Virus record (IMG/VR): IMGVR_UViG_3300043015_002491
Span: 1 to 64,000 of that record
DNA length: 64,000 nt
Source of the DNA: a virus
Strand: one strand, 5' to 3'
Part shown: piece after piece, positions 1 to 64,000 of the stretch
Position numbering within the stretch: position 1 is the first letter of the stretch
Layout: the number at the start of each line of letters is the position of its first letter
The notes under the pieces: model-generated
Database searches by the model: none
What the model was told of the DNA's origin: nothing
Seen by the model: only the letters and a program-made list of their open reading frames with translations
Program-made: the position numbers and the translations under genes

Positions 1-20
1 AAACTTACTTTTCCTTTCAT
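1..20 (-). CDS. Start of a gene cut by the window edge
   Basis: An ATG at 20 begins MKGKVS and runs off the left edge. It lies 4 nt after the stop of the preceding minus-strand gene, a spacing usual in this genome. Too little is visible to name a product. Confidence 0.3.
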
Positions 21-23
21 TTT

Positions 24-593
24 CTATTCTGACATATGTTGGTAAAAATCATCTAAAAAGAATAATGGTGTTTCAGCAACAGTATTATCTGTTATGAACC
101 CACAAATAGGCATCAATGCTTTCCACATGATAAAAAATACGATGAAGAAGAATATTAATGCAGAACTATATGATGTTACAAGGTCAACTATGTTCCAAAT
201 GTAAGGGGTTAAAAAATATAAAGCTATAAATATTAACATTAATGATAAATTTAACTTACCGAAAAATAAAAGCATGTTCATACCGAATCCACTACCATCA
301 GCCCCCCAAGTCTTAAAAATTACCCAAGATAAGCCACCCAACCAAAAATCTAATAGAAAGACAAATGAAAGTATCCCACCAGTTACACAATTTTCAATTT
401 TACCCTCTTTCGTTCTTATCACATAACTTAATAAAAATAGTATTGGGAATAAAGGTCCTATAAATGGCATTAAAAATAAATACACTAAAATTTGTGCACC
501 ACCTCTATGTAATAGTTCTCTACCGAATCCCCAACCTTTTAATAAATCAAATCCTCCTTTACCATCTGGTACTAATTTATCCCAATTACTCAT
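24..593 (-). CDS. Multi-pass membrane protein, unknown function
   Basis: 189 residues with about five hydrophobic segments (roughly 35-60, 72-95, 105-127, 130-150, 150-170) after a short polar N-terminus, so it is predicted to sit in the cytoplasmic membrane. No catalytic motif is seen. It is first in its own unit: about 30-65 bases upstream there is a candidate promoter (TTTGG, then TATATTGCA) of host type. It could be a holin-like or superinfection-exclusion protein, but nothing in the sequence decides this. Confidence 0.75.
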   Translation of the reverse strand: MSNWDKLVPDGKGGFDLLKGWGFGRELLHRGGAQILVYLFLMPFIGPLFPILFLLSYVIRTKEGKIENCVTGGILSFVFLLDFWLGGLSWVIFKTWGADGSGFGMNMLLFFGKLNLSLMLIFIALYFLTPYIWNIVDLVTSYSSALIFFFIVFFIMWKALMPICGFITDNTVAETPLFFLDDFYQHMSE

Positions 594-669
594 AATATTA
601 TTTTTTTATTTGTTTAATACTGCAATATACGAAAAGTATTTTAATCTACCAAATATTTTTCAATTTTTT

Positions 670-1404
670 TTAAAACTTTATACCATTTCTAGTATAAAGA
701 AGTTCTTTAACCGTCCTCATACCCTTAGTAGCAACATTCTCAATCTTACTGATTGGTCTGTGAACATCAAAGTAACTTACTGGTTGTGGGTCAATATAGA
801 ATACTTCAGCATCCACACTAACATTATTAATCATGTCAATAGTGTAACCTATTTGGAAACTACATCCGACAATAATCACATAATCAGCATTCATTAAAGC
901 TTCATAAGCATCCTCCATGTTAAATGGGTATTCACCAAATAAAACAGTATGTGGTCTTAATTGACTACCATGTTCATCATCCTTATCACCAACATTTATC
1001 TCACCATAACCAATATCATATAACTTGGCCTTATGAGCAACTTGTGGTATATAATATGAACTACGAGCCTTAGTCAATTCCCCATGTAAATGTAATATGT
1101 TCTTCGAACCAGCTCTCTCATGTAAGTCGTCAACATTTTGAGTGATAACGGTAACATCAAAGAATTCTTCTAACTCAACGATATCTAAGTGTGCTTGATT
1201 AGGTTCAGCATCTGGTAACATCTTTCTAAGCATGTTATGGAATTCTAAAACCTTTTCTTTATCATTTTTCCAAGCTTCAGTCGTTGCAACTTCTTCAATC
1301 TTGTAATTATACCAAAGACCATCATTGGTATCTCTGAACGTGGCTACGTTACTCTCTGCGGAAACACCAGCTCCTGTAAATACTACAATCCTTTTTCCAC
1401 TCAT
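670..1404 (-). CDS. SIR2-family protein (sirtuin-like NAD-dependent deacylase or NADase)
   Basis: 244 residues, normal length for a bacterial sirtuin. NAD-binding signatures are clear: FTGAGVSAESNVATFRD near residue 9, TQNVDDLHERAG with the catalytic-region H near 118, LHLHGEL, LRPHTVLFGE and VGCSFQIG. Two features depart from CobB-type enzymes: the two CxxC zinc-binding pairs are absent, and the acyl-lysine pocket Y-x-x-R reads H-x-x-L. Sirtuins use NAD to deacylate lysines, but Zn-less SIR2 folds also act as NAD hydrolases in defence systems. Its start overlaps the upstream HAD-like gene by ATGA, so the two are co-translated. Family assignment is firm, substrate is not. Confidence 0.85.
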   Translation of the reverse strand: MSGKRIVVFTGAGVSAESNVATFRDTNDGLWYNYKIEEVATTEAWKNDKEKVLEFHNMLRKMLPDAEPNQAHLDIVELEEFFDVTVITQNVDDLHERAGSKNILHLHGELTKARSSYYIPQVAHKAKLYDIGYGEINVGDKDDEHGSQLRPHTVLFGEYPFNMEDAYEALMNADYVIIVGCSFQIGYTIDMINNVSVDAEVFYIDPQPVSYFDVHRPISKIENVATKGMRTVKELLYTRNGIKF

Positions 1405-1859
1405 ATCTCATTTTCTTTTACAATATCATAAAACTTTAGAGTTCTAGCTACTTCATACCAATCATTCTCCGCATCAAACCCAGCCTTATCTTCAAATAAT
1501 ACATTGAAGTAAAACTTCTTCTCGTAATAACCATAACCATCACGGTCTGTAAGTACCTCTGGATTCTCATTTACATACTTGAAATGAATACCATTAGCTT
1601 CGAATAATTCCTTATACTGCTCAATTTCATGTGGGTGTGAGCAAGTATATATAATCATTACAATATCATCTCTCTTTGATATTTCTTGTAACACTTGTTT
1701 CGCAAATGGATAAAACTCACTTGGTATGTTACCACTCTCGTAATTTGGTTTTATAATTGTTGAATGTAAATCAAAAGCCCAATAGGTAAAACCCCAAGAT
1801 TCATGCTTTTTCATAGCACCGAAATGATTTTTTTCAATTGACCATGCTATTCCACCCAT
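1401..1859 (-). CDS. HAD-like phosphatase
   Basis: 152 residues. The segment AFDLHSTI near residue 28 sits where HAD enzymes carry DxDxT, and IIYTCSHP around 70 resembles HAD motif II, with NVLFEDKAGF in place of motif IV. The second motif-I Asp is His, which may alter or abolish phosphotransfer. HAD enzymes act on phosphate esters such as nucleotides; no substrate can be named. It precedes the sirtuin gene by an ATGA overlap. Confidence 0.6.
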   Translation of the reverse strand: MGGIAWSIEKNHFGAMKKHESWGFTYWAFDLHSTIIKPNYESGNIPSEFYPFAKQVLQEISKRDDIVMIIYTCSHPHEIEQYKELFEANGIHFKYVNENPEVLTDRDGYGYYEKKFYFNVLFEDKAGFDAENDWYEVARTLKFYDIVKENEI

Positions 1860-1870
1860 AATTAATTGTT

Positions 1871-2059
1871 TTATTTATTAAAAATTTGTTTAAAATCAGA
1901 CGTATTCATTAATAAGAATACATCATTATGTTCAAATAATACTTGACTACCAGTGTAAGTAATCTTTTTAGGTTCATACTTTAACAATTCCTCAATTGTC
2001 ATATTTCTTTCACCTTGGTTGGAAACTCCAACTGTAATTGTTTGTTTTGTCTCTGCCAT
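1871..2059 (-). CDS. Small protein, unknown function
   Basis: 62 residues, beginning MAETKQTITV, with no recognised domain. The ATG lies 4 nt after a TATATTTG promoter box at 2064-2071, so the message is probably leaderless and the start is well fixed. It is first gene of the operon that continues with the HAD-like and sirtuin genes. Confidence 0.65.
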   Translation of the reverse strand: MAETKQTITVGVSNQGERNMTIEELLKYEPKKITYTGSQVLFEHNDVFLLMNTSDFKQIFNK

Positions 2060-2098
2060 AACACAAATATAGTAAATTAATCTTATTTATACAACTTT

Positions 2099-2275
2099 TT
2101 ATTTAAGAATGTTAATTGTCCCATCTTTCCAATGTTCTACAATCCTCCCTTCCTTATCCATGTAAATCTTAGGTAACCCTTTACCCCAAGTATCTTCCTC
2201 AACTTGTTTAGCAAAATCCTTTTGGAATTGCTCTGACATTAAATATTCATTTATTGGGTCTTTATCTTCACTCAT
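2099..2275 (-). CDS. Small acidic protein, unknown function
   Basis: 58 residues from the ATG at 2275 (MSEDKDPINEY). A longer reading exists upstream but would lie inside the dCMP deaminase gene; the chosen ATG starts 1 nt after that gene's stop codon, which fits the tight packing here. The C-terminal half (YMDKEGRIVEHWKDGTI) looks like a single beta hairpin. Function unknown. Confidence 0.6.
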   Translation of the reverse strand: MSEDKDPINEYLMSEQFQKDFAKQVEEDTWGKGLPKIYMDKEGRIVEHWKDGTINILK

Positions 2276-2276
2276 C

Positions 2277-2861
2277 CTATAATGGTTTATAATATTCTTT
2301 ACAATGGTCACATTGACTATAACACTTCCTATCACCCTCAATCTCACTCTGACAATAACTATAGTTCAATGAAGTCCAAACTACATCAACACCACACTCT
2401 CTGAACATTGTTATTGATTCAACCCATGACTCACCCCACTTATGATGATTGAAGTCTGGCTTAGGTGAATATATCTTACTTATACCAGATTGGATAATCG
2501 CTCTAGCACAATCAACACATGGGAAATATGTACAATACATTCTCGCACCATTAATATTAATACCAAGTCTGGCTGCTTTATAGATAGCATTACGTTCAGC
2601 ATGTTCTGTCCACATATACTTCATAGGTCTTTCATACCTACGTTGGTCTGTATCGTCATCAGCACCTCTAGGGAATCCATTATAACCAACAGTTAACTCT
2701 GTATTCTCCTTGTCATGAACAATTACAGCACCAGTTTGTGTGTTCTTATCTTTTGACCATTCAGCAACTGTTTCAGCCAAATCCATAAACCTATAATCCC
2801 ACTTAGTTAGATTAGGTTCATTTTTACCACATTTACAGTCAGTACATTTACATTCTCCCAT
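2277..2861 (-). CDS. Deoxycytidylate deaminase
   Basis: 194 residues. Zn-dependent deaminase motifs are complete: TEHAERN (HAE, near residue 95) and FPCVDCA (PCxxC, near 114). Enzymes of this family turn dCMP into dUMP, feeding dTTP synthesis. The N-terminus is Cys-rich (CKCTDCKCG) and the C-terminus holds further Cys residues (CDHCKEY), which probably bind a second zinc as in T4 dCMP deaminase. Its start overlaps the preceding phosphoesterase stop by one base (TAATG). With DHFR and dNMP kinase elsewhere in the window it belongs to phage nucleotide supply. Confidence 0.92.
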   Translation of the reverse strand: MGECKCTDCKCGKNEPNLTKWDYRFMDLAETVAEWSKDKNTQTGAVIVHDKENTELTVGYNGFPRGADDDTDQRRYERPMKYMWTEHAERNAIYKAARLGININGARMYCTYFPCVDCARAIIQSGISKIYSPKPDFNHHKWGESWVESITMFRECGVDVVWTSLNYSYCQSEIEGDRKCYSQCDHCKEYYKPL

Positions 2862-3484
2862 TACTTACTCTTTATTCTTTCTAAATTTCTTTGTGTTATT
2901 ATTTCTTTGACCCTTTGATATGATATTGGATAAAAGTCATGTGAATCAACACCCACATCAAATTGGTTTGGTGACAAATTAGGGCTATTATCAAGCATAC
3001 CATGAACGTGTCCGAACAGTTGCCATGCACCTCTATGACTTCTATTATATGTCATCATCGTATAATGACATAACACAATAGGTTGAAACCCATCACTAAC
3101 CTCATCATCATTTACCTTAATCTCAAGTAACTCATAGATACCACCATCAAATTCATCTCTATTAAAAGCCTTACTCATAACAGTTTTCTCATGATTACCC
3201 TTAATCAATACCTTATGTCCGTTAAGACTTTGAAGGATATGATGACAATCCTTTTCTCTCCCCAGTGCAAAGTCACCAAGACAGAAGATAAGGTCGTCTT
3301 CACCAACAACACTATTCCAGTTGTTAACCAATGTTTGGTTCATTTCCTTTGTGTCTTCAAATGGTCTTTCACAATACTTGATTATGTTAGCATGTAAGAA
3401 ATGTGGGTCCGAAGTGAACCATATTCTATCCGCTGGAAGACCACCAAAGTTAAAGGGAAAATTATCTTTTTTACTGTATTCCAT
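2861..3484 (-). CDS. Calcineurin-like metallophosphoesterase
   Basis: 207 residues with the usual metal-binding series: TSDPHFLHANII (D-x-H) near 30, LGDFALG near 70, KGNHEK near 97, HYTMM and GHVHG near 155-160. The family hydrolyses phosphomono- and diesters; this short form is common in phages, sometimes near RNA-repair genes. It overlaps the C-terminal end of the Thg1-like gene by 14 nt and shares one base with dCMP deaminase, so these three are a translationally coupled set. Substrate not deducible. Confidence 0.88.
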   Translation of the reverse strand: MEYSKKDNFPFNFGGLPADRIWFTSDPHFLHANIIKYCERPFEDTKEMNQTLVNNWNSVVGEDDLIFCLGDFALGREKDCHHILQSLNGHKVLIKGNHEKTVMSKAFNRDEFDGGIYELLEIKVNDDEVSDGFQPIVLCHYTMMTYNRSHRGAWQLFGHVHGMLDNSPNLSPNQFDVGVDSHDFYPISYQRVKEIITQRNLERIKSK

Positions 3485-4241
3485 CCATTTCTACCTTTTG
3501 ATTCATTCTTGGTACTAACTCACTAAACCTTTCTCTATCCTTTGTTATCCAGATAGCACCATCGACAACCCATCTAGTTCTAAGAGTACCTGGAATTTCT
3601 GCATTACCAATTTCGTATTGTTCCTTAACACACATTCTACCTCTCTTGAAACCTGTTGGTTGGTCATTCCAATTCACCCCTTTCTCCATGCACATATCTT
3701 GCATTTCAGATGTAGACTTACCATTAAGTTCTTTGTGTGAATATAATGATTGTGCAGTCATACTGATAGAGTTTCTTACAGCATCAGTTTGTCTCCAAAC
3801 AAAATAGTTTTCAACTTCAATTGGGTCAGAAATACTAAACACCCTAGAATCAAAGAATGCTAACTTTTTAGTGATTCCATTATCCCTCATATATTCATTG
3901 AAGAATGCAGTAGCCATACTAGCTGTGATACTTGCAATCTTCTGAATGTTGTTATCGAAGTATGCGCTTGTTGTAATCTTATCAAAGTCTGTAAGTAACA
4001 AGCTAATCTCATCTGACTGAACATAACCTACCTTACAACCTTGTACATTCTCACAAAGCATCTTTGTAGTATAATCCATTGCATCCATCAAAAACTTATC
4101 GTATGGTCTTTCAAAACCCTTTGTAAATGTGTGGAATGCTTTACCATCAAGTCTGATAAGTGTATATGTTCTTCTTGGAAGGAAGTACTTAGTTCTACTT
4201 TCGTACTGTTCCTTCATGCGTGTTCCTAATGCGTCTTTCAT
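3471..4241 (-). CDS. Thg1-like 3'-5' tRNA polymerase
   Basis: 256 residues, the usual Thg1 size. Signature RLDGKAFHTFTKGFERPYD near 30-48 carries one metal Asp, and GYVQSDEISLLL near 75 carries the other with the SDE motif. Thg1 adds a G at position -1 of tRNA-His; bacterial and phage Thg1-like proteins instead use a template to repair truncated tRNA 5' ends in the 3'-to-5' direction. The window's tRNA-His (38131-38203) already encodes G-1 opposite C73, so repair is the likelier task. It overlaps the next gene by ATGA. Confidence 0.9.
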   Translation of the reverse strand: MKDALGTRMKEQYESRTKYFLPRRTYTLIRLDGKAFHTFTKGFERPYDKFLMDAMDYTTKMLCENVQGCKVGYVQSDEISLLLTDFDKITTSAYFDNNIQKIASITASMATAFFNEYMRDNGITKKLAFFDSRVFSISDPIEVENYFVWRQTDAVRNSISMTAQSLYSHKELNGKSTSEMQDMCMEKGVNWNDQPTGFKRGRMCVKEQYEIGNAEIPGTLRTRWVVDGAIWITKDRERFSELVPRMNQKVEMDGIQ

Positions 4242-4582
4242 AGTTTTTCTTTTTTAATTTTATTCCAACCGATACTTAAAACGTATCTAGTTCCTTTTGT
4301 TATTTTTGTTACATGATGTTCTACAACATCTGGTCTAAACTTAAAGTATCTACCTCTTTGTTCAACACCATTTATATAAAACTTTCCACCATCTTTAGGT
4401 TTCTTAAGTATTAAATTAATTCTATGATGTTCATGGAATGGTATGATAGCTGAATCAATGTGTTTTGGTATTTCACTACCTTCTGGATATTTCAATAAAT
4501 AAACATCAAACTTAAATCTCTTTGAGTTGATGATACACTTTTTCATATATCCAGTTTTCTGTCTACCTTCTTCCCATTTCAT
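4238..4582 (-). CDS. 2-oxoglutarate/Fe(II)-dependent oxygenase-like protein
   Basis: 114 residues with a compact double-stranded beta-helix pattern: PKHID near 39 gives H and D of the Fe triad, VEHHVTKI near 88 gives the distal H, and KGTRYVLSIGW supplies the Arg that would hold 2-oxoglutarate. Small phage proteins of this type hydroxylate nucleic acids, tRNA or peptides. The ATG is 4 nt after TATATTTG (4587-4594), so a leaderless start is likely, and this gene heads the operon with Thg1, phosphoesterase and dCMP deaminase. Confidence 0.65.
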   Translation of the reverse strand: MKWEEGRQKTGYMKKCIINSKRFKFDVYLLKYPEGSEIPKHIDSAIIPFHEHHRINLILKKPKDGGKFYINGVEQRGRYFKFRPDVVEHHVTKITKGTRYVLSIGWNKIKKEKL

Positions 4583-4654
4583 ATGACAAATATATACAAA
4601 AAAAGGGAAACAAACAAGTGCTTCCCAATTTTTTTCAAAAAAAAATGAATTAAT

Positions 4655-6241
4655 TTAATAAACTGCTTTCACACTTACTGTATGATTAGTAGTTACCTTA
4701 GCTCTTTCTCTAATTTCTTCGAACTTAGCTTCATTATAAAGTACACCGTTCTCGAATACTAATTGTAACTCATCCTCAGCTTCGTTAAACCCTTCATCAC
4801 TAGATGTAAGTGTCTTATAACCAGTTTGAGTTTTAACTAACTTCAAGTCACCCTTCTTAGACTTCTTAAATGATTTAGTGATGTTACCATCAGCATCAAT
4901 TTCAGTTGGAGACTTAACCACATCTCTTTCCTCACCATTAACGATTGCGAAACAAGCCTTTACAGCGAAGTTTTGAGTGTCTCTGTTGATGTCAGCTTGT
5001 AAAAGCTTTCCACCCATACCTAATGCTAAGTTCTCTGCTGAGATACCTTCTTCTCTAAACATCTCGTATATTTCTCCAATTGAGTTGATATTTACACCAT
5101 CACCTTGGATTACTCTAACTTGTGGAGGTAGTACCTTATATCCCTTAGAGTTAGTTGTATAACCAAACTTATCGAAAAGGATTCTGAAAATCTCCTTAAG
5201 AGTATTAATTACGTGTCCAGAATCTGGTCTGATTACTAATTGATTTCCTGGCTCTGCTGGCCTTGAAAGAATCTTATCTCTAAGTCTATCACCCCAGTAC
5301 TTAGATACTGCTCTGATAATGTTATAAGAATCAGATACACAAGCTACGATACCAGTTGGGTATCTGTCTAATACCGCTTCCATGATATCAGCTTCACCTT
5401 CTTCACCTCTCAATGTCATAATTGAATGTTCAGTTGCTGGTATTGAAAGACCATATACTCTTTCTGTGTTATAGAATTCACAGATTCCCTTAGAAGCGAT
5501 AGTTGTATCAGAACCTAAGAAGTTAACTAAGTGTGCAGAACCACCGTTTCTTGCTGATTGTACAGAAGACACACCTCTGAATCCAAAGTCATTAAGTACG
5601 AAGTCCATAGATAATTCCTTAATATCTTCTGGTAAATCAGTTGTATCATCGAATGCTTTTCTAACAATCTTTCTAACTTCTCTTGAAAGTGTTGCTACTG
5701 TAATAGGATACCACACTTGTAATAATAGTGTTTCTAAGAAGTTAGTCACCCAGTAGCACTTATCGTCAGTATTTTCAATTGTTAATAGTACGTTTTTAAC
5801 ACCAACTACGGAACCCTCTGGTACAGCTTTAATCCTAACTGGTAACTTACCACCATGTTCTTTGATAATGTATTCAAACTTAGCTCTATCAAATACATCA
5901 GTTCTTCCGAATACACCATGTAAGTAAGCTTCAGCTTCATCTAACTCTTCAGTTGTGATAGCAACACCTTCTAAGTATTCCTTAAGGAAGATTTGTAACC
6001 CATAGAATACAGTTTCATCGAATTTTCCACCTCTTGATTCTAAATAAGATTTAATCTTAGTTGTACCCTTATCATAGAATGAGTGATGTGAGTATTTGTA
6101 TGCATCTCCAAGTAATGCTAAGTTATTTGGTTTGTCAAGTGCTTTTTCAATAAGTCCTTGAAGTCCTTCGATTGAAGCAAAGTCTTTGTTCTTAATAGCT
6201 TCGACCAATCTTTCTTTAATTTGTGTTTGTAAACTTTTCAT
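4655..6241 (-). CDS. nampt: Nicotinamide phosphoribosyltransferase
   Basis: 528 residues. It joins nicotinamide and PRPP to make NMN. Hallmarks: GDAYKYSHH near 44-52, SYLESRGG, PATEHS (catalytic-loop His), RPDSGHVINTL near 340, and QGDGVN with GMGG near 380-410, matching human NAMPT order. Against cellular enzymes it has about 40 extra N-terminal residues, MKSLQTQIKERLVEA followed by a helical stretch, which resemble the N-terminal tags of other proteins here and contain LVE, a possible prohead-protease site. The neighbour downstream is an NMN adenylyltransferase, so the pair can remake NAD from nicotinamide. Confidence 0.95.
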   Translation of the reverse strand: MKSLQTQIKERLVEAIKNKDFASIEGLQGLIEKALDKPNNLALLGDAYKYSHHSFYDKGTTKIKSYLESRGGKFDETVFYGLQIFLKEYLEGVAITTEELDEAEAYLHGVFGRTDVFDRAKFEYIIKEHGGKLPVRIKAVPEGSVVGVKNVLLTIENTDDKCYWVTNFLETLLLQVWYPITVATLSREVRKIVRKAFDDTTDLPEDIKELSMDFVLNDFGFRGVSSVQSARNGGSAHLVNFLGSDTTIASKGICEFYNTERVYGLSIPATEHSIMTLRGEEGEADIMEAVLDRYPTGIVACVSDSYNIIRAVSKYWGDRLRDKILSRPAEPGNQLVIRPDSGHVINTLKEIFRILFDKFGYTTNSKGYKVLPPQVRVIQGDGVNINSIGEIYEMFREEGISAENLALGMGGKLLQADINRDTQNFAVKACFAIVNGEERDVVKSPTEIDADGNITKSFKKSKKGDLKLVKTQTGYKTLTSSDEGFNEAEDELQLVFENGVLYNEAKFEEIRERAKVTTNHTVSVKAVY

Positions 6242-6266
6242 ATTATAAACTTTTATATAAAAATTA

Positions 6267-7268
6267 TTATTTAATTATTCCTTGTTCTGTTTTAACCATT
6301 CTTTCTAAAACCTTTACAAGTTTCCCAAAGAATTCTAAGTGTTCTGGTACTATCATTTTAGCATATACTTCATAGTCAAGTACATCCTCTATTGGAAACC
6401 AAATAACTTCTTCGATATCATCACCACCCTTTGGATTACCAGCCATCTTAGTGGCTAAGAAGAGAGTACTAAAGATTTCACTGTCTTCTTTAGCATGCCT
6501 CCAATCCTTAATCTTACCACTACATATGTATTTAAGTTCACTAGCTGATTCACATACACTAATACCTGGCGCTTCTTCATGAAGTTCTTTAAGTGCTGCG
6601 GTTTCGTAACTATCATCAGTCACTTCAACGTGACCACCAATAAATCTATATTGATTTTCACCTGGTTTTCTACCCAGAAGTATTGAACTTGTTGTTGGGT
6701 CATATACCACAATATCAGCACATGGCATGATAACTGGATATCTACCATAATTAGCATATACCACACCCTTCCTAAAATCTGTTGAATCTATAATTTCTTT
6801 TGACACTTCATCCCTAACCTTACTACCAGATATATCTACATCATTACCAATTAACTCAACTGTTTGGTATTTGCCATGGTAGTATGGTATAAATGAGTCT
6901 CTACCACCATAAAGTAAGAATGTTCTTTTACCGTATGGTTCTTGAATCTTTTGGTCAAGGATATATGACCAAGTTTCATTACTTCTTTGGTCTCTCATTG
7001 GTAGGATTGTTATTTCTGGATATTCTTTTTGAATCATAGCTTTTCTAGCCGCAAATTCTAAAGGATTTCTTTTAGTATTTTCTACAACTGGAATACCTAA
7101 AAATATAATAACTTTTTTGTGATTTTGACACACAGTATCAATTAACTCTTTATGTACTGGGTGTAATTCTGGTACTTGCATGCGTGAGACAATAACTCCA
7201 ACCTCGTAGTCGTTAACATTAATAACTGGGGGGATGTTTAACTCAATGTGTTCGTCTTTATAATCCAT
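6267..7268 (-). CDS. Bifunctional NMN adenylyltransferase / Nudix hydrolase
   Basis: 333 residues from the ATG at 7268 (MDYKDEHIEL). The N-terminal domain is a nucleotidyltransferase: SRMQVPELHPVH near 30 stands for the HxGH motif (here HPVH) and DISGSKVRDE near 170 for the ISxTxxR motif. The C-terminal Nudix domain has GGHVEV and KELHEEAPG near 245-260, a slightly irregular Nudix box. It makes NAD from NMN and ATP; the Nudix half usually hydrolyses ADP-ribose. A TATATTTG box at 7287-7294 is 18 nt from the start and a terminator lies just upstream, so this gene begins a unit with NAMPT. Confidence 0.92.
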   Translation of the reverse strand: MDYKDEHIELNIPPVINVNDYEVGVIVSRMQVPELHPVHKELIDTVCQNHKKVIIFLGIPVVENTKRNPLEFAARKAMIQKEYPEITILPMRDQRSNETWSYILDQKIQEPYGKRTFLLYGGRDSFIPYYHGKYQTVELIGNDVDISGSKVRDEVSKEIIDSTDFRKGVVYANYGRYPVIMPCADIVVYDPTTSSILLGRKPGENQYRFIGGHVEVTDDSYETAALKELHEEAPGISVCESASELKYICSGKIKDWRHAKEDSEIFSTLFLATKMAGNPKGGDDIEEVIWFPIEDVLDYEVYAKMIVPEHLEFFGKLVKVLERMVKTEQGIIK

Positions 7269-7339
7269 ATTTTTAAATCGTTTTAACAAATATAGGTAAA
7301 AAAAAAGGAACCCGCAAGGATTCCATTATTTTTTTTTAT

Positions 7340-7924
7340 TTATTTTTCGAGTTTATTTTTCAACTCTTGTAAAGCACTCAAATCACCAAGCGCAAATGTT
7401 GCTCTACCTTCAGCTTCTTTACGTTTTTTATTAACAATCTTTTTAACTTCTTCATCTTCAATACCATCAGCTCTACTAATGAAATTCTCTTTGTTAATAC
7501 CTTTAAGTAACCACCCAATGTGTTTGTCACCCTTCATAAACCTAGTTAATACCCAATCATAAAATACAACATACGTTTGAGAAGACATATACGTTGTTGT
7601 ATTTGCACCTTGAACCGCTAAGTGTTTACCATCAATTAATTTCTTAATAGGTGCTTCAGCTTCAACATTTGGGTTAAACATGTTGTGCATGTATTGAAAG
7701 AAATCATTCTTGAATTCTTCACTTTGAACACCCTCTAAAATATTATTAACTGAAACTAATTTATCATTAGTTATAACACACTTAAATTTACCCTTCGGTT
7801 TTACGAATACTTTCTCAACCTTATCGTTTGGGAAGTATGCTCTTACTAGGTGGTTCAAGAAATTCCTAGCTTTTTTATTTTCATAAATTTCGTCTAATTT
7901 TTTAAATACGTCTTCTCTATTCAT
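7340..7924 (-). CDS. Conserved phage-type protein, unknown function
   Basis: 194 residues, mixed alpha/beta, with a Lys-rich C-terminal helix. No catalytic motif is recognised. It follows the YqeY gene by 13 nt and is followed by a strong terminator (7304-7328), so it ends that operon. Confidence 0.6.
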   Translation of the reverse strand: MNREDVFKKLDEIYENKKARNFLNHLVRAYFPNDKVEKVFVKPKGKFKCVITNDKLVSVNNILEGVQSEEFKNDFFQYMHNMFNPNVEAEAPIKKLIDGKHLAVQGANTTTYMSSQTYVVFYDWVLTRFMKGDKHIGWLLKGINKENFISRADGIEDEEVKKIVNKKRKEAEGRATFALGDLSALQELKNKLEK

Positions 7925-7937
7925 ATAAAAGTTTTTA

Positions 7938-8324
7938 TTATTGTAATAATTCTTTAACTACTGTTGATGCTAATCTACCATCATATTGACCATTATAAGA
8001 GTCCTTTAAAAATCCCATAATTTGACCCATATTAGCGTTTTCATTTTCAGAAATATAATCAGAAACTATTTCTGTTAACTGTTCGTTTGTTAATTGTTTT
8101 GGTAAATACCCTTCAAGGATGTTTAACTCAAATTCACTTAGCGAATTTGTAGCTTCAGCTGATTTAATCATTGACTTAATCTTAGATATCACTAACGCAT
8201 CTTCTGGCGTTTTAGATTCCTTAGTAATTTCAGTCTTAAGAACCCCTAAAAAGTCCTTCTTTTCGATTTCTTTAGCTTTATAAGCTGTCATGAAATCATT
8301 GCTAATTGTTTCAATTAAATTCAT
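7938..8324 (-). CDS. GatB/YqeY-domain protein
   Basis: 128 residues. The family pattern is clear: LEGYLPKQL near 70, then NMGQIMGFLKDSYNGQYDGR and VVKELL at the end, as in YqeY. The same fold is the tail domain of GatB, where it contacts tRNA in tRNA-dependent amidotransferase. Stand-alone YqeY proteins are thought to bind tRNA, but their role is not settled. In a genome this rich in tRNA genes a tRNA-binding role is plausible. It lies 8 nt after the K/T-rich protein gene. Confidence 0.85.
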   Translation of the reverse strand: MNLIETISNDFMTAYKAKEIEKKDFLGVLKTEITKESKTPEDALVISKIKSMIKSAEATNSLSEFELNILEGYLPKQLTNEQLTEIVSDYISENENANMGQIMGFLKDSYNGQYDGRLASTVVKELLQ

Positions 8325-8332
8325 CTTTATTT

Positions 8333-8752
8333 TTATTTTAATTTTCTATAATAATGGTAACCAACGTTACCGTCAATTGCATAATAAGACCATTTTAACT
8401 CACCCTTTTGAACTCTCTCACCCATTTCAACGAATCTAGTGTTCTTAGCATTTTCACTAACCCTAACATACTCATATGTTTTATTCTTAACACTCTGAGT
8501 CGTTGTTTTTTTAACATTACCAGTACTACTTTTTTTACTACTAATAACTTTTTTAGTTGGGGGTGTCGTTTTCTTAACTGGAGTTTTTTTAACTGGTGTC
8601 GTTTTCTTACTTGTAACACTATTTTTCTTAGCTGGAGCTTTCTTAGTACTTGAACTAGACTTAGTAGATGTTTTTTTGACATTACTACTGGTCTTTGTTG
8701 TCGTAGTTTTTTTACTTCCAGTCGTTGTTGTTTTCCTTACCCTTTTAGCCAT
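8333..8752 (-). CDS. Histone-like Lys/Thr/Ser-rich protein
   Basis: 139 residues. The first 90 are low-complexity repeats of K, T, S, P and V (such as KKTTTTKTSS and PVKKTPVKKTT), strongly basic, like histone H1 tails and bacterial H1-like proteins that coat DNA. The last 45 residues form a small folded region (TYEYVRVSENAK, GYHYYRKLK). Likely role is DNA or RNA binding. A TATATTTG box is at 8767-8774, 14 nt upstream. The long overlapping reading in another frame is only a product of the repeat. Confidence 0.8.
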   Translation of the reverse strand: MAKRVRKTTTTGSKKTTTTKTSSNVKKTSTKSSSSTKKAPAKKNSVTSKKTTPVKKTPVKKTTPPTKKVISSKKSSTGNVKKTTTQSVKNKTYEYVRVSENAKNTRFVEMGERVQKGELKWSYYAIDGNVGYHYYRKLK

Positions 8753-8822
8753 TCATATTTCGTTAACAAATATACTATTATTTTTTTTAATATACAAGTT
8801 AAAACGAAAAAATCAACATTAA

Positions 8823-9023
8823 TTAACCATTTTTATGGTTTAATAATCTTAATTTATGTTCTTGTAAATGTCTATCTAATTCTTGCTTACCCAACAAATC
8901 ATTAAATTTATCAAAATATAGTTTTATATATCTCTCAGCAGCTACCCAATGATTAGCGTTTTCGCAACTATCTATAATATCAAAACCTTTTATTTTAGCT
9001 GTTATCTGTTTTACTATTTCCAT
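8823..9023 (-). CDS. Small protein, unknown function
   Basis: 66 residues, mostly helical (MEIVKQITAKIKGFDI, then alternating charged and hydrophobic residues). Overlaps the end of the DHFR gene by 10 nt, suggesting translational coupling. No family recognised. Confidence 0.6.
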   Translation of the reverse strand: MEIVKQITAKIKGFDIIDSCENANHWVAAERYIKLYFDKFNDLLGKQELDRHLQEHKLRLLNHKNG

Positions 9024-9568
9024 TTTTTTTCGTATGTTGTGAATGTTAATTGATATTTATCTTCTTTAATTGAGTATTCATCAATCATATTATATTCTCC
9101 CCTATCAAATTCTGGGAAATAGGTATCCCCCTCAATAAGACCATCAGAATCATAACCAACCCAAGTCACATAAATCCTATTTGGTTCGTAGTCATTCATT
9201 ACTTGGTTATATAATTTACCACCACCAATAACAAATATTTCCTTTTCCTTAAATGTATTAGCAATCTTTAAGGCTGATTCAAATGATTCACACACCCAAA
9301 CATTGTTTTTAGCTCGTATAGTATAACCAGGGTCACTAGATAAAACAATGTTTATTCTATTGGGTAATGGTTTACCTATTGATTCATAGGTCTTTCTACC
9401 CATAATAACAATATTGTCTTTTGTCCTAGCTTTGAAGTACTTTAAATCTGTTTTAAGACTAGTACCCCATGGCATATCACCATCTTTACCAATAACTCTA
9501 GTTTCAACAGCACAGGCTACTATAACATTAAGTATTACCTTTTTACCTTGTGAAAAATTCGTACCCAT
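9014..9568 (-). CDS. Dihydrofolate reductase
   Basis: 184 residues from the ATG at 9568 (MGTNFSQGKK); an upstream TTG would overlap the previous gene. DHFR motifs: RVIGKDGDMPWG near 25-36, IVMGRKTYESIG near 58, PLPNRINIVLS and FVIGGGKLYNQ near 116. It reduces dihydrofolate to tetrahydrofolate with NADPH, needed for dTMP synthesis. It follows a small gene with a 2-nt gap and fits with dCMP deaminase in thymidylate supply. Confidence 0.95.
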   Translation of the reverse strand: MGTNFSQGKKVILNVIVACAVETRVIGKDGDMPWGTSLKTDLKYFKARTKDNIVIMGRKTYESIGKPLPNRINIVLSSDPGYTIRAKNNVWVCESFESALKIANTFKEKEIFVIGGGKLYNQVMNDYEPNRIYVTWVGYDSDGLIEGDTYFPEFDRGEYNMIDEYSIKEDKYQLTFTTYEKKWK

Positions 9569-9570
9569 AA

Positions 9571-9789
9571 TCAAATATTCAAAATTGTTTTTAATTTACT
9601 TAGTGTTTCTTCATCATCATGGTAAAAGTGTTCAACACATACAAATAATTCCCTAATCGTTTCGTTCAACATTTCATCTTCAGTATCACCTTTTAATATG
9701 TCTTCCACACCAGCTTGTAACATTAACCAATCTAACCCATTCATTGGTACTAAGGTCCCTTCCTCTACCATCTTTTCGTATTTTGTCAT
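9571..9789 (-). CDS. Small acidic protein, unknown function
   Basis: 72 residues, helical, rich in Glu and Asp (DTEDEMLNETIRELF). Shares one base with the HAD gene before it and is 2 nt from DHFR, so it is in the same operon. No known domain. Confidence 0.6.
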   Translation of the reverse strand: MTKYEKMVEEGTLVPMNGLDWLMLQAGVEDILKGDTEDEMLNETIRELFVCVEHFYHDDEETLSKLKTILNI

Positions 9790-10154
9790 TACTCAAATAC
9801 TTGTATCTTAGCATCCACTTCAGTTAATTCACTCCACGTACCTAAATACGTGACAGCTCTTACTTTTCTATTGTCAATCCAACAATACTCTTCACCATCC
9901 TTGATTCTTGGTTTGTCTGTTACCAATCCATGAAACTTAAAACCATGTTTATTAAGCCATGTCTCAGTTACCATCCTATCCTTAGATTCTCTAGCAGTGA
10001 AGAATGTTATATGGTGACCTTCATCGAACCATTTATTAATGATTTCCTTAGCACCTTCAATGGGTTCAGCATCTGGATAAAGATGAGCATCCTCATTCTT
10101 TATATCATCACAAATGGTACCATCTATATCTATTAGGAATATTTTTCTAGACAT
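9789..10154 (-). CDS. HAD-superfamily phosphatase (PNK-phosphatase-like)
   Basis: 121 residues from the ATG at 10154 (MSRKIFLIDIDGTICDD); an in-frame ATG 12 nt upstream is possible. Motif I DIDGTI, motif II FFTARE near 53, a Lys near 80 and motif IV WIDNR near 93 form a complete minimal HAD core without a cap. Such short phage HADs often act on nucleotides or polynucleotide 3' phosphates, like the phosphatase half of T4 polynucleotide kinase. It overlaps the upstream gene by 8 nt. Confidence 0.82.
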   Translation of the reverse strand: MSRKIFLIDIDGTICDDIKNEDAHLYPDAEPIEGAKEIINKWFDEGHHITFFTARESKDRMVTETWLNKHGFKFHGLVTDKPRIKDGEEYCWIDNRKVRAVTYLGTWSELTEVDAKIQVFE

Positions 10155-10557
10155 CTGCTTGTACATATTTAATTTTTTCTAATATTTCTGGTTTAATCCA
10201 AGACTCTAATTCTGTTTCAGAATAAGAAGCTTTAAATAATTTCATTAATAATTCAAAACGATACTTACCATCAAGTGTATTAATACCCATCGACTTTATA
10301 AAGTCCTCAACCACTTCTTCTGGTTCCTCAACACCTAATTCACGAAGTAATGAAAGTCTCTCACCGTAATCTAATCTATAACTAACATAATCAATCACAT
10401 CTTCCCATTCAGCTTCAAATTGGTCTTCTTCGTAATTGAAATGATTTTTAACAGCCGTTTCAATTCTATTAAAATCTTTTAAATCGATTTCTTCATTTTT
10501 AATGAGTTGTATGACTTCATTAATACAAGCTTCGTTATAAGTTTTTTTATCACTCAT
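10147..10557 (-). CDS. Helical acidic protein, unknown function
   Basis: 136 residues, strongly acidic and nearly all helix, beginning MSDKKTYNEACINEV. No recognised domain. Overlaps both neighbours (8 nt each side), so it is tightly coupled to the thioesterase gene upstream and the HAD gene downstream. Confidence 0.6.
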   Translation of the reverse strand: MSDKKTYNEACINEVIQLIKNEEIDLKDFNRIETAVKNHFNYEEDQFEAEWEDVIDYVSYRLDYGERLSLLRELGVEEPEEVVEDFIKSMGINTLDGKYRFELLMKLFKASYSETELESWIKPEILEKIKYVQADV

Positions 10558-10951
10558 TAGATTCTTTTTTTAAATATTTTTTCTTAACTTTTTCACTAAT
10601 AGGTATTGCGTTTCCATCCTCGTCAACACTAACAAATTTAATATCTGTCGCTAGTATCCTTTGTTGTTTACCGTTGTAAACATTGTGCCTTCTAGCTTCA
10701 ACAAGTAGTGTTACTGAAGTGTTACCAAACCTAACAACTTCAGCGTAAATCTTAATTACATGGCTTGGGCCAGCTGGTTTTTCCCAAACACATTTATCCA
10801 TTGTAACAGTCACCATTCTAGGTGTGTCACATACTTCCATCGCAAAGGCTACGGCATCTCCGTCAATCCAATACAATAGTTTACCTCCGAATAGAGTATT
10901 GTTAAACCCTAAATCCGAATGTTTAACTGGGTGCACTCCAATCAAATTCAT
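10550..10951 (-). CDS. Hotdog-fold acyl-CoA thioesterase (YciA-like)
   Basis: 133 residues from the ATG at 10951. Signature HSDLGFNNTLFGGKLLYWID at 12-31, with RMVTVTMDKCVW and EARRHNVYNGK later, matches YciA/BACH acyl-CoA thioesterases, which free acids from CoA. The catalytic Asp sits in WIDGDAVAF. Promoter box TATATTTG (10954-10961) ends 2 nt before the ATG, the clearest leaderless start of the window. A second, diverged copy of this family is at 57965-58387. Confidence 0.82.
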   Translation of the reverse strand: MNLIGVHPVKHSDLGFNNTLFGGKLLYWIDGDAVAFAMEVCDTPRMVTVTMDKCVWEKPAGPSHVIKIYAEVVRFGNTSVTLLVEARRHNVYNGKQQRILATDIKFVSVDEDGNAIPISEKVKKKYLKKESNE

Positions 10952-10966
10952 CACAAATATACTATT

Positions 10967-11458
10967 TTAATCTTTATTATGCAACTCTAAATCTGTTATT
11001 TTTAAACAATAACAATCTCCCTTAAATTTCCACTCACAACCTTCAATAGTATCATCTATTTCCCCAGCCTTTCTGAAAGTGGCTTCTTTAAAGAAATCGT
11101 CTTTCTTTTTCCACCCAACAATCCAACCAGTTCTAAGTGATTTATGTACCACAACAAAGCAATACCAATCACACTTCTGCTTGGTGTTGTACGAGAATAT
11201 ATTATAAGTATGGTGTAACTCTGGTGGAACGTTCTGTTTTTTGGTTTTTACATCAACTTTTTTACCTTTAATTACTAAGTCATAATCATATTCACCAGCG
11301 TACTTAGCTTTTTCACCGTAATAATCCATAACGATAATTTCTCCCAAAGCACCAACTTCGTTACCCTTACCCTCTGTAACTGAACCTCTTAAAACATTAA
11401 ATTCGTATAACTCTTTACCCCTTTTTCTTTGGTCATCACTTATTTTTATCTTAATCAT
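10967..11458 (-). CDS. PD-(D/E)XK nuclease-like protein
   Basis: 163 residues. GALGEIIVMDYYG (Glu) near 38, then YDYDLVIKGKKVDVKTKKQ near 60-77 gives the D...DxK core of restriction-endonuclease-like folds, followed by a beta strand with YCFVVVH. The family includes phage nucleases and repair enzymes. It ends its operon, just before the leaderless thioesterase promoter. The nuclease reading is by motif only. Confidence 0.6.
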   Translation of the reverse strand: MIKIKISDDQRKRGKELYEFNVLRGSVTEGKGNEVGALGEIIVMDYYGEKAKYAGEYDYDLVIKGKKVDVKTKKQNVPPELHHTYNIFSYNTKQKCDWYCFVVVHKSLRTGWIVGWKKKDDFFKEATFRKAGEIDDTIEGCEWKFKGDCYCLKITDLELHNKD

Positions 11459-11469
11459 TAAATGTTTTT

Positions 11470-12036
11470 TTAATCATTAAAATTATATTCTTTTTTTGAA
11501 CCGTCAGCCTTAGAATATACAACCTTATTAGGTTTAAGAGTTAATACTTTATCATCATCAAGTGAACCACAATACTTTTTACCAGTACCAGCCTTAACAT
11601 AAGCAAGTGTTGAATGTGGGTGATAATCTGGGTAGTCAGTTGTATGAGGTAATTTAGTAAACATAGCATTCATGTCATGCAAATCTTGACCTTCAACATC
11701 AAATTTAACCACATCAAAACCTCTATTGGCGTTATCAAACATACCAATTTCTTTTAGTGTCACCTCTGGTGCTACCATCTTATCAACTAATTCTTCAATA
11801 GTTTCATCTGGAATGTCTGAATGAAGACCATAAAGAATGGTAACATGTGGTTCATTCTCTCTACCATATCCTGGGTCATCCTTCGTACCATGATAAATAT
11901 CTTCATCTTTTATTCTTGATTGAACTTCATTCCACCAATCTTGGTCTATGTCAAAGTATACCATAACACAACCATAGTCATAAACATTACCCTTTTCTTC
12001 TTTTAATAATTTATTAAAAATATCTGTTAATTTCAT
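11470..12036 (-). CDS. 2H phosphoesterase (2'-5' RNA ligase-like) with N-terminal tag
   Basis: 188 residues. Two HxT motifs, EPHVTILYG near 63 and YHPHSTLAYV near 137, define the 2H superfamily, which opens 2',3'-cyclic phosphates and acts on RNA ends. The N-terminus MKLTDIFNKLLKEE matches the tag shared by many proteins here, with LKE as the possible cleavage point, so it may be packaged in the head. It overlaps the HNH gene by ATGA. A role in tRNA end healing is inferred. Confidence 0.82.
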   Translation of the reverse strand: MKLTDIFNKLLKEEKGNVYDYGCVMVYFDIDQDWWNEVQSRIKDEDIYHGTKDDPGYGRENEPHVTILYGLHSDIPDETIEELVDKMVAPEVTLKEIGMFDNANRGFDVVKFDVEGQDLHDMNAMFTKLPHTTDYPDYHPHSTLAYVKAGTGKKYCGSLDDDKVLTLKPNKVVYSKADGSKKEYNFND

Positions 12037-12320
12037 ATCTTAGCTTTTTTATTTTGTTTTGAAACCCATTCAGTAAACTTAACCACTTTCTCATGTGTTA
12101 ATAGTTCTTCAACAGTGTTATATTTCCTACCCAATTCTGAGTGTGAAAAGTATTGATGGACCATAGGATGACAATCACCACATAGGTCTGCCCTACGGTT
12201 TTTCATTTCATCTCTTGAAAACATCTTCTTACACCAATTCTTAGAATGAATTTGTTTTGGTATAAGGTGGTGGGAAGTTGTTTCTTCTTCCCTACCACAT
12301 AAATCACATATACCTTCCAT
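12033..12320 (-). CDS. HNH endonuclease
   Basis: 95 residues from the ATG at 12320 (MEGICDLCGREE); a TTG further upstream is less likely. Zn-binding CDLC and CGDC pairs frame the HNH core SHHLIPKQIHS and CHPMVHQYFS, as in small phage HNH nucleases. These nick or cut double-stranded DNA and act in homing or packaging. Start is 11 nt after the previous gene's stop and the end overlaps the 2H gene. Confidence 0.82.
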   Translation of the reverse strand: MEGICDLCGREEETTSHHLIPKQIHSKNWCKKMFSRDEMKNRRADLCGDCHPMVHQYFSHSELGRKYNTVEELLTHEKVVKFTEWVSKQNKKAKI

Positions 12321-12331
12321 AAAACTTAATT

Positions 12332-13033
12332 TTACCACCACCAATACATACCTCTGGTTTTGTAAGAAGAATAAAACTCGTCTTCTAATTCACCATTGTT
12401 ATAGGTATTGATGATTTCTCTATTTTCTTTTCTGTGTTTCCCCTTAGCTTTACGTCTTTCAACTTTTCTCCACCATTTAGGTACAGACCAACCACCATAC
12501 GGATTATCGCTGATATTATAAAGCTTAGACTTTAACTCAGCTTCTTCTTGGTAAAGTATTTCATCATGTTCTTTATAGTGTGTTATATAAGAACGTGATT
12601 TCTTCATCACCAATTTCCAAGGTTCAATATCAACCTTGTATTTAGGTCTCCACCAGTAATTTTTATCACTAGTATCTAACCTAAAATATTTTTGAAGACA
12701 TGACGGATAACTTAAATAAGTAGATTCATCAATTTTCTTAAAGTAAGGTTTAATGTCTTGCCACTTATTATTGTTTCTCCATTCCTTAACCCTAAAGTCC
12801 TTTCTCTTAGACCAAACCTCAACACCTAGATTATCAATAATCCATTGTAAGATTTCACCATCTGGACTCTTAGCGATGTCTTCTCTTAATACCCACTCAC
12901 CATTATAGCCGTGGGGGATAGGCTTCTCCAATTCAATCCAAGCTTGGTTGCGTTTGTGTTGCCAGTTTTTGTCAAGCTCTTTCTTAGTTCTAATTAGAGC
13001 TTTTTCCTTTTCAAAATACTTATTTCTCTTCAT
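12332..13033 (-). CDS. Basic Trp-rich protein, unknown function
   Basis: 233 residues, very rich in Lys, Arg, Trp and Tyr (for example KYKVDIEPWKLVMKKSRSY, and GMYWWW at the end), suggesting nucleic-acid binding. No family recognised. Its start is unusual: a perfect AGGAGG is separated from the ATG by a 39-nt hairpin (13038-13076), leaving 4 nt between stem and ATG, so translation may depend on folding. Confidence 0.65.
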   Translation of the reverse strand: MKRNKYFEKEKALIRTKKELDKNWQHKRNQAWIELEKPIPHGYNGEWVLREDIAKSPDGEILQWIIDNLGVEVWSKRKDFRVKEWRNNNKWQDIKPYFKKIDESTYLSYPSCLQKYFRLDTSDKNYWWRPKYKVDIEPWKLVMKKSRSYITHYKEHDEILYQEEAELKSKLYNISDNPYGGWSVPKWWRKVERRKAKGKHRKENREIINTYNNGELEDEFYSSYKTRGMYWWW

Positions 13034-13037
13034 TTAA

Positions 13038-13082
13038 CATAGGATTTAATACACTTAGTTGTGTATTCGCCCTATGCCTCCT
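13038..13082 (-). promoter_or_regulatory. Shine-Dalgarno plus hairpin initiation element
   Basis: On the minus strand AGGAGG (13077-13082) is followed directly by a two-part hairpin: CATAGG/CCTATG outside, AATACAC/GTGTATT inside, loop AACTAA. After the stem come TTAA and the ATG of the 233-residue gene. Folding would place the SD at normal distance from the start, as described for T4 gene 38. Most genes here lack an SD. Confidence 0.6.
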
Positions 13083-13121
13083 GTAGAAGTACTATTTAAT
13101 TTAATCATATTATAATTTTTA

Positions 13122-13412
13122 TTATTGCATTTCTTCTTTTGCAATATCTATTTCATCCTTATCTTCACCAATAAAATTATCATGTAAATAATCGATACAC
13201 ATTTTAGCCGATTTCTTAGCTTCAAAATATTTACTATCTTCAGCTAATTGGATTAGTGTACCTAACGCATTACAAATGGTTGTCATATCATCTAACACCA
13301 TTTTCTTAGCTGTACTCTCATCCTTGATTGTTTCAACAAGGTTTTCTGGTTTGGAAATTCTGATTGGGTCTTCCCTTTCAGAATCCATATCTATCATAAC
13401 TATATTTTTCAT
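13122..13412 (-). CDS. Small acidic protein, unknown function
   Basis: 96 residues, acidic and helical, ending EIDIAKEEMQ. The ATG is 4 nt after a TATATTTG box (13417-13424), a leaderless start. It begins a transcript reading into the hairpin-controlled gene. No domain recognised. Confidence 0.62.
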   Translation of the reverse strand: MKNIVMIDMDSEREDPIRISKPENLVETIKDESTAKKMVLDDMTTICNALGTLIQLAEDSKYFEAKKSAKMCIDYLHDNFIGEDKDEIDIAKEEMQ

Positions 13413-13452
13413 GTAACAAATATAAGACTAATTAATTAAAAAATCAAGTTAT

Positions 13453-14439
13453 TTATAATTTATTTAATTGGTCCATCTTTTTAGCTTGGTTCTTTTTCTT
13501 TAAATTTTTAATTTTATCATAATGACCAGCTTTTTTGTTTTGTTTAAGAGCTTCAGCGGCTTCTGAACCAGCTGGTTGACCGCCATGTAACAATAAAGCG
13601 AAATTATCATCACTACCCCATGCTAATGAATCATCAACATCTATCTTAAGACCTAACTCTTTAGCTTTTTCTGGTGTGTAAACAACAACACTATATCTAA
13701 GGTTATTATCCATGATAGTTTTTGCGTTGTTCTTATCCATTGATGCTATAAGTTTAAAATTTGATGGTACAGAACTTCTATTAGCTAACCAAAACTTTAA
13801 TGAAGTTGTATACGCATAAAATAAAGTATTAGGGAAAGCTTTAGCTGTTTCCATCCAAGCTTTAAAATAATCAGAAGAAAAGAAATCACCAGCCTCATGT
13901 ACCCTAATCAATTTTTCACCTTCTAAACCATGATATTTAATTGATTTAATTAATAAATCTTTCATACCTTCCATACCATTTTCTTTTCTGGCACCATTTA
14001 ATAAATCTAAATTTTTATGAGCATTTTTATAGGCTGCTGGGTATTGGGATTGTGCTCTTGCTGCATAACATCTAAATTCAGCTTCTTTACCTTGTAATAA
14101 TGAAGAACCATCAGAAAATTTCTTACCACCTGGTTCGGCAGCAAAAGTTTTACATGTAGTTGCTAATGGACATGTAAAACCAGCTGGTAGTGAAAAATAT
14201 GGCCAATCTAATTTAGAATTACCACCTTCACTAAATGTTAACACACAATCTTTATTCGCATCAATAGGCTCACTTATTACTTCCGAATCATCAGAACCAT
14301 CTATATGACCAAATACGTCAAAATCTTCTTCTTCAAACATATATTGTCTAATGAAATGTGTCCCACAAGAACCACCCATGACTTCATTAATTAAGTGGTT
14401 TTTCATTAAACCTTCCCTAAGCAAATTCTTAATACTCAT
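13453..14439 (-). CDS. GP88-family phage protein with N-terminal tag
   Basis: 328 residues. FSLPAGFTCPLATTCKTF near 80-97, RCYAARAQSQYP near 123, RVHEAGDFFS near 180 and LFYAYTTSLKFW near 208 match the phage 'gene product 88' family, a Cys-containing family of unknown activity that resembles radical-SAM folds. The N-terminus MSIKNLLREGLMK carries the shared tag with LRE. A late-type motif ATATTTATA (14456-14464) precedes it. Confidence 0.7.
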   Translation of the reverse strand: MSIKNLLREGLMKNHLINEVMGGSCGTHFIRQYMFEEEDFDVFGHIDGSDDSEVISEPIDANKDCVLTFSEGGNSKLDWPYFSLPAGFTCPLATTCKTFAAEPGGKKFSDGSSLLQGKEAEFRCYAARAQSQYPAAYKNAHKNLDLLNGARKENGMEGMKDLLIKSIKYHGLEGEKLIRVHEAGDFFSSDYFKAWMETAKAFPNTLFYAYTTSLKFWLANRSSVPSNFKLIASMDKNNAKTIMDNNLRYSVVVYTPEKAKELGLKIDVDDSLAWGSDDNFALLLHGGQPAGSEAAEALKQNKKAGHYDKIKNLKKKNQAKKMDQLNKL

Positions 14440-14455
14440 ATTTTTTTTCTTTTAC

Positions 14456-14464
14456 TATAAATAT
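14456..14464 (-). promoter_or_regulatory. Late-type promoter motif ATATTTATA
   Basis: The minus strand reads ATATTTATA 16 nt before the GP88-like gene. The same nonamer precedes several other tagged-protein genes in the window. Confidence 0.5.
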
Positions 14465-14526
14465 AAAAAAATATATAAAAAGTTTGGGTATTAAAATATA
14501 AGACGTATTGAGAATATAAAAATAAG

Positions 14527-14599
14527 TTCCCCCAGGGAATTTCGAAATCCCGACCCCTCCGTTAAAAGCGGAGTGCTCTGCCTCTGAGCTATGAGGGAA
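14527..14599 (-). tRNA. tRNA-Lys(UUU)
   Basis: Acceptor TTCCCTC/GGGGGAA, D arm AGCTCAGAGGCAGAGCA, anticodon arm CTCCG-CTTTTAA-CGGAG, T loop with TTCGAA. Regular, last gene of array 1. No CCA encoded. Confidence 0.92.
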
Positions 14600-14744
14600 T
14601 AAAATGCCTCTCTCGGCATCCGTCACAACATTTTGTATTCTGTTAACCTATCTGAACTCTAAGACTCATTCGTCTTTTACAGACATGGACATCCATTATC
14701 AAGTTCGGGTCCTAACGGTAAAATCTTGTTAAAAACCAGTATGA
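14600..14744 (-). other. 145-nt spacer with hairpins, no gene recognised
   Basis: Between tRNA-Gly and tRNA-Lys. The minus strand has ATGCC-GAGAGA-GGCAT next to tRNA-Lys and a multibranch candidate closed by GAACT/AGTTC with hairpins ATGGATGTCCAT and GTCT-GTAAA-AGAC. No complete tRNA fold is found. Confidence 0.4.
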
Positions 14745-14824
14745 GCGGGTAGTCAGAATCGAACTGACATCGCTGCATTGGAAGTGCAGTATAATACGCT
14801 TTCGCTCCGTTATACGATACCCGC
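14745..14824 (-). tRNA. tRNA-Gly(UCC) with D-loop insertion
   Basis: Acceptor GCGGGTA/TACCCGC, anticodon arm CTGCA-CTTCCAA-TGCAG, T arm GTCAGTTCGATTCTGAC. The D loop has 10 extra bases, AGCGAAAGCG, right after the conserved GG; GCGAAAGC forms a GNRA hairpin. Without them the gene matches an ordinary phage tRNA-Gly. Confidence 0.88.
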
Positions 14825-14829
14825 AATTG

Positions 14830-14903
14830 AGCCCACCACCAGAATCGAACTGGTATCTACGGTTTACAAGACCGTTGTAATAAAGCCGTTATACTAGGTG
14901 GGC
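14830..14903 (-). tRNA. tRNA-Thr(UGU)
   Basis: Acceptor GCCCACC/GGTGGGC, anticodon arm ACGGT-CTTGTAA-ACCGT, T arm ACCAGTTCGATTCTGGT. Regular. Confidence 0.92.
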
Positions 14904-14910
14904 TTATTAG

Positions 14911-14995
14911 TGGGAGCCGCTGGAATCGAACCAGCACCTATACAGGGCTACAGTTTTACAGACTGCCTCAACCAACCAATAGTTGACTCACTCCC
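14911..14995 (-). tRNA. tRNA-Tyr(GUA), copy 1
   Basis: Anticodon arm GCAGT-CTGTAAA-ACTGT, a variable arm of about 13 nt (AGCCCTGTATAGG) and T arm GCTGGTTCGATTCCAGC. The acceptor GGGAGTG/GGCTCCC has a mismatch at its inner pair, so this is the less regular of two Tyr copies. Confidence 0.85.
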
Positions 14996-15000
14996 AAATT

Positions 15001-15044
15001 GACTTTTTACCTTATCCAAACGTAAGCTTAAAGTCTAACAGCGT
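15001..15044 (-). repeat. Spacer hairpin, copy 1
   Basis: Minus strand begins GCTGTTAGACTTTAAGCTT and ends AAAAAGTC; GACTTT and AAAGTC pair. A second copy at 15275-15316 has GATTTT and AAAATC, a compensating change that supports a real stem. Confidence 0.5.
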
Positions 15045-15046
15045 AG

Positions 15047-15129
15047 TGGGCCTGGTAGGATTCGAACCTACACGCTCCGAAGAGACCAGATTTACAGTCT
15101 GGCGAGCCAACCAATTGCTCAACAGACCC
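15047..15129 (-). tRNA. tRNA-Tyr(GUA), copy 2
   Basis: Acceptor GGGTCTG/CAGGCCC, anticodon arm CCAGA-CTGTAAA-TCTGG, class II variable arm TCTCTTCGGAGC, T arm GTAGGTTCGAATCCTAC. Fully regular. Confidence 0.94.
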
Positions 15130-15134
15130 AAATA

Positions 15135-15191
15135 CAGAATGCGCTTTTATATTTACCCAAAAAATAGTTTAAATTTTGCTGAATGCATTCT
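15135..15191 (-). ncRNA. CAGCAA-stem element A
   Basis: 57 nt closed by AGAATGC/GCATTCT, with TTCAGCAA just inside the 5' strand and a G after the 3' strand, as in the other copies. No clear 7-nt loop. It starts 4 nt after tRNA-Gln. Confidence 0.5.
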
Positions 15192-15195
15192 TTAG

Positions 15196-15269
15196 CTACC
15201 CAGGGAGGCCTCGAACCTCCAAATTCCACATTCAAAGTGTGGTGACTTTGCCAATTTGTCTACTGGGCA
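15196..15269 (-). tRNA. tRNA-Gln(UUG)
   Basis: Acceptor TGCCCAG/CTGGGTA, anticodon arm CCACA-CTTTGAA-TGTGG, T arm GGAGGTTCGAGGCCTCC. Regular. Confidence 0.92.
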
Positions 15270-15274
15270 ATAAT

Positions 15275-15316
15275 GATTTTTTGTATCCTTTACCAAGAAA
15301 GCTTAAAATCTAACAG
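15275..15316 (-). repeat. Spacer hairpin, copy 2
   Basis: Minus strand begins GCTGTTAGATTTTAAGCTT and ends AAAAAATC. Partner of the copy at 15001-15044 with a covarying base pair. Confidence 0.5.
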
Positions 15317-15323
15317 CATTATG

Positions 15324-15419
15324 TCTGGGGAATGGGATTCGAACCCATGGCAGACACTACCCTTGTGCCCGCACCACGTCCCAAGCGTGGCCACTTCAAC
15401 CTTACTCGTGCATCCCCAG
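15324..15419 (-). tRNA. tRNA-Pro(UGG) with long variable arm
   Basis: Acceptor CTGGGGA/TCCCCAG, anticodon arm CCACG-CTTGGGA-CGTGG, T arm ATGGGTTCGAATCCCAT. The variable region holds an 8-bp hairpin GCGGGCAC/GTGTCTGC where tRNA-Pro normally has five bases. Irregular partner of the next gene. Confidence 0.88.
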
Positions 15420-15429
15420 TTTAATTATA

Positions 15430-15506
15430 GTCGGATAGACTGGACTCGAACCAGCACAATGTCCTCATCCCAAATGAGGCGAGATACCAATTTCTCTACT
15501 ACCCGA
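15430..15506 (-). tRNA. tRNA-Pro(UGG)
   Basis: Acceptor TCGGGTA/TATCCGA, anticodon arm CCTCA-TTTGGGA-TGAGG, T arm CTGGTTCGAGTCCAG. Regular. First tRNA of array 1 after the leader. Confidence 0.92.
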
Positions 15507-15520
15507 TTAATTCTCAATAC

Positions 15521-15530
15521 GTCAATGAAC
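15521..15530 (-). promoter_or_regulatory. boxA-like site
   Basis: GTTCATTGAC on the minus strand ahead of tRNA-Pro. Similar sites (GTTCTTTGA, GTTCTTTAA) head the other arrays and resemble rRNA-operon boxA (E. coli TGCTCTTTAACA), where Nus factors prevent early termination. Confidence 0.45.
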
Positions 15531-15567
15531 ATTCTGATTATTTAATCTCTATCAGAAAAAAAGAGCA

Positions 15568-15602
15568 TAAAAAAACCCGTCTCAGTTTTCCTGGACGGGT
15601 TT
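15568..15602 (-). terminator. Intrinsic terminator in leader of tRNA array 1
   Basis: AACCCGTC...GACGGGTT followed by TTTTT and ATGC on the minus strand. Lies between the leader ORF and the first tRNA, so transcription must pass it. Confidence 0.75.
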
Positions 15603-15626
15603 CTATATCTTTTGAACCTTATGTGA

Positions 15627-15734
15627 TTACAATGTAGTTAAATCACTTTCAGTTAAACATAGCAAACCCGCCACACTCGGCTTCCCGCCTTGCGTATACT
15701 GTTTCGGTTGATATGTCGTAACTGTTAAGTTCAT
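15627..15734 (-). CDS. Leader peptide of tRNA array 1
   Basis: 35 residues (MNLTVTTYQPKQY...). Placed between a strong promoter and the array's leader terminator, the same position as small ORFs at 18575, 21546 and 38456, which share little sequence. It may be an attenuation leader peptide; whether it is translated is not shown. Confidence 0.4.
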   Translation of the reverse strand: MNLTVTTYQPKQYTQGGKPSVAGLLCLTESDLTTL

Positions 15735-15784
15735 TTTTTCTATTTTTTAAATTATTAAATTTGTTCGTTTAATTTATATATATG

Positions 15785-15815
15785 CAAATATATGGTAAAA
15801 GTTTCAATTTGTCAA
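15785..15815 (-). promoter_or_regulatory. Strong promoter of tRNA array 1
   Basis: TTGACA (15810-15815), 17-nt spacer, TATATTTG (15785-15792). The Bacteroidetes -7 consensus is TAnnTTTG. Confidence 0.8.
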
Positions 15816-15870
15816 GTATTTTTCAAAATATTTTTAAACTTTTTTATATGTGCTTGATAATCAAGTATTT

Positions 15871-16269
15871 TTATAAATTATTTTTATCCCTAGCTTTTAT
15901 CTCATCCCTAATCTTAGCTGCATCTTCATATCTTTCTTCTTCAATAGCGATTGCAAGTCTATCTTCTAGAGATATTTTCTTTTTAGTTTTAGGTGTGAAG
16001 CCAGTATCAAGTGGTGAATGAATCATTTCAACCTTAACTATTGAACCATGTTCTGTTTCCCAAACACTTCTTTTGAATTTATAACCATTCTCTTCAAATT
16101 CAGTAACTTCATTAGGTTCACCTAATTCACTTTCATATGGATTAGTAGTGTCATCATTTAATTCACTAAAGTCATTTAACTTATTTATTAAATCTCTCAT
16201 ACCTTTTAAGGGGTCATTTGATTTCTTCCCAAAGAAGTCATCAAATAAATCATCAAAATCATTAAACAT
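15871..16269 (-). CDS. UVR-domain protein (McsA-like)
   Basis: 132 residues from the ATG at 16269 (MFNDFDDLFDDFFG). The C-terminal LEDRLAIAIEEERYEDAAK near 100-119 is a UvrB/UvrC (UVR) motif, a helical hairpin for protein contact found in UvrB, UvrC and McsA. The rest is acidic and unrecognised. It may link Clp or repair proteins; the window also holds a ClpP. Confidence 0.7.
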   Translation of the reverse strand: MFNDFDDLFDDFFGKKSNDPLKGMRDLINKLNDFSELNDDTTNPYESELGEPNEVTEFEENGYKFKRSVWETEHGSIVKVEMIHSPLDTGFTPKTKKKISLEDRLAIAIEEERYEDAAKIRDEIKARDKNNL

Positions 16270-16321
16270 AATATTATTTTTTATTTTTGTTATACGATTA
16301 ATTGTACAAAATAGATACCAT

Positions 16322-22431: not shown

Positions 22432-22726
22432 ATTCTTTAAGTTTATTTACAACTTCTGTATTATATTGTTTTTCAATTGTAAGTTTTTTCAATGAAAATA
22501 ACATAAGGAATGGGTTTGGTCCCTTGATAAATAAAAAATTATAAGCAGACCATTCACTAGTCATATAATACTTCTCATTTTCCATAACTTCAATTAATGG
22601 GTACCCATGTTTGTCAATATATTTCCAATCATAAGTGTGACATATTTTACTCACTTTCTTTAAAAATAATAACAACTCTATCACTCTCATAATTACCAAT
22701 AAGCTTAACATTGAAATAACTACCAT
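22418..22726 (-). CDS. Membrane-anchored protein, unknown
   Basis: 102 residues. One N-terminal transmembrane segment (MLSLLVIMRVIELLLFL), then a soluble part. Overlaps the nucleotidyltransferase gene by 14 nt. No family recognised. Confidence 0.6.
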   Translation of the reverse strand: MVVISMLSLLVIMRVIELLLFLKKVSKICHTYDWKYIDKHGYPLIEVMENEKYYMTSEWSAYNFLFIKGPNPFLMLFSLKKLTIEKQYNTEVVNKLKEYEVI

Positions 22727-22820
22727 AACTATAAATATTAACGTTTATTCAAATATAAGAATTATTTCCCAAAATACCAAATTAATCTTTACATTTAACA
22801 CTATAAACCTATATTATGGT

Positions 22821-23144
22821 ATGGGATTTATTTATTTAATTACTGATTGGTCTTCGAACCCGACACGTTATAAGGTGGGTATCACTAAGAATAATGTTGA
22901 AAGTAGATTAAAGCAGTTGCAGACAGGTTCAAGTGGTGAATTAGTGTTACTTAAAACATACGAATCAGAACACTATCGTAAAATAGAAGGTATTCTCCAT
23001 CGTGGTTATAAAACCTACTCTACCGATGGTGGTAAAGAATGGTTTGAATTACCAGATGAAACAGCCCTAAACTTTTTAAATGAATGTGAGCAGATTGATA
23101 ATAATATCAAAATGCTCAAGGATAGTGGTAACCCTTTTATTTAA
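22821..23144 (+). CDS. T5orf172/MUG113-type GIY-YIG-like protein
   Basis: 107 residues on the plus strand. GFIYLITDW near 2-10, KVGITKNNVESRLKQLQTGS near 18-37 and EGILHRGYKTY match the T5orf172 branch of GIY-YIG nucleases, common in phages; activity is little known. Converges with the next gene (8-nt overlap of ends). Confidence 0.78.
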   Translation: MGFIYLITDWSSNPTRYKVGITKNNVESRLKQLQTGSSGELVLLKTYESEHYRKIEGILHRGYKTYSTDGGKEWFELPDETALNFLNECEQIDNNIKMLKDSGNPFI

Positions 23145-24351
23145 TAACTACCCCTTTTTGTTTTTCATAAACATAAAACTTCTTTCTAATTTCAATAAGA
23201 AGTTTATTTACCAAACCACTTTCAACACTCTTAGGTAAATCAGATTCATCAAAGATTGTATCCATGTTCTGGATTTCTTTATCCGCCATTTCAATTAGTG
23301 ATTCTAAATCAACTTCTCCACGTCTGATTGAAAGTAATTCTTGAGCATCTGGTCTACGGATAATAATACCCTTACCTTCACCAATCTCCTTAGCCATTCT
23401 GATAAGTCTCATGCAATGCATCATATTCTTACCATCGATTTGTTGACCATGTTTTTGCGTATCAACATATCTTGCTTCGTTTCTATTTTCAACCCATTCT
23501 TGGTATTCCTTATAATCCTTACAGTGTTGTGAATAACCATCCTTATTATACGTAAAGATAGCAATTGATTTTTCCTCCTTGGGGATACTTGACAATCTCA
23601 ATTGATTGGATATTCCAGCATTGTTGGATTCCCCAACCTTAACAAGGCCCTTATACCCAAGACCGAAAGTAGTACCTTCTTCATTCCCAAGGAATCTTTT
23701 AACTCTATTCTTAGACTCTTCATCAAAGTCAGATGAGAAACAATTAGCAGCTACACCATCATAATAAAGAGCATACATATCTCTAGCATTGGGAATATTA
23801 ACCACACCGCAGAATTTTTGTGCATCAGAAGGGTAACCCTCTCTTTCAAACCAATCTTTAATTGGAGTTGACTTCTCACCTTCAATTACATAACAGAAGT
23901 CAAGTAATTCTTTTCTAGTTACTTTTTCCTTTTCCCAGTTTTGTTTCTTGTTAAGACCCTTCGCCTTCTTGATTTGTTGTCTAGCATATCCACCAAATGA
24001 GTTTTTACACCCCTTTGTGATAAACTTGTTCTTCTCGTTGATAATAATATCAAAAAGTGGATTCTTAGAGACAATACAATCTTCTGGTGAATTAAGCAAT
24101 TCAAGTACCGTTGGGTTGTTGCTTTCAAGTAGTTCAAGGAAACGCCTTACTTCCCAACCAACATAATCTTTATTAATATTTATTTGTTCAACATACCCAG
24201 TACCTAGAATAAAGTCTTCTGGAAGGATATATACAAACTTCTTATCAATATCACTTGTCGGTGTTTGAGTTCCATAGGCTTGTGACCCTACAATGGTTTC
24301 AAAAAGGATGAGACCATTCTCTACTAAAAATTCGTGTGTAATCTGTTTCAT
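23137..24351 (-). CDS. Predicted nucleotidyltransferase (YcgL/COG3541 type)
   Basis: 404 residues. ETIVGSQAYGTQTPTSDID near 18-36 is the family signature, with GS and SDID of the nucleotidyltransferase fold. A long helical C-terminal region contains HGQQIDGKNMMHCMRLIRMA, typical of COG3541. Members are widespread in phages, and their substrate is not established. Its tail end overlaps the plus-strand gene. Confidence 0.85.
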   Translation of the reverse strand: MKQITHEFLVENGLILFETIVGSQAYGTQTPTSDIDKKFVYILPEDFILGTGYVEQININKDYVGWEVRRFLELLESNNPTVLELLNSPEDCIVSKNPLFDIIINEKNKFITKGCKNSFGGYARQQIKKAKGLNKKQNWEKEKVTRKELLDFCYVIEGEKSTPIKDWFEREGYPSDAQKFCGVVNIPNARDMYALYYDGVAANCFSSDFDEESKNRVKRFLGNEEGTTFGLGYKGLVKVGESNNAGISNQLRLSSIPKEEKSIAIFTYNKDGYSQHCKDYKEYQEWVENRNEARYVDTQKHGQQIDGKNMMHCMRLIRMAKEIGEGKGIIIRRPDAQELLSIRRGEVDLESLIEMADKEIQNMDTIFDESDLPKSVESGLVNKLLIEIRKKFYVYEKQKGVVIK

Positions 24352-24360
24352 TTTTTTATT

Positions 24361-24477
24361 TTATGTAAGATACAAAAAAGCTAGGTAAATACCAAATAAA
24401 ATCGGCATTAATAATGCAATACTCACTGCTAAGATTATTTTGATGAAATCAAATATCTTTAGCTTTTTTGTTCTCAT
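24361..24477 (-). CDS. Small single-span membrane protein
   Basis: 38 residues (MRTKKLKIFDFIKIILAV...), one transmembrane segment. Start overlaps the lipoprotein stop by one base (TAATG), so it is co-translated with it. Possibly a lysis or membrane partner of the lipoprotein. Confidence 0.6.
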   Translation of the reverse strand: MRTKKLKIFDFIKIILAVSIALLMPILFGIYLAFLYLT

Positions 24478-24707
24478 TAGTCTTCAATTAACTTTTCCAC
24501 TTTTTCACAAGGTACACAGGTTAAACCTAATCCAGTTGTTGACACAGAACCAGTCTTTCTTGAAGCCACGGCTCCAAAACATAATCCAGTTCTCTTATCT
24601 TTAAAATATACAACATCGGTTCCATCGAAATCAACGTTGTCCGAAGTATTCACTGAACAACTTGTCAGTGCAATAACTACTACTAAAATAAATCCTATCT
24701 TTTTCAT
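24477..24707 (-). CDS. Lipoprotein, unknown function
   Basis: 76 residues. Lipoprotein signal MKKIGFILVVVIALTSCS with lipobox LTSC. The mature part has three Cys and CVPCEKVEK. The ATG follows TATATTTG (24712-24719) by 4 nt, a leaderless start. Confidence 0.75.
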   Translation of the reverse strand: MKKIGFILVVVIALTSCSVNTSDNVDFDGTDVVYFKDKRTGLCFGAVASRKTGSVSTTGLGLTCVPCEKVEKLIED

Positions 24708-24731
24708 AAAGCAAATATAGTGAATTAATTA

Positions 24732-24947
24732 TTACTTTGCAAGTTTTTCTTCTAAATATTCGTATAAGTTATCTCTAAAGACTGTATCATTACATCCCCA
24801 ACTAATTGCTATACCTTGTACATATTCTGGTAAAGCATCCCATATGGTTTGTAATTCCTCGTTGGAGTATTCATATCCAGTTACTTCTAATACAACATCG
24901 TGTATTGCTGCGAAATCTTCTTCTTCAAGTGTTACTTTAACTATCAT
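24732..24947 (-). CDS. Small acidic protein, unknown
   Basis: 71 residues, acidic (MIVKVTLEEEDFAAIHD). Overlaps the 2H-type gene by 11 nt. No domain recognised. Confidence 0.6.
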   Translation of the reverse strand: MIVKVTLEEEDFAAIHDVVLEVTGYEYSNEELQTIWDALPEYVQGIAISWGCNDTVFRDNLYEYLEEKLAK

Positions 24948-25452
24948 ATTTTATAAAACCGTTAATTATTAGATTATGTATGTATTTAGAATGTGCCATA
25001 TTTTTATCGTTTGCATACCCAAGTGCCATATGAAGTCCCCAATAGGGTCTACCAAGCCCTAATTCAGCTCTAATACCATGTAATTGTTCTCTATGTTCCT
25101 CTGGTACATTAAGCCACCAATGACCACTACTATTATCCTTAACTGAGTCTGTTCTTGGGTCTACTGAAAGGACTATTTCTATTTCCTTACCATCCCACTT
25201 TTTCTTAACTTCATCCCACTTACCATTCATATCTGAAGCCCTGTCATTAATGAATGTGACATGGGCACCACGAAGTGGTCTATTAAGTGGCAAATTATAC
25301 CTCTTTTTAATGAACCATGCGTAGTATTCAGCAAGTTCCCCTTCAATTAGAACCATCGCTACCCGTTTCCAAGTAGCCTGGTTTTTATGCTTGTTTGTTT
25401 TATCAGATGGGTCGAACTTAATCTTACCCTTAACCGTTATTGTGTTTACCAT
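24937..25452 (-). CDS. 2H phosphoesterase-like protein
   Basis: 171 residues. HVTFIND near 64 and LHMALGY near 141 are placed as the two HxT/S motifs of the 2H superfamily (the second reads HMA). Related proteins hydrolyse cyclic phosphates or act on RNA ends. Overlaps the DUF2061 gene by 23 nt. Confidence 0.65.
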   Translation of the reverse strand: MVNTITVKGKIKFDPSDKTNKHKNQATWKRVAMVLIEGELAEYYAWFIKKRYNLPLNRPLRGAHVTFINDRASDMNGKWDEVKKKWDGKEIEIVLSVDPRTDSVKDNSSGHWWLNVPEEHREQLHGIRAELGLGRPYWGLHMALGYANDKNMAHSKYIHNLIINGFIKYDS

Positions 25453-25648
25453 CTACCCCAAATTTTGATTTATACCAAACTCTTTCATGTAAATAATAAA
25501 GAAACATTTTACTAATAACTTCTACACCCCCTATTGATAACCCAACTTTAACATCACCAGTTATTAAATAACCAACAAACATTGTGTCAAGTGTACCAAC
25601 AATTCTCCATGTAATTGTTTTAGCTATATGTCTTTTTTTTTCTACCAT
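25430..25648 (-). CDS. DUF2061 membrane protein
   Basis: 72 residues. KTITWRIVGTLDTMFVGYLI and KMFLYYLHERVW are diagnostic of DUF2061, a two-span membrane family found beside sulfate-assimilation genes in Bacteroidetes. Here it is next to a CysC-type kinase, the same association. Start is 1 nt after TATATTTG (25650-25657). Confidence 0.85.
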   Translation of the reverse strand: MVEKKRHIAKTITWRIVGTLDTMFVGYLITGDVKVGLSIGGVEVISKMFLYYLHERVWYKSKFGVDGKHNNG

Positions 25649-25672
25649 ACAAATATAAAAATAAAAAAACTA

Positions 25673-26131
25673 TTATACAAACTTTTCAGTTAAAAAATTA
25701 ATAACATCACCTTGAATTGATTCATCAACCATGGTTTTCCAAGTATTATCACCATCTTTAATGGATTGTCTAATCTTAGTTGCAGAAACCCATGCTAGGT
25801 TATCTGGTGGTGTGAATTCATTTATTTCGTATCCAACACCTCTACCGTAGTTCACAGATTCAATATCTGGTATAACCATAACTTCCACATCATCACCCTT
25901 AGCTTCATGATATTTTTTAATCATTGAAACTGTTTGTTCAGTTGTAAAAGGATTTTTTTCATCTGGTTCAATGTCTCTAACCATAATAAGTGCTGGGACA
26001 CCTTCATCTAATTTCTGTTGTACTAAAGATATATGACCAGCATGGTAAGGTTGGTACCTACCAATAAAAATAGCCCTTTTTTTATCCTTGTTACTTGTCG
26101 GCTCTCCACCGTGATTTTTTTTAGTCCACAT
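25673..26131 (-). CDS. Nucleotidyltransferase of the HxGH family
   Basis: 152 residues. FIGRYQPYHAGHISLVQQ near 22-39 (HxGH) and WVSATKIRQSI near 118 (ISxTxxR) mark the cytidylyl/adenylyl-transferase superfamily, close to NMN and phosphopantetheine adenylyltransferases. It sits 1 nt from the CysC-HAD gene, so it may supply or use an adenylylated intermediate. A second NMNAT is at 6267-7268; this one lacks a Nudix domain. Confidence 0.75.
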   Translation of the reverse strand: MWTKKNHGGEPTSNKDKKRAIFIGRYQPYHAGHISLVQQKLDEGVPALIMVRDIEPDEKNPFTTEQTVSMIKKYHEAKGDDVEVMVIPDIESVNYGRGVGYEINEFTPPDNLAWVSATKIRQSIKDGDNTWKTMVDESIQGDVINFLTEKFV

Positions 26132-26132
26132 A

Positions 26133-27092
26133 TTATTTCTTTTTTATTTTAGGGTGATTATTAAGAGTTTTAAGAGTTTGTTCCCACCCCTCAAAATGAA
26201 ATCCTCTATCATCAATATAAACAGTTGCTGGAAATTTATGATTTGAAACTTCATCTATTAAATGGTCCATACCATACTTCTCAAGCCATGGATATATAGC
26301 TGATTTTGGTCTACTAGATAATATCTTAAGTTTATAACCTAATCTTTTTAATTCTTCAAGTGATTCTTTAGCACCTTCCATTGGTGGGTCATATGCGTTA
26401 TCTAAACCTTGGAAACCCTTAGAATACTTATGTATTACACCATCAAAATCAATAGCTAAAACATCTTTTTTGTCTAAATTTTTAATTTCTTTAGGTCTAT
26501 GTCCGATAATTTCTCTACCCTCCAAATATAATAATATTTGTTCAACACAATCTTCTACTGAATAGTCTGATGAATTTATTGTTAAGTCTGGCTTTGTTGG
26601 TATTTCATATGGTGAGTCTATACCAGTAAAATTAGGTATCTCACCAGCCCTAGCTTTTTTATAAAGACCTTTCGGGTCTCTATCCTCACATACCGATAAA
26701 TCAGCATCAATAAACACCTCAATAAAGTTATCTTCACCAATAATATCTTTACACTTAATCCTCTCTTCCCTAAATGGTGAAATGAAAGCTGTGATGGTTA
26801 GTGTTCCAGATTCTGAAAACAGTTTAGCAACCTCACTAATCCTTCTCATATTTTCTTTTCTATCCTCATCAGAAAATGTTAAATCTTTATTAAGACCCAT
26901 TCTAATATTATCACCATCAAGTACTTGAGTTTTAATACCTAACTCAAATAAAGCTTGTTCTAAAGCATTACCTATAGTTGATTTACCAGAACCAGAAAGA
27001 CCTGTAAGCCATATAACTGGTGAGGAATGTTTAAATTTATTATTTTTGTCGATTTTTGACACCCTATTAGGGTGATACGTTAAATTATTCAT
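26133..27092 (-). CDS. Adenylylsulfate kinase (CysC) fused to HAD hydrolase
   Basis: 319 residues. The N-terminal part is APS kinase-like: LTGLSGSGKST near 30, LDGDNIRMGLN near 60, NFTGIDSPYEIP near 150. The C-terminal part is a HAD domain: LAIDFDGVIHKY near 210, LSSRPKS near 255, IDDRGFHF near 292. CysC phosphorylates APS to PAPS, and the HAD could remove a phosphate. The fusion, with an HxGH transferase and DUF2061 downstream, suggests a sulfur- or nucleotide-modifying pathway; the substrate is open. Confidence 0.82.
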   Translation of the reverse strand: MNNLTYHPNRVSKIDKNNKFKHSSPVIWLTGLSGSGKSTIGNALEQALFELGIKTQVLDGDNIRMGLNKDLTFSDEDRKENMRRISEVAKLFSESGTLTITAFISPFREERIKCKDIIGEDNFIEVFIDADLSVCEDRDPKGLYKKARAGEIPNFTGIDSPYEIPTKPDLTINSSDYSVEDCVEQILLYLEGREIIGHRPKEIKNLDKKDVLAIDFDGVIHKYSKGFQGLDNAYDPPMEGAKESLEELKRLGYKLKILSSRPKSAIYPWLEKYGMDHLIDEVSNHKFPATVYIDDRGFHFEGWEQTLKTLNNHPKIKKK

Positions 27093-27149
27093 AAAATTTT
27101 ATTTGTTTAATTATCATTAAACATACAACATTTTAGTTAAATGTAAATA

Positions 27150-27872
27150 TTAATTATTAGCTAACCTCAACCTATTTGGGTGTGTAAAGTCTCTTAAAAA
27201 CGCATTCTTAACACCACCAATCTTCTCCAACCACTTTTCATAGTTCTTTTGATTGTCTTCTTCCCATTTAGCCATTTCACTATCTTTTGGTTTATATTTT
27301 CTACCCTTATCTTCCCATGGGTAAGGCATATTAACATAGTCTGGATACAATTCTCTATTGAAAACTCTTTCATCAACAAGAAAAACAACAGCAGTTAATG
27401 TGTTATTTAAATCTGGTTCTCTAAATTCAGCAAAAAGGATTCCGTTATCAGATAACAAATCTCTATGTTTTTGCATTGAACCGTAAAACTTATCATCTGG
27501 GTTTTCATTAGTCGTACCACCATTAAGTATGATAAATGTTTTATCTCTTGAAGCCCATCTATTATATGTGTCCTCAATACCTGGTAACTCTCTAGTACAT
27601 TGCTGATATTCAACCACAGCATGACCATATTGGATTCCAGCTTGTATTGGTGAGATGTTATATGGTACAAGACCGTACATTCTTAATTCTAAAAACCTTT
27701 CTGGTTTCCTAGGGGTTGAGTTTGGTTTAACCTTAACTTCATTAATATACTCTAAGAATTCTTCTTTACTCAATTTAACTAACATGTAAACATTTTCATT
27801 ATTCTCTGGTATCTCTAAAAGTCTAATATTACTTTCTAAGCACCATTCATAAGGTGTTTTTAACTCATTCAT
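27150..27872 (-). CDS. PTH2-like peptidyl-tRNA hydrolase
   Basis: 240 residues. A central PTH2 pattern is seen: AGIQYGHAVVEYQQ near 77-90, KTFIILNGG near 110, then GILFAEFREPDLNNTLTAVV near 145-164. PTH2 releases peptides from peptidyl-tRNA, and tmRNA, also present here, works in the same rescue field. Extra N- and C-terminal parts are not recognised. Overlaps the next gene by ATGA. Confidence 0.68.
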   Translation of the reverse strand: MNELKTPYEWCLESNIRLLEIPENNENVYMLVKLSKEEFLEYINEVKVKPNSTPRKPERFLELRMYGLVPYNISPIQAGIQYGHAVVEYQQCTRELPGIEDTYNRWASRDKTFIILNGGTTNENPDDKFYGSMQKHRDLLSDNGILFAEFREPDLNNTLTAVVFLVDERVFNRELYPDYVNMPYPWEDKGRKYKPKDSEMAKWEEDNQKNYEKWLEKIGGVKNAFLRDFTHPNRLRLANN

Positions 27873-28285
27873 AAATTATGTTTTTTAATTATTTCTTTTA
27901 ACTCTAAAATTTCTTCTTCTTTTCTATTAATAAGTTTGTTTAAATGGTTAATAGCAGTTTCTTTAACCTTTTCTCTATCATAACCAAATATACCACTGGA
28001 ATTATCCATAAAAGCTACTTCTTCATCTCTAAGCATGAATATAAAACTATATTGGGTACCACCATAACCATTAAAACCTGTTATATAAACACTATCAAAT
28101 ATAGTTTCCTTTATTTCATCATGGAATGAATTAGTATAATACAAAGTAGATGGTTCTGGTATATAGAAGACATGCCTATCACCACGATTGTAGTTTTCCC
28201 ATGGCACATTATTCATTAGATATTCAACATCCAATAAATCATTAAGCTCACACTTAATGTGCTTTGCTTTCATTTTTTCTAACAT
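27869..28285 (-). CDS. Unknown protein
   Basis: 138 residues (MLEKMKAKHIKCELND...), alpha/beta, C-terminal coiled helix (NRKEEEILELKEIIKKH). No family recognised. Precedes the PTH2-like gene with an ATGA overlap. Confidence 0.62.
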   Translation of the reverse strand: MLEKMKAKHIKCELNDLLDVEYLMNNVPWENYNRGDRHVFYIPEPSTLYYTNSFHDEIKETIFDSVYITGFNGYGGTQYSFIFMLRDEEVAFMDNSSGIFGYDREKVKETAINHLNKLINRKEEEILELKEIIKKHNL

Positions 28286-28295
28286 TTATTTTTTT

Positions 28296-28463
28296 TTAAT
28301 TAACTAAACTATGTTTTGTATATTTCTTTTTATGTTTTCCATGCCACGATATATATGAACCGCTTGAATGTTGTTTTTGTACGTAGTATTTACTAGCGCA
28401 TGATGATAACATAAAACTAATTATAGTTATTATTGTAATAGTTAATGCTTTAGTTTTTTTCAT
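28296..28463 (-). CDS. Small lipoprotein, spanin-like
   Basis: 55 residues. Signal MKKTKALTITIITIIS then lipobox LSSCASK; the mature part is basic and Tyr/His-rich. Size and type resemble outer-membrane spanin subunits used in lysis, but this is only by form. Confidence 0.65.
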   Translation of the reverse strand: MKKTKALTITIITIISFMLSSCASKYYVQKQHSSGSYISWHGKHKKKYTKHSLVN

Positions 28464-28489
28464 TTTTTTTATTGAAAGGTATTATTTAG

Positions 28490-28627
28490 TTATGATTCTT
28501 CAATTGTTTTACAATTAATACATTGTTTATAACCAGAATCAAAATGATTCCATTCATGGTTACATCTTTTAACTTTAATACGCCTTTTAAATTTTTTACT
28601 AATCTTTTTTAATTTACTTAAAAACAT
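28490..28627 (-). CDS. Small zinc-ribbon protein
   Basis: 45 residues. Basic N-terminus (KKISKKFKRRIKVK) then CNHEWNHF and CINCK, a probable zinc knuckle that may bind nucleic acid. The start shares one base with the stop of the membrane protein gene (TAATG). Confidence 0.62.
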   Translation of the reverse strand: MFLSKLKKISKKFKRRIKVKRCNHEWNHFDSGYKQCINCKTIEES

Positions 28628-28854
28628 TAACTCCATTTAATAATACCAATTATATCAATAATAACCCAAATTAGATTCATTGTGACCAGACTCCAATCTC
28701 TATCTTTTAATAAAACAAAAAACATAGCTATGTGTCCAATTATAAATAGTATATAACTAGTCAAAATACTAGTTAATTTAAGAGATATTGTTAAAGCAGC
28801 TAAAATAGTTATAATAACACTTAACCATTTAATAATTTTTTTAATCTTCATCAT
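28627..28854 (-). CDS. Small membrane protein
   Basis: 75 residues with about three hydrophobic segments and the ending LIWVIIDIIGIIKWS. Overlaps the gene before it by 14 nt. Function unknown. Confidence 0.62.
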   Translation of the reverse strand: MMKIKKIIKWLSVIITILAALTISLKLTSILTSYILFIIGHIAMFFVLLKDRDWSLVTMNLIWVIIDIIGIIKWS

Positions 28855-29137
28855 CTAAATTAATCCCAAGTTTACCAAAGACTTCTTCACTAGTATAATA
28901 CCATTTCATCTTTCCTTGAGCAATCCCTATCAATAATGACCATAATTCACGTCCTTTTGGGTTCCATTCCCCATCAGTATCAACTATATGACCCTTATCA
29001 TCATCGTAACCAGTTTCTATCACAACAAATGACTTAATATACATATACCAAAGATATTGGAATGGTATAGCTAAATACCATCTATATCTCCAAATCTGAA
29101 CTATCTTGTTACATTCTTGAAATCTTTTCTCGCTCAT
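28841..29137 (-). CDS. Unknown aromatic-rich protein
   Basis: 98 residues, many Trp and Tyr (WRYRWYLAIPFQYLWYMYIK) and an acidic end. No family recognised. Overlaps both neighbours. Confidence 0.58.
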   Translation of the reverse strand: MSEKRFQECNKIVQIWRYRWYLAIPFQYLWYMYIKSFVVIETGYDDDKGHIVDTDGEWNPKGRELWSLLIGIAQGKMKWYYTSEEVFGKLGINLDDED

Positions 29138-29471
29138 GTTTTTCCTTTATAAGTCTATACTCGTGTTTATTAGTCTTATAAAAAGCACTTAATTGCTCTT
29201 CATATTTATCAATGTTATCCAACATATATGGTATTAATAATGAGCTTGGTGGTTCTGCATCGAAATTTTCATTTGCTCTTATCGATGGTAACACATCTTC
29301 CTTTAAATCCTTAACTTTTACTCCTTTTTTAGTTTCTTTAGCTTTTATTTCTTTAAGCATTTCTGGTCTATTTTCGCTAATCCATTCTAAATATAATGGG
29401 TCATTTTCTTCGACCCACCCATATGTCTTACCAGAATATTTCCCAGACCTAAATTTAAAGTTAGAATTCAT
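29109..29471 (-). CDS. Protein with ExoX C-terminal-like domain
   Basis: 120 residues. FRSGKYSGKTYGWVEENDPL near 7-26 and YLEWISEN match the small domain at the C-terminus of exodeoxyribonuclease X and in stand-alone phage proteins; it probably binds nucleic acid. No nuclease domain is present. Confidence 0.65.
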   Translation of the reverse strand: MNSNFKFRSGKYSGKTYGWVEENDPLYLEWISENRPEMLKEIKAKETKKGVKVKDLKEDVLPSIRANENFDAEPPSSLLIPYMLDNIDKYEEQLSAFYKTNKHEYRLIKEKHEREKISRM

Positions 29472-29701
29472 TAGAAATTTCTATTATCATTAACAAATTT
29501 TGATGGATTATTTAGAACCCATTCGATTATTGGTCTCTGCATAGCACCTGGTACTGGAAAACCTTTCATGTAAAGCACTCCAGCCACAATGTGAAATTCT
29601 TCACCATTTGAAAACACCAATTCTTGTGATATTTCTGGTAATTTTACCGTTTCTGCATGCTTAAGACGGAATACTCTATCGCCTATTAATTTTTTTGCCA
29701 T
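29471..29701 (-). CDS. Small unknown protein
   Basis: 76 residues (MAKKLIGDRVFRLKHAE...). Beta-rich N-terminal half. Follows the RNA ligase 2 gene by 10 nt and shares one base with the next. No family recognised. Confidence 0.6.
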   Translation of the reverse strand: MAKKLIGDRVFRLKHAETVKLPEISQELVFSNGEEFHIVAGVLYMKGFPVPGAMQRPIIEWVLNNPSKFVNDNRNF

Positions 29702-29711
29702 AATTTTTAAT

Positions 29712-30770
29712 TTATAATCCTACATTATTATTTTCCATCTCAAAAAACCATGTTCTAGCCTTATTTGAAATGGTCCCAGAAAGTTCTTTTGGTTCAAAAC
29801 CATTACCAACAATAGTGTCAAGTTCTTCCTTAACAATGTCATTGTATATCCATTTAAGGAATACACCAACATTCTTTCTAGATACGTCAAGACCTTCCAT
29901 CTTAAGCTGTTCAAGCCCTTGATTAAGTCTTGATTCGGTAACAAAGTTATCTACCAACTCTTTGATGTTATTAACTCTTTCGATATCTACTGGTGCAAGA
30001 GTCTTTGTTTTAGATGACTGATGCTTTTCTCCCTTAACTTTAAACCAATATTTAGAGCTAGACCAACCTTCATCAATACAACGCCAAACAACACCTTCAC
30101 CAACACCACTCTGTCCGAATGCTTTACCTACTGGACATTCCTTTTCAACAGCTTCTGTGATTTCTACCATCTTATTAACAGCTTCTTTAGGGTTGTTAAA
30201 ATCAATAGTAGCTCTATAAGTTGGGAAATCTAAGATATTATAAATCTTTTCATCCTTTTCCTTAACTTGCATTAATTGGTCGTCAGTAAGCCACATGTTA
30301 TCTACTTTAATTGCAAAGATAACAAACATCTTATCAAGTCCATTAAGTGCAACACCCTTTTGAATATTACCACCACACCATTCACCATAGATTCTAACAA
30401 CTTCTGGTGTATAACCTATGTTACCAACACCCTTCATTACTTTAGCTAACAATTGCTCTGTATTTCTAGTGTGAGCAAATGCAGCAAACCCAGCATTATC
30501 ACTTTCTGGTGTGATAATGTTCTTTCTTGATTGTGCGTGGAATTCGTAATCAAAAGTAACTGGATTCCATGTGTAAACAATGGCTGCATTAGTACCATGT
30601 AACTTAACAGTTCCAACAAAATTAAGTATTGGATGTTCCACTTCACCTCTATTCATAATAGGGTGTCCAGTTTCTTCATCAATACCCATGTATCTGGTAC
30701 GATGGTCAACATCTTTAATTACATTCCTAAATTGTTCAATTGATGGGAATTTTTGAAACTTCTTTTCCAT
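29712..30770 (-). CDS. Rnl2-family RNA ligase
   Basis: 352 residues. Adenylation motif KLHGTNAAIV near 58 (KxxGxN), motif III RIYGEWCGGNIQKG near 145, motif IV EGVVWRC near 228 and motif V YWFKVKGEKHQ near 242. Rnl2 enzymes seal nicked double-stranded RNA using ATP, as in repair of cut tRNA. A C-terminal helical domain of about 100 residues follows. With Rnl1 at 32355 the phage has two RNA ligases. Confidence 0.9.
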   Translation of the reverse strand: MEKKFQKFPSIEQFRNVIKDVDHRTRYMGIDEETGHPIMNRGEVEHPILNFVGTVKLHGTNAAIVYTWNPVTFDYEFHAQSRKNIITPESDNAGFAAFAHTRNTEQLLAKVMKGVGNIGYTPEVVRIYGEWCGGNIQKGVALNGLDKMFVIFAIKVDNMWLTDDQLMQVKEKDEKIYNILDFPTYRATIDFNNPKEAVNKMVEITEAVEKECPVGKAFGQSGVGEGVVWRCIDEGWSSSKYWFKVKGEKHQSSKTKTLAPVDIERVNNIKELVDNFVTESRLNQGLEQLKMEGLDVSRKNVGVFLKWIYNDIVKEELDTIVGNGFEPKELSGTISNKARTWFFEMENNNVGL

Positions 30771-30802
30771 ACTTATTTTTTATTAATCAATAATATTTTA
30801 CA

Positions 30803-31129
30803 TTAAAATGGTATTTCATCATCTTCTGGTTGGTTTACAGGTGTAATATTACCAGTCTTAGCTTTACCATTTACCTTAAGTGCGTTAGCTGTTAAGTTAA
30901 CATAGTATTTACCATTATACTCATTACCTCTAATAGAGAAACTAACAACAACTGCATCACCAGCTTTAACTGAATCTAATAATTCAACTGAATCCTTCAG
31001 AAATTCAAATTTAACATCTTGTGGATATTGGTCATCCGTTGTAATTACAAGTTCTCTTTTTTTAAACCCAGAATCCCAAGTTTGCGTTTCATTAATAACC
31101 TTTACGGTTCCTTCCATTGTATAAATCAT
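30803..31129 (-). CDS. DUF3127 OB-fold single-strand-binding-like protein
   Basis: 108 residues. ETQTWDSGFKKRELVITTDD, YPQDVKFEF and SIRGNEYNGKYYVNL are typical of DUF3127, a Bacteroidetes family with an OB fold. The acidic end DDEIPF is like the SSB tail that recruits partner proteins. TATATTTG is at 31146-31153. Confidence 0.85.
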   Translation of the reverse strand: MIYTMEGTVKVINETQTWDSGFKKRELVITTDDQYPQDVKFEFLKDSVELLDSVKAGDAVVVSFSIRGNEYNGKYYVNLTANALKVNGKAKTGNITPVNQPEDDEIPF

Positions 31130-31178
31130 AATCTTTAATTTTTAACAAATATACATAATATTTCCCAACAATACAAAT

Positions 31179-31970
31179 TTATTTATTATTTTTTACTAAA
31201 AACTCACCATTCCTACCCATATGGTCTGGATAAAACATATATACTGGGGCTGATTGAACTACATCTTTAGTTTCAATATTCATAAGACTAAGTCTACCAT
31301 CATAAGTAGCACCAGTATCCATATTCCAAACATTCCCAATATTCATAGGAATACCCTTATCTTCGTAATTAATAGTTGGGGTGTGACCAATATAGATTTC
31401 ATTATATTGTTCCCATAACTTATCACCTGGATTTGTAGTACCAGTCTCCTTTATTCTAATCATATGACCCCAGAATTGTCTATCCCAATAAAATAAAGCG
31501 TTCTCACCCATCTTTTGACCAACTTCTAATTCGTACTGTTCATCAAGTGGAGTTCTAGGGTCAAAACCAGCATGCATGAAGATTCTATTATCTTCATCAA
31601 CATAATATAATTTAGCTTCACCTAAGAACTTTAAATGTTTCTCAACTAAGTCTGGGTGTTTTTTGTAACTATCAACAGTAGCTTTACCACCTTGATGCCA
31701 CCATATAGAATTAGGACTACTCATCTTAACCCCATGTTCAAGTGACCATTCAAGGAACCTTTCAGTCCACTCATCATGATTACCCTTCAAGTAAATAAGG
31801 TTCTTGATTTTCATCAATTCCTCAATACATTCAGCAACATCTGGCCATCCATCAGTTACATCACCAAGTGCTACGAGTCTATCATTCTCATAGTCAAAAT
31901 TAACAGCTTCTAAAACCTGTTTTAACGCTAGATACCCACCATGGATATCACCAATTACAAACTTTCTCAT
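31179..31970 (-). CDS. PPP-family metallophosphatase
   Basis: 263 residues. GDIHGGYLAL near 7, LGDVTDGWPD near 35, KGNHDEW near 62, MHAGFDPR near 135 and IGHTPTINY near 195 define a serine/threonine-type (PPP) phosphatase like that of phage lambda; relatives also cleave Ap4A. Overlaps the membrane protein gene by ATGA. Confidence 0.88.
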   Translation of the reverse strand: MRKFVIGDIHGGYLALKQVLEAVNFDYENDRLVALGDVTDGWPDVAECIEELMKIKNLIYLKGNHDEWTERFLEWSLEHGVKMSSPNSIWWHQGGKATVDSYKKHPDLVEKHLKFLGEAKLYYVDEDNRIFMHAGFDPRTPLDEQYELEVGQKMGENALFYWDRQFWGHMIRIKETGTTNPGDKLWEQYNEIYIGHTPTINYEDKGIPMNIGNVWNMDTGATYDGRLSLMNIETKDVVQSAPVYMFYPDHMGRNGEFLVKNNK

Positions 31971-32248
31971 TTCTTTTTACTTTCTTTTTTTATACCCCAA
32001 TATGTTCCAAGTGTACCTCCAATAAGGAATGCTATGATTGGTAATGTTTGACCCTCAAGTATTGAGTTAGCACCAATAGACATTGATACAAGCCAAGCTA
32101 GTGCAATACCATTACTGGTAAGAATAGCTGGTAACATTCTACGTTCAGCTGTATAAATTACATTAACAGTCCTCAAATATATGAAAACTATTTGACTTAT
32201 CAAAACAACTAGTGCTGATAAGTATGAGTTATTTAATATCTCTTGCAT
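31967..32248 (-). CDS. DUF5698/UPF0316-like membrane protein
   Basis: 93 residues from the ATG at 32248 (an upstream TTG is less likely). Three hydrophobic segments; QIVFIYLRTVNVIYTAERRM resembles the DUF5698 region of UPF0316 proteins. Function unknown. Confidence 0.62.
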   Translation of the reverse strand: MQEILNNSYLSALVVLISQIVFIYLRTVNVIYTAERRMLPAILTSNGIALAWLVSMSIGANSILEGQTLPIIAFLIGGTLGTYWGIKKESKKK

Positions 32249-32315
32249 CAATTCTTTTTTTATTTAACGAATCTCCTTCGATTATTAAACCATCTGGTCC
32301 ATCACTTAATCTCAT
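32229..32315 (-). CDS. Very small ORF coupled to the membrane protein
   Basis: 28 residues (MRLSDGPDGLIIEGD...). Its stop overlaps the next start by 20 nt, a pattern seen in translational coupling. Weakly supported because of length. Confidence 0.35.
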   Translation of the reverse strand: MRLSDGPDGLIIEGDSLNKKRIDARDIK

Positions 32316-32327
32316 TAATTTAATGTT

Positions 32328-32352
32328 TTAAGGGGGTACAATACCCCCCTGG
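32328..32352 (-). terminator. GC-rich hairpin after RNA ligase 1
   Basis: Minus strand GGGGGTA-TTG-TACCCCC then TTAAAAC, right after the RNA ligase 1 stop. Strong stem but no long T run, so it may be a terminator or an RNA-stabilising hairpin. Confidence 0.5.
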
Positions 32353-32354
32353 TT

Positions 32355-33470
32355 TTACAATACGTTATACAACTTCTTATTGTCGTAATTCATCATATAC
32401 TCTCTTACACTTTCTACCTTACCATCGTTTAATCCGAAGAATAAACCTGTGTAAGCCTTGTGTGTCTTACCAGCAACTCTGAATACTTCCATTGCATATC
32501 TTTTCTTTTCCTTTGGAGTTATGTTCTTTGGTCTTAAGCCTTTCAACTCACCCCACATACCTTCCAACTCACCTATAAGGTTATTGTAACCCTCGTGAAG
32601 CTTAAATATTTCTTCTCTTCTTTCTGGGAAAGTAGCGGAAAATTCCTCAATCTCATTAGACTTAACAACATCCATTATATTGTGTTCAGCTAATTTCCCC
32701 TTCAAATGATGAACTGCCACATATGCTGGATTCTTTATCTTGATTCTATTGTGGTTTGCATCCACAACAACATAACCTTCCTCTGTGAATGGCATACCTT
32801 CAAAAGTTCTCTTGATAGCACCAACATTGTCAACATTCATGTCAAAAGCCTTAACTAATGGCACACCTATTGATATTGCGGTCATTTCAAGGTCTTTCCA
32901 AGATAACTCCTTAAGAGTCTTTCTATTTCTTACTGTCAAAAGGGAAACCTTAGATTCTCCGTGTGGAGTAACCACTATATTATATGGGGTCATTAACTCA
33001 AATACATATACATGGTCCTTATCCAACAAACAATCATTGAATGAATACTTGTTGTTTAGTGTATTCCAGAATAATTCATTGAAAGTAGTACCTAACTTGT
33101 TGTTTACTTCACCTTCCCCTTCAGCGGTTCCAGTTGTAGCTGCGAACCACTCTTTCTTATTCCAATCCCAGTATACTTGAATCATAGACCCATCTTCCTT
33201 AGTCAACACCTTAGCTGTATCCCAGTCAATTTTAGCAGCGTGACCTTCTTCAGCGTTGAAGAACTTGAAGAAAGATAAAGACATGATTTCCCAAGTATTC
33301 TTTTCAAGTATAAGCCCTCTGCACTCTTGCACAATAACCTCACCCATAGATGATTCTATTTGGTCATACTTGATAAGAACCTTGTCCTCATATTCCCTAG
33401 ACTTTAATTTAAAGTCAGTAAGCGTCTTAGCAAGTCCATTTTCTTTTATGTATTCTATTACTCTTAACAT
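32355..33470 (-). CDS. rnlA: T4 RNA ligase 1 family enzyme
   Basis: 371 residues, the T4 Rnl1 size. VLTKEDGSMIQVYW near 88 holds the adenylated Lys in the Rnl1 form KEDGS; TEEGYVVVDA and RIKIKNPAYVAVHH near 230-250 are motifs IV and V; a C-terminal helical domain follows. T4 Rnl1 rejoins tRNA-Lys cut by anticodon nuclease, so this enzyme probably repairs or splices tRNAs. TATATTTG lies about 23 nt upstream. The kinase-phosphodiesterase that would prepare the ends is at 34014. Confidence 0.93.
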   Translation of the reverse strand: MLRVIEYIKENGLAKTLTDFKLKSREYEDKVLIKYDQIESSMGEVIVQECRGLILEKNTWEIMSLSFFKFFNAEEGHAAKIDWDTAKVLTKEDGSMIQVYWDWNKKEWFAATTGTAEGEGEVNNKLGTTFNELFWNTLNNKYSFNDCLLDKDHVYVFELMTPYNIVVTPHGESKVSLLTVRNRKTLKELSWKDLEMTAISIGVPLVKAFDMNVDNVGAIKRTFEGMPFTEEGYVVVDANHNRIKIKNPAYVAVHHLKGKLAEHNIMDVVKSNEIEEFSATFPERREEIFKLHEGYNNLIGELEGMWGELKGLRPKNITPKEKKRYAMEVFRVAGKTHKAYTGLFFGLNDGKVESVREYMMNYDNKKLYNVL

Positions 33471-33505
33471 GATTATTATTTTATGATTTACACAAATATA
33501 ATTAA

Positions 33506-33534
33506 AAAAAGGGAACCACCAAACGATTCCCTAA
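33506..33534 (-). terminator. Intrinsic terminator
   Basis: AGGGAA...TTCCCT then TTTTTT on the minus strand, after the acidic-tail gene and before RNA ligase 1. Confidence 0.72.
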
Positions 33535-33544
33535 TTATTTTTAA

Positions 33545-33883
33545 TTATTCATCATCATCATCATCATCTTCACCCATTTCAAAATCTTCATTCATTTCAT
33601 TTCTAAGTTTATCTATAATCTTATATATGTCCTCATCTAACATATCCGCCATTGGATTTTCTAATCTTTGTGTTTCGTATAATTTTTTAGCTGAGAACAT
33701 TGAACATAACTCACCAAATAAATTTATATCATTTTCATCATGTATAATACCACTAATTAGAATCATGAAGTTACCCACATTAGTGATTATGTAGTCTTCT
33801 TTGTCAACCCCTTCTTTCATTAGGGCATCACCCATTTTAAAAATTTTTGCACTTAATTCATGGTGCCTTTTTTTGTTTTCCAT
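33545..33883 (-). CDS. Unknown protein with acidic tail
   Basis: 112 residues (MENKKRHHELSAKIFKMGD...), helical, ending in a run of Asp (EDDDDDDE). Such tails often mimic nucleic acid or aid solubility. No family recognised. Confidence 0.6.
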   Translation of the reverse strand: MENKKRHHELSAKIFKMGDALMKEGVDKEDYIITNVGNFMILISGIIHDENDINLFGELCSMFSAKKLYETQRLENPMADMLDEDIYKIIDKLRNEMNEDFEMGEDDDDDDE

Positions 33884-33884
33884 C

Positions 33885-33986
33885 TTATTTAATTTGTGTT
33901 AATAATAAAAGCATTACAATACCAAAACCAATGATACATAAATTAACTTTTGTCGCTTCATCTAAATTTTTAAATCTCTTAAACAT
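33885..33986 (-). CDS. Small single-span membrane protein
   Basis: 33 residues (MFKRFKNLDEATKVN...) with one transmembrane stretch. TATATTTG (33990-33997) is 3 nt before the ATG, a leaderless start. Two bases separate it from the next gene. Confidence 0.58.
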   Translation of the reverse strand: MFKRFKNLDEATKVNLCIIGFGIVMLLLLTQIK

Positions 33987-34013
33987 ATTCAAATATATTA
34001 TTTTTTTTGGTTA

Positions 34014-34970
34014 TTAACCAAGTTTTTCTTCAGAAACTTTTCCAGAAAGATTTGGTCCATCTTCCCATTTACCCCAATACTTAATATCATTAGACATAAC
34101 TGGTTTACCACCCTTAGCTCTATTAACGGCTATTGTAATGTGTGGTTTTTCATTATCCGAATAATAACCCTCAACACCAACAGCTAAAGCCATATCAGAC
34201 ATACCAATACTAACAACCCTTAAGTTTACGGTCTTACCTAAGTCACCCTTAAGGTTTTCTGGTAACCCATTACCGAAGTTAATTGTCATGTGATGAGCAA
34301 TTATTTCCCAATCACCCCAAACATCACTTATTTTACTTCTAACCGCCTCTAGTAATTTAGTTCTAGATTTTTCATCCAATACAACACTTGCAAACATCTT
34401 TGGTTTATTTGAATACATAGGTTTTGCTTTAATAACTTTTTCAAGTGAAAGTGGTCCAACACTCTTATGAGATTGAATCATTGATTTAATTTTATCCAAT
34501 GGTACACCATGTGTATTCCTTTGCGCTAACTCTTCAGCAGAAAGACCGCCAGCACCTATATCAACAAATTTAATATTTTCATCAGCATAACCCATGTTTA
34601 ATGCTGCTTCAACATAATTCTTTGGTTCGTTAGCCTTGATGTTGGTATTGTCAACTATAACTGGTGACACACCCTTTTCCATAGCTTCCTTAGCCATCTT
34701 AAAGTTAAGTGAGTGCATCTTACTAAGTGGTGTGAAATCCTTATTAGAAATCATGTTTGAAAAGAATTCGTTATAATCACCTTGTGCTTCGATTCTGTCA
34801 TCAGTCGAGAATATGGCACCACCACCCTTAAGTTCTTTTGCTTTAGTCGATTTACCACTACCTGGTATCCCTCTCATCACAATAAGTTCTTGTTCTGGTT
34901 TTGACACTGTAACACCTAACGAGTTTTTCTCAACATTTTCTCTAAGTATTTTTCTTATATTTTCTTTCAT
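34014..34970 (-). CDS. Polynucleotide kinase fused to 2H cyclic phosphodiesterase, with N-terminal tag
   Basis: 318 residues. The tag MKENIRKILREN comes first, then a P-loop kinase (MRGIPGSGKSTKAKE near 32, IFSTDDR near 53, IVDNTNIKANE near 103), then a 2H domain with HHMTINFG near 232 and KPHITIAVN near 283. The order kinase then 2H phosphodiesterase is that of the healing half of fungal tRNA ligase Trl1. It could open 2',3'-cyclic phosphate and phosphorylate 5'-OH ends made by anticodon nucleases or splicing, ready for Rnl1. The LRE in the tag suggests packaging. Confidence 0.85.
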   Translation of the reverse strand: MKENIRKILRENVEKNSLGVTVSKPEQELIVMRGIPGSGKSTKAKELKGGGAIFSTDDRIEAQGDYNEFFSNMISNKDFTPLSKMHSLNFKMAKEAMEKGVSPVIVDNTNIKANEPKNYVEAALNMGYADENIKFVDIGAGGLSAEELAQRNTHGVPLDKIKSMIQSHKSVGPLSLEKVIKAKPMYSNKPKMFASVVLDEKSRTKLLEAVRSKISDVWGDWEIIAHHMTINFGNGLPENLKGDLGKTVNLRVVSIGMSDMALAVGVEGYYSDNEKPHITIAVNRAKGGKPVMSNDIKYWGKWEDGPNLSGKVSEEKLG

Positions 34971-35512
34971 ACTAAAAATTCTTTAAATTTATTTTTCAAT
35001 TCTACCTCTGTTAAGTAAGTTTCAAGTTTTACCTTAGTTTCGTAATTTTCATTTTCACGCTCTAAAATATCATATGATACAATATCTTGTGGGAACTTAT
35101 GGCGTAATTCAATAAAGTGTTTAACACTTAACTCATAACCCTTAATTTCTTTACCTTCTTGATTAGTTCTATAATAAATAATACTATTTAAATAAATTGA
35201 CCTAATGGCATCTAACTCTTCATCTAACATAATATCTAATATCTCATCTATGGACATATTTAACCCTAAATATCTTAGAACCATATTTTTAATTTCATTA
35301 GGGATTGTTGAGAATGCTAGTGTTTCAATATCATATATTTTATGTAATCCAGCATCTTCCAATTCAAATCTTAATTCACTAGAATCTATGGTAACCCCTA
35401 TGAAGTTATCATCATCATAAAAAATATGGAAATCAAATAAGTCTAACGATGGTAAATAACCATCATCAGACAAAGGAATGTGTGTTACTATAATATTCTT
35501 AACGTTTATCAT
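34967..35512 (-). CDS. Acidic protein, unknown function
   Basis: 181 residues, acidic. No recognised motif. The ATG is 4 nt after TATATTTG (35517-35524). It overlaps the kinase-2H gene by ATGA, so it is a likely partner in expression of that enzyme. Confidence 0.65.
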   Translation of the reverse strand: MINVKNIIVTHIPLSDDGYLPSLDLFDFHIFYDDDNFIGVTIDSSELRFELEDAGLHKIYDIETLAFSTIPNEIKNMVLRYLGLNMSIDEILDIMLDEELDAIRSIYLNSIIYYRTNQEGKEIKGYELSVKHFIELRHKFPQDIVSYDILERENENYETKVKLETYLTEVELKNKFKEFLV

Positions 35513-35559
35513 GTAACAAATATAATAAAAAAAATGAAACCTACAATGAAAAAATTAAA

Positions 35560-36273
35560 TTATTTTCTTTTTTTTCTAGATTCTTCTAATAATTCTTCAG
35601 CTGTATCACTTAAATGTTTAGGCATAACACTAATTAAATCCATCTTCTCATCATCATTAGCATTCTTAAAAACACTTAACATGATGTCATCACTAGGTAA
35701 TTCATTAAAAATATCCGCAAGTTCTATTGGTTCCCCATTATCAGTTTCAAATCTATTACTAGTTTGATAAAAATGTACCTTCTCACCATTAGATAATTTC
35801 ATCTTTTTAAAAGATTCTTTCTTTTCTTTAGCTCCAACATTTTTTTCTTTAGACCATCTTCGTAACCCATCAATTGTTATAGGTCTTTTTTCAGTACCGT
35901 AATCACCACTATTAACAAATTCAATTAACTTTTCATATGGAATAACATAATCGTATTGACCTTTAACTATATGTTTCCAAAATAAAGTTGTGATGACATT
36001 ATCCTTAACCACTAACACTAGTAAATGACCTGGTAGGTCATTATTTGGTTTTATTGGTTCTTTAGAGTCATATATAATAATACCCAAGTCTCTACCAAAA
36101 GAATCACCAAATTCTAAGCTTTCAATAAAATCAATCCTTTCATCAATTATTTTTTTACCTTCATCACCTATTTGGTCTAGTAAAGCAGTAATCCTTTCTG
36201 GATACCTTTGTTTAACAAAATGCTTTATATCCTTTATCGCTTCTAATAATCTTTGTCTAATAAATTCTTTCAT
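35560..36273 (-). CDS. Tagged protein, unknown function
   Basis: 237 residues. The N-terminus MKEFIRQRLLEAIKDIKHF is the shared tag with LLE, closely like the NAMPT extension (QIKERLVEAI). The body is alpha/beta with no recognised motif and a basic end (EESRKKRK). It shares one base with the zinc-ribbon protein gene. Confidence 0.65.
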   Translation of the reverse strand: MKEFIRQRLLEAIKDIKHFVKQRYPERITALLDQIGDEGKKIIDERIDFIESLEFGDSFGRDLGIIIYDSKEPIKPNNDLPGHLLVLVVKDNVITTLFWKHIVKGQYDYVIPYEKLIEFVNSGDYGTEKRPITIDGLRRWSKEKNVGAKEKKESFKKMKLSNGEKVHFYQTSNRFETDNGEPIELADIFNELPSDDIMLSVFKNANDDEKMDLISVMPKHLSDTAEELLEESRKKRK

Positions 36274-36752
36274 TACTCACCTTTTAATATTTGTTTAAAC
36301 TTTCTAAGTTGTTCTTTTATTACGTTTTTAGCTTTAAAACTAGGACCCTTTTTGTTTATCGGTACTTTCACAGTTTTGGGTGACTTATCACCACCATTAA
36401 CATTAATAGTATATTTTCTATTATCCTTAAAGGTAATTTCGTTAAATTCTTTATCCAACTGATTTATTTCCATCTTAAGCTTAGGACCATCAGCTGAGAT
36501 AATTCTATGTATTTGAACATCCCCTAGATATTCACCTTGTATAATATGATTTAACTCGGCTTCTTTTCTTTTTTGTTTACCCGCAGAAACCCAGTCATTT
36601 CTAATACCAATAACCTCACAATCACCACCTACAGTAGCACTCATAAGGTCATCATTGTACTGTCCACCAGACTTTCCACATTCACATTTTCTCCATTTGG
36701 TGTGAATTAGTCTAACTACGTCATCACAATTTTTACAGATAATTAACTTCAT
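36273..36752 (-). CDS. Zinc-ribbon protein, unknown function
   Basis: 159 residues from the ATG at 36752 (MKLIICKNCDDVVR). CKNC and CECG near 6-24 form a zinc ribbon; the end is basic (FKAKNVIKEQLRKFKQ). The ATG follows ATATTTATA-TAAT exactly, so this gene heads a late unit with the tagged protein. Confidence 0.68.
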   Translation of the reverse strand: MKLIICKNCDDVVRLIHTKWRKCECGKSGGQYNDDLMSATVGGDCEVIGIRNDWVSAGKQKRKEAELNHIIQGEYLGDVQIHRIISADGPKLKMEINQLDKEFNEITFKDNRKYTINVNGGDKSPKTVKVPINKKGPSFKAKNVIKEQLRKFKQILKGE

Positions 36753-36756
36753 ATTA

Positions 36757-36765
36757 TATAAATAT
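36757..36765 (-). promoter_or_regulatory. Late-type motif ATATTTATA
   Basis: 4 nt before the ATG at 36752, same block as at 16829, 19743 and 62177. Confidence 0.6.
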
Positions 36766-36789
36766 ATTGAAACACGCAAAAAGATGAAG

Positions 36790-36879
36790 CGGAAGACAAG
36801 GGAATTGAACCCTCGGACCGCTCAAGGCGGCCAACGCATTAGCAGTGCGCCCCGACTAACCAACATTCGGCTATCTTCC
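36790..36879 (-). tRNA. tRNA-Ser(GCU)
   Basis: Acceptor GGAAGAT/GTCTTCC, anticodon arm GCGCA-CTGCTAA-TGCGT, class II variable arm GCCGCCTTGAGCGGT, T arm GAGGGTTCAATTCCCTT. Regular. Confidence 0.92.
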
Positions 36880-36884
36880 AAGTA

Positions 36885-36951
36885 CAGGATGGTTTTTTTA
36901 CGTAATCAAATTAGAAGTTTGGTCGTTAAAAATATTTGCTGAACCCATCCT
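36885..36951 (-). ncRNA. CAGCAA-stem element C
   Basis: 67 nt closed by AGGATGG/CCATCCT with GTTCAGCAA inside and an arm CAAA-CTTCTAA-TTTG whose loop reads as a UUC anticodon. Shares TTTTTAACG and TTACGTAAAA with element B. No T arm. Confidence 0.55.
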
Positions 36952-36955
36952 TTAG

Positions 36956-37028
36956 TACCCCTACAGGGATTCGAACCCCGATTCTCGGCTTAGAAGGCCG
37001 ATGTCCTATCCAATTGAACGATAGAGGC
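36956..37028 (-). tRNA. tRNA-Arg(UCU)
   Basis: Acceptor GCCTCTA/TAGGGGT, anticodon arm TCGGC-CTTCTAA-GCCGA, T arm CGGGGTTCGAATCCCTG. Regular. Confidence 0.92.
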
Positions 37029-37133
37029 ATTTTGGTGAGAGGCTTTGGGTTAGATAAACCTCAATATTACATGAGAGACCCCCTAGAATGCATCACCATT
37101 GTGTGAGAACGTCTAAACGTTCCCGACTTTTAG
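37029..37133 (-). other. Noncoding structured spacer
   Basis: Holds GGGAACGT-TTAG-ACGTTCTC and a stretch closed by GGTGA/TCACC with inner GAGG/CCTC. No standard T arm. A tRNA-like relic is possible. Confidence 0.35.
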
Positions 37134-37208
37134 TACACCTAGAAAGAATCGAACTTTCAATCTCTCAGTTCGTAGCCGAGTGCTTTAAATCCGTTAAGCT
37201 ATAGGTGT
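37134..37208 (-). tRNA. tRNA-Arg(ACG)
   Basis: Acceptor ACACCTA/TAGGTGT, anticodon arm CTCGG-CTACGAA-CTGAG, T arm GAAAGTTCGATTCTTTC. Regular. Confidence 0.9.
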
Positions 37209-37216
37209 ATATTAAG

Positions 37217-37286
37217 TACCGACTGTGAGGTTCGAACTCACTTAACCGTCCATATGAAGGACTGTTCTTTTCCACTAAGTGTCGGC
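37217..37286 (-). tRNA. tRNA with CAU anticodon (Met or Ile2), short
   Basis: Acceptor GCCGACA/AGTCGGT (one mismatch), anticodon loop TTCATAT in GTCC/GGAC, T arm GTGAGTTCGAACCTCAC. Whether it reads AUG or AUA cannot be told. Confidence 0.82.
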
Positions 37287-37317
37287 ATGTCGCTACTATT
37301 CGACCTATCAATATTTG

Positions 37318-37389
37318 CTCCTTGGGGGAATTTCGAAATCCCGACCTATCGCTTAACAGGCGATTGCTCTACCTCTGAGCTACCAAGGA
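37318..37389 (-). tRNA. tRNA-Asn(GUU), regular gene order
   Basis: Acceptor TCCTTGG/CCAAGGA, D arm GCTCAGAGGTAGAGC, anticodon arm ATCGC-CTGTTAA-GCGAT, T loop with TTCGAAA. Ordinary partner of the permuted tRNA-Asn at 17365. Confidence 0.9.
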
Positions 37390-37446
37390 ATAATTGTTTA
37401 TAGTTGGCCAAAACTAGTAAATAAATTAACTTTTGGCTGATTATAG

Positions 37447-37519
37447 TGGGCCCACTGAGACTCGAACTCAGAACAACTGATTATGAGTCAGCCGTTTTAA
37501 CCACTTAAACTACAGGCCC
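37447..37519 (-). tRNA. tRNA with CAU anticodon (Met or Ile2)
   Basis: Acceptor GGGCCTG/TGGGCCC, anticodon arm GCTGA-CTCATAA-TCAGT, T arm CTGAGTTCGAGTCTCAG. Lacks the initiator G-C triplet. Confidence 0.85.
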
Positions 37520-37523
37520 TTTG

Positions 37524-37613
37524 TACTGGTGGTGAGATTCGAACTCACGTTTGGTAACAACCTCAAGAACCGCTACGTTTCTCCAAGATATAAGCTTGGG
37601 ACGCTACACCAGC
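37524..37613 (-). tRNA. Irregular tRNA with D-loop hairpin, anticodon unresolved
   Basis: Acceptor GCTGGTG/CACCAGT and T arm GTGAGTTCGAATCTCAC are good. The D region has an added hairpin CCAAG-CTTATAT-CTTGG. The anticodon arm seems enlarged (GGT...ACC around CTTGAGG), so UGA or UUG are only guesses. Confidence 0.5.
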
Positions 37614-37691
37614 ATTTGTAGAGTAGGTGGGGTATTCTCCCACAATAAAGGGTCATAGTCCAGCGGTTTGTAGTTTGAACCTACTATTCTA
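37614..37691 (-). other. Noncoding spacer with T-arm-like hairpin
   Basis: Contains GTAG-GTTCAAA-CTAC and a stem pairing the two ends (GTAGG/CCTAC), but no acceptor plus anticodon set. Possibly a broken tRNA. Confidence 0.3.
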
Positions 37692-37779
37692 GTTGGTAGG
37701 GTGGGACTCGAACCCACATTGTGCTTTCGCACCCAGTGTATCAGACTGGTCCCTGTAAACCAATTCGGGTACCTACCAA
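37692..37779 (-). tRNA. tRNA-Ile(GAU) with long variable arm
   Basis: Acceptor TTGGTAG/CTACCAA, anticodon arm CCAGT-CTGATAC-ACTGG, variable hairpin GTGC-GAAA-GCAC, T arm GTGGGTTCGAGTCCCAC. Ile normally has a 5-nt variable loop. Confidence 0.85.
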
Positions 37780-37788
37780 TATTAATGG

Positions 37789-37875
37789 CGGAGAGAGTGG
37801 GACTCGAACCCACACACCTCTAGGGCCTACGGTTTTCAAGACCGTTGCAGTTAGACCTACTCTGCTTACCTCTCC
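37789..37875 (-). tRNA. tRNA-Ser(UGA)
   Basis: Acceptor GGAGAGG/TCTCTCC, anticodon arm ACGGT-CTTGAAA-ACCGT, class II variable arm, T arm GTGGGTTCGAGTCCCAC. Regular. Confidence 0.93.
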
Positions 37876-37883
37876 GAATAAAG

Positions 37884-37970
37884 TACCCCATTGTAGGATT
37901 CGAACCTACGGTCCCCTAAAGGGACACCCGTTACACACGGGTCGCATTAAGCCACTCTGCCAAATGGGTC
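37884..37970 (-). tRNA. tRNA-Thr(UGU)-like with long variable arm and G33
   Basis: Acceptor near ACCCATT/AATGGGG, anticodon arm ACCCG-TGTGTAA-CGGGT, variable hairpin GTCCC-TTTA-GGGGAC, T arm GTAGGTTCGAATCCTAC. Base 33 is G where nearly all tRNAs have U. Irregular partner of Thr at 14830. Confidence 0.65.
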
Positions 37971-37976
37971 ACTTTG

Positions 37977-38049
37977 CACTGCGTTAGAGAATCGAACTCT
38001 ATCCATCCGAGGTTTTGGAGACCTGGCGCATACCATTATGCTACGCAGT
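37977..38049 (-). tRNA. tRNA-Trp(CCA)
   Basis: Acceptor ACTGCGT/ACGCAGT, anticodon arm AGGT-CTCCAAA-ACCT, T arm ATAGAGTTCGATTCTCTA. Regular. Confidence 0.93.
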
Positions 38050-38063
38050 ATGTGTTTCAATAC

Positions 38064-38073
38064 GTCAAAGAAC
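38064..38073 (-). promoter_or_regulatory. boxA-like site
   Basis: GTTCTTTGAC on the minus strand between tRNA-His and tRNA-Trp. Confidence 0.42.
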
Positions 38074-38130
38074 ATATCGGTTTAAAAGCCGATATTATCA
38101 ATTATCTGTTATTAATCAGATAACCTTTGG

Positions 38131-38203
38131 GGTGCACGAGGAATTTCGAAATCCCGACCTTCCGAATCACAGTCGGATGCTCTGCCTCTGAGCTACGTAC
38201 ACC
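38131..38203 (-). tRNA. tRNA-His(GUG) with encoded G-1
   Basis: 8-bp acceptor GGTGTACG/CGTGCACC, so G-1 and C73 are encoded; anticodon arm TCCGA-CTGTGAT-TCGGA; T loop with TTCGAAA. CCA follows in the DNA (38128-38130). First tRNA of array 4. Confidence 0.94.
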
Positions 38204-38207
38204 ATAT

Positions 38208-38375
38208 TTAAAGAACTACGAAGAATACAACCTTTCCCCTTTCTTTTTTTATTTTTATTTCACCATTATAGCCTCCGTCTTCAGCTTTCTTTTTATACTT
38301 GTCGTAGATGGTATCAAAGTCTTTCTTAACTTCTTTTTCTTTTTCTACCCCAAGTTTTCTAACTCTCTCTTCCAT
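38208..38375 (-). CDS. Small Lys/Glu-rich protein
   Basis: 55 residues (MEERVRKLGVEKEKEV...), highly charged helix then GKVVFFVVL. Lies between leader terminator 4 and tRNA-His; its end overlaps a boxA-like site. Composition looks coding, function unknown. Confidence 0.5.
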   Translation of the reverse strand: MEERVRKLGVEKEKEVKKDFDTIYDKYKKKAEDGGYNGEIKIKKERGKVVFFVVL

Positions 38376-38387
38376 AATAATCGGACA

Positions 38388-38420
38388 TAAAAAAAGCCCG
38401 ACCAGTTTCCGAGTCGAGCT
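38388..38420 (-). terminator. Intrinsic terminator in leader of array 4
   Basis: AGCTCGAC...GTCGGGCT then TTTTTT and ATG on the minus strand. Confidence 0.75.
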
Positions 38421-38455
38421 TTATATTATTTTAGTTTTTTTATTTACATCACAAC

Positions 38456-38539
38456 TTAAATAATGGACATACTCGACTCATTTAGAGAATTACGTCTCCA
38501 ATTACTAATCGAATTTCTATGTATGTTCATTGTTCTCAT
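38456..38539 (-). CDS. Leader peptide of tRNA array 4
   Basis: 27 residues (MRTMNIHRNSISNWRRN...). Same position as the ORF at 18575 and the same first three codons (ATGAGAACA). Confidence 0.4.
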   Translation of the reverse strand: MRTMNIHRNSISNWRRNSLNESSMSII

Positions 38540-38574
38540 TGTTATAAAATTTTCTTTGTTTTTAAATATATATG

Positions 38575-38605
38575 CAAATATATGATAAAAGTTTCAATTT
38601 GGCAA
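38575..38605 (-). promoter_or_regulatory. Promoter of tRNA array 4
   Basis: TTGCCA, 17-nt spacer with TTGAAACTTTTA, TATATTTG (38575-38582). Confidence 0.78.
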
Positions 38606-38632
38606 GTATTTTTATAAAAAAATTTTAAAAAA

Positions 38633-39223
38633 TTATTTTAAACTATAAAATCTTGTTGGAACTTCTTCCTTTGAAAGTTTGAAACTTAAGTTTTTACATA
38701 ACTTTTCAAAAGTTTCAGCAACTTCTTTACCTTGTTGTGACATTAGTGGATTATGATTAGTTTTAAATGACTTTGAGTACGTATATTTTATAGCATCTCC
38801 TTCATCAACACCATCAAAGATACAGGTTGTATCGTTATATTGAAACATGATTTGTCCAGATTCATATAATTCACTTGATGAATTAACTTTAGGGTCCCAA
38901 TATTTACCTCGACCTTGTGTTGAAGGTGTATCTTTGTCTACGAATCTAACTATAACATCTGAAAAAGCTGGCTTCACTTCAAATTCAACATTTCCTAATG
39001 CTTGGTCTCTGTATTTTTTAAACTTATTTACAAAATTACTTATTTGTGGGTTTCTTAACAATTCTTCATATTGCCTTTTCCAATGTTTGAATCTATTTTC
39101 ATCTATGTTGTTCACAGTTACTTCATCATATGACTCATTTATTAATCCCTTTGAAGCAAGGTATCTTTGTTCGGCTAACATGTTAGCCTTTTGTATGTTT
39201 AATTTCTTATCAAATTTTCTCAT
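38633..39223 (-). CDS. Tagged protein of the MRKFDKK family, copy 1
   Basis: 196 residues. Residues 1-29 (MRKFDKKLNIQKANMLAEQ...LINE) are nearly the same in three consecutive genes, after which the proteins differ. The body is alpha/beta and unrecognised. The common start looks like a targeting or assembly signal, with LAE and INE as possible protease sites. Confidence 0.7.
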   Translation of the reverse strand: MRKFDKKLNIQKANMLAEQRYLASKGLINESYDEVTVNNIDENRFKHWKRQYEELLRNPQISNFVNKFKKYRDQALGNVEFEVKPAFSDVIVRFVDKDTPSTQGRGKYWDPKVNSSSELYESGQIMFQYNDTTCIFDGVDEGDAIKYTYSKSFKTNHNPLMSQQGKEVAETFEKLCKNLSFKLSKEEVPTRFYSLK

Positions 39224-39237
39224 AATAAATCTTTATT

Positions 39238-39669
39238 TTACAAATCTTCTCTAGAAATTATTTTATATTCATCTGGGTTTTGACCAATGTCAGATAAGAA
39301 TTGCACCATAGCTTCCTTATCATTGGAGTATATACCTTTACCAGCTTTAATCATTGGGTCGTCTGATGCACCATAACCAACTGGGTATGGTGTGGTTAGA
39401 TTTACGTGTTTGAAAATATCACCACTCTTAAATAGGTTATATAATATAACCATATTGTCATTTGCTACACCAAAGTCTCTTGAAGAACTAACGTATTTGG
39501 ATATTTCTCGAATTAAATCATAAAAATTGTTTATATCTTTTAAATCATATTTAGCGTCACTCATTTCATTAATAACTTCTTCATTTTTTGATTCCTTACT
39601 TTCAAGGTATCTTTGTTCAGCTAACAAATTAGCTTTTTGGATATTATATTTCTTATCAAATTTTCTCAT
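39238..39669 (-). CDS. Tagged protein of the MRKFDKK family, copy 2
   Basis: 143 residues. The N-terminus MRKFDKKYNIQKANLLAEQ matches copies 1 and 3; the rest is unrelated and unrecognised. A late-type ATATTTATA is at 39684-39692. 14 nt separate it from copy 1. Confidence 0.7.
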   Translation of the reverse strand: MRKFDKKYNIQKANLLAEQRYLESKESKNEEVINEMSDAKYDLKDINNFYDLIREISKYVSSSRDFGVANDNMVILYNLFKSGDIFKHVNLTTPYPVGYGASDDPMIKAGKGIYSNDKEAMVQFLSDIGQNPDEYKIISREDL

Positions 39670-39683
39670 AATAAATCTTTATT

Positions 39684-39692
39684 TATAAATAT
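39684..39692 (-). promoter_or_regulatory. Late-type motif ATATTTATA
   Basis: 14 nt before the ATG at 39669; a similar motif (40690-40698) precedes copy 3. Confidence 0.45.
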
Positions 39693-39698
39693 CCATTA

Positions 39699-39731
39699 TA
39701 AACAAAAAAACCACCCGAAGGTGGTTTTTTT
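39699..39731. terminator. Bidirectional terminator
   Basis: ACCACC-CGAA-GGTGGT flanked by A and T runs, after copy 3 of the tagged family. Confidence 0.85.
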
Positions 39732-39810
39732 ATTAATCATGTTCCAATTCTTGACTTTCAAGTAATTATATAATTATAAGAATTTTAAACTTTCTTTTGG
39801 GTTTAACATA

Positions 39811-40674
39811 TTATCCTATATATATTTTATTACCGACTGTATATAGACTTCCAAATGTTTCACCATCAACATCTACAAATGTCTCTCCTTCTGATTTATA
39901 ATCATCAACACCTGGTCCATCTTTTACTTCTTTAACATAAAGAGTCCCACCTAAATTAACTGCAAAGAATCTACTCATATAATTTTTATCTGGTCCCATT
40001 GGTACTGGTGTTATCGGTGCTTTATATACAACACCTTCTTCATATTTAGGTATTTCCTCACCAATTTCAATTGCTTCACCTTCTAGTTGTTGGAACACGT
40101 CTTTTGTACGCATTCTCCAGTAAGGTGCAACCTTTGGGTTGTAGATTATTTCAGATTCTGGTGAACCTGGACTCTTAGAAGCTGTAGAAACCCTAACATC
40201 AGAACATTTAACTTTAGCTATAACATCCTTATTAGCGCCCTTATAAATCTCATAACCAGTTTTAACTCTATTTGTTAATAAACAATTAGTCATCTCAATA
40301 TCGAAAGACCATGGGTGGAAATTATTTCTTACACCTCCCTTTTCTACTTTATCAACTAAGTCACTTGGGTTGAAGTCTAATTTATCATCACCTAATAAAC
40401 CTGTTTTACCATTAGGTTCAACCTTCCATGTCATGAAAATACCTTTTCCAGTAATTGGGTCTCCAGTTTTAGCTAAGTTAAATCTAACCATGAATTGATT
40501 AGCTTTTGTAGTTGGGATATTTGGTACTCTGTCGTCTGTCGTTGGTTGTTCTACCTCTGGTTTTGACACCATACCTATTTCCTCTTCCTTTATTAAACCC
40601 TTTGAAGCAAGGTATCTTTGTTCGGCTAACATGTTAGCTTTTTGTATATTTAATTTCTTATCAAATCTTCTCAT
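39811..40674 (-). CDS. Tagged protein of the MRKFDKK family, copy 3
   Basis: 287 residues from the ATG at 40674 (MRRFDKKLNIQKANMLAEQ). After the 30-residue tag the body is beta-rich with several Gly/Pro turns (PITGKGIFMTWKVEPNGK), reminiscent of a structural or carbohydrate-binding protein, but no family is recognised. Confidence 0.7.
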   Translation of the reverse strand: MRRFDKKLNIQKANMLAEQRYLASKGLIKEEEIGMVSKPEVEQPTTDDRVPNIPTTKANQFMVRFNLAKTGDPITGKGIFMTWKVEPNGKTGLLGDDKLDFNPSDLVDKVEKGGVRNNFHPWSFDIEMTNCLLTNRVKTGYEIYKGANKDVIAKVKCSDVRVSTASKSPGSPESEIIYNPKVAPYWRMRTKDVFQQLEGEAIEIGEEIPKYEEGVVYKAPITPVPMGPDKNYMSRFFAVNLGGTLYVKEVKDGPGVDDYKSEGETFVDVDGETFGSLYTVGNKIYIG

Positions 40675-40689
40675 TGGGTTTCTTTTAAT

Positions 40690-40698
40690 TATAAATAT
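40690..40698 (-). promoter_or_regulatory. Late-type motif ATATTTATA
   Basis: 15 nt before the ATG at 40674. Confidence 0.45.
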
Positions 40699-40749
40699 CA
40701 CTAATAAAGAAAAAAAACTGTTCCTAAAACTCCCATAACTTCTTAATTA

Positions 40750-41910
40750 TTATAATAAATTTTTAAAATTTTCAATTTCCATTTTCTCAATAGCCTTACC
40801 CATTTCTGGTCCAGGCTTAACTCCTAACTCTCGTTGTACTTGGTCACCAGTTACACTCAATTCAAATTTAACAAAACTAGTGATTAACTCACCATTTAAC
40901 CTTGCAAGCATACCAAACTTAAGTATTTGAGTATCTTCAATACCAGACTTACTTTGTAACTTCTTAAACTTGTAAACTTGTTCTGGGTTTACGAATTGTT
41001 GTAAAGCAATTAGAAATGTAATAACCTTAACTTCTGATGAAGAATAAGTAAGCTTATTTAACTCCTTTGCAATAACATTAGGGTCATTATCCTTAAGTGT
41101 ATTAGCAATCACAATGATTGGGTCCTTATCGTTAACCCTATCTGTTTTACTAATCTTAAGACCTGGGAAAATTGATTCCCATAATTTGTAGTCATCAATA
41201 AGACTTAAGAAATGTTTAACATTCTTAGCCGTTTTAATCCCCTTTAATAACTCATCTCTGATTCTTTCTGGCGAAACACCTTCAAGACTGTTATCCTTCT
41301 TTAAAGCAGCATCTACAGCTGGGTCAAGCCCACTTCCGAATCTACCAGCGAATCTAATAGCTCTAAGTATTCTAAGTCTATCTTCACCGAATCTATCTTC
41401 AGCAGCACCAACAGTTCTAACAACACCATTCTTCAAGTCATCAATACCACCAACAAGGTCAACAACCTCACCAGTATCTATATCGTAAAATAATGCGTTA
41501 ATAGTTAAATCTCTTCTCTTAACATCGGTTTCAATATCTGTAAATCTAACAGCATCTGGTCTCCTACCACCAGATAGGTCTTCTCTAAATGTAGCAATTT
41601 CGTATTCATCTGAATCTGTGAATACATTGATTACACCAAAAGCTTTACCAGTTGGTAGTGTTTTAAACCCAGCATCAGCCATCATATCTTCAACCTTGTC
41701 TGGTACAGCATCAGTTGCGAGGTCATAATCTTTTGGTGTCTTTCCTAGTAATGCATCTCTAACAGCACCACCAACAACAAATAACTTATGTCCGTTTTTA
41801 ACGAAAACATCTTTAATTTGTCTAATATCATCTGGGATAGGCATGTTCATTTGCACCCTTTCTTCTCTTATGATATCTTCTCTAAGTATTTGTTTGATTT
41901 TATCTTTCAT
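40750..41910 (-). CDS. cca: CCA-adding tRNA nucleotidyltransferase with N-terminal tag
   Basis: 386 residues, class II. VVGGAVRDALLGKTPKDYDL near 44-63 holds GG and DxD; RRPDAVRF, VKRRDLTINAL near 130 and RLRILRAIRF near 175 complete the catalytic head. It builds or restores the CCA end. None of the tRNAs here clearly needs an encoded CCA, so the enzyme is useful. The tag MKDKIKQILRED with LRE suggests delivery in the virion. The ATG is 4 nt after TATATTTG (41915-41922). Confidence 0.92.
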   Translation of the reverse strand: MKDKIKQILREDIIREERVQMNMPIPDDIRQIKDVFVKNGHKLFVVGGAVRDALLGKTPKDYDLATDAVPDKVEDMMADAGFKTLPTGKAFGVINVFTDSDEYEIATFREDLSGGRRPDAVRFTDIETDVKRRDLTINALFYDIDTGEVVDLVGGIDDLKNGVVRTVGAAEDRFGEDRLRILRAIRFAGRFGSGLDPAVDAALKKDNSLEGVSPERIRDELLKGIKTAKNVKHFLSLIDDYKLWESIFPGLKISKTDRVNDKDPIIVIANTLKDNDPNVIAKELNKLTYSSSEVKVITFLIALQQFVNPEQVYKFKKLQSKSGIEDTQILKFGMLARLNGELITSFVKFELSVTGDQVQRELGVKPGPEMGKAIEKMEIENFKNLL

Positions 41911-41947
41911 ATCACAAATATAGAGAATTATTTTTAAATAAACAAGT

Positions 41948-43468
41948 TTATAACCTTTTTCTAAATAATTTTTTTATTATTTTTTTGTTTTCAGACATAA
42001 CACTTACATTTGATTCTATAAGACCTTTTTCTTGGAATTCATCTAAATCATCGTCTAATACCCATGCTTCACCATAGTCTTTTATATCAACCTTAGTTGC
42101 TTCTTCTGGGTGACCATAATTATATTCACCATAGTGTGGTTCGTAAAGTCTTATAGCATCAGCTTTTAATATTGTCTTATCAGTATATGTTTCTACAGTA
42201 TCATCACTAAATGCAAATGGTATTTCATAAATATCATCATCTAACATAATATAATCATCCTCATGTGTTATATATTGACCTTCACCATAATAATTGTGTT
42301 CTAATTCTACAGTATCATCTAATTTAGCATATTCACCTTCATATTTACCAGCTGTTAATTCTACTGGATATGACTCATCATCATACTTATACACCCATTC
42401 ATGGTCGTATGTTTTAATACAATCATCTATTAAATAAACACCATCATCTACGTATATTACATCGTCTTGGTGGGCGTACCCTTCTACATAACCATTTGGG
42501 GTTCTATATGATAAATAAAATGCTTCATCTTCATCAACAGTATCACCTTCATGGTCACCTAATTCAATATAAACTCCAGCATCTGCATGACCACCATGGG
42601 TGTCTTGTAAACGAAGCCAACCTTCACTACCATCAGCGGCTAAGGTACCACTTTCTGGGTCGTAGTATTGGAATGTGTCCATATATGGATATGTATCATA
42701 TTCACCTCCATTTTCAAGTGTTACTGTTGAGTTAGCTCTTTTACTAATACCCTTTTCTTCAGCGTAATTATTGAAAAAAGTATTAAATTCTTTGTTTGTT
42801 GTATAAACCCTATCCATGAAGTACTGGTCGTTATCCATATGCCAGATAAGAGCTCTACCTCTAACCTTGTTAGTTTCTGGGTTTAATAACACAAGACACT
42901 TAACTTCATTAGGATTGTCAGTATAAATCTTAAGGTATTCTTGAGCATAATCAAATCTCATACAAGAACCCATTGTTTCACCGTCTTCATAATTCTCACA
43001 ATGATATGCTTTAAGGATATCATCACCCTCAACAATTTTTAATTGTGATGTATCAGCTTTTTTAAGATGACTAATAAGGTCTTCTATTTCGTAATCCTTA
43101 ATATCCTTAATATCACTACCTAAATAATTAAGAAGTTTATTTATTTTAAAAAGCCTTTCCTTAACCTTTCCATTCATATCTGTATAACCTAGAGTGATTA
43201 ACTTTTCATTCTTTTTATCATAATCAACGTAATCAACATTAGCGTCATCTTTAATCTTATCACTATTAAAAAATGCTAATAGTTTTTTAGAAAGGGGGGT
43301 GTTGATATTATTTAACTTTTTAGTTAAGTTATCACCAACTTTTATTTCTTTTTCTAAAATTAATAAAAGTCTATTAGCCTTTACCCTATTCTCTCTCTCA
43401 GTTAATAGTTTAAAACCTTTAGTTTCCCTTATTGATTCGTTAAGTAATTTTTTAATTAATTTTTTCAT
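41948..43468 (-). CDS. Large tagged protein with acidic repeats
   Basis: 506 residues. The tag MKKLIKKLLNES has LNE. A middle region has GETMGSCMRFD near 170. The last 220 residues are very acidic and aromatic, with repeated short units of D, E, Y and V (such as EHNYYGEGQY and YIMLDDDIYEI). Unknown function; perhaps an injected internal head protein. Confidence 0.65.
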   Translation of the reverse strand: MKKLIKKLLNESIRETKGFKLLTERENRVKANRLLLILEKEIKVGDNLTKKLNNINTPLSKKLLAFFNSDKIKDDANVDYVDYDKKNEKLITLGYTDMNGKVKERLFKINKLLNYLGSDIKDIKDYEIEDLISHLKKADTSQLKIVEGDDILKAYHCENYEDGETMGSCMRFDYAQEYLKIYTDNPNEVKCLVLLNPETNKVRGRALIWHMDNDQYFMDRVYTTNKEFNTFFNNYAEEKGISKRANSTVTLENGGEYDTYPYMDTFQYYDPESGTLAADGSEGWLRLQDTHGGHADAGVYIELGDHEGDTVDEDEAFYLSYRTPNGYVEGYAHQDDVIYVDDGVYLIDDCIKTYDHEWVYKYDDESYPVELTAGKYEGEYAKLDDTVELEHNYYGEGQYITHEDDYIMLDDDIYEIPFAFSDDTVETYTDKTILKADAIRLYEPHYGEYNYGHPEEATKVDIKDYGEAWVLDDDLDEFQEKGLIESNVSVMSENKKIIKKLFRKRL

Positions 43469-43469
43469 T

Positions 43470-45638
43470 TTATAATAAATCTTTAAATCTATTTATCGCT
43501 TCGAATAACTTATAATTTGAAAAGTGTGTTGGTAATGCTTCTATCTTAACCATACCACTCATAGTCTTACCAGTTTTCTTATCTGTTAATTCGATAAATA
43601 TTTCTTCTTTCTCAAAGTTAAACTTAGAATAATCAATTCTTAATTTAACCATTTCGTTTTCGAAACTATCCTTATTCATATCCAACTTCATGTCTGTCAT
43701 AATCTTACTTAACTTATCCCAGAATGGCCCACTCTTAGTTCCATAAGTAATGTATTTTGGTAGTTGGTCTATTCTAACATAACCACTAAAGTCTTTATGT
43801 GTCATATTATCTTGGAAATGAATGTATACAGTCTTTTTCGGTATGTTTATCTTTCTATCATAAATCTGTAGTGTTCTGTAAGCATCTGACATGTACATAC
43901 TATAACTATTAGTGTATTTATGAACCATATTGTGTAGTAACTCTCTAATGTTAGATAAGTCTGAATGATATTCATCACCAGATACATTTTTAAACCAATC
44001 TTTAGTTTCTTCATCATCACCAGTTTCATGGTGGAACTCAATAATTTCATCTTCAAACTCTTCTAGAAAGTGTTCAACAATATCATCTTCAATATCATCA
44101 TACACTTCTACTATCTGATTAATATCTACATTAAGAATTTGATTTTCTAATTCTCTAACCTCTTCATAAATCTCATAATCTTCGACTGGGATTTGGAAGG
44201 TGCTTGATAGGAAATCTTTAAATTCATCCATGTCATAGTCATCATATCTAATCAAGAAAAGCATGAATATTGATTTCTCAATTTCATTACGACTTATACT
44301 AAATAAACCGTCAGATTTATTGGCTACTTGTTGATTAGCTTCTCTATTAGCATCATAAGTCGCATCATAGATAATCTCATTTATTTTTTCTAAAACCTTA
44401 TCCTTCTTGTCTGAATTAATTATTAAGTTATTTAAAAAGTCTTTATCATAAACACCATCACTATAACCAACACCAGCTTTCTGGTCTTCAAGGTATTCTA
44501 AGAATCCTTTAATATCTAATCCTTCACTGTTAAATTTTATTTCTAGGTCATCTTTCTTTTGATTGAACATTTCTTCAATTGAATTATCATAATAATAACC
44601 TGGTTCTTCATCGTCAATATAAACATCTGGTTCATTATAATAACCACCTAATTGGTCATATATAGATAAGTCTGGGTCATCTAGATTTTTAAATTCAATG
44701 TCATCCCTAACTATGTCTTCTATTTGAAGGTCTGATGATAATAGTTTATTAATTTCATCATAATCATCTTCTTCTTCAGACTTTAATAATAAATTAACTA
44801 TTGGTTTTGTAGCATTACGTTTAACCAATTCATCGATAACCCAAGTTCTGGCGTTATTGGTGATTAATTTTCTATTAATCATAGAATCCAAATCATCATC
44901 ACTAATGTTACTCATATCACCCTTTAATTCTGGGTTAAAGAAAAATAATAACTCTTCATTATTATCTAAGAAGTTAGACACATTGATTTGTCTGTCATTC
45001 TTATCCATATATTGAGCACTCTGAACGTGAAATTGATACTTGTCAGTATTGTCTTTTTTATTAATGATAGTATAAATGGTACCACTCTTACCATATTGGT
45101 TAAACATATTATTCCTACCCTTATACTTTGGGTTTGTTGAATGTTTACCCCATGCTGTACACCATTCTGTTGCTGAACCTAGAGTACAAGCACCCTTTTC
45201 AGTCTTAGGTTTAAATACAAGCCACTTCTCACCATTATGTAATAATTCATAATCTTCTTGTTCTAAAGAATCAACTAACTTAGTCACATCTGTTTCACCA
45301 GCTTGTACAATATAGTCTTTAATAACATCATACATGTCTGGTAGCGTCTTAATCATGTTAGCTTTAAGTGGTAATTGTTTCTTATAAACAATTGATAAGT
45401 ATTCATTCGCTTTTGGTAAATCTTCTAGTTTAAGATTGTCCTTCTTAAACATATCAAGAAGTATTTTAGCATACTTACCAATCTTCTTAACTTCATCACC
45501 TTTAACTTTTGTCTTTGGGTCAGCTGAAACAATTTTATTAAATTCTTTTTCATCTATATCAGAGTAGTATTTTTCTCTGATTTCAGATGCTGTTAATTCC
45601 ATTATTAACTCTTCAAATATAAGACTAAGTTTTTTCAT
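43470..45638 (-). CDS. Large tagged protein with CTLGSATEWCTAW motif
   Basis: 722 residues. N-terminus MKKLSLIFEELIMEL contains FEE. GACTLGSATEWCTAWGKH near 150-167 is a motif seen in large phage proteins of unknown function; a similar GSCMR occurs in the next protein. The C-terminal part is acidic. One base separates the two genes, so they are expressed together. Confidence 0.65.
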   Translation of the reverse strand: MKKLSLIFEELIMELTASEIREKYYSDIDEKEFNKIVSADPKTKVKGDEVKKIGKYAKILLDMFKKDNLKLEDLPKANEYLSIVYKKQLPLKANMIKTLPDMYDVIKDYIVQAGETDVTKLVDSLEQEDYELLHNGEKWLVFKPKTEKGACTLGSATEWCTAWGKHSTNPKYKGRNNMFNQYGKSGTIYTIINKKDNTDKYQFHVQSAQYMDKNDRQINVSNFLDNNEELLFFFNPELKGDMSNISDDDLDSMINRKLITNNARTWVIDELVKRNATKPIVNLLLKSEEEDDYDEINKLLSSDLQIEDIVRDDIEFKNLDDPDLSIYDQLGGYYNEPDVYIDDEEPGYYYDNSIEEMFNQKKDDLEIKFNSEGLDIKGFLEYLEDQKAGVGYSDGVYDKDFLNNLIINSDKKDKVLEKINEIIYDATYDANREANQQVANKSDGLFSISRNEIEKSIFMLFLIRYDDYDMDEFKDFLSSTFQIPVEDYEIYEEVRELENQILNVDINQIVEVYDDIEDDIVEHFLEEFEDEIIEFHHETGDDEETKDWFKNVSGDEYHSDLSNIRELLHNMVHKYTNSYSMYMSDAYRTLQIYDRKINIPKKTVYIHFQDNMTHKDFSGYVRIDQLPKYITYGTKSGPFWDKLSKIMTDMKLDMNKDSFENEMVKLRIDYSKFNFEKEEIFIELTDKKTGKTMSGMVKIEALPTHFSNYKLFEAINRFKDLL

Positions 45639-45640
45639 TT

Positions 45641-45838
45641 TTATTTTTCTTTTTTATCCCATTTAACCAATTCACCATCACATACATCATTGGCAAATTC
45701 TTCAGCAGTTATAAATGACCACTTATCATCACCTTCAGTTCTCTTATAAAAGATAGGTCCATCAATATATCTAATTTGATATTGTATCTTATCTTTCTTG
45801 CTAGATTCTCTAAGTAATATTTTTATTCTATCTTTCAT
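45641..45838 (-). CDS. Small tagged protein
   Basis: 65 residues. MKDRIKILLRESSKKDK is the shared tag with LRE, followed by a short domain (YIDGPIFYKRTEGDDKW). Overlaps the nucleotidyltransferase gene by ATGA. Confidence 0.65.
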   Translation of the reverse strand: MKDRIKILLRESSKKDKIQYQIRYIDGPIFYKRTEGDDKWSFITAEEFANDVCDGELVKWDKKEK

Positions 45839-46623
45839 AACAGTTCCTCGTCTATTGTATGTTCATCATCATAAGCATTACTTGATAAATCACCAAGTTT
45901 TTCCATTATATCGTTCCTTCTAAGTAATTTAAATACAATATTCTCTACACTGTATTCACCACCCTCATCAAGCCCAGCTTGCCTCATCTTTCTAATTTTA
46001 TCTTTAAGTTTTTCAACTCTATCAACAACACTATTATTGTCTTTATCTTTTTCAATATCTTCAACAGATTTAACAATTTCTTTATATTTCTTTCTAATTG
46101 TTTCTTTATCTAATTTAACATCTTGTTTTTTTGGTTCTATAACCCATTCATCATCCATAATGGAATAAACACCTGTTGAATGGTGAGGTTGGTCTTCTGG
46201 TTGTAAATATAATTCAACTTCAAAACCCTTAATGGTGATATCATGGTCAGAATTCCACTTTCTAGTCTTAACGTCAAGTAAGTCTTTAACCATTTCTTTC
46301 TTATCACCTAATTCATTTATATCGAATATCAAATGAAGGTCAACATCTGAATACTTTGACCAATTAAAATTAGCTAATGAACCAGTCATTGTAATATCTA
46401 AGTATTCAAAATCTAAATCTAAAGATTCCCAATAATCTTCAGCAATCTTAATAAGTGTTTTTCTTATGTCTGGTTTTATCCTATCTTCTGTGTCCCATAT
46501 ATCTGGTTGGAGGGTGTCATTCATCTTAAATGCTGAAAAGTCTAATTCATCATTAAGTTCTGTAAGAAGTGACTCTATATGAAGACTCTCTTTTAATAAT
46601 CGTTTTACAATACATTTTCCCAT
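45835..46623 (-). CDS. Tagged nucleotidyltransferase
   Basis: 262 residues. After the tag MGKCIVKRLLKESL (LKE), ITMTGSLANFNWSKYSDVDLHL near 80-101 gives the GS...DxD nucleotidyltransferase core and FEVELYLQ the third Asp/Glu strand. Relatives modify tRNA or nucleotides. It heads the late operon of tagged genes; ATATTTATT (46627-46635) is 3 nt from the ATG. Confidence 0.72.
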   Translation of the reverse strand: MGKCIVKRLLKESLHIESLLTELNDELDFSAFKMNDTLQPDIWDTEDRIKPDIRKTLIKIAEDYWESLDLDFEYLDITMTGSLANFNWSKYSDVDLHLIFDINELGDKKEMVKDLLDVKTRKWNSDHDITIKGFEVELYLQPEDQPHHSTGVYSIMDDEWVIEPKKQDVKLDKETIRKKYKEIVKSVEDIEKDKDNNSVVDRVEKLKDKIRKMRQAGLDEGGEYSVENIVFKLLRRNDIMEKLGDLSSNAYDDEHTIDEELL

Positions 46624-46626
46624 ACT

Positions 46627-46635
46627 AATAAATAT
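46627..46635 (-). promoter_or_regulatory. Late-type motif ATATTTATT
   Basis: 3 nt before the ATG at 46623, likely start of the operon 41948-46623. Confidence 0.5.
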
Positions 46636-46648
46636 GTTGCTATAAACA

Positions 46649-46680
46649 AAAAAAGCCCTACAAAAGTAGAGCTTTTTTTT
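46649..46680. terminator. Bidirectional terminator
   Basis: AGCCCTAC-AAAA-GTAGAGCT flanked by A and T runs; ends the noncoding transcript from 47.36 kb. Confidence 0.8.
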
Positions 46681-46731
46681 AATTAGATGGGGGAAATCAA
46701 AAGGATTCTTCTTAACACCTTTAACATTTGG

Positions 46732-47340
46732 ATTAATTACGGATTCGAACCGTTATTACCTTACTACCGATACTCCTAAGCGGTTAACTTAAGATTCTTC
46801 TCCACCATTTGACCTTGAAGCGGTCTTCCTACCTAGTACCGTGCCTTAACCCACTAATCAAAGGTTTATTAGGCTACAAGATGGGATTTATTTATTCACC
46901 CATAAGTAAGGTTACAAGTAGATATTTACATCTAGCTGTACCATTCAAATGCTCTAACGATAACTAGATTGTTAGCAACAATCATTGGCTACTCAGTCGC
47001 TTACTCCCCGAAGGAAGCTTGCACCTACGTTTTCACTATAATTGCTGTAGTTTACTCTCGGAAGATTTTCCATTGAGTATCCCACCACAGGAATCGTTAA
47101 CTCTTATCACCCTTGTAAATAGTGATTATTCGAGCATAATTATACATGCAAACTGTACAGGTTCACATGCCCCCAATATTTTTAGTTATCAGAATAGTGA
47201 TTTAGAATGATTAACATGGTCTAGACACATGGTTGTTTTTTGTTACTCAACAAGAGGACAATTTCTAAAACCTCTCTCTCTCTTTCTTAAAGAACTAATC
47301 GCTGTAACTATTCTTTTATAACTTTTCTTCAATGAACGTT
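46732..47340 (-). ncRNA. Long noncoding transcript of unknown type
   Basis: A 600-nt block with its own strong promoter, boxA-like sites (47287-47295, 47329-47337) and terminator but no ORF. Near its 3' end is a perfect T arm (ACGGTTCGAATCCGT) with a possible acceptor GATTAGT/ATTAATC and a 6-bp arm CTTAAG-TTAACCG-CTTAGG; farther upstream CTACAGCAATTATAG recalls the CAGCAA motif. It does not fold as known tRNAs, and no tmRNA or RNase P signature is seen. Confidence 0.55.
47190..47314 (-). ncRNA. CAGC-stem element F, long loop
   Basis: Closed by AGAATAG/CTATTCT, with TTACAGCGA inside and a G after the stem as in other copies, but with about 110 nt between, including a boxA-like site. Part of the long noncoding transcript. 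Confidence 0.4.
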
Positions 47341-47360
47341 TGTTAATTACTTAACTGATA

Positions 47361-47391
47361 CAAATATATCACATTATTTATCATTTGTCAA
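47361..47391 (-). promoter_or_regulatory. Promoter of the long noncoding transcript
   Basis: TTGACA, 17-nt spacer, TATATTTG. It overlaps the 3' end of the small gene at 47374. Confidence 0.75.
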
Positions 47392-47571
47392 GTGTTTTGG
47401 TAAATATTTTTCAAATTCCTCAAGCCTAGCACCAAGAGTACTACCATTAGCTTCGAAAAATACCGAATCACCAATTACTCTAACATTACTAATATCCCAA
47501 TGAACTATATTACTTAAATTCATTGCTATCTCACCCTCATTGGGTAACCTTATCCACATATACTCATCCAT
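47374..47571 (-). CDS. Small protein, unknown
   Basis: 65 residues from the ATG at 47571 (MDEYMWIRLPNEGEI). Beta-rich, resembling small PH-like or Hfq-size domains but with no sure family. Followed by the promoter for the noncoding RNA. Confidence 0.6.
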   Translation of the reverse strand: MDEYMWIRLPNEGEIAMNLSNIVHWDISNVRVIGDSVFFEANGSTLGARLEEFEKYLPKHLTNDK

Positions 47572-47607
47572 AATACAATTATAATTAATTACAAATAAAT
47601 GTAAACA

Positions 47608-47634
47608 ATAAAACCCCACAATTGTGGGGTTTTA
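47608..47634. terminator. Bidirectional terminator
   Basis: Perfect palindrome AAAACCCCACAATTGTGGGG with T and A runs, after the Band-7 gene. Confidence 0.85.
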
Positions 47635-47661
47635 TTGAGTAATAATTAACTTTTATTATTT

Positions 47662-49023
47662 TTATTTACCAGTTAATTGTTTTGCCATTGAAGCACCAAT
47701 TAATGATTCTAATGGTGTACCACCCTTACTATCACCCATAATCATTGTTTCTGGGAATTTGATTTTAGATAACTCAGCAGCAACACCAATTTTAGTTTCT
47801 TTCTCAATTTGAGCTCTCTCTTGTGGTGTTAAACCAGCTGACACTAATCTTTGGTTCTCATAAGCTTGTGCATCTGCCGCTACTTTCTTCTTCTTAGAGT
47901 TTAATTTCTCAGTTTCTAAAGCAATTTCAGCTAACTTACGATTAGTTTCTTCTCGTTTTAATTGAGTTTCAATAGCGATTAAGGCTTTAACTTGCTCTTT
48001 CTCTTGTGTTACCCTTTCAGCAGCCTTATCTCTCTCCCCTTCAGCTACAATTCTTTGTTGTGCAGCCTTAGCGGTTTCAATCTTTTGTAATTCAATAGAT
48101 TTTTGCGCTGAAATATCCCTTGAATCTTCTAACTTCTTACGGAATTTTTCTTCTAATACTACTTGGTCTACAATAACTTGAGATACTATAATTTTGTTTT
48201 TTGTAATATCGTGTGCTATTCTAATTGGTAACCCAGTTTTCTTATCTATACGCTTATTAACTTCGTAACGTGTTTGAACTTCTTTAATTGTTCTACCTTC
48301 CTCATTTTGAATTACTGATTCAATCGTATCAGTGTGTTCAATTTTATCTACCGCATAACCACCAGATTTTAATTGTTCATCAAGCGTTGCTCTAAAGTTA
48401 GATGCGTCTCCAGATACATAATCTTCAGCGGTGAACATATAACCAGTGTTAATTACTTGTTCTTTAACTGTTGGGATAAGCGTATTATTAATTAAATTCT
48501 TTGGATGTATAATTTCTCTAACAATTTGACCAAATGATTCGTCATCTTGTGGTAACTGCATACGTACAGATAATTTAACACTACCAACTACTTTATCGAT
48601 AAATCTAATTGGAATACCACCTAATATTGGTCCTTCAATACCTTCAGTAGATTCACCATCACTAACCACCTTAATATCACTAAATGATTCCCATTCTTGA
48701 ACTCGTGAAAATGGCATCACTAATTTCCAACCTTGACTATATTCATAACTAACTTGACCTGTTGGGCTAACTATGTAATATTGATGCCCTGGTCTAGCGT
48801 AGAAGAATGCTGATGTTGACATCATTAATAACACTCCAATAACACCAACGATAAGAGATTTCTTACCAGTCCAGTTTGTTAAAAATTTTGGATGTGCTGG
48901 TAAAGTTTTTGTACCACCATATCCGTTTGGTACACTTTCAGATTCCGTTCTCAAATTCATAAATTTTGGTACAACGTATAATGCGATAGCTACCAATAAT
49001 AATAAAATTCCTAATACTGTCAT
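47662..49023 (-). CDS. SPFH/Band-7 (flotillin-like) membrane protein
   Basis: 453 residues. Two hydrophobic segments near 2-20 and 55-75, then a Band-7 domain (ARPGHQYYIVSPTGQV near 77, VKLSVRMQLP near 148) and a long Ala/Glu-rich coiled coil (RIVAEGERDKAAERVTQEKE). Such proteins form membrane microdomains or cages and can regulate proteases. Rare in phages; it may protect the infected cell membrane or exclude other phages. Promoter TTTGCA-N17-TATATTTG at 49070-49100. Confidence 0.88.
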   Translation of the reverse strand: MTVLGILLLLVAIALYVVPKFMNLRTESESVPNGYGGTKTLPAHPKFLTNWTGKKSLIVGVIGVLLMMSTSAFFYARPGHQYYIVSPTGQVSYEYSQGWKLVMPFSRVQEWESFSDIKVVSDGESTEGIEGPILGGIPIRFIDKVVGSVKLSVRMQLPQDDESFGQIVREIIHPKNLINNTLIPTVKEQVINTGYMFTAEDYVSGDASNFRATLDEQLKSGGYAVDKIEHTDTIESVIQNEEGRTIKEVQTRYEVNKRIDKKTGLPIRIAHDITKNKIIVSQVIVDQVVLEEKFRKKLEDSRDISAQKSIELQKIETAKAAQQRIVAEGERDKAAERVTQEKEQVKALIAIETQLKREETNRKLAEIALETEKLNSKKKKVAADAQAYENQRLVSAGLTPQERAQIEKETKIGVAAELSKIKFPETMIMGDSKGGTPLESLIGASMAKQLTGK

Positions 49024-49069
49024 TTTCTTTTTTTTTTAATTGTTTATACTTATTTAATTATTACAGTCA

Positions 49070-49100
49070 CAAATATAAGACTTTTTTTTTAATCTGCAAA
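49070..49100 (-). promoter_or_regulatory. Promoter of the Band-7 gene
   Basis: TTTGCA (49095-49100), 17-nt spacer, TATATTTG (49070-49077). Confidence 0.7.
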
Positions 49101-49118
49101 CTTTTTTTTTGATTTTTT

Positions 49119-49652
49119 TTAAATCTTTTCTAAAACATTTTGAAAAAGTATTCTACCAAACCTTGATACTCTTTCTTTAAACTCTTCAAATGTGCCGTTA
49201 TTATTGATAATAACATCAGCACATGATTTATCAATATTAAATGATGTTGCTGGTTCAAGAGGTAATCTATCTGATGCGTCAACCCAAATAATAAGGTCAA
49301 AAAGCCCTTGCTTCATACATTCTTGTATTTCATCGTTATCTCTCATTCCAACATAACAATCAGAAATTTCAAGAATACCCTTAGCTAGTCTTGCCCTATC
49401 CTCTTTATTGTAATCACAAATAGATTCATACCACTCTTGTCTATGATTAACTCTATCCTCGAAACATTCTTCTGAAGACGTATAACCATACTTGTCTTTT
49501 AATTTTTCATAAAGAAAGATGTCAGCTGCTGCTTGAGATGATGATTTAAACTGTAAACCAAACTCTTCACCTAGTAGTTCAGCAAATGTGTCTTTTCCGT
49601 GCCTTGCATTTCCAATAATCAATAATTTAGGTGTTTTATTCATAATTTTCAT
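49119..49652 (-). CDS. Deoxynucleoside monophosphate kinase
   Basis: 177 residues. P-loop IGNARHGKDTFAELLGEEFG near 13-32 and DRARLAKGILE near 85, with IIWVDASDR near 125, match T4 gp1-type dNMP kinases. These phosphorylate dNMPs for DNA synthesis. The first Met may be at 49652 or three codons later. Confidence 0.82.
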   Translation of the reverse strand: MKIMNKTPKLLIIGNARHGKDTFAELLGEEFGLQFKSSSQAAADIFLYEKLKDKYGYTSSEECFEDRVNHRQEWYESICDYNKEDRARLAKGILEISDCYVGMRDNDEIQECMKQGLFDLIIWVDASDRLPLEPATSFNIDKSCADVIINNNGTFEEFKERVSRFGRILFQNVLEKI

Positions 49653-49749
49653 ATTTAAATTTATATTTTTTACATTTATTTTTCATAATATCTTTTGTAT
49701 TTTATACAATATTACAATATTTTTTTGGGATACGCAAGTTTTTAGACAA

Positions 49750-49787
49750 AAAAAAATCCCCACCTATGAAGATGAGGACTTTTTCCA
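49750..49787. terminator. Bidirectional terminator
   Basis: TCCCCACC-TATGAA-GATGAGGA flanked by A and T runs. On the minus strand it ends the RNA cluster 49.8-51.2 kb. Confidence 0.72.
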
Positions 49788-49805
49788 TTATTAACCATTA
49801 AAAAT

Positions 49806-49853
49806 CAGAATCGTTTTATTTTGCAGATAAATATTCATTGCTGAACCGATTCT
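49806..49853 (-). ncRNA. CAGCAA-stem element D
   Basis: 48 nt, the smallest copy: AGAATCG/CGATTCT, GTTCAGCAA, then a perfect arm TTTAT-CTGCAAA-ATAAA with a Cys (GCA) anticodon loop, one base, and the closing strand. No D or T arm. Confidence 0.55.
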
Positions 49854-49968
49854 TAAACAACTATGAAAGACAGAAAAACATTTGGTGCGGTGGAGACGAC
49901 TTAACATCTTATTCTTAAGAATGGAAGAACCATATTTATATGGAAAACTTAAGAACCACCACATGTTG

Positions 49969-49988
49969 TAGCGGGGGAGGGAATCGAA
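49969..49988 (+). repeat. Left 20-bp direct repeat flanking the endonuclease gene
   Basis: TAGCGGGGGAGGGAATCGAA, identical to 50784-50803, which is the 3' end of initiator tRNA-Met. It looks like a duplicated insertion site. Confidence 0.8.
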
Positions 49989-50052
49989 AATGAACTTTCC
50001 CCACTCTCACATATATTTATGTTATATAACATAATATTTTAAATCTTCTATA

Positions 50053-50727
50053 ATGAAACCTTTATACACTGAAACCGAATTTGAAAATGCAAAATCAACT
50101 GATAAATTACCTTGCGAATGTTACCATTGTGGTAAGAGATTCACGGCAATGAAAAAATCAATAAAGCAAGAAATCAAACATAAAAGAGGTAGAATAAAAT
50201 TCTGTTCTCAAACTTGTAACTCAGCAAATCAAAAAACTAGTAAACTGGTTAAATGTGATAACTGCGGAACAGAGTTCTTGAAAAAACCTAACCAAATCAC
50301 TAAATCTAAGAATAACTTCTGTTCTAGGTCTTGTAACACATCTTATAATAACAAGAATAAGACTTGGGGTACTAGACGTTCCAAACTTGAAATTTGGTTA
50401 GAAGAACAATTAAGCATTCTATACCCAAATTTACATATTGATTATAATAAACCAAATGCGATTGGGTCTGAATTAGATATTCACATACCTTCTCTTAACT
50501 TAGCAATCGAATTAAATGGTATATTTCACTATGAACCTATATATGGTGTAGATAAACTACAAAAGATTCAAGAGAATGACCATTCTAAATCAAAAGCATG
50601 CCATGATAATCAAATCGATTTATGTGTTATCGATACTTCTGGTCAGAAATACTTTAAACCAAAGTCATCACAGAAGTATCTTGATATCATCACTAATATT
50701 CTCAATGAACGCTTATCAACTTCCTAG
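50053..50727 (+). CDS. Zinc-finger endonuclease, probably mobile (homing-type)
   Basis: 224 residues on the plus strand, against the local direction. Two zinc knuckles (CYHCGKRF with CSQTC, then CDNCGTEF with CSRSC) precede a nuclease domain: ELDIHIPSLNLAIELNGIFHYE near 137-158 and later SKACHDNQIDLCVIDT, as in Vsr/PD-(D/E)XK-like phage endonucleases. It lies between 20-bp repeats of a tRNA 3' end inside an RNA gene cluster, which suggests recent insertion. A motif ATATTTATG (50013-50021) is upstream. Confidence 0.75.
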   Translation: MKPLYTETEFENAKSTDKLPCECYHCGKRFTAMKKSIKQEIKHKRGRIKFCSQTCNSANQKTSKLVKCDNCGTEFLKKPNQITKSKNNFCSRSCNTSYNNKNKTWGTRRSKLEIWLEEQLSILYPNLHIDYNKPNAIGSELDIHIPSLNLAIELNGIFHYEPIYGVDKLQKIQENDHSKSKACHDNQIDLCVIDTSGQKYFKPKSSQKYLDIITNILNERLSTS

Positions 50728-50783
50728 TCACCAAAAATGGTGTGCAACAGTCACTACGTGCAAGTGAGTTGATTTCGACTGTC

Positions 50784-50803
50784 TAGCGGGGGAGGGAATC
50801 GAA
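50784..50803 (+). repeat. Right 20-bp direct repeat in tRNA-Met
   Basis: Same 20 bases as 49969-49988; here they are the functional tRNA 3' end. Confidence 0.8.
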
Positions 50804-50855
50804 CCCCCGACCTCAAGGTTATGAGCCTTGCGAGCTACCTCTGCTCTACCCCGCA
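50784..50855 (-). tRNA. Initiator tRNA-Met(CAU)
   Basis: Acceptor TGCGGGG/CCCCGCT with T-T at the first pair, D arm GAGCAGAGGTAGCTC, anticodon arm CAAGG-CTCATAA-CCTTG, T arm GGGGGTTCGATTCCCTC. Regular size. Its last 20 bases are repeated at 49969. Confidence 0.9.
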
Positions 50856-50867
50856 ATATTAGTTCTT

Positions 50868-50930
50868 CGACTAGGACTTTCACCTAAAGATACTACTTAC
50901 GTTAGTATTCGAAGAATTGTACTTAAACGT
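50868..50930 (-). other. Three-way junction RNA candidate
   Basis: TTCTTCGA/TCGAAGAA closes two hairpins, ATACTA-ACGTAAG-TAGTAT and TAGG-TGAAAGT-CCTA. Similar plan to 16866-16945. On the plus strand the first loop would read CTTACGT. Confidence 0.4.
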
Positions 50931-50962
50931 TATTCCAAAATTCAGTACCAATATTTTAATAT

Positions 50963-51022
50963 CAGAATGGTATCTTTACAATAAATATTCAAAATTTAAC
51001 TTTAACTTGCTGTAACCATTCT
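50963..51022 (-). ncRNA. CAGCAA-stem element E
   Basis: 60 nt: AGAATGG/CCATTCT, TTACAGCAA, arm TAAAT-TTTGAAT-ATTTA (loop reads UGA, Ser). No T arm; G follows the stem. Confidence 0.55.
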
Positions 51023-51106
51023 TTTCATTAGGATTAGTTTTTAACACTATTTATATAACACTTCAATAAAACAACAAATGAATTTATTACGCTAACCCTA
51101 TACTTG

Positions 51107-51187
51107 TGGGTCTTCTAGGAATCACACCTAGTATTAACATTACAAGGAGGTGAAGTGAGTGTAACGTCAATATATTTATTAAGACCC
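51107..51187 (-). ncRNA. tRNA-like RNA with anti-Shine-Dalgarno loop
   Basis: Perfect 7-bp acceptor GGGTCTT/AAGACCC and T arm CTAGG-TGTGATT-CCTAG. The anticodon arm is a 7-bp stem (CGTTACA/TGTAATG) with a 15-nt loop CTCACTTCACCTCCT, so the RNA reads TTCACCTCCTTG, the sequence of the 16S rRNA 3' tail that binds Shine-Dalgarno sites. No anticodon can be assigned. Confidence 0.65.
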
Positions 51188-51217
51188 TTAATATCTTTTT
51201 TTTTTGTCTTTCAAGAT

Positions 51218-51227
51218 GTCAATGAAC
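51218..51227 (-). promoter_or_regulatory. boxA-like site
   Basis: GTTCATTGAC on the minus strand between promoter 51248 and the tRNA-like RNA. Confidence 0.42.
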
Positions 51228-51247
51228 TAACGTTCTTTTTATATATA

Positions 51248-51278
51248 CAAATATATAGATATATTTTTGTTTTGTCAA
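51248..51278 (-). promoter_or_regulatory. Promoter of RNA cluster 6
   Basis: TTGACA, 17-nt spacer, TATATTTG. Confidence 0.78.
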
Positions 51279-51285
51279 GTTTTTT

Positions 51286-51522
51286 TTAAACTTTTTTTTC
51301 TAAAATATTAAAATCATCTGTATATTCCTCTATTATCACATAAATATGCTGTGTATCAGAAAAATTATAAACAACATTTACAACCCTATAATATTTATCA
51401 TACTCAGTTAAAAATATTAATTCGTGAGTCCTTGGTATGGCGGTAACCTTCATACTTTGTTTAACAATATTCCATTTCTCATCAAGTATTGTTACTTCAT
51501 GTTTTTTAAACCATTTAAACAT
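51286..51522 (-). CDS. Small protein, unknown
   Basis: 78 residues, beta-rich (MFKWFKKHEVTILDEK...). No family recognised. Its stop is just before the promoter of the RNA cluster. Confidence 0.58.
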   Translation of the reverse strand: MFKWFKKHEVTILDEKWNIVKQSMKVTAIPRTHELIFLTEYDKYYRVVNVVYNFSDTQHIYVIIEEYTDDFNILEKKV

Positions 51523-51593
51523 ATAATTTTTTTAATTAAAATAACTATATTAAAAAAAAAATAAAGATTTAGACTTTATTTTACTAAATTTTG

Positions 51594-51602
51594 ATATTTA
51601 TT
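51594..51602 (+). promoter_or_regulatory. Late-type motif ATATTTATT
   Basis: 35 nt before the small plus-strand gene at 51638. Confidence 0.4.
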
Positions 51603-51637
51603 TATAAATAGAATAACACTTAAAAAAATTAGAAATT

Positions 51638-51724
51638 ATGGGTTGCGGATGTAAAAAGAAAAATAAACCACAAACTAATACAACTAACAGTAACACACAA
51701 AGTAGTAGTAGTACTAGTAAATAA
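51638..51724 (+). CDS. Very small Cys/Lys/Ser protein
   Basis: 28 residues: MGCGCKKKNKPQ then a Thr/Asn/Ser-rich tail. Its own upstream motif and a terminator right after support expression. The MGCGC start could bind metal. Function unknown. Confidence 0.58.
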   Translation: MGCGCKKKNKPQTNTTNSNTQSSSSTSK

Positions 51725-51734
51725 AAGAAATAAA

Positions 51735-51768
51735 AAAAGGGACTTTATCGAGTCCCTTTTTTATTTTT
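51735..51768. terminator. Bidirectional terminator
   Basis: GGGACT-TTATCG-AGTCCC flanked by A and T runs between convergent genes. Confidence 0.85.
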
Positions 51769-51779
51769 AAAAAGTATTA

Positions 51780-52016
51780 TTATTTTGGTAAATCCTTACC
51801 CTTACCGAAAATTTTAACCACTGATGCACCTAACATTGTACCAGAAAAGATAAGCATTGAATCGAACATTTCTTTATCTATTTTATAGAAATTAAACCCA
51901 TCAGCAATAAATGCTGCAAATGCTAATAATCCAGCAATAATACCCATTGTTTTTTTTGATGAGAATTTTTCTTCATTCTTATCTTCCGTAAAGATGTCTT
52001 TAATAAATTCTTTCAT
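51780..52016 (-). CDS. Tagged small membrane protein
   Basis: 78 residues. The N-terminus MKEFIKDIFTED is tag-like, followed by two transmembrane segments (near 25-45 and 52-70) and a basic end (KGKDLPK). Its form fits a small holin or a head/neck membrane protein. ATATTTATT is at 52048-52056. Confidence 0.6.
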   Translation of the reverse strand: MKEFIKDIFTEDKNEEKFSSKKTMGIIAGLLAFAAFIADGFNFYKIDKEMFDSMLIFSGTMLGASVVKIFGKGKDLPK

Positions 52017-52063
52017 AGTTTATAAGTTTTAAGTTTTGTTTATATACAATAAATATTTAACAA

Positions 52064-52096
52064 AACAAAAAAAGCCTCAATAATGAGGCTCTTTAA
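52064..52096. terminator. Intrinsic terminator
   Basis: GCCTCA-ATAA-TGAGGC with A run before and T-rich stretch after, following FKBP. Confidence 0.75.
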
Positions 52097-52117
52097 GAAA
52101 CTTATAATCATGGAGAA

Positions 52118-52561
52118 TTACGAAATAGAAACAACTTCTAATTCAAAAACTAAGTCTTTTCCAGCTAATGGATGATTAGCATCCAAAACAACTGTATCTT
52201 CTTTTACTTCTTTAACTGTTACAACCATCGGACCTTGAGGACCGTCAGCTTGAAGTAACTCACCTTCTTTAACTGTTGGTGGTACATATTGTTTTTCAAC
52301 TTCTTGAAGTCTATCACTTAATATAGGTCCATAAGCCTTATCTGAAGTGATTGTAACTGTTTTAGTTTCACCTTCTTTCATTCCTTGTAATGCTTCTTCG
52401 AAACCTGGGATAACTAACCCTTTTCCTAATTGCACTTCTAATGGTTCTTTATCTTGAAAATCTGTACCCTCTACAGCCTTAGAAGAATCAAAAACTTCAT
52501 CGTTAGTAAATTTACCTGTGTAATGCACCTTAACTGTGCTGTCTTCTTTAATAATTGACAT
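52118..52561 (-). CDS. FKBP-type prolyl isomerase (SlyD-like)
   Basis: 147 residues. VKVHYTGKFTNDEVFDSS near 10-27, VIPGFEEALQGMKEGE near 50-65 and VLDANHPLAGKDLVFELEV near 126-144 are the SlyD-type FKBP pattern with an inserted flap. It speeds folding at proline bonds. Next to ClpP and DnaJ it belongs to a small phage protein-quality set. Confidence 0.92.
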   Translation of the reverse strand: MSIIKEDSTVKVHYTGKFTNDEVFDSSKAVEGTDFQDKEPLEVQLGKGLVIPGFEEALQGMKEGETKTVTITSDKAYGPILSDRLQEVEKQYVPPTVKEGELLQADGPQGPMVVTVKEVKEDTVVLDANHPLAGKDLVFELEVVSIS

Positions 52562-52594
52562 AATAACTTTTTTTTTTTATTTTTAATTATGGTA

Positions 52595-52625
52595 CAAATA
52601 TACCACCTTTATTTTAAATTGTCAA
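52595..52625 (-). promoter_or_regulatory. Promoter of the FKBP gene
   Basis: TTGACA, 17-nt spacer, TATATTTG. Confidence 0.8.
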
Positions 52626-52633
52626 GTAAAAAC

Positions 52634-52663
52634 GAAAAAACCCTCACTAGGAGGGTTTCTTAA
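52634..52663 (-). terminator. Terminator after tmRNA
   Basis: AACCCTC-CTAGT-GAGGGTT then TTTT on the minus strand. Confidence 0.82.
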
Positions 52664-52701
52664 TTTCCATCTGGCGAAATCAGAATGGAATGCTTGAGCA
52701 G

Positions 52702-53070
52702 TGGAGTTGCTCGGATTCGAACCGAGGTCTTACTTACTCATAAAGAGCTTTCTACATGCTTATCTGGTTTCTAATTCCAGCAAAGTTTAACAGTTCCCTT
52801 ATTTTAGTAGTTCGTTTTACTGATAACTAATCTTCTACCCTTATTTTAACACCTTTGGTTGGTCGTTCCTGTGGGTTTCCCCAGTGCATTACTCTGTTAG
52901 GCGAATGCTACCTCTCCTACACCTACTTCTACAGAAGCAGTGTCAAGGAAGTTTTCAGCGATGTCAAATTCGTTTCCATCTAAAAATTTGATAGGTAATT
53001 AAAGTGTTTCCAATCTAACACTGCATGCTTACTAATCACGACTATAAGCAATCAATAGCCAGTCAACCCC
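52702..53070 (-). ncRNA. ssrA: tmRNA (ssrA)
   Basis: 369 nt. Acceptor GGGGTTG/CAACTCC, T arm CTCGGTTCGAATCCGAG, and AAGCATGTAGAAAGC near the 3' end, close to E. coli tmRNA. A tag frame 52897-52977 starts GNEFDIAENF and ends GEVAFA then TAA, 26 codons, which is long. tmRNA frees stalled ribosomes and marks the broken protein. It has its own promoter, boxA site (53077-53085) and terminator. CCA is not encoded. Confidence 0.88.
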
Positions 53071-53076
53071 ATAATA

Positions 53077-53085
53077 TTAAAGAAC
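53077..53085 (-). promoter_or_regulatory. boxA-like site before tmRNA
   Basis: GTTCTTTAA just ahead of the tmRNA 5' end. Confidence 0.45.
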
Positions 53086-53103
53086 GTATCTTATAAATAT
53101 ACA

Positions 53104-53134
53104 CAAATATATTAAAAGTTTTTTTAAATGTCAA
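53104..53134 (-). promoter_or_regulatory. Promoter of tmRNA
   Basis: TTGACA, 17-nt spacer, TATATTTG. Confidence 0.8.
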
Positions 53135-53208
53135 GTAAAATTAAAAAAAAATGAGGAAATCTTTCGAAATCCCCATTTTAAAAATCGGAGTGTTAATTTT
53201 GTTATTTG

Positions 53209-53601
53209 TTAATCAGTAAGTAATTGTTTACTTGCTGGCATGTTATTATTTGAATTTTTTAGAGTTTCAATCTCTTTTTTATTGTAGTTTATAGTTCTTA
53301 CAAACTTATCATCCAAGTCTTTTATTTTAGTGTCTAACTTGTCACACCTTGAATCTATGAATCTTCTAGTTTCATCATCCTCTTGATTCATTTGTTGATA
53401 AATTTCAGTGACATGACGTTCCAAATCACTAATTAGGTTTTCAAACCTTTTATCTAACTCATTATAGATGTTTTCATTTTCTCTATCGAAATCATTAACA
53501 TCAACCTTTTTTTTCAACTTAACAAACGCAACCACAATAGCTGTAACTACTGCAACTACACCTAATGTTGCTAAGACTGTTATTAAAATTATCATTTCCA
53601 T
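53209..53601 (-). CDS. Membrane-anchored coiled-coil protein
   Basis: 130 residues. One N-terminal transmembrane helix (LITVLATLGVVAVVTAIVVA), then a long charged coiled coil (about 35-115). No catalytic motif. It may be an i-spanin-like or structural anchor. A T-rich terminator-like stretch follows its stop. Confidence 0.65.
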   Translation of the reverse strand: MEMIILITVLATLGVVAVVTAIVVAFVKLKKKVDVNDFDRENENIYNELDKRFENLISDLERHVTEIYQQMNQEDDETRRFIDSRCDKLDTKIKDLDDKFVRTINYNKKEIETLKNSNNNMPASKQLLTD

Positions 53602-53679
53602 ATTAATTTAATTTTTTAATAACACCCCGATTTATTATAAATGTAATAAAAACCCAACTAAGTAAAGTGGTGTCTTAAA

Positions 53680-54384
53680 TTATTTCTTGTTTGTTACAAT
53701 ACCATCAATGATACCATACTCTAGAGCTTCGTCAGCTGTAAGCCAATTATCTCTATTACAATCTGCTAATACTTGTGCGACATCCTTACCACAATAATCA
53801 GCAAGCATACCAAATAATTTATCATTATACTTGATAGCTTCAGCAATACTAATTCTCATATCTTCTACGTGACCTTGAGCCCCAGCAGATACTTGATGTA
53901 ACATTACCTTAGAACTTGGTAGAGAATATCTTTTACCCTTAGTTCCAGCACCTAATAGGATTGAACCCATCGATGCGGCCATACCAGTATTAATTGTTTG
54001 AATATCTGAACTAACATAATTCATAACATCAACCATTGATAAACCAGATTTAACTGAACCACCTGGTGAGTCAACATGCATTGTAATCGTCTTACCTGGT
54101 TCTAAGTTATCTAAGAACATTAACTGTGCTTGAACAACTGTACTCATTTGGTCATTAACTGGACCAGCAACCCAAAGAATCCTATCCATCATAAGTCTTG
54201 AGAAGATATCCATTTGAGTTACTCTCATTTCTCTTTCTTCCAAGATGTATGGTGTAAGACTTCCACTTACTTGAGTGTTATTGTATATAGTAGCTTGTAA
54301 GTTCTCCCAATAATGGAATTGAATACTACTAATCCCCATATGCTTTGTAGCATAATCTTTAAATTCACTATAAAAATCTAACAT
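53680..54384 (-). CDS. clpP: ClpP-type serine protease
   Basis: 234 residues from the ATG at 54384, one base after the upstream stop. VDSPGGSVKSGL near 95, NTGMAASMGSILL near 128 (catalytic Ser) and MLHQVSAGAQG near 153 (catalytic His) are present, with Asp near DNWLTADEA. ClpP degrades proteins with an AAA partner. In phages this fold also serves as prohead protease, so it could process capsid-directed tags, although T4 gp21 is unrelated. Confidence 0.9.
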   Translation of the reverse strand: MLDFYSEFKDYATKHMGISSIQFHYWENLQATIYNNTQVSGSLTPYILEEREMRVTQMDIFSRLMMDRILWVAGPVNDQMSTVVQAQLMFLDNLEPGKTITMHVDSPGGSVKSGLSMVDVMNYVSSDIQTINTGMAASMGSILLGAGTKGKRYSLPSSKVMLHQVSAGAQGHVEDMRISIAEAIKYNDKLFGMLADYCGKDVAQVLADCNRDNWLTADEALEYGIIDGIVTNKK

Positions 54385-54385
54385 A

Positions 54386-54640
54386 TTATTCTTCGTTTGT
54401 ATAAATAAAGACTGGGGTATATTCACCCATCCAAGACCCTATTATATTATATTGGAAATATTCCATAGCTTCTTCATATGTCATATCATCACGTTCAACT
54501 AGTATTTCCAAAATCTTTTCTACACTATAAGCAGCAACTGGACCTAAATTAATCCTTTCAGCAACACCTATGATGGCTTCATCGAAACCATCACAGATTA
54601 ATGCTTCTTCGTTGTATTCTGCAACTTCTTCTGGAGTCAT
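54386..54640 (-). CDS. Small acidic protein, unknown
   Basis: 84 residues, acidic helices (MTPEEVAEYNEEALI...). Sits 1 nt from ClpP and shares one base with the gene before, so it is in the ClpP operon and might be an adaptor. No family recognised. Confidence 0.6.
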   Translation of the reverse strand: MTPEEVAEYNEEALICDGFDEAIIGVAERINLGPVAAYSVEKILEILVERDDMTYEEAMEYFQYNIIGSWMGEYTPVFIYTNEE

Positions 54641-55056
54641 TATACTTCAGCTTCTTCTTTCTCTACTTGGTATAATGTTTTGATAGATTCACGAACAACT
54701 TCGTATCTTTCATAACCATACTTAGAAAGTAATCCAGAGAATGTTTCGATATCACCCTTCTTAATTTCTAACTTGTCTTTTTCTGTATCAAAATACACAC
54801 CAGCTAAGGCTTCTTCCGCTACGATTACTTTTTGCCAATCCTCTAATTGTTCAAAGATTTGTTCATTAACAAAAATGTATAAGTCATTTTTTGTTTCAAA
54901 CTTTAACAATGGATTTGCTTTAACAACCTTAGTGATTGTTTTACATTTGTTGTCAGAAAGTAACTTGATATTTACATATCTGTCCAATTCTGCGTTTGCG
55001 ATTACACCATCAAAAATCTCTTGTGTGTCATCAAATGGTTCTTCATACTTTGCCAT
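54640..55056 (-). CDS. Unknown protein, possible inactive metallopeptidase-like domain
   Basis: 138 residues. NDLYIFVNEQIFEQLEDWQK followed by VIVAEEALAGVYFD around 62-95 is placed as the helix region of phage metallopeptidase-like proteins, but the HExxH motif is absent. First in the ClpP operon. Confidence 0.5.
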   Translation of the reverse strand: MAKYEEPFDDTQEIFDGVIANAELDRYVNIKLLSDNKCKTITKVVKANPLLKFETKNDLYIFVNEQIFEQLEDWQKVIVAEEALAGVYFDTEKDKLEIKKGDIETFSGLLSKYGYERYEVVRESIKTLYQVEKEEAEV

Positions 55057-55088
55057 AAAAATTTAATTTATATTGATTATTAATTAAT

Positions 55089-55298
55089 TTACTTCATTAA
55101 ATGTGCTATAAAACTTATAATAAGACCGATACCTATAATAACTAAACCTAACGCTAAAGGAATCCATAATGGAGATGTTACCCACCACCAAGACCAATTA
55201 GCTACTTGACCAATCTCGGCCAATTTCATGACTAGGAATACAATGAAAATAAATCCACCTAAACCTATACCATTACTTGTCACTTTTTCTTTACTCAT
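55089..55298 (-). CDS. Small two-span membrane protein
   Basis: 69 residues: GGFIFIVFLVMKLAEIGQVA, then NWSWWWVTSPLWIPL and a second span. This WxWWW..SPLWIP pattern is common in small phage membrane proteins of unknown function. TATATTTG lies about 14 nt upstream. Confidence 0.72.
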   Translation of the reverse strand: MSKEKVTSNGIGLGGFIFIVFLVMKLAEIGQVANWSWWWVTSPLWIPLALGLVIIGIGLIISFIAHLMK

Positions 55299-55346
55299 AT
55301 CATTTAATTTTTAACAAATATATAAACTTTATTATTTATATGCAAG

Positions 55347-56372
55347 TTATTTTTTAATATTTTTTAATTTTTCTATTACCTCTTTTTCTGAATCACTTAA
55401 CTCAGTTGGCATTTCGATATCTAAAATAATCATCATATCACCTCTAATATTTGTATTATATTTAAACAAACCTTTATTAACTACCCTTAAATTATCACCA
55501 ATTTTGCTATATTCTGGTACTGTAACCCTAATTTTACCACCGTCAATAGTTGGTACTTCCACTTTATCACCTAAGACTAACTGAGGATAACTTAATTTAA
55601 GGTTATACTTCAAGTTATCACCATTTCTAATAAAATTATCATTGTTATTGACAAATAATTTAATTAGAAGTCTACCAGGTGTGCCTTGTTTAACACCATG
55701 ACCCATACCAACATATTCCATTGTATCACCATCCTTAACACCCTTTGGGATTGTCACTTCAACCGTTTCTTCTTTATTAATTGTACCATTACCATGACAT
55801 GTACCACATATATTTTCAACAACTGAACCACTACCACCGCATTGGTCACAATCGATAACTTGTCTCATTTGACCTAGAGGTGTGTTAATAACATTCATTA
55901 TACTACCATTACCTTTACACTTAGGACAAGTTTTTTTACCCGTTCCACCATCAGAATTACAAGTCATACATGGCGCATTTCTCCTATATTTAAATTTCTT
56001 AGTGACACCGTTAAAAACTTCTTCTAATGAAATTCTTACATTTATAACTAAATCATGACCTCGACTTTGCTCTCGTTTAGTAAACGGATTCCTACCACCA
56101 CCAAAACCAAATTCACGCATTATATCTTCCATAGATTGACTACCAAATGGATTACCACCCCTAGGGTCAGCTGAACCAAACCTATCATAATTAGTTCTTT
56201 TGTTAGAATCACTTAATACATCATAAGCTTCAGCAATATCTTTAAATTTTTCTTCACCATCTGGGTTTACGTCTGGGTGATACTTTTTAGATAACTTTCT
56301 ATAAGCTTTTTTAATGTCCGATTCTGTGGCGTTTTTTTCAACACCCAATATTCCATAATAATCTTTACTCAT
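55347..56372 (-). CDS. dnaJ: DnaJ co-chaperone
   Basis: 341 residues. The N-terminal J domain has [10 protein letters not shown] with HPD near 32, then a Gly/Phe stretch, four CxxCxGxG-type zinc repeats near 130-200 (CMTC, CPKC, CDQC, CGTC) and the C-terminal substrate domain. It stimulates DnaK; no dnaK or grpE is in this window, so host DnaK is the probable partner. TATATTTG is just upstream of the ATG, shared region with the divergent gene. Confidence 0.95.
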
Positions 56373-56411
56373 CTATTTATTTTTTTACAAATATAGCTAT
56401 AATTATTGAAT

Positions 56412-57071
56412 ATGTACAGGGTAATACTCACTAAAAACGGAAAATATAAGCAAACACTTCATAGATGTAAAACTATGGAGACATCTTTTATTAACTATAA
56501 TAGATTTATTGAGGAAAATAAGACAGTATTATTCCCAAGGAAACATATAAATTATAACGGAATTAAATCGGTTGAATATCGCATTTATGTTGTTAAAGAC
56601 ACTGAAGAAGGTGATGAGTTTAGAATACTCAGAGATAAAATGGGTAGGACTTATGAAGAGCAGCCATTATTTGGAATTTGGACAGTTTTGGCTGACCATG
56701 AATATGAAATTGAGGAAACATTTTGGATGTTTGGTAAAGACCCTAAGTATGATAGGGTTACTATACATGATATCGCAAAACCAATGATGGAAGGTGCTTA
56801 TAAACAAAAAATGACAAAACAAATAATTATTGTACATAATAAATTAGTCTTACATAATGAAGAACAATTCGAAATGATTATTTGTAAGAATAAACTTGAT
56901 GCTCAAAGACTCCATCATACCCTACATAAGGCTTGTAAAAAGAATAAAATAAAGAGTGTTATATTCATGGGTACAGCTAGTCCAGCTACCGTATCAAGAA
57001 TGTATGAATTAATTCAAGAAAAGACTGGGTGGCCAATTGAAAAAGTGCGTAGGACTTCTACTCGCCCTTAA
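56412..57071 (+). CDS. Unknown protein
   Basis: 219 residues on the plus strand from the ATG at 56412 (MYRVILTKNGKYKQTLHR). Alpha/beta, basic C-terminus with ASPATVSRMYELIQEKTGWP. No family recognised. Divergent from DnaJ with 39 nt between starts. Confidence 0.65.
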   Translation: MYRVILTKNGKYKQTLHRCKTMETSFINYNRFIEENKTVLFPRKHINYNGIKSVEYRIYVVKDTEEGDEFRILRDKMGRTYEEQPLFGIWTVLADHEYEIEETFWMFGKDPKYDRVTIHDIAKPMMEGAYKQKMTKQIIIVHNKLVLHNEEQFEMIICKNKLDAQRLHHTLHKACKKNKIKSVIFMGTASPATVSRMYELIQEKTGWPIEKVRRTSTRP

Positions 57072-57492
57072 AAGACTTCAAAAATTCAATCTTTTTATGT
57101 TTAGGTTGCTTTTTAACCTTATTTTCTAATTTAAGAGCTTCAGATTTGCTTTCTACTGCACGATAAGCTTCTAATATTACAGGTAACCTACCTCTGGTAT
57201 ATTTCGCTCCATTGCCGCTTCTATGGGCTTCTAAACGTTTAATTATGTTATTAGTCATGCCACAATATAGTGTTCCATCAGCACATCTAAGTATGTAAAC
57301 ACACCAGGTTGGTTCGTAGCCATCTAAAAACTGAACAGCATCAGATTCAAGTAGCATAGCCATATTCATCTTAGGGTTACCCTTACCAATACCTTCTAAC
57401 AAACCAAGTTCGTTCCATTTATTGATAATTTCTTCACGCATTTTTTTTAAGCGTTTTATCCCGTCACTATTAGTATTTAATAATCTACTCAT
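57058..57492 (-). CDS. GIY-YIG nuclease-domain protein
   Basis: 144 residues. WCVYILRCADGTLYCGMTNN near 63-82, IIKRLEAHRSGNGAKYTRGR near 83-102 and the later Glu in ENKVK are the UvrC/YhbQ type GIY-YIG core. The N-terminal 60 residues are an added helical part (MREEIINKWNELGLL). Such proteins cut DNA in repair or homing. Confidence 0.85.
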   Translation of the reverse strand: MSRLLNTNSDGIKRLKKMREEIINKWNELGLLEGIGKGNPKMNMAMLLESDAVQFLDGYEPTWCVYILRCADGTLYCGMTNNIIKRLEAHRSGNGAKYTRGRLPVILEAYRAVESKSEALKLENKVKKQPKHKKIEFLKSFKGE

Positions 57493-57665
57493 ATTAAACC
57501 TTGCTCATCTTGAAGGTAATCTTCAAGGTTCTTTATTATTCTTGTTAAATCCTTATAATCTTGACTTTCTTTACCACCGTCTTTTAGTTCAACTAAAAGC
57601 TCTTCTACACGATATAAAAGAGCTAGTAATTGGTGTTCTCTATGATTAGTCCTCTCTCCCCCCAT
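57489..57665 (-). CDS. Small coiled-coil protein
   Basis: 58 residues from the ATG at 57665 (MGGERTNHREHQLLALLYRV), charged helix (VEELLVELKDGGKESQ). Overlaps both neighbours; the ATGA joint with the GIY-YIG gene supports it. Confidence 0.55.
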   Translation of the reverse strand: MGGERTNHREHQLLALLYRVEELLVELKDGGKESQDYKDLTRIIKNLEDYLQDEQGLI

Positions 57666-57972
57666 CAGTTTCGATTTCAGATTCTGGTGAATCCTTACCT
57701 TCATCAGCACCTTGACCTATATCAAAGTTCTTAGTAAGGTCTTCAACAATTTTATTTATTCTTTCCATATCAGCTTCAGCAACTTGTACTGGGTTGATAC
57801 ATTCAATTCTTTCTTCACCATCCGTTGGTATAAAGAAAGCCATTGCGTTTGCTTTTTTTTGAACTAAAGCATCATTCACTGAGTTAGCGAATGGTTGTAT
57901 AATATCTGGATTCATCATCATTTCTCTATCCAAATAAAATACTAAATAAGTTGTTTGTTCGTTTTTACTCAT
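57646..57972 (-). CDS. Unknown protein
   Basis: 108 residues (MSKNEQTTYLVFYLDREMM...), a small alpha/beta fold with an acidic tail (DSPESEIETDGG). Overlaps the thioesterase gene by 8 nt. No family recognised. Confidence 0.6.
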   Translation of the reverse strand: MSKNEQTTYLVFYLDREMMMNPDIIQPFANSVNDALVQKKANAMAFFIPTDGEERIECINPVQVAEADMERINKIVEDLTKNFDIGQGADEGKDSPESEIETDGGRED

Positions 57973-58387
57973 TATTACTATTATTATTACTATTATTATT
58001 ACTATTATTATATTTTTCCCTAGCCCTAGAACTAATCATTTCTGGGTCACCATCTTCATCGAGTCTAACAAATACAAGTGTATTATTAGCTATTAATTTT
58101 TGTTCCCCAGAATAAGGGTTGTGTCTCCTAACTTCTATTTCGATAGTCACTGAAGTTCTACCTAATTTAACCACTTCACCGTAAATTTTTACGATTCGGT
58201 TAACCTTAACCTTTTTATTAAATGAGACCTCACCAAATTTAGCTGTAACCACTCTTGGTGTGTCAGCAGCTTCAGCTGCCAAGATTCCCCCAGCTTCATC
58301 CATCCAACCTAGTAACTTACCACCGAAAAGATTTCCATGTGTTCCTAAGTCAGATTCCTTAACAATTCTTGATGTTATTAGTTCCAT
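57965..58387 (-). CDS. Hotdog-fold acyl-CoA thioesterase, second copy
   Basis: 140 residues. ESDLGTHGNLFGGKLLGWMD at 11-30, RVVTAKFGEVSF and EVRRHNPYSGE match the thioesterase at 10550-10951 and the YciA family. The C-terminus has a tail of Asn/Ser repeats (NNSNNNSNNNSNNE) coded by a TTA/TTG-type microsatellite (57972-58012) prone to length change. Having two paralogs suggests different acyl substrates. Confidence 0.8.
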   Translation of the reverse strand: MELITSRIVKESDLGTHGNLFGGKLLGWMDEAGGILAAEAADTPRVVTAKFGEVSFNKKVKVNRIVKIYGEVVKLGRTSVTIEIEVRRHNPYSGEQKLIANNTLVFVRLDEDGDPEMISSRAREKYNNSNNNSNNNSNNE

Positions 58388-58620
58388 TATTGTTTTATAT
58401 ATTCTTCGTAACTAACTTCTTCTACATGTTCAAGTAAATTAGTTTTATTATTCACCCAGTCACTTGGAGTGAAGTATTCGGCTAATAAATTGTTAATAGT
58501 TTCTTCTTTTTCATTTTTAGAAACTATACTCGCTTTCAATGGATTTCCATTGTCATCAACCAAATACACTATTGATTCAGACTCATCTTTTTTAATTACT
58601 TTTGTAATAATTTTCATCAT
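58387..58620 (-). CDS. Small protein, unknown
   Basis: 77 residues (MMKIITKVIKKDESESIVY...), one beta-rich half and one helical half. Shares one base with the thioesterase gene. Confidence 0.58.
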   Translation of the reverse strand: MMKIITKVIKKDESESIVYLVDDNGNPLKASIVSKNEKEETINNLLAEYFTPSDWVNNKTNLLEHVEEVSYEEYIKQ

Positions 58621-58689
58621 TTATCTTTTAAACCTTATTATTTAATTATAACTTAAATCTAACTAAAAAAAATGAAAGTGTAAAGCATA

Positions 58690-58728
58690 AAAAAGGTTTA
58701 TATGAAAAAATCACATAAACCTTTTAAT
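58690..58728 (-). terminator. Terminator after element G
   Basis: AAAAGGTTTATGTGA...TATAAACCTTTT then T run and ATGC, like the tRNA-leader terminators. Confidence 0.7.
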
Positions 58729-58733
58729 TTTAT

Positions 58734-58902
58734 CGGAATGCGGGAGCGTTTACTTCAGAGCTCTGTAATGAAGGTTGTTTTTTATAGTACACATCCTAAG
58801 TTTTTTAGTGTACCAAATAGGTGCTAACAACTTTAAAAACACCACCTTTCAACTGTACTTAATATAAATCTAATTTGTTAAAAAGTTTGCAGTATGCATT
58901 CC
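58734..58902 (-). ncRNA. Structured noncoding RNA next to the Ro60-like gene (element G)
   Basis: 169 nt closed by GGAATGC/GCATTCC with ATACTGCAA inside and G after the stem, like the CAGCAA elements. Inner helices: GTACAC/GTGTAC, AGGTG/CACCT and the palindrome CAGAGCTCTG. It directly follows a gene for a Ro60/DUF2828-like protein, the position where bacteria keep Y RNA genes. No standard YrlA tRNA-like T arm is present. Confidence 0.5.
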
Positions 58903-58909
58903 TTATATT

Positions 58910-60361
58910 TTAAACACGAATTGCTTCGTATCTTTCTGAACTAATAATATTCATCATCATTCCGTAAGGAGTGATATCATTACCAGCTAATAAGCTTGTT
59001 AATAACGCTGGGCTGAAACCAGACACCAACGCAGTACCTTGCTTATCGAATTGTACTGGGTTATTGTCATTTCTTGATTGAATGTTCCAGTATACAACCT
59101 TTGGCATTGTGTACCCAGCATCTGCATACATGTTTTCAATCATTCTTTGAGCAGTTGGATTCCAATCAGAATCACCTCTCCAACCATCGCCAGTAGCTTG
59201 GTTGAATTCCATATCCGAAAGGATAAGAATCATAGTTGGCATTTCTGACTCAGCAACATTACTAGCTTTTGCTTTTTGAAGCAATACCTTGAATGTCTTT
59301 TCTAAGTCTGTACTACCACCCCATTCTGCTCTAGATAGTTGGTTGAATCTGTCTCTTAAATCACCCTTTAAGTATTGTAACTTTGGGTTAGAGTGGAAAG
59401 TGAAGAATGCATCCTTGAATGGTCCTTCATTTCTCTCAGAGATATATAAACCTAATGAGATAGCTACATCCATACAGCTGATATTTGCGTTACCGCCAGC
59501 TGACACACCCATTGAGCCAGAAACGTCTACCACTGGTAAAACTCTTTCTTTATTACCTTCCATGTAGTTAGGTAAAGCTTTCCATTGTTCAACAGCACCA
59601 TCAGCTGAACCATATTTCAAGTTCTTAGTAATGTCGTATGGATATACAGCACCAGCATTAATCTTAGTTTCACCCTTTGAAAGTGAATCCAAATATGCTT
59701 GGAATCTGCTACCATCATTCTTAGAGAATGCCTTCATGTAATCAGACATTGCCTTAGATGGTACGTGTTCGTATGTAATCGCACCGAATTCTCTAGCACA
59801 CATTAATTGCTCAACAGTGTTAGATAACTCAGAAAGCATCTTTCTATACGCCTTTGGTGTTAACCCTAAGTGTTTTCTTAAGGTACTAGCCCATCTCTTC
59901 TTTTCCCTATTCTTAGTGTTACCTCTTGGCATCCACTTAGCCGCAAGTCCATTACCATCTTTTAACGCTTTTTCAATTTCGTTAAGAGCTTCTTTCTCTA
60001 ATTTAGTACCAACTAATATTAAATAGTCATCATACCTACCGTACTCAGCAATAAGTCCTATGTTCTTCTTAAGTGCTGAAGTTTTAGTATTAGCAAGATA
60101 AGTTAAAATATCTCTGAAAGTACCTCTTTCACCAGCTCCACCTCTAACGTCTCTAGCCCAGAATAAAATCTTCATAGCTGTTAACGAATCTTCAGCGAAA
60201 GCTTTAGAAAATGCATTAATCTTTCTTTGTTTATCTTGCCCTCTTAAAGCACCAATTTGGAAAAATAGGTCTACACAAGAATTAAGTGTAGTTGAATTTG
60301 TTGTCATACCATTTTCAGTAACAGTATCTTCAGTTCTTAAAGCGTCAATTAAATTTGCCAT
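58910..60361 (-). CDS. Ro60/DUF2828-like vWA protein
   Basis: 483 residues. The N-terminal half is helical HEAT-like with FWARDVRGGAGERGTFRDIL near 67-86 and IAEYGRYDDYLIL; the C-terminal half is a vWA domain with a complete MIDAS: PVVDVSGSMG near 278, GGSTDLEKTF near 350 and LILSDMEF near 385. This is the plan of TROVE (Ro60) and DUF2828 proteins. Ro60 holds misfolded RNAs and Y RNA and can gate PNPase. Promoter TTGACA-N17-TATATTTG at 60402-60432. Structured RNA G follows. Confidence 0.8.
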   Translation of the reverse strand: MANLIDALRTEDTVTENGMTTNSTTLNSCVDLFFQIGALRGQDKQRKINAFSKAFAEDSLTAMKILFWARDVRGGAGERGTFRDILTYLANTKTSALKKNIGLIAEYGRYDDYLILVGTKLEKEALNEIEKALKDGNGLAAKWMPRGNTKNREKKRWASTLRKHLGLTPKAYRKMLSELSNTVEQLMCAREFGAITYEHVPSKAMSDYMKAFSKNDGSRFQAYLDSLSKGETKINAGAVYPYDITKNLKYGSADGAVEQWKALPNYMEGNKERVLPVVDVSGSMGVSAGGNANISCMDVAISLGLYISERNEGPFKDAFFTFHSNPKLQYLKGDLRDRFNQLSRAEWGGSTDLEKTFKVLLQKAKASNVAESEMPTMILILSDMEFNQATGDGWRGDSDWNPTAQRMIENMYADAGYTMPKVVYWNIQSRNDNNPVQFDKQGTALVSGFSPALLTSLLAGNDITPYGMMMNIISSERYEAIRV

Positions 60362-60401
60362 AGTGTTAAAAATTTGAATTGTTAATTAATTTTAGTGTTC
60401 A

Positions 60402-60432
60402 CAAATATATAACCTTTTTTTCCTTTTGTCAA
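60402..60432 (-). promoter_or_regulatory. Promoter of the Ro60-like gene
   Basis: TTGACA (60427-60432), 17-nt spacer, TATATTTG (60402-60409). Confidence 0.78.
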
Positions 60433-60446
60433 CTTTTTTTTTAAAA

Positions 60447-60635
60447 TTATTTTAATAAATTTTGTAATTTTACCTGTAACTCATTGAGTTTCTTTTGGTT
60501 ATTCTCAATAATTTTTTGTTCATTATCTGGCATAGTTATGGGGTATTGTGATTTAAGTCTAGAAATCTCCCTTTGAAGTCTATCACCTTCTCTAATGTAA
60601 TTGTCGTAAGCTTGCGCTTTTTCTTCTTGTGTCAT
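60447..60635 (-). CDS. Small coiled-coil protein
   Basis: 62 residues (MTQEEKAQAYDNYIREGD...), charged helices. One base from the lipoprotein gene. Function unknown. Confidence 0.58.
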   Translation of the reverse strand: MTQEEKAQAYDNYIREGDRLQREISRLKSQYPITMPDNEQKIIENNQKKLNELQVKLQNLLK

Positions 60636-60636
60636 A

Positions 60637-61149
60637 TTAATTTATTTTAGTGAACCAAGCCCTAATAGTTGACGTTGTGTTTTGTATATTAGTGAACTCA
60701 GCGTTATTTATTTGTCCGTCATCAACGAAGTAGTATCCGACATTGGCACTGTAGTGACTTCCACCAAATGGCATGAAGTATTTAAGCGTTAATTCATAAT
60801 TTGTTGATGATGGTAGTAATGATAGCGTGTATGGTCTTTGTGCGTTTTGATTTAATACATAATCATCACCAGTTGTAAATTCTATAGTATCGTTTGGATA
60901 TTCTGTAGCAAATGCTGATACCACTTTTGTTAATACCCATCTTGTACCAACTAGTGGGTTTGTTTGGTTACCAGTACCTGGAAGTGTACCACCATGAGTG
61001 TATGTATTTTGCCAATTAGTTGTGTCAACTTCTTCTGGCACTTCTTCTAACGCAATAAATTCTTCTTTTTTACAAGAAGAAAATAAAAGTGCTATTATAA
61101 CTAATATAAATGTAAATATTAAAATTGTCTTTTTTGTTTCTAATTTCAT
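60637..61149 (-). CDS. Lipoprotein
   Basis: 170 residues. Signal TILIFTFILVIIALLFSSC with lipobox LFSSCKK, then an acidic linker and a beta-rich domain (NPLVGTRWVLTKVV near 64), similar in type to host lipocalin-like lipoproteins. Exported to the outer membrane it could block superinfection or come from the host. A TACATTTG box is about 25 nt upstream. Confidence 0.75.
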   Translation of the reverse strand: MKLETKKTILIFTFILVIIALLFSSCKKEEFIALEEVPEEVDTTNWQNTYTHGGTLPGTGNQTNPLVGTRWVLTKVVSAFATEYPNDTIEFTTGDDYVLNQNAQRPYTLSLLPSSTNYELTLKYFMPFGGSHYSANVGYYFVDDGQINNAEFTNIQNTTSTIRAWFTKIN

Positions 61150-61191
61150 GTCCTTTAATTAATGGTTCTCTACAAATGTAAGAAAGATATT

Positions 61192-61425
61192 TTAATTATC
61201 CAAATCTTTTTTAACAAATCTTACAATAATACCACCAATTTCTAATTCAATGACATCCTTATGTTGAAACTCTGTACTTTCTGGATTAGCTTTATAGAAT
61301 AAATGTTCATCCATCTTCTTATGGTCTGTTTCACTCATTTCATATAATAAAACTAACCCTTCTTTATTAATCTCATCGTTATTAATTACTTCTGAAACCG
61401 TTTTTATAATATCATCATATTTCAT
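61192..61425 (-). CDS. Small acidic protein, unknown
   Basis: 77 residues (MKYDDIIKTVSEVINND...). No family recognised. One base from the gene before it. Confidence 0.58.
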   Translation of the reverse strand: MKYDDIIKTVSEVINNDEINKEGLVLLYEMSETDHKKMDEHLFYKANPESTEFQHKDVIELEIGGIIVRFVKKDLDN

Positions 61426-61426
61426 A

Positions 61427-61741
61427 TTAAAACCTTGTAAAAATATTCTTTAAAAATGTACCTAATTTTTGATACCACTTTTTCTTTATTATAATTATAC
61501 CGTTTGGGTTTGATTTAACTTTTTCACCTAAACCACTTTTAATTTCATTAATAAACCTGTTTTTCTTCCTTTCAACATCTTCTTTAATAGCTTTAATATC
61601 ATTATTAATGGAATCAATCGTTTCTACTTTTTCTAAACTTTCTTCCTTTTCTAGACCACTAATAAAAGTTTTATTATGTTCTTTAAATTTTGAAAGGACT
61701 GCTTCTAACGGTATCTTACCCTCTAATTTTGGTTTACTCAT
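61427..61741 (-). CDS. Charged helical protein, unknown
   Basis: 104 residues, coiled-coil middle (INNDIKAIKEDVERKKNRF) and a basic, hydrophobic end (KLGTFLKNIFTRF) that may bind membrane. Overlaps the Nudix gene by ATGA. Confidence 0.58.
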   Translation of the reverse strand: MSKPKLEGKIPLEAVLSKFKEHNKTFISGLEKEESLEKVETIDSINNDIKAIKEDVERKKNRFINEIKSGLGEKVKSNPNGIIIIKKKWYQKLGTFLKNIFTRF

Positions 61742-62172
61742 ATTCTATTTATTTTACCCTTTAACCCTGGAAACAGTGGTTCTGGTAATTCATTTTTATC
61801 AAACCAACCCCAATCCAGATTCTCATGGTCTAATGTAGGTATAAATTCGCTATTTGTCAAGCCTTCGTAATAATGAAACTCTAAATTTTTACTCTTATGG
61901 TAGATTTTATCTATAAATTTATAAGAAATAATATTTGGGTTTATCTGCATTTCTTCATTAACTTCTCTTTTAAGCCCTTCTAATACATCTTCACCGTCTT
62001 CAATACCACCACTAACTAATGACCATGTATTAGGTTCATCACCAAAGTCATTTCTAAGTAATAATAGGATTCTACCAGTCGAGTTACACTTAACCAATAC
62101 TCCAGCCGCAGTTCTTTTGTTTTCGTTTTCCATTAACATATATCTAACTTTATTTTTAATTAAATCTTTCAT
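61738..62172 (-). CDS. Nudix hydrolase with N-terminal tag
   Basis: 144 residues. The tag MKDLIKNKVRYMLMENE has LME. The Nudix box reads GGIEDGEDVLEGLKREVNEEM near 57-77 (shown in parts: GGIEDGEDV and KREVNEEM). Nudix enzymes hydrolyse nucleoside diphosphate compounds, such as capped RNA, NAD or ADP-ribose; phage T4 uses one to decap host RNA. The start follows ATATTTATA-TAAT exactly. Confidence 0.85.
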   Translation of the reverse strand: MKDLIKNKVRYMLMENENKRTAAGVLVKCNSTGRILLLLRNDFGDEPNTWSLVSGGIEDGEDVLEGLKREVNEEMQINPNIISYKFIDKIYHKSKNLEFHYYEGLTNSEFIPTLDHENLDWGWFDKNELPEPLFPGLKGKINRI

Positions 62173-62176
62173 ATTA

Positions 62177-62185
62177 TATAAATAT
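62177..62185 (-). promoter_or_regulatory. Late-type motif ATATTTATA
   Basis: 4 nt before the Nudix ATG, same 16-base block as at three other genes. Confidence 0.6.
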
Positions 62186-62231
62186 TGACTTATTGGATGA
62201 TAAACGTTATCTTTAAAGAAAAATTAAAGTT

Positions 62232-62558
62232 ATGGTAAATTTATTTATTTTCGTATTAGTTGCTTATGGGATTAGTAACATTTTAATCTATGGTTCAATC
62301 TTTGAAGGTTGGAGAACCTTACTATCTAAATTAGGGACTGGCGATAAGAGTCTTTATAAACTATTCACTTGCATGATGTGTTTACCTACTTGGGTAGGGT
62401 TTGGTTTATCTTATTTGTTACAATCACAAGGGATTGATACACCTATGACCACTTATGGTATTGAGAATTTATACTTATCTATATTTTTAGATGGTGTATT
62501 AAGTAGTGGAGCTGTTTATGCGTTTAACGTATTAGTTGAATACTTTGAGGGTGAATAA
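62232..62558 (+). CDS. DUF1360-like membrane protein
   Basis: 108 residues on the plus strand. Hydrophobic segments near 3-20, 50-70 and 82-100; KLFTCMMCLPTWVGFGLSYL (CxxCxxxW) near 43-62 is typical of DUF1360-type phage and Bacillus membrane proteins, of unknown role. Ends at a terminator shared with the convergent gene. Confidence 0.72.
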   Translation: MVNLFIFVLVAYGISNILIYGSIFEGWRTLLSKLGTGDKSLYKLFTCMMCLPTWVGFGLSYLLQSQGIDTPMTTYGIENLYLSIFLDGVLSSGAVYAFNVLVEYFEGE

Positions 62559-62561
62559 TAA

Positions 62562-62586
62562 AAAAGCCCCAATTAAGGGGCTCTTT
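62562..62586. terminator. Bidirectional terminator
   Basis: AAGCCCC-AATTAA-GGGGCTC between convergent genes. Confidence 0.82.
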
Positions 62587-62587
62587 A

Positions 62588-63232
62588 TTAATAACTTCCA
62601 ATTTTTTCTTCTTCACATACTGGACAAACTTCATCTGGTCCAGAACAATTACATGTTATATTTGGTACATCGAATTCTTCTAATTCAACCTTACCATTCT
62701 TAGGTGGTAATTCAATATCTTGACCTTTAACATTAGTGATTTTAATTTCACCATTTACCTTTTCAGTTGTTTTTTTAACTTCTTCTGGGTTAGCTGGTGG
62801 TGGTGGTAGTGTTTCTTCCACATTAACATCATCTTCTAACTCAAAGTTATCCATATCACCTAACGATGGCATAACACCTGGTTTATTAAAAGTAAATTTA
62901 AGTTCTTGTAATTCGTGTAAAGTTTTTTCTTTAAATAATTTTTTAAGTTCTTCTACCTTTTGTTTAAGTAATTCATATTTCTTTTCTCTTTCAATATTAA
63001 CGCTAATAACACCTTCAACATAATCTAATAAGTCGTCAATTGTTACACCTTCCTTTTCAGTGAAGAACATATAGTAATTTTGAGATTCATCAACTAACTC
63101 TTTTTTAATCACATCACTATTTGGTACCGTCCACCCTTCTTTAAAGACAGCATCAACAATTTGCATACCTTGGATGTATCTAATACCAACAATGTGGGGT
63201 TGTAATGAATCTAATCTTTCTTGTATTGACAT
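62588..63232 (-). CDS. Unknown protein with Cys-rich end
   Basis: 214 residues. N-terminal alpha/beta part, a coiled coil (KYELLKQKVEELKKLFKEK), a Pro-rich linker (ETLPPPPANPE) and a C-terminal CNCSGPDEVCPVCEEE that may bind zinc. No family recognised; modular build suggests an assembly or adaptor protein. Confidence 0.62.
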   Translation of the reverse strand: MSIQERLDSLQPHIVGIRYIQGMQIVDAVFKEGWTVPNSDVIKKELVDESQNYYMFFTEKEGVTIDDLLDYVEGVISVNIEREKKYELLKQKVEELKKLFKEKTLHELQELKFTFNKPGVMPSLGDMDNFELEDDVNVEETLPPPPANPEEVKKTTEKVNGEIKITNVKGQDIELPPKNGKVELEEFDVPNITCNCSGPDEVCPVCEEEKIGSY

Positions 63233-63247
63233 AAAACAATTTTATTT

Positions 63248-63460
63248 TTAAATATAAATACCAGTTACGATACTCATTAAGATATATGCTATAGACATGC
63301 TCAATACCCATAACGAAGTATTTTTAACTAAATACTTCTTAGGATTTTCAGTACTTGATTTCACCCAAGCTTGAGTAAAGTAGTACCCATGTCTAATAAC
63401 GTTTAAACATGACATAAATAACAAAATAAGTAAAATTTTATTGAGCATATCTATTAACAT
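63248..63460 (-). CDS. Small two-span membrane protein
   Basis: 70 residues, hydrophobic at 5-25 and 47-68 with a polar middle (FTQAWVKSSTENPKKYL). Function unknown. Confidence 0.62.
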   Translation of the reverse strand: MLIDMLNKILLILLFMSCLNVIRHGYYFTQAWVKSSTENPKKYLVKNTSLWVLSMSIAYILMSIVTGIYI

Positions 63461-63470
63461 AATTTTTTAT

Positions 63471-64000: not shown

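What the first reader, a model, noticed from the sequence alone, without database searches (positions are those of the whole stretch)
51107..51187. tRNA-shaped RNA carrying an anti-Shine-Dalgarno loop
A perfect acceptor stem and T arm frame an anticodon arm whose 15-nt loop contains CACCTCCTT, the ribosomal anti-SD sequence. Such an RNA could pair with SD sites such as AGGAGG of the gene at 13033, or compete with the 16S tail. It is third-party to decoding, as no anticodon is present.
Basis: partly seen in the sequence, partly recalled or inferred. Interest (0 to 1): 0.83.

Follow-up and report, generated by a model that had tools for sequence, protein, structure and literature searches.

The report
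Phage tRNA-like RNA with anti-Shine-Dalgarno loop
A large phage of the Bacteroidetes group (host inferred) encodes a tRNA-shaped RNA with no anticodon whose loop copies the tail of the bacterial ribosome's 16S RNA; a second, distantly related phage carries the same eight letters in a different RNA at the same genomic spot, so the match is unlikely to be chance, but closer relatives have other loops and its job is untested.

Summary
It sits in a non-coding RNA operon between tmRNA and tRNA-fMet. In this record and 50 related ones ACCTCCTT occurs at 77 distinct places, nearly all inside genes. Only one other, on two near-identical contigs (L134, L198), tips a long stem of a tRNA-like RNA; it lies 327 nt upstream of tRNA-fMet, against 300 here. 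The eight letters are 16S nt 1534-1541; the two RNAs otherwise hardly align. Three relatives keep a tRNA-like RNA there with other loops, so the anti-SD loop recurs but is not conserved. Likelier partners are the few SD-bearing host mRNAs, above all rpsU (bS21), or the 30S platform; L081 has a bS21 gene just upstream of its version. The phage also encodes a Ro60-fold protein and Y-RNA-like RNAs, so the element may belong to a Ro60/Y-RNA-type system. Function untested.

The parts
51107..51187 (-). tRNA-like RNA (TLS-A): acceptor 51187-51181/51114-51108, linker 51180-51173, central stem 51172-51160/51144-51132, T arm 51131-51115, unpaired A at 51107 followed by CA
51145..51159 (-). 15-nt terminal loop CTCACTTCACCTCCT; the anti-SD octamer ACCTCCTT spans 51151-51144
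51248..51278 (-). promoter-like TTGACA (51278-51273) and TATATTTG (51255-51248), Bacteroidetes-like form; same arrangement upstream in L081, L100 and others
   Evidence: read; consensus recalled, not tested
51210..51227 (-). GTTCATTGACATCTTGAA, resembling a boxA antitermination signal
   Evidence: resemblance recalled, not tested
50965..51021 (-). stem RNA GAATGGT-TACAGCAA...-ACCATTC-TGA, one of six copies in the window ('CAGCAA' family, Y-RNA-like)
50864..50915 (-). second small tRNA-like element (acceptor TCTTCGA/TCGAAGA, T arm TTAGG TGAAAGT CCTAG) directly before tRNA-fMet
50783..50856 (-). tRNA-Met (CAT), probably initiator, end of the RNA operon
51286..51522 (-). small conserved ORF upstream of the operon promoter; in L081 the bS21 gene precedes its homologue
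52699..53070 (-). tmRNA, syntenic anchor
58910..60361 (-). Ro60/TROVE-fold protein (DUF2828 + DUF7788, vWA)

Best explanation
Shown by sequence: a compact tRNA-like RNA without an anticodon is encoded in a non-coding RNA operon of a phage whose genes lack SD sequences; the end of its central hairpin shows the 16S 3'-tail octamer ACCUCCUU, and a second phage lineage does the same at the same locus. Inferred: the tRNA-like body (acceptor, T arm, A then C at the 3' end, phage CCA-adding enzyme) gives processing and stability, and the open loop works as a decoy of the 16S tail. The most likely mode is base pairing with the rare SD-bearing host mRNAs, first of all rpsU (bS21), whose product hides the anti-SD in Bacteroidetes ribosomes, so that the phage interferes with bS21 autoregulation and the state of the 30S platform.
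For: Fold z -4.21; seven loop bases of the octamer unpaired with probability 0.98-1.00. Of 77 distinct ACCTCCTT sites in this record and 50 related records, stems of 12 bp or more occur only here, in the L134/L198 RNA and in one terminator-like hairpin (L311). Chance of the octamer in one 15-nt loop 1.2e-4. Same place relative to tRNA-fMet: -300 and -327. The L134 RNA scores 31.1 bits with Rfam tRNA, gathering score 29. Phage genes avoid SDs (2 of 137 with GAGG, none with GGAG), so host mRNAs are likelier partners. In Bacteroidia the anti-SD is sequestered by bS21/bS18/bS6 and in most Flavobacteriales rpsU alone has a strong, extended SD (PMC9976891). A bS21 gene lies just upstream of the operon in L081 and in the same locus in L086. 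The loop pairs with an rpsU-like SD at -17.6 kcal/mol by duplexfold, 16S tail -18.2. A CCA-adding enzyme is encoded at 40750-41910.
Against: L081 (80% identical Ro60-like protein) keeps acceptor and T arm but has loop ...CTAACCACCCCTTTTC...; L114 has TTCG and L135 GTAA at the tip. The covariance model of the L134/L114/L135 type does not find the window RNA, so homology of the two anti-SD RNAs rests on position, the T stem and the octamer. In L198 the predicted fold leaves only CCUCC fully open. No expression data, no identified host, no host rpsU leader examined.
Confidence: 0.38

Rival explanations
1. The tRNA-like body is what matters: a partner RNA of the phage Ro60-like protein, or an RNase P/Z processing module of the operon. 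The terminal loop is free to vary and the anti-SD letters carry no function.
For: Three relatives keep a tRNA-like RNA here with unrelated loops. The other tRNA-like elements in these operons also lack anticodons and have short, varied loops. The phage encodes a Ro60-fold protein and a YrlA-like permuted tRNA module.
Against: Two lineages share exactly ACCTCCTT in loops of otherwise barely alignable RNAs; chance per loop about 1e-4.
Confidence: 0.36
2. Ribosome-directed decoy: the loop occupies the bS21/bS18/bS6 pocket that normally holds the 16S tail, freeing the real anti-SD, or enters 30S assembly.
For: Exact copy of 16S nt 1534-1541 in both lineages; anti-SD sequestration is a feature of Bacteroidia; bS21 gene beside the locus in L081 and L086.
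Against: This phage's own mRNAs have no SDs to profit from a freed anti-SD. No structural test of pocket fit.
Confidence: 0.13
3. Decayed tRNA gene in a tRNA-rich phage; the anti-SD is a leftover.
For: 31 ordinary tRNAs in the window; no D arm, odd T loop.
Against: Acceptor and T arm are perfectly paired; the L081 copy keeps both stems; the same design is found in several lineages with changed T-stem pairs (CTAGG/CCTAG, ACAGG/CCTGT, AAGGG/CCCTT).
Confidence: 0.08
4. The functional strand is the plus strand: AAGGAGGTGAA-GTG is an SD in front of a 44-codon ORF.
For: SD-like spacing to a GTG.
Against: 131 of 137 predicted genes are on the minus strand and lack SDs; the ORF runs into the operon promoter; the minus-strand fold is much better.
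Confidence: 0.03

Closest known systems
YrlA / bacterial Y RNAs with Ro60 (Rfam RF02553)
   Same: Non-coding RNAs with a tRNA-like module; this phage has a Ro60-fold protein and, elsewhere in the window, a YrlA-like module (17382-17444).
   Different: The element at 51107-51187 is not matched by the YrlA model; it has an ordinary acceptor/T-arm order and an anti-SD loop, a feature not described for YrlA as far as I know.
Staphylococcal C-rich/UCCC loop sRNAs (RsaE, RNAIII, RsaA)
   Same: Exposed pyrimidine loops complementary to SDs that block ribosome loading (RsaE: PMC9266662).
   Different: Those are host sRNAs in SD-using bacteria with no tRNA-like body; here the phage and its inferred hosts hardly use SDs.
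tRNA (Rfam RF00005) and tmRNA tRNA-like domain
   Same: 7-bp acceptor stacked on a 5-bp T arm, A then C at the 3' side; the tmRNA domain likewise lacks a paired D arm and has a long central helix.
   Different: No anticodon, no D arm, non-canonical T loop, 13-bp central stem, no message.
Phage T4 stable RNAs C and D (from memory)
   Same: Stable non-coding RNAs of unknown function inside a phage tRNA cluster.
   Different: No sequence comparison made; no anti-SD loop known to me.

Membership tests
tRNA (RF00005) | Score above the gathering threshold | tested here: not met
   No tRNA match at 51107-51187 at the gathering score or at E up to 10; the L134 and L114 counterparts do score 31.1 and 39.6
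tRNA (RF00005) | Anticodon in a 7-nt loop | tested here: not met
   15-nt loop on a 13-bp stem
tRNA (RF00005) | 7-bp acceptor and 5-bp T arm directly stacked | tested here: met
YrlA Y RNA (RF02553) | Match to the YrlA model at 51107-51187 | tested here: not met
   the YrlA-like match is at 17382-17444 and is below its gathering score
YrlA Y RNA (RF02553) | Bound by a Ro60 protein | not testable with these tools
   A Ro60-fold protein is encoded 7.7 kb away; binding not tested
SD-sequestering antisense sRNA | Accessible anti-SD seed | tested here: met
   unpaired probability near 1 for ACCUCCU
SD-sequestering antisense sRNA | SD-bearing target mRNAs | tested here: inconclusive
   None among phage genes; a 12-nt internal match in the phage gene at 102961-107625 is not at a start site; host unknown
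tmRNA | tmRNA model match or message part | tested here: not met
   The phage tmRNA is a separate gene at 52699-53070

The most novel reading that the evidence does not exclude
A phage-made mimic of the 16S rRNA 3' tail, mounted on a tRNA-like scaffold, manipulates anti-SD sequestration and bS21 autoregulation in Bacteroidetes hosts, as part of a Ro60/Y-RNA-type non-coding RNA system in large phages.
Probability: 0.27. Interest if true: 0.87.

Novelty: new variant of a known kind. Interest (0 to 1): 0.64.

Why it matters
Bacteroidetes keep the anti-SD but hide it and hardly use SDs; why they keep it is an open question with rpsU autoregulation as the main answer so far. A phage RNA that copies the anti-SD, at a locus where relatives carry bS21, would point to phages acting on that switch and gives a small RNA that can be tested directly. 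The surrounding operon (anticodon-less tRNA-like RNAs, Y-RNA-like RNAs, a Ro60-fold protein nearby) also appears undescribed; I found no paper on it in the held library.

Tried and rejected
Exact 15-mer scan of viral contigs (77 stretches): none shares the structure. A loose CCTCC + cloverleaf scan gave no excess over control 5-mers, so only long stems count. Pattern for the L134-type internal motif: four unrelated chance hits. Covariance model R1: the further hits are ordinary tRNAs or uncertain tRNA-like genes. YrlA hits in relatives: the one I read in full (L371) is two neighbouring tRNAs. Phage bS21 in bacterial genomes: only distant non-Bacteroidetes hits, so no host rpsU leader was obtained. 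The alternative Chryseobacterium-type anti-SD (UCUCA, PMC9976891) does not explain the L081 loop. An SD-like tRNA loop in L379/L380 was dropped because ARAGORN reads it as tRNA-Val. Papers: nothing on tRNA-like RNAs with anti-SD loops in phages.

Full report
What is there. The window is part of a 122,509-base virus record. The RNA lies on the minus strand, 51187 to 51107: acceptor GGGTCTT/AAGACCC, an 8-nt linker, a 13-bp stem, a 15-nt loop CTCACTTCACCTCCT, and a T arm CTAGG-TGTGATT-CCTAG; the acceptor is followed by A and CA. Its predicted energy is -25.9 kcal/mol, z -4.21, with 1 of 200 shuffles as good. It has no D arm and no anticodon, and neither ARAGORN nor Rfam's tRNA model finds it. The finding is therefore correct in what it saw, with the corrections that the arm is 13 bp long and the T loop is not canonical.

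Setting. Upstream on the same strand are tmRNA (52699-53070), small ORFs, and a promoter-like TTGACA...TATATTTG (51278-51248), a form I know from Bacteroidetes. Downstream come a stem RNA with CAGCAA (51021-50965), a second small tRNA-like element (50915-50864) and tRNA-Met(CAT) at 50856-50783. Upstream regions of 137 predicted genes are A-rich and SD-poor: no GGAG and 2 GAGG, against 4 and 6 in a control window. This fits a Bacteroidetes host; the host itself is inferred, not shown.

Relatives. The protein at 58910-60361 led to 69 relatives in viral contigs. L081, 80% identical in that protein, has the same RNA at the same place with identical acceptor and almost identical T arm (TGAAACT loop), but its central loop reads CTAACCACCCCTTTTC. 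L114 and L135 have tRNA-like RNAs at the corresponding place with tips TTCG and GTAA; L114 scores 39.6 bits with Rfam tRNA. L134 and the near-identical L198 have one with a D-like hairpin, a long central stem with tip AACCTCCTT, a variable arm and T arm CTAGG-TTCAAGT-CCTAG (L198), 31.1 bits with Rfam tRNA for the L134 copy. The T stems change as pairs between these records. In L085, L086 and L100 no such RNA was seen in the part read.

Is the anti-SD more than chance? The 9-mer alone is not remarkable in 64 kb. In this record and 50 related records there are 77 distinct ACCTCCTT sites; those with stems of 12 bp or more are the window RNA, the L134/L198 RNA and one terminator-like hairpin. The chance of the octamer in a given 15-nt loop is about 1.2e-4. 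The two RNAs lie 300 and 327 nt upstream of tRNA-fMet yet share little sequence beyond the octamer and the T stem, and model R1 does not find the window RNA. ACCUCCUU is 16S nt 1534-1541 in E. coli numbering, the stretch used to define SDs in Bacteroidia (the numbering of the letters is from my own knowledge). I conclude that the letters have probably been kept or reacquired by selection, with the caveat that the first example was chosen after the fact and the second is one lineage.

What it could do. In Bacteroidia the anti-SD is sequestered by bS21, bS18 and bS6, and in most Flavobacteriales only rpsU has a strong SD (PMC9976891). A bS21 gene (L081:12947-13132, PF01165 E 1.8e-14) lies just upstream of the RNA operon in L081, and another in the same locus in L086; phages of Bacteroidetes with bS21 are known (PMC9723584). 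I therefore favour an action on rpsU or on the 30S platform: pairing with rpsU at confidence 0.38, the platform variant at 0.13, against a purely structural role of the tRNA-like body at 0.36. All of the mechanism is inference.

Wider system. The relatives' marker protein is DUF2828 + DUF7788; its predicted structure (mean pLDDT 81) matches Ro60/TROVE proteins over about 400 residues (Z 17.6, rmsd 4.6 for 9kop; Foldseek E 3.3e-9), including Ro60 of Thermus phage phiLo. The window also has a YrlA-like permuted tRNA module (17382-17444, 42.3 bits, E 5.3e-6 over the window, below the gathering score of 69) that lies inside one of the CAGCAA stems. The CAGCAA stem family is strongly enriched over permuted or altered motifs (37 against 0-5 for motifs that do not overlap it). 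Ro/TROVE proteins in jumbo phages were noted before, with a tRNA-like partner known in cells (PMC7824862). The tRNA-like element under study may belong to this system; binding is not tested.

Verdict. Real and unusual; the anti-SD loop recurs in two lineages but is not conserved among closer relatives; function open. New variant of a known kind.

Noticed in passing
window minus 51021, 49852, 36950, 19962, 17339, 15190; L081-L137: Repeated RNA family: 5' AAAG, 6-8 bp stem, then U(U/A)CAGCAA, variable part, stem, UGA. 37 hits for CAGCAA against 0-10 for altered motifs. One L090 copy matches Rfam Dictyostelium class I RNA (27.5 bits, E 0.014, below threshold), an RNA described as unique to social amoebae (PMC7919456).
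   Followed up: partly
window 17369-17490 minus: YrlA-like permuted tRNA module (T arm, acceptor hairpin, D arm) enclosed in a GAATGG/CCATTC CAGCAA stem; E 5.3e-6 over the window, below the gathering score.
   Followed up: partly
window 58910-60361 minus: DUF2828/DUF7788 protein predicted to have the Ro60/TROVE fold; the CAGCAA stem RNAs may be its Y RNAs.
   Followed up: partly
L081:12947-13132, L086:18753-18947: bS21 genes directly upstream of the RNA operon; none found in the window's record.
   Followed up: partly
L104, L105, L133, L137, L088, L090 just before tRNA-fMet: Cloverleaf RNAs with acceptor, D and T arms but tiny loops in place of the anticodon, 3' end ACA or ACT.
   Followed up: partly
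L100:18415-19226: tRNA-fMet interrupted in the anticodon loop by an insert with an ORF, probably an intron with a homing endonuclease.
   Followed up: no
window minus 17265-17105: A tRNA-like gene with a long insert holding another TTCAGCAA motif.
   Followed up: no
window, 31 tRNAs: No tRNA-Gly among them although nearly all other amino acids are covered.
   Followed up: no
106690-106701 of the 122,509-base record (outside the window): 12-nt perfect complement of the loop region inside the phage's own 1554-codon gene (minus strand), not at a start site.
   Followed up: no
L090, L093, L095, L088, L091 upstream of tRNA-fMet: A large (about 280 nt) conserved RNA enclosed by an AAAGATGAT.../ATCATCTTGA stem with TTCTGCAA, in place of the tRNA-like RNA.
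   Followed up: no
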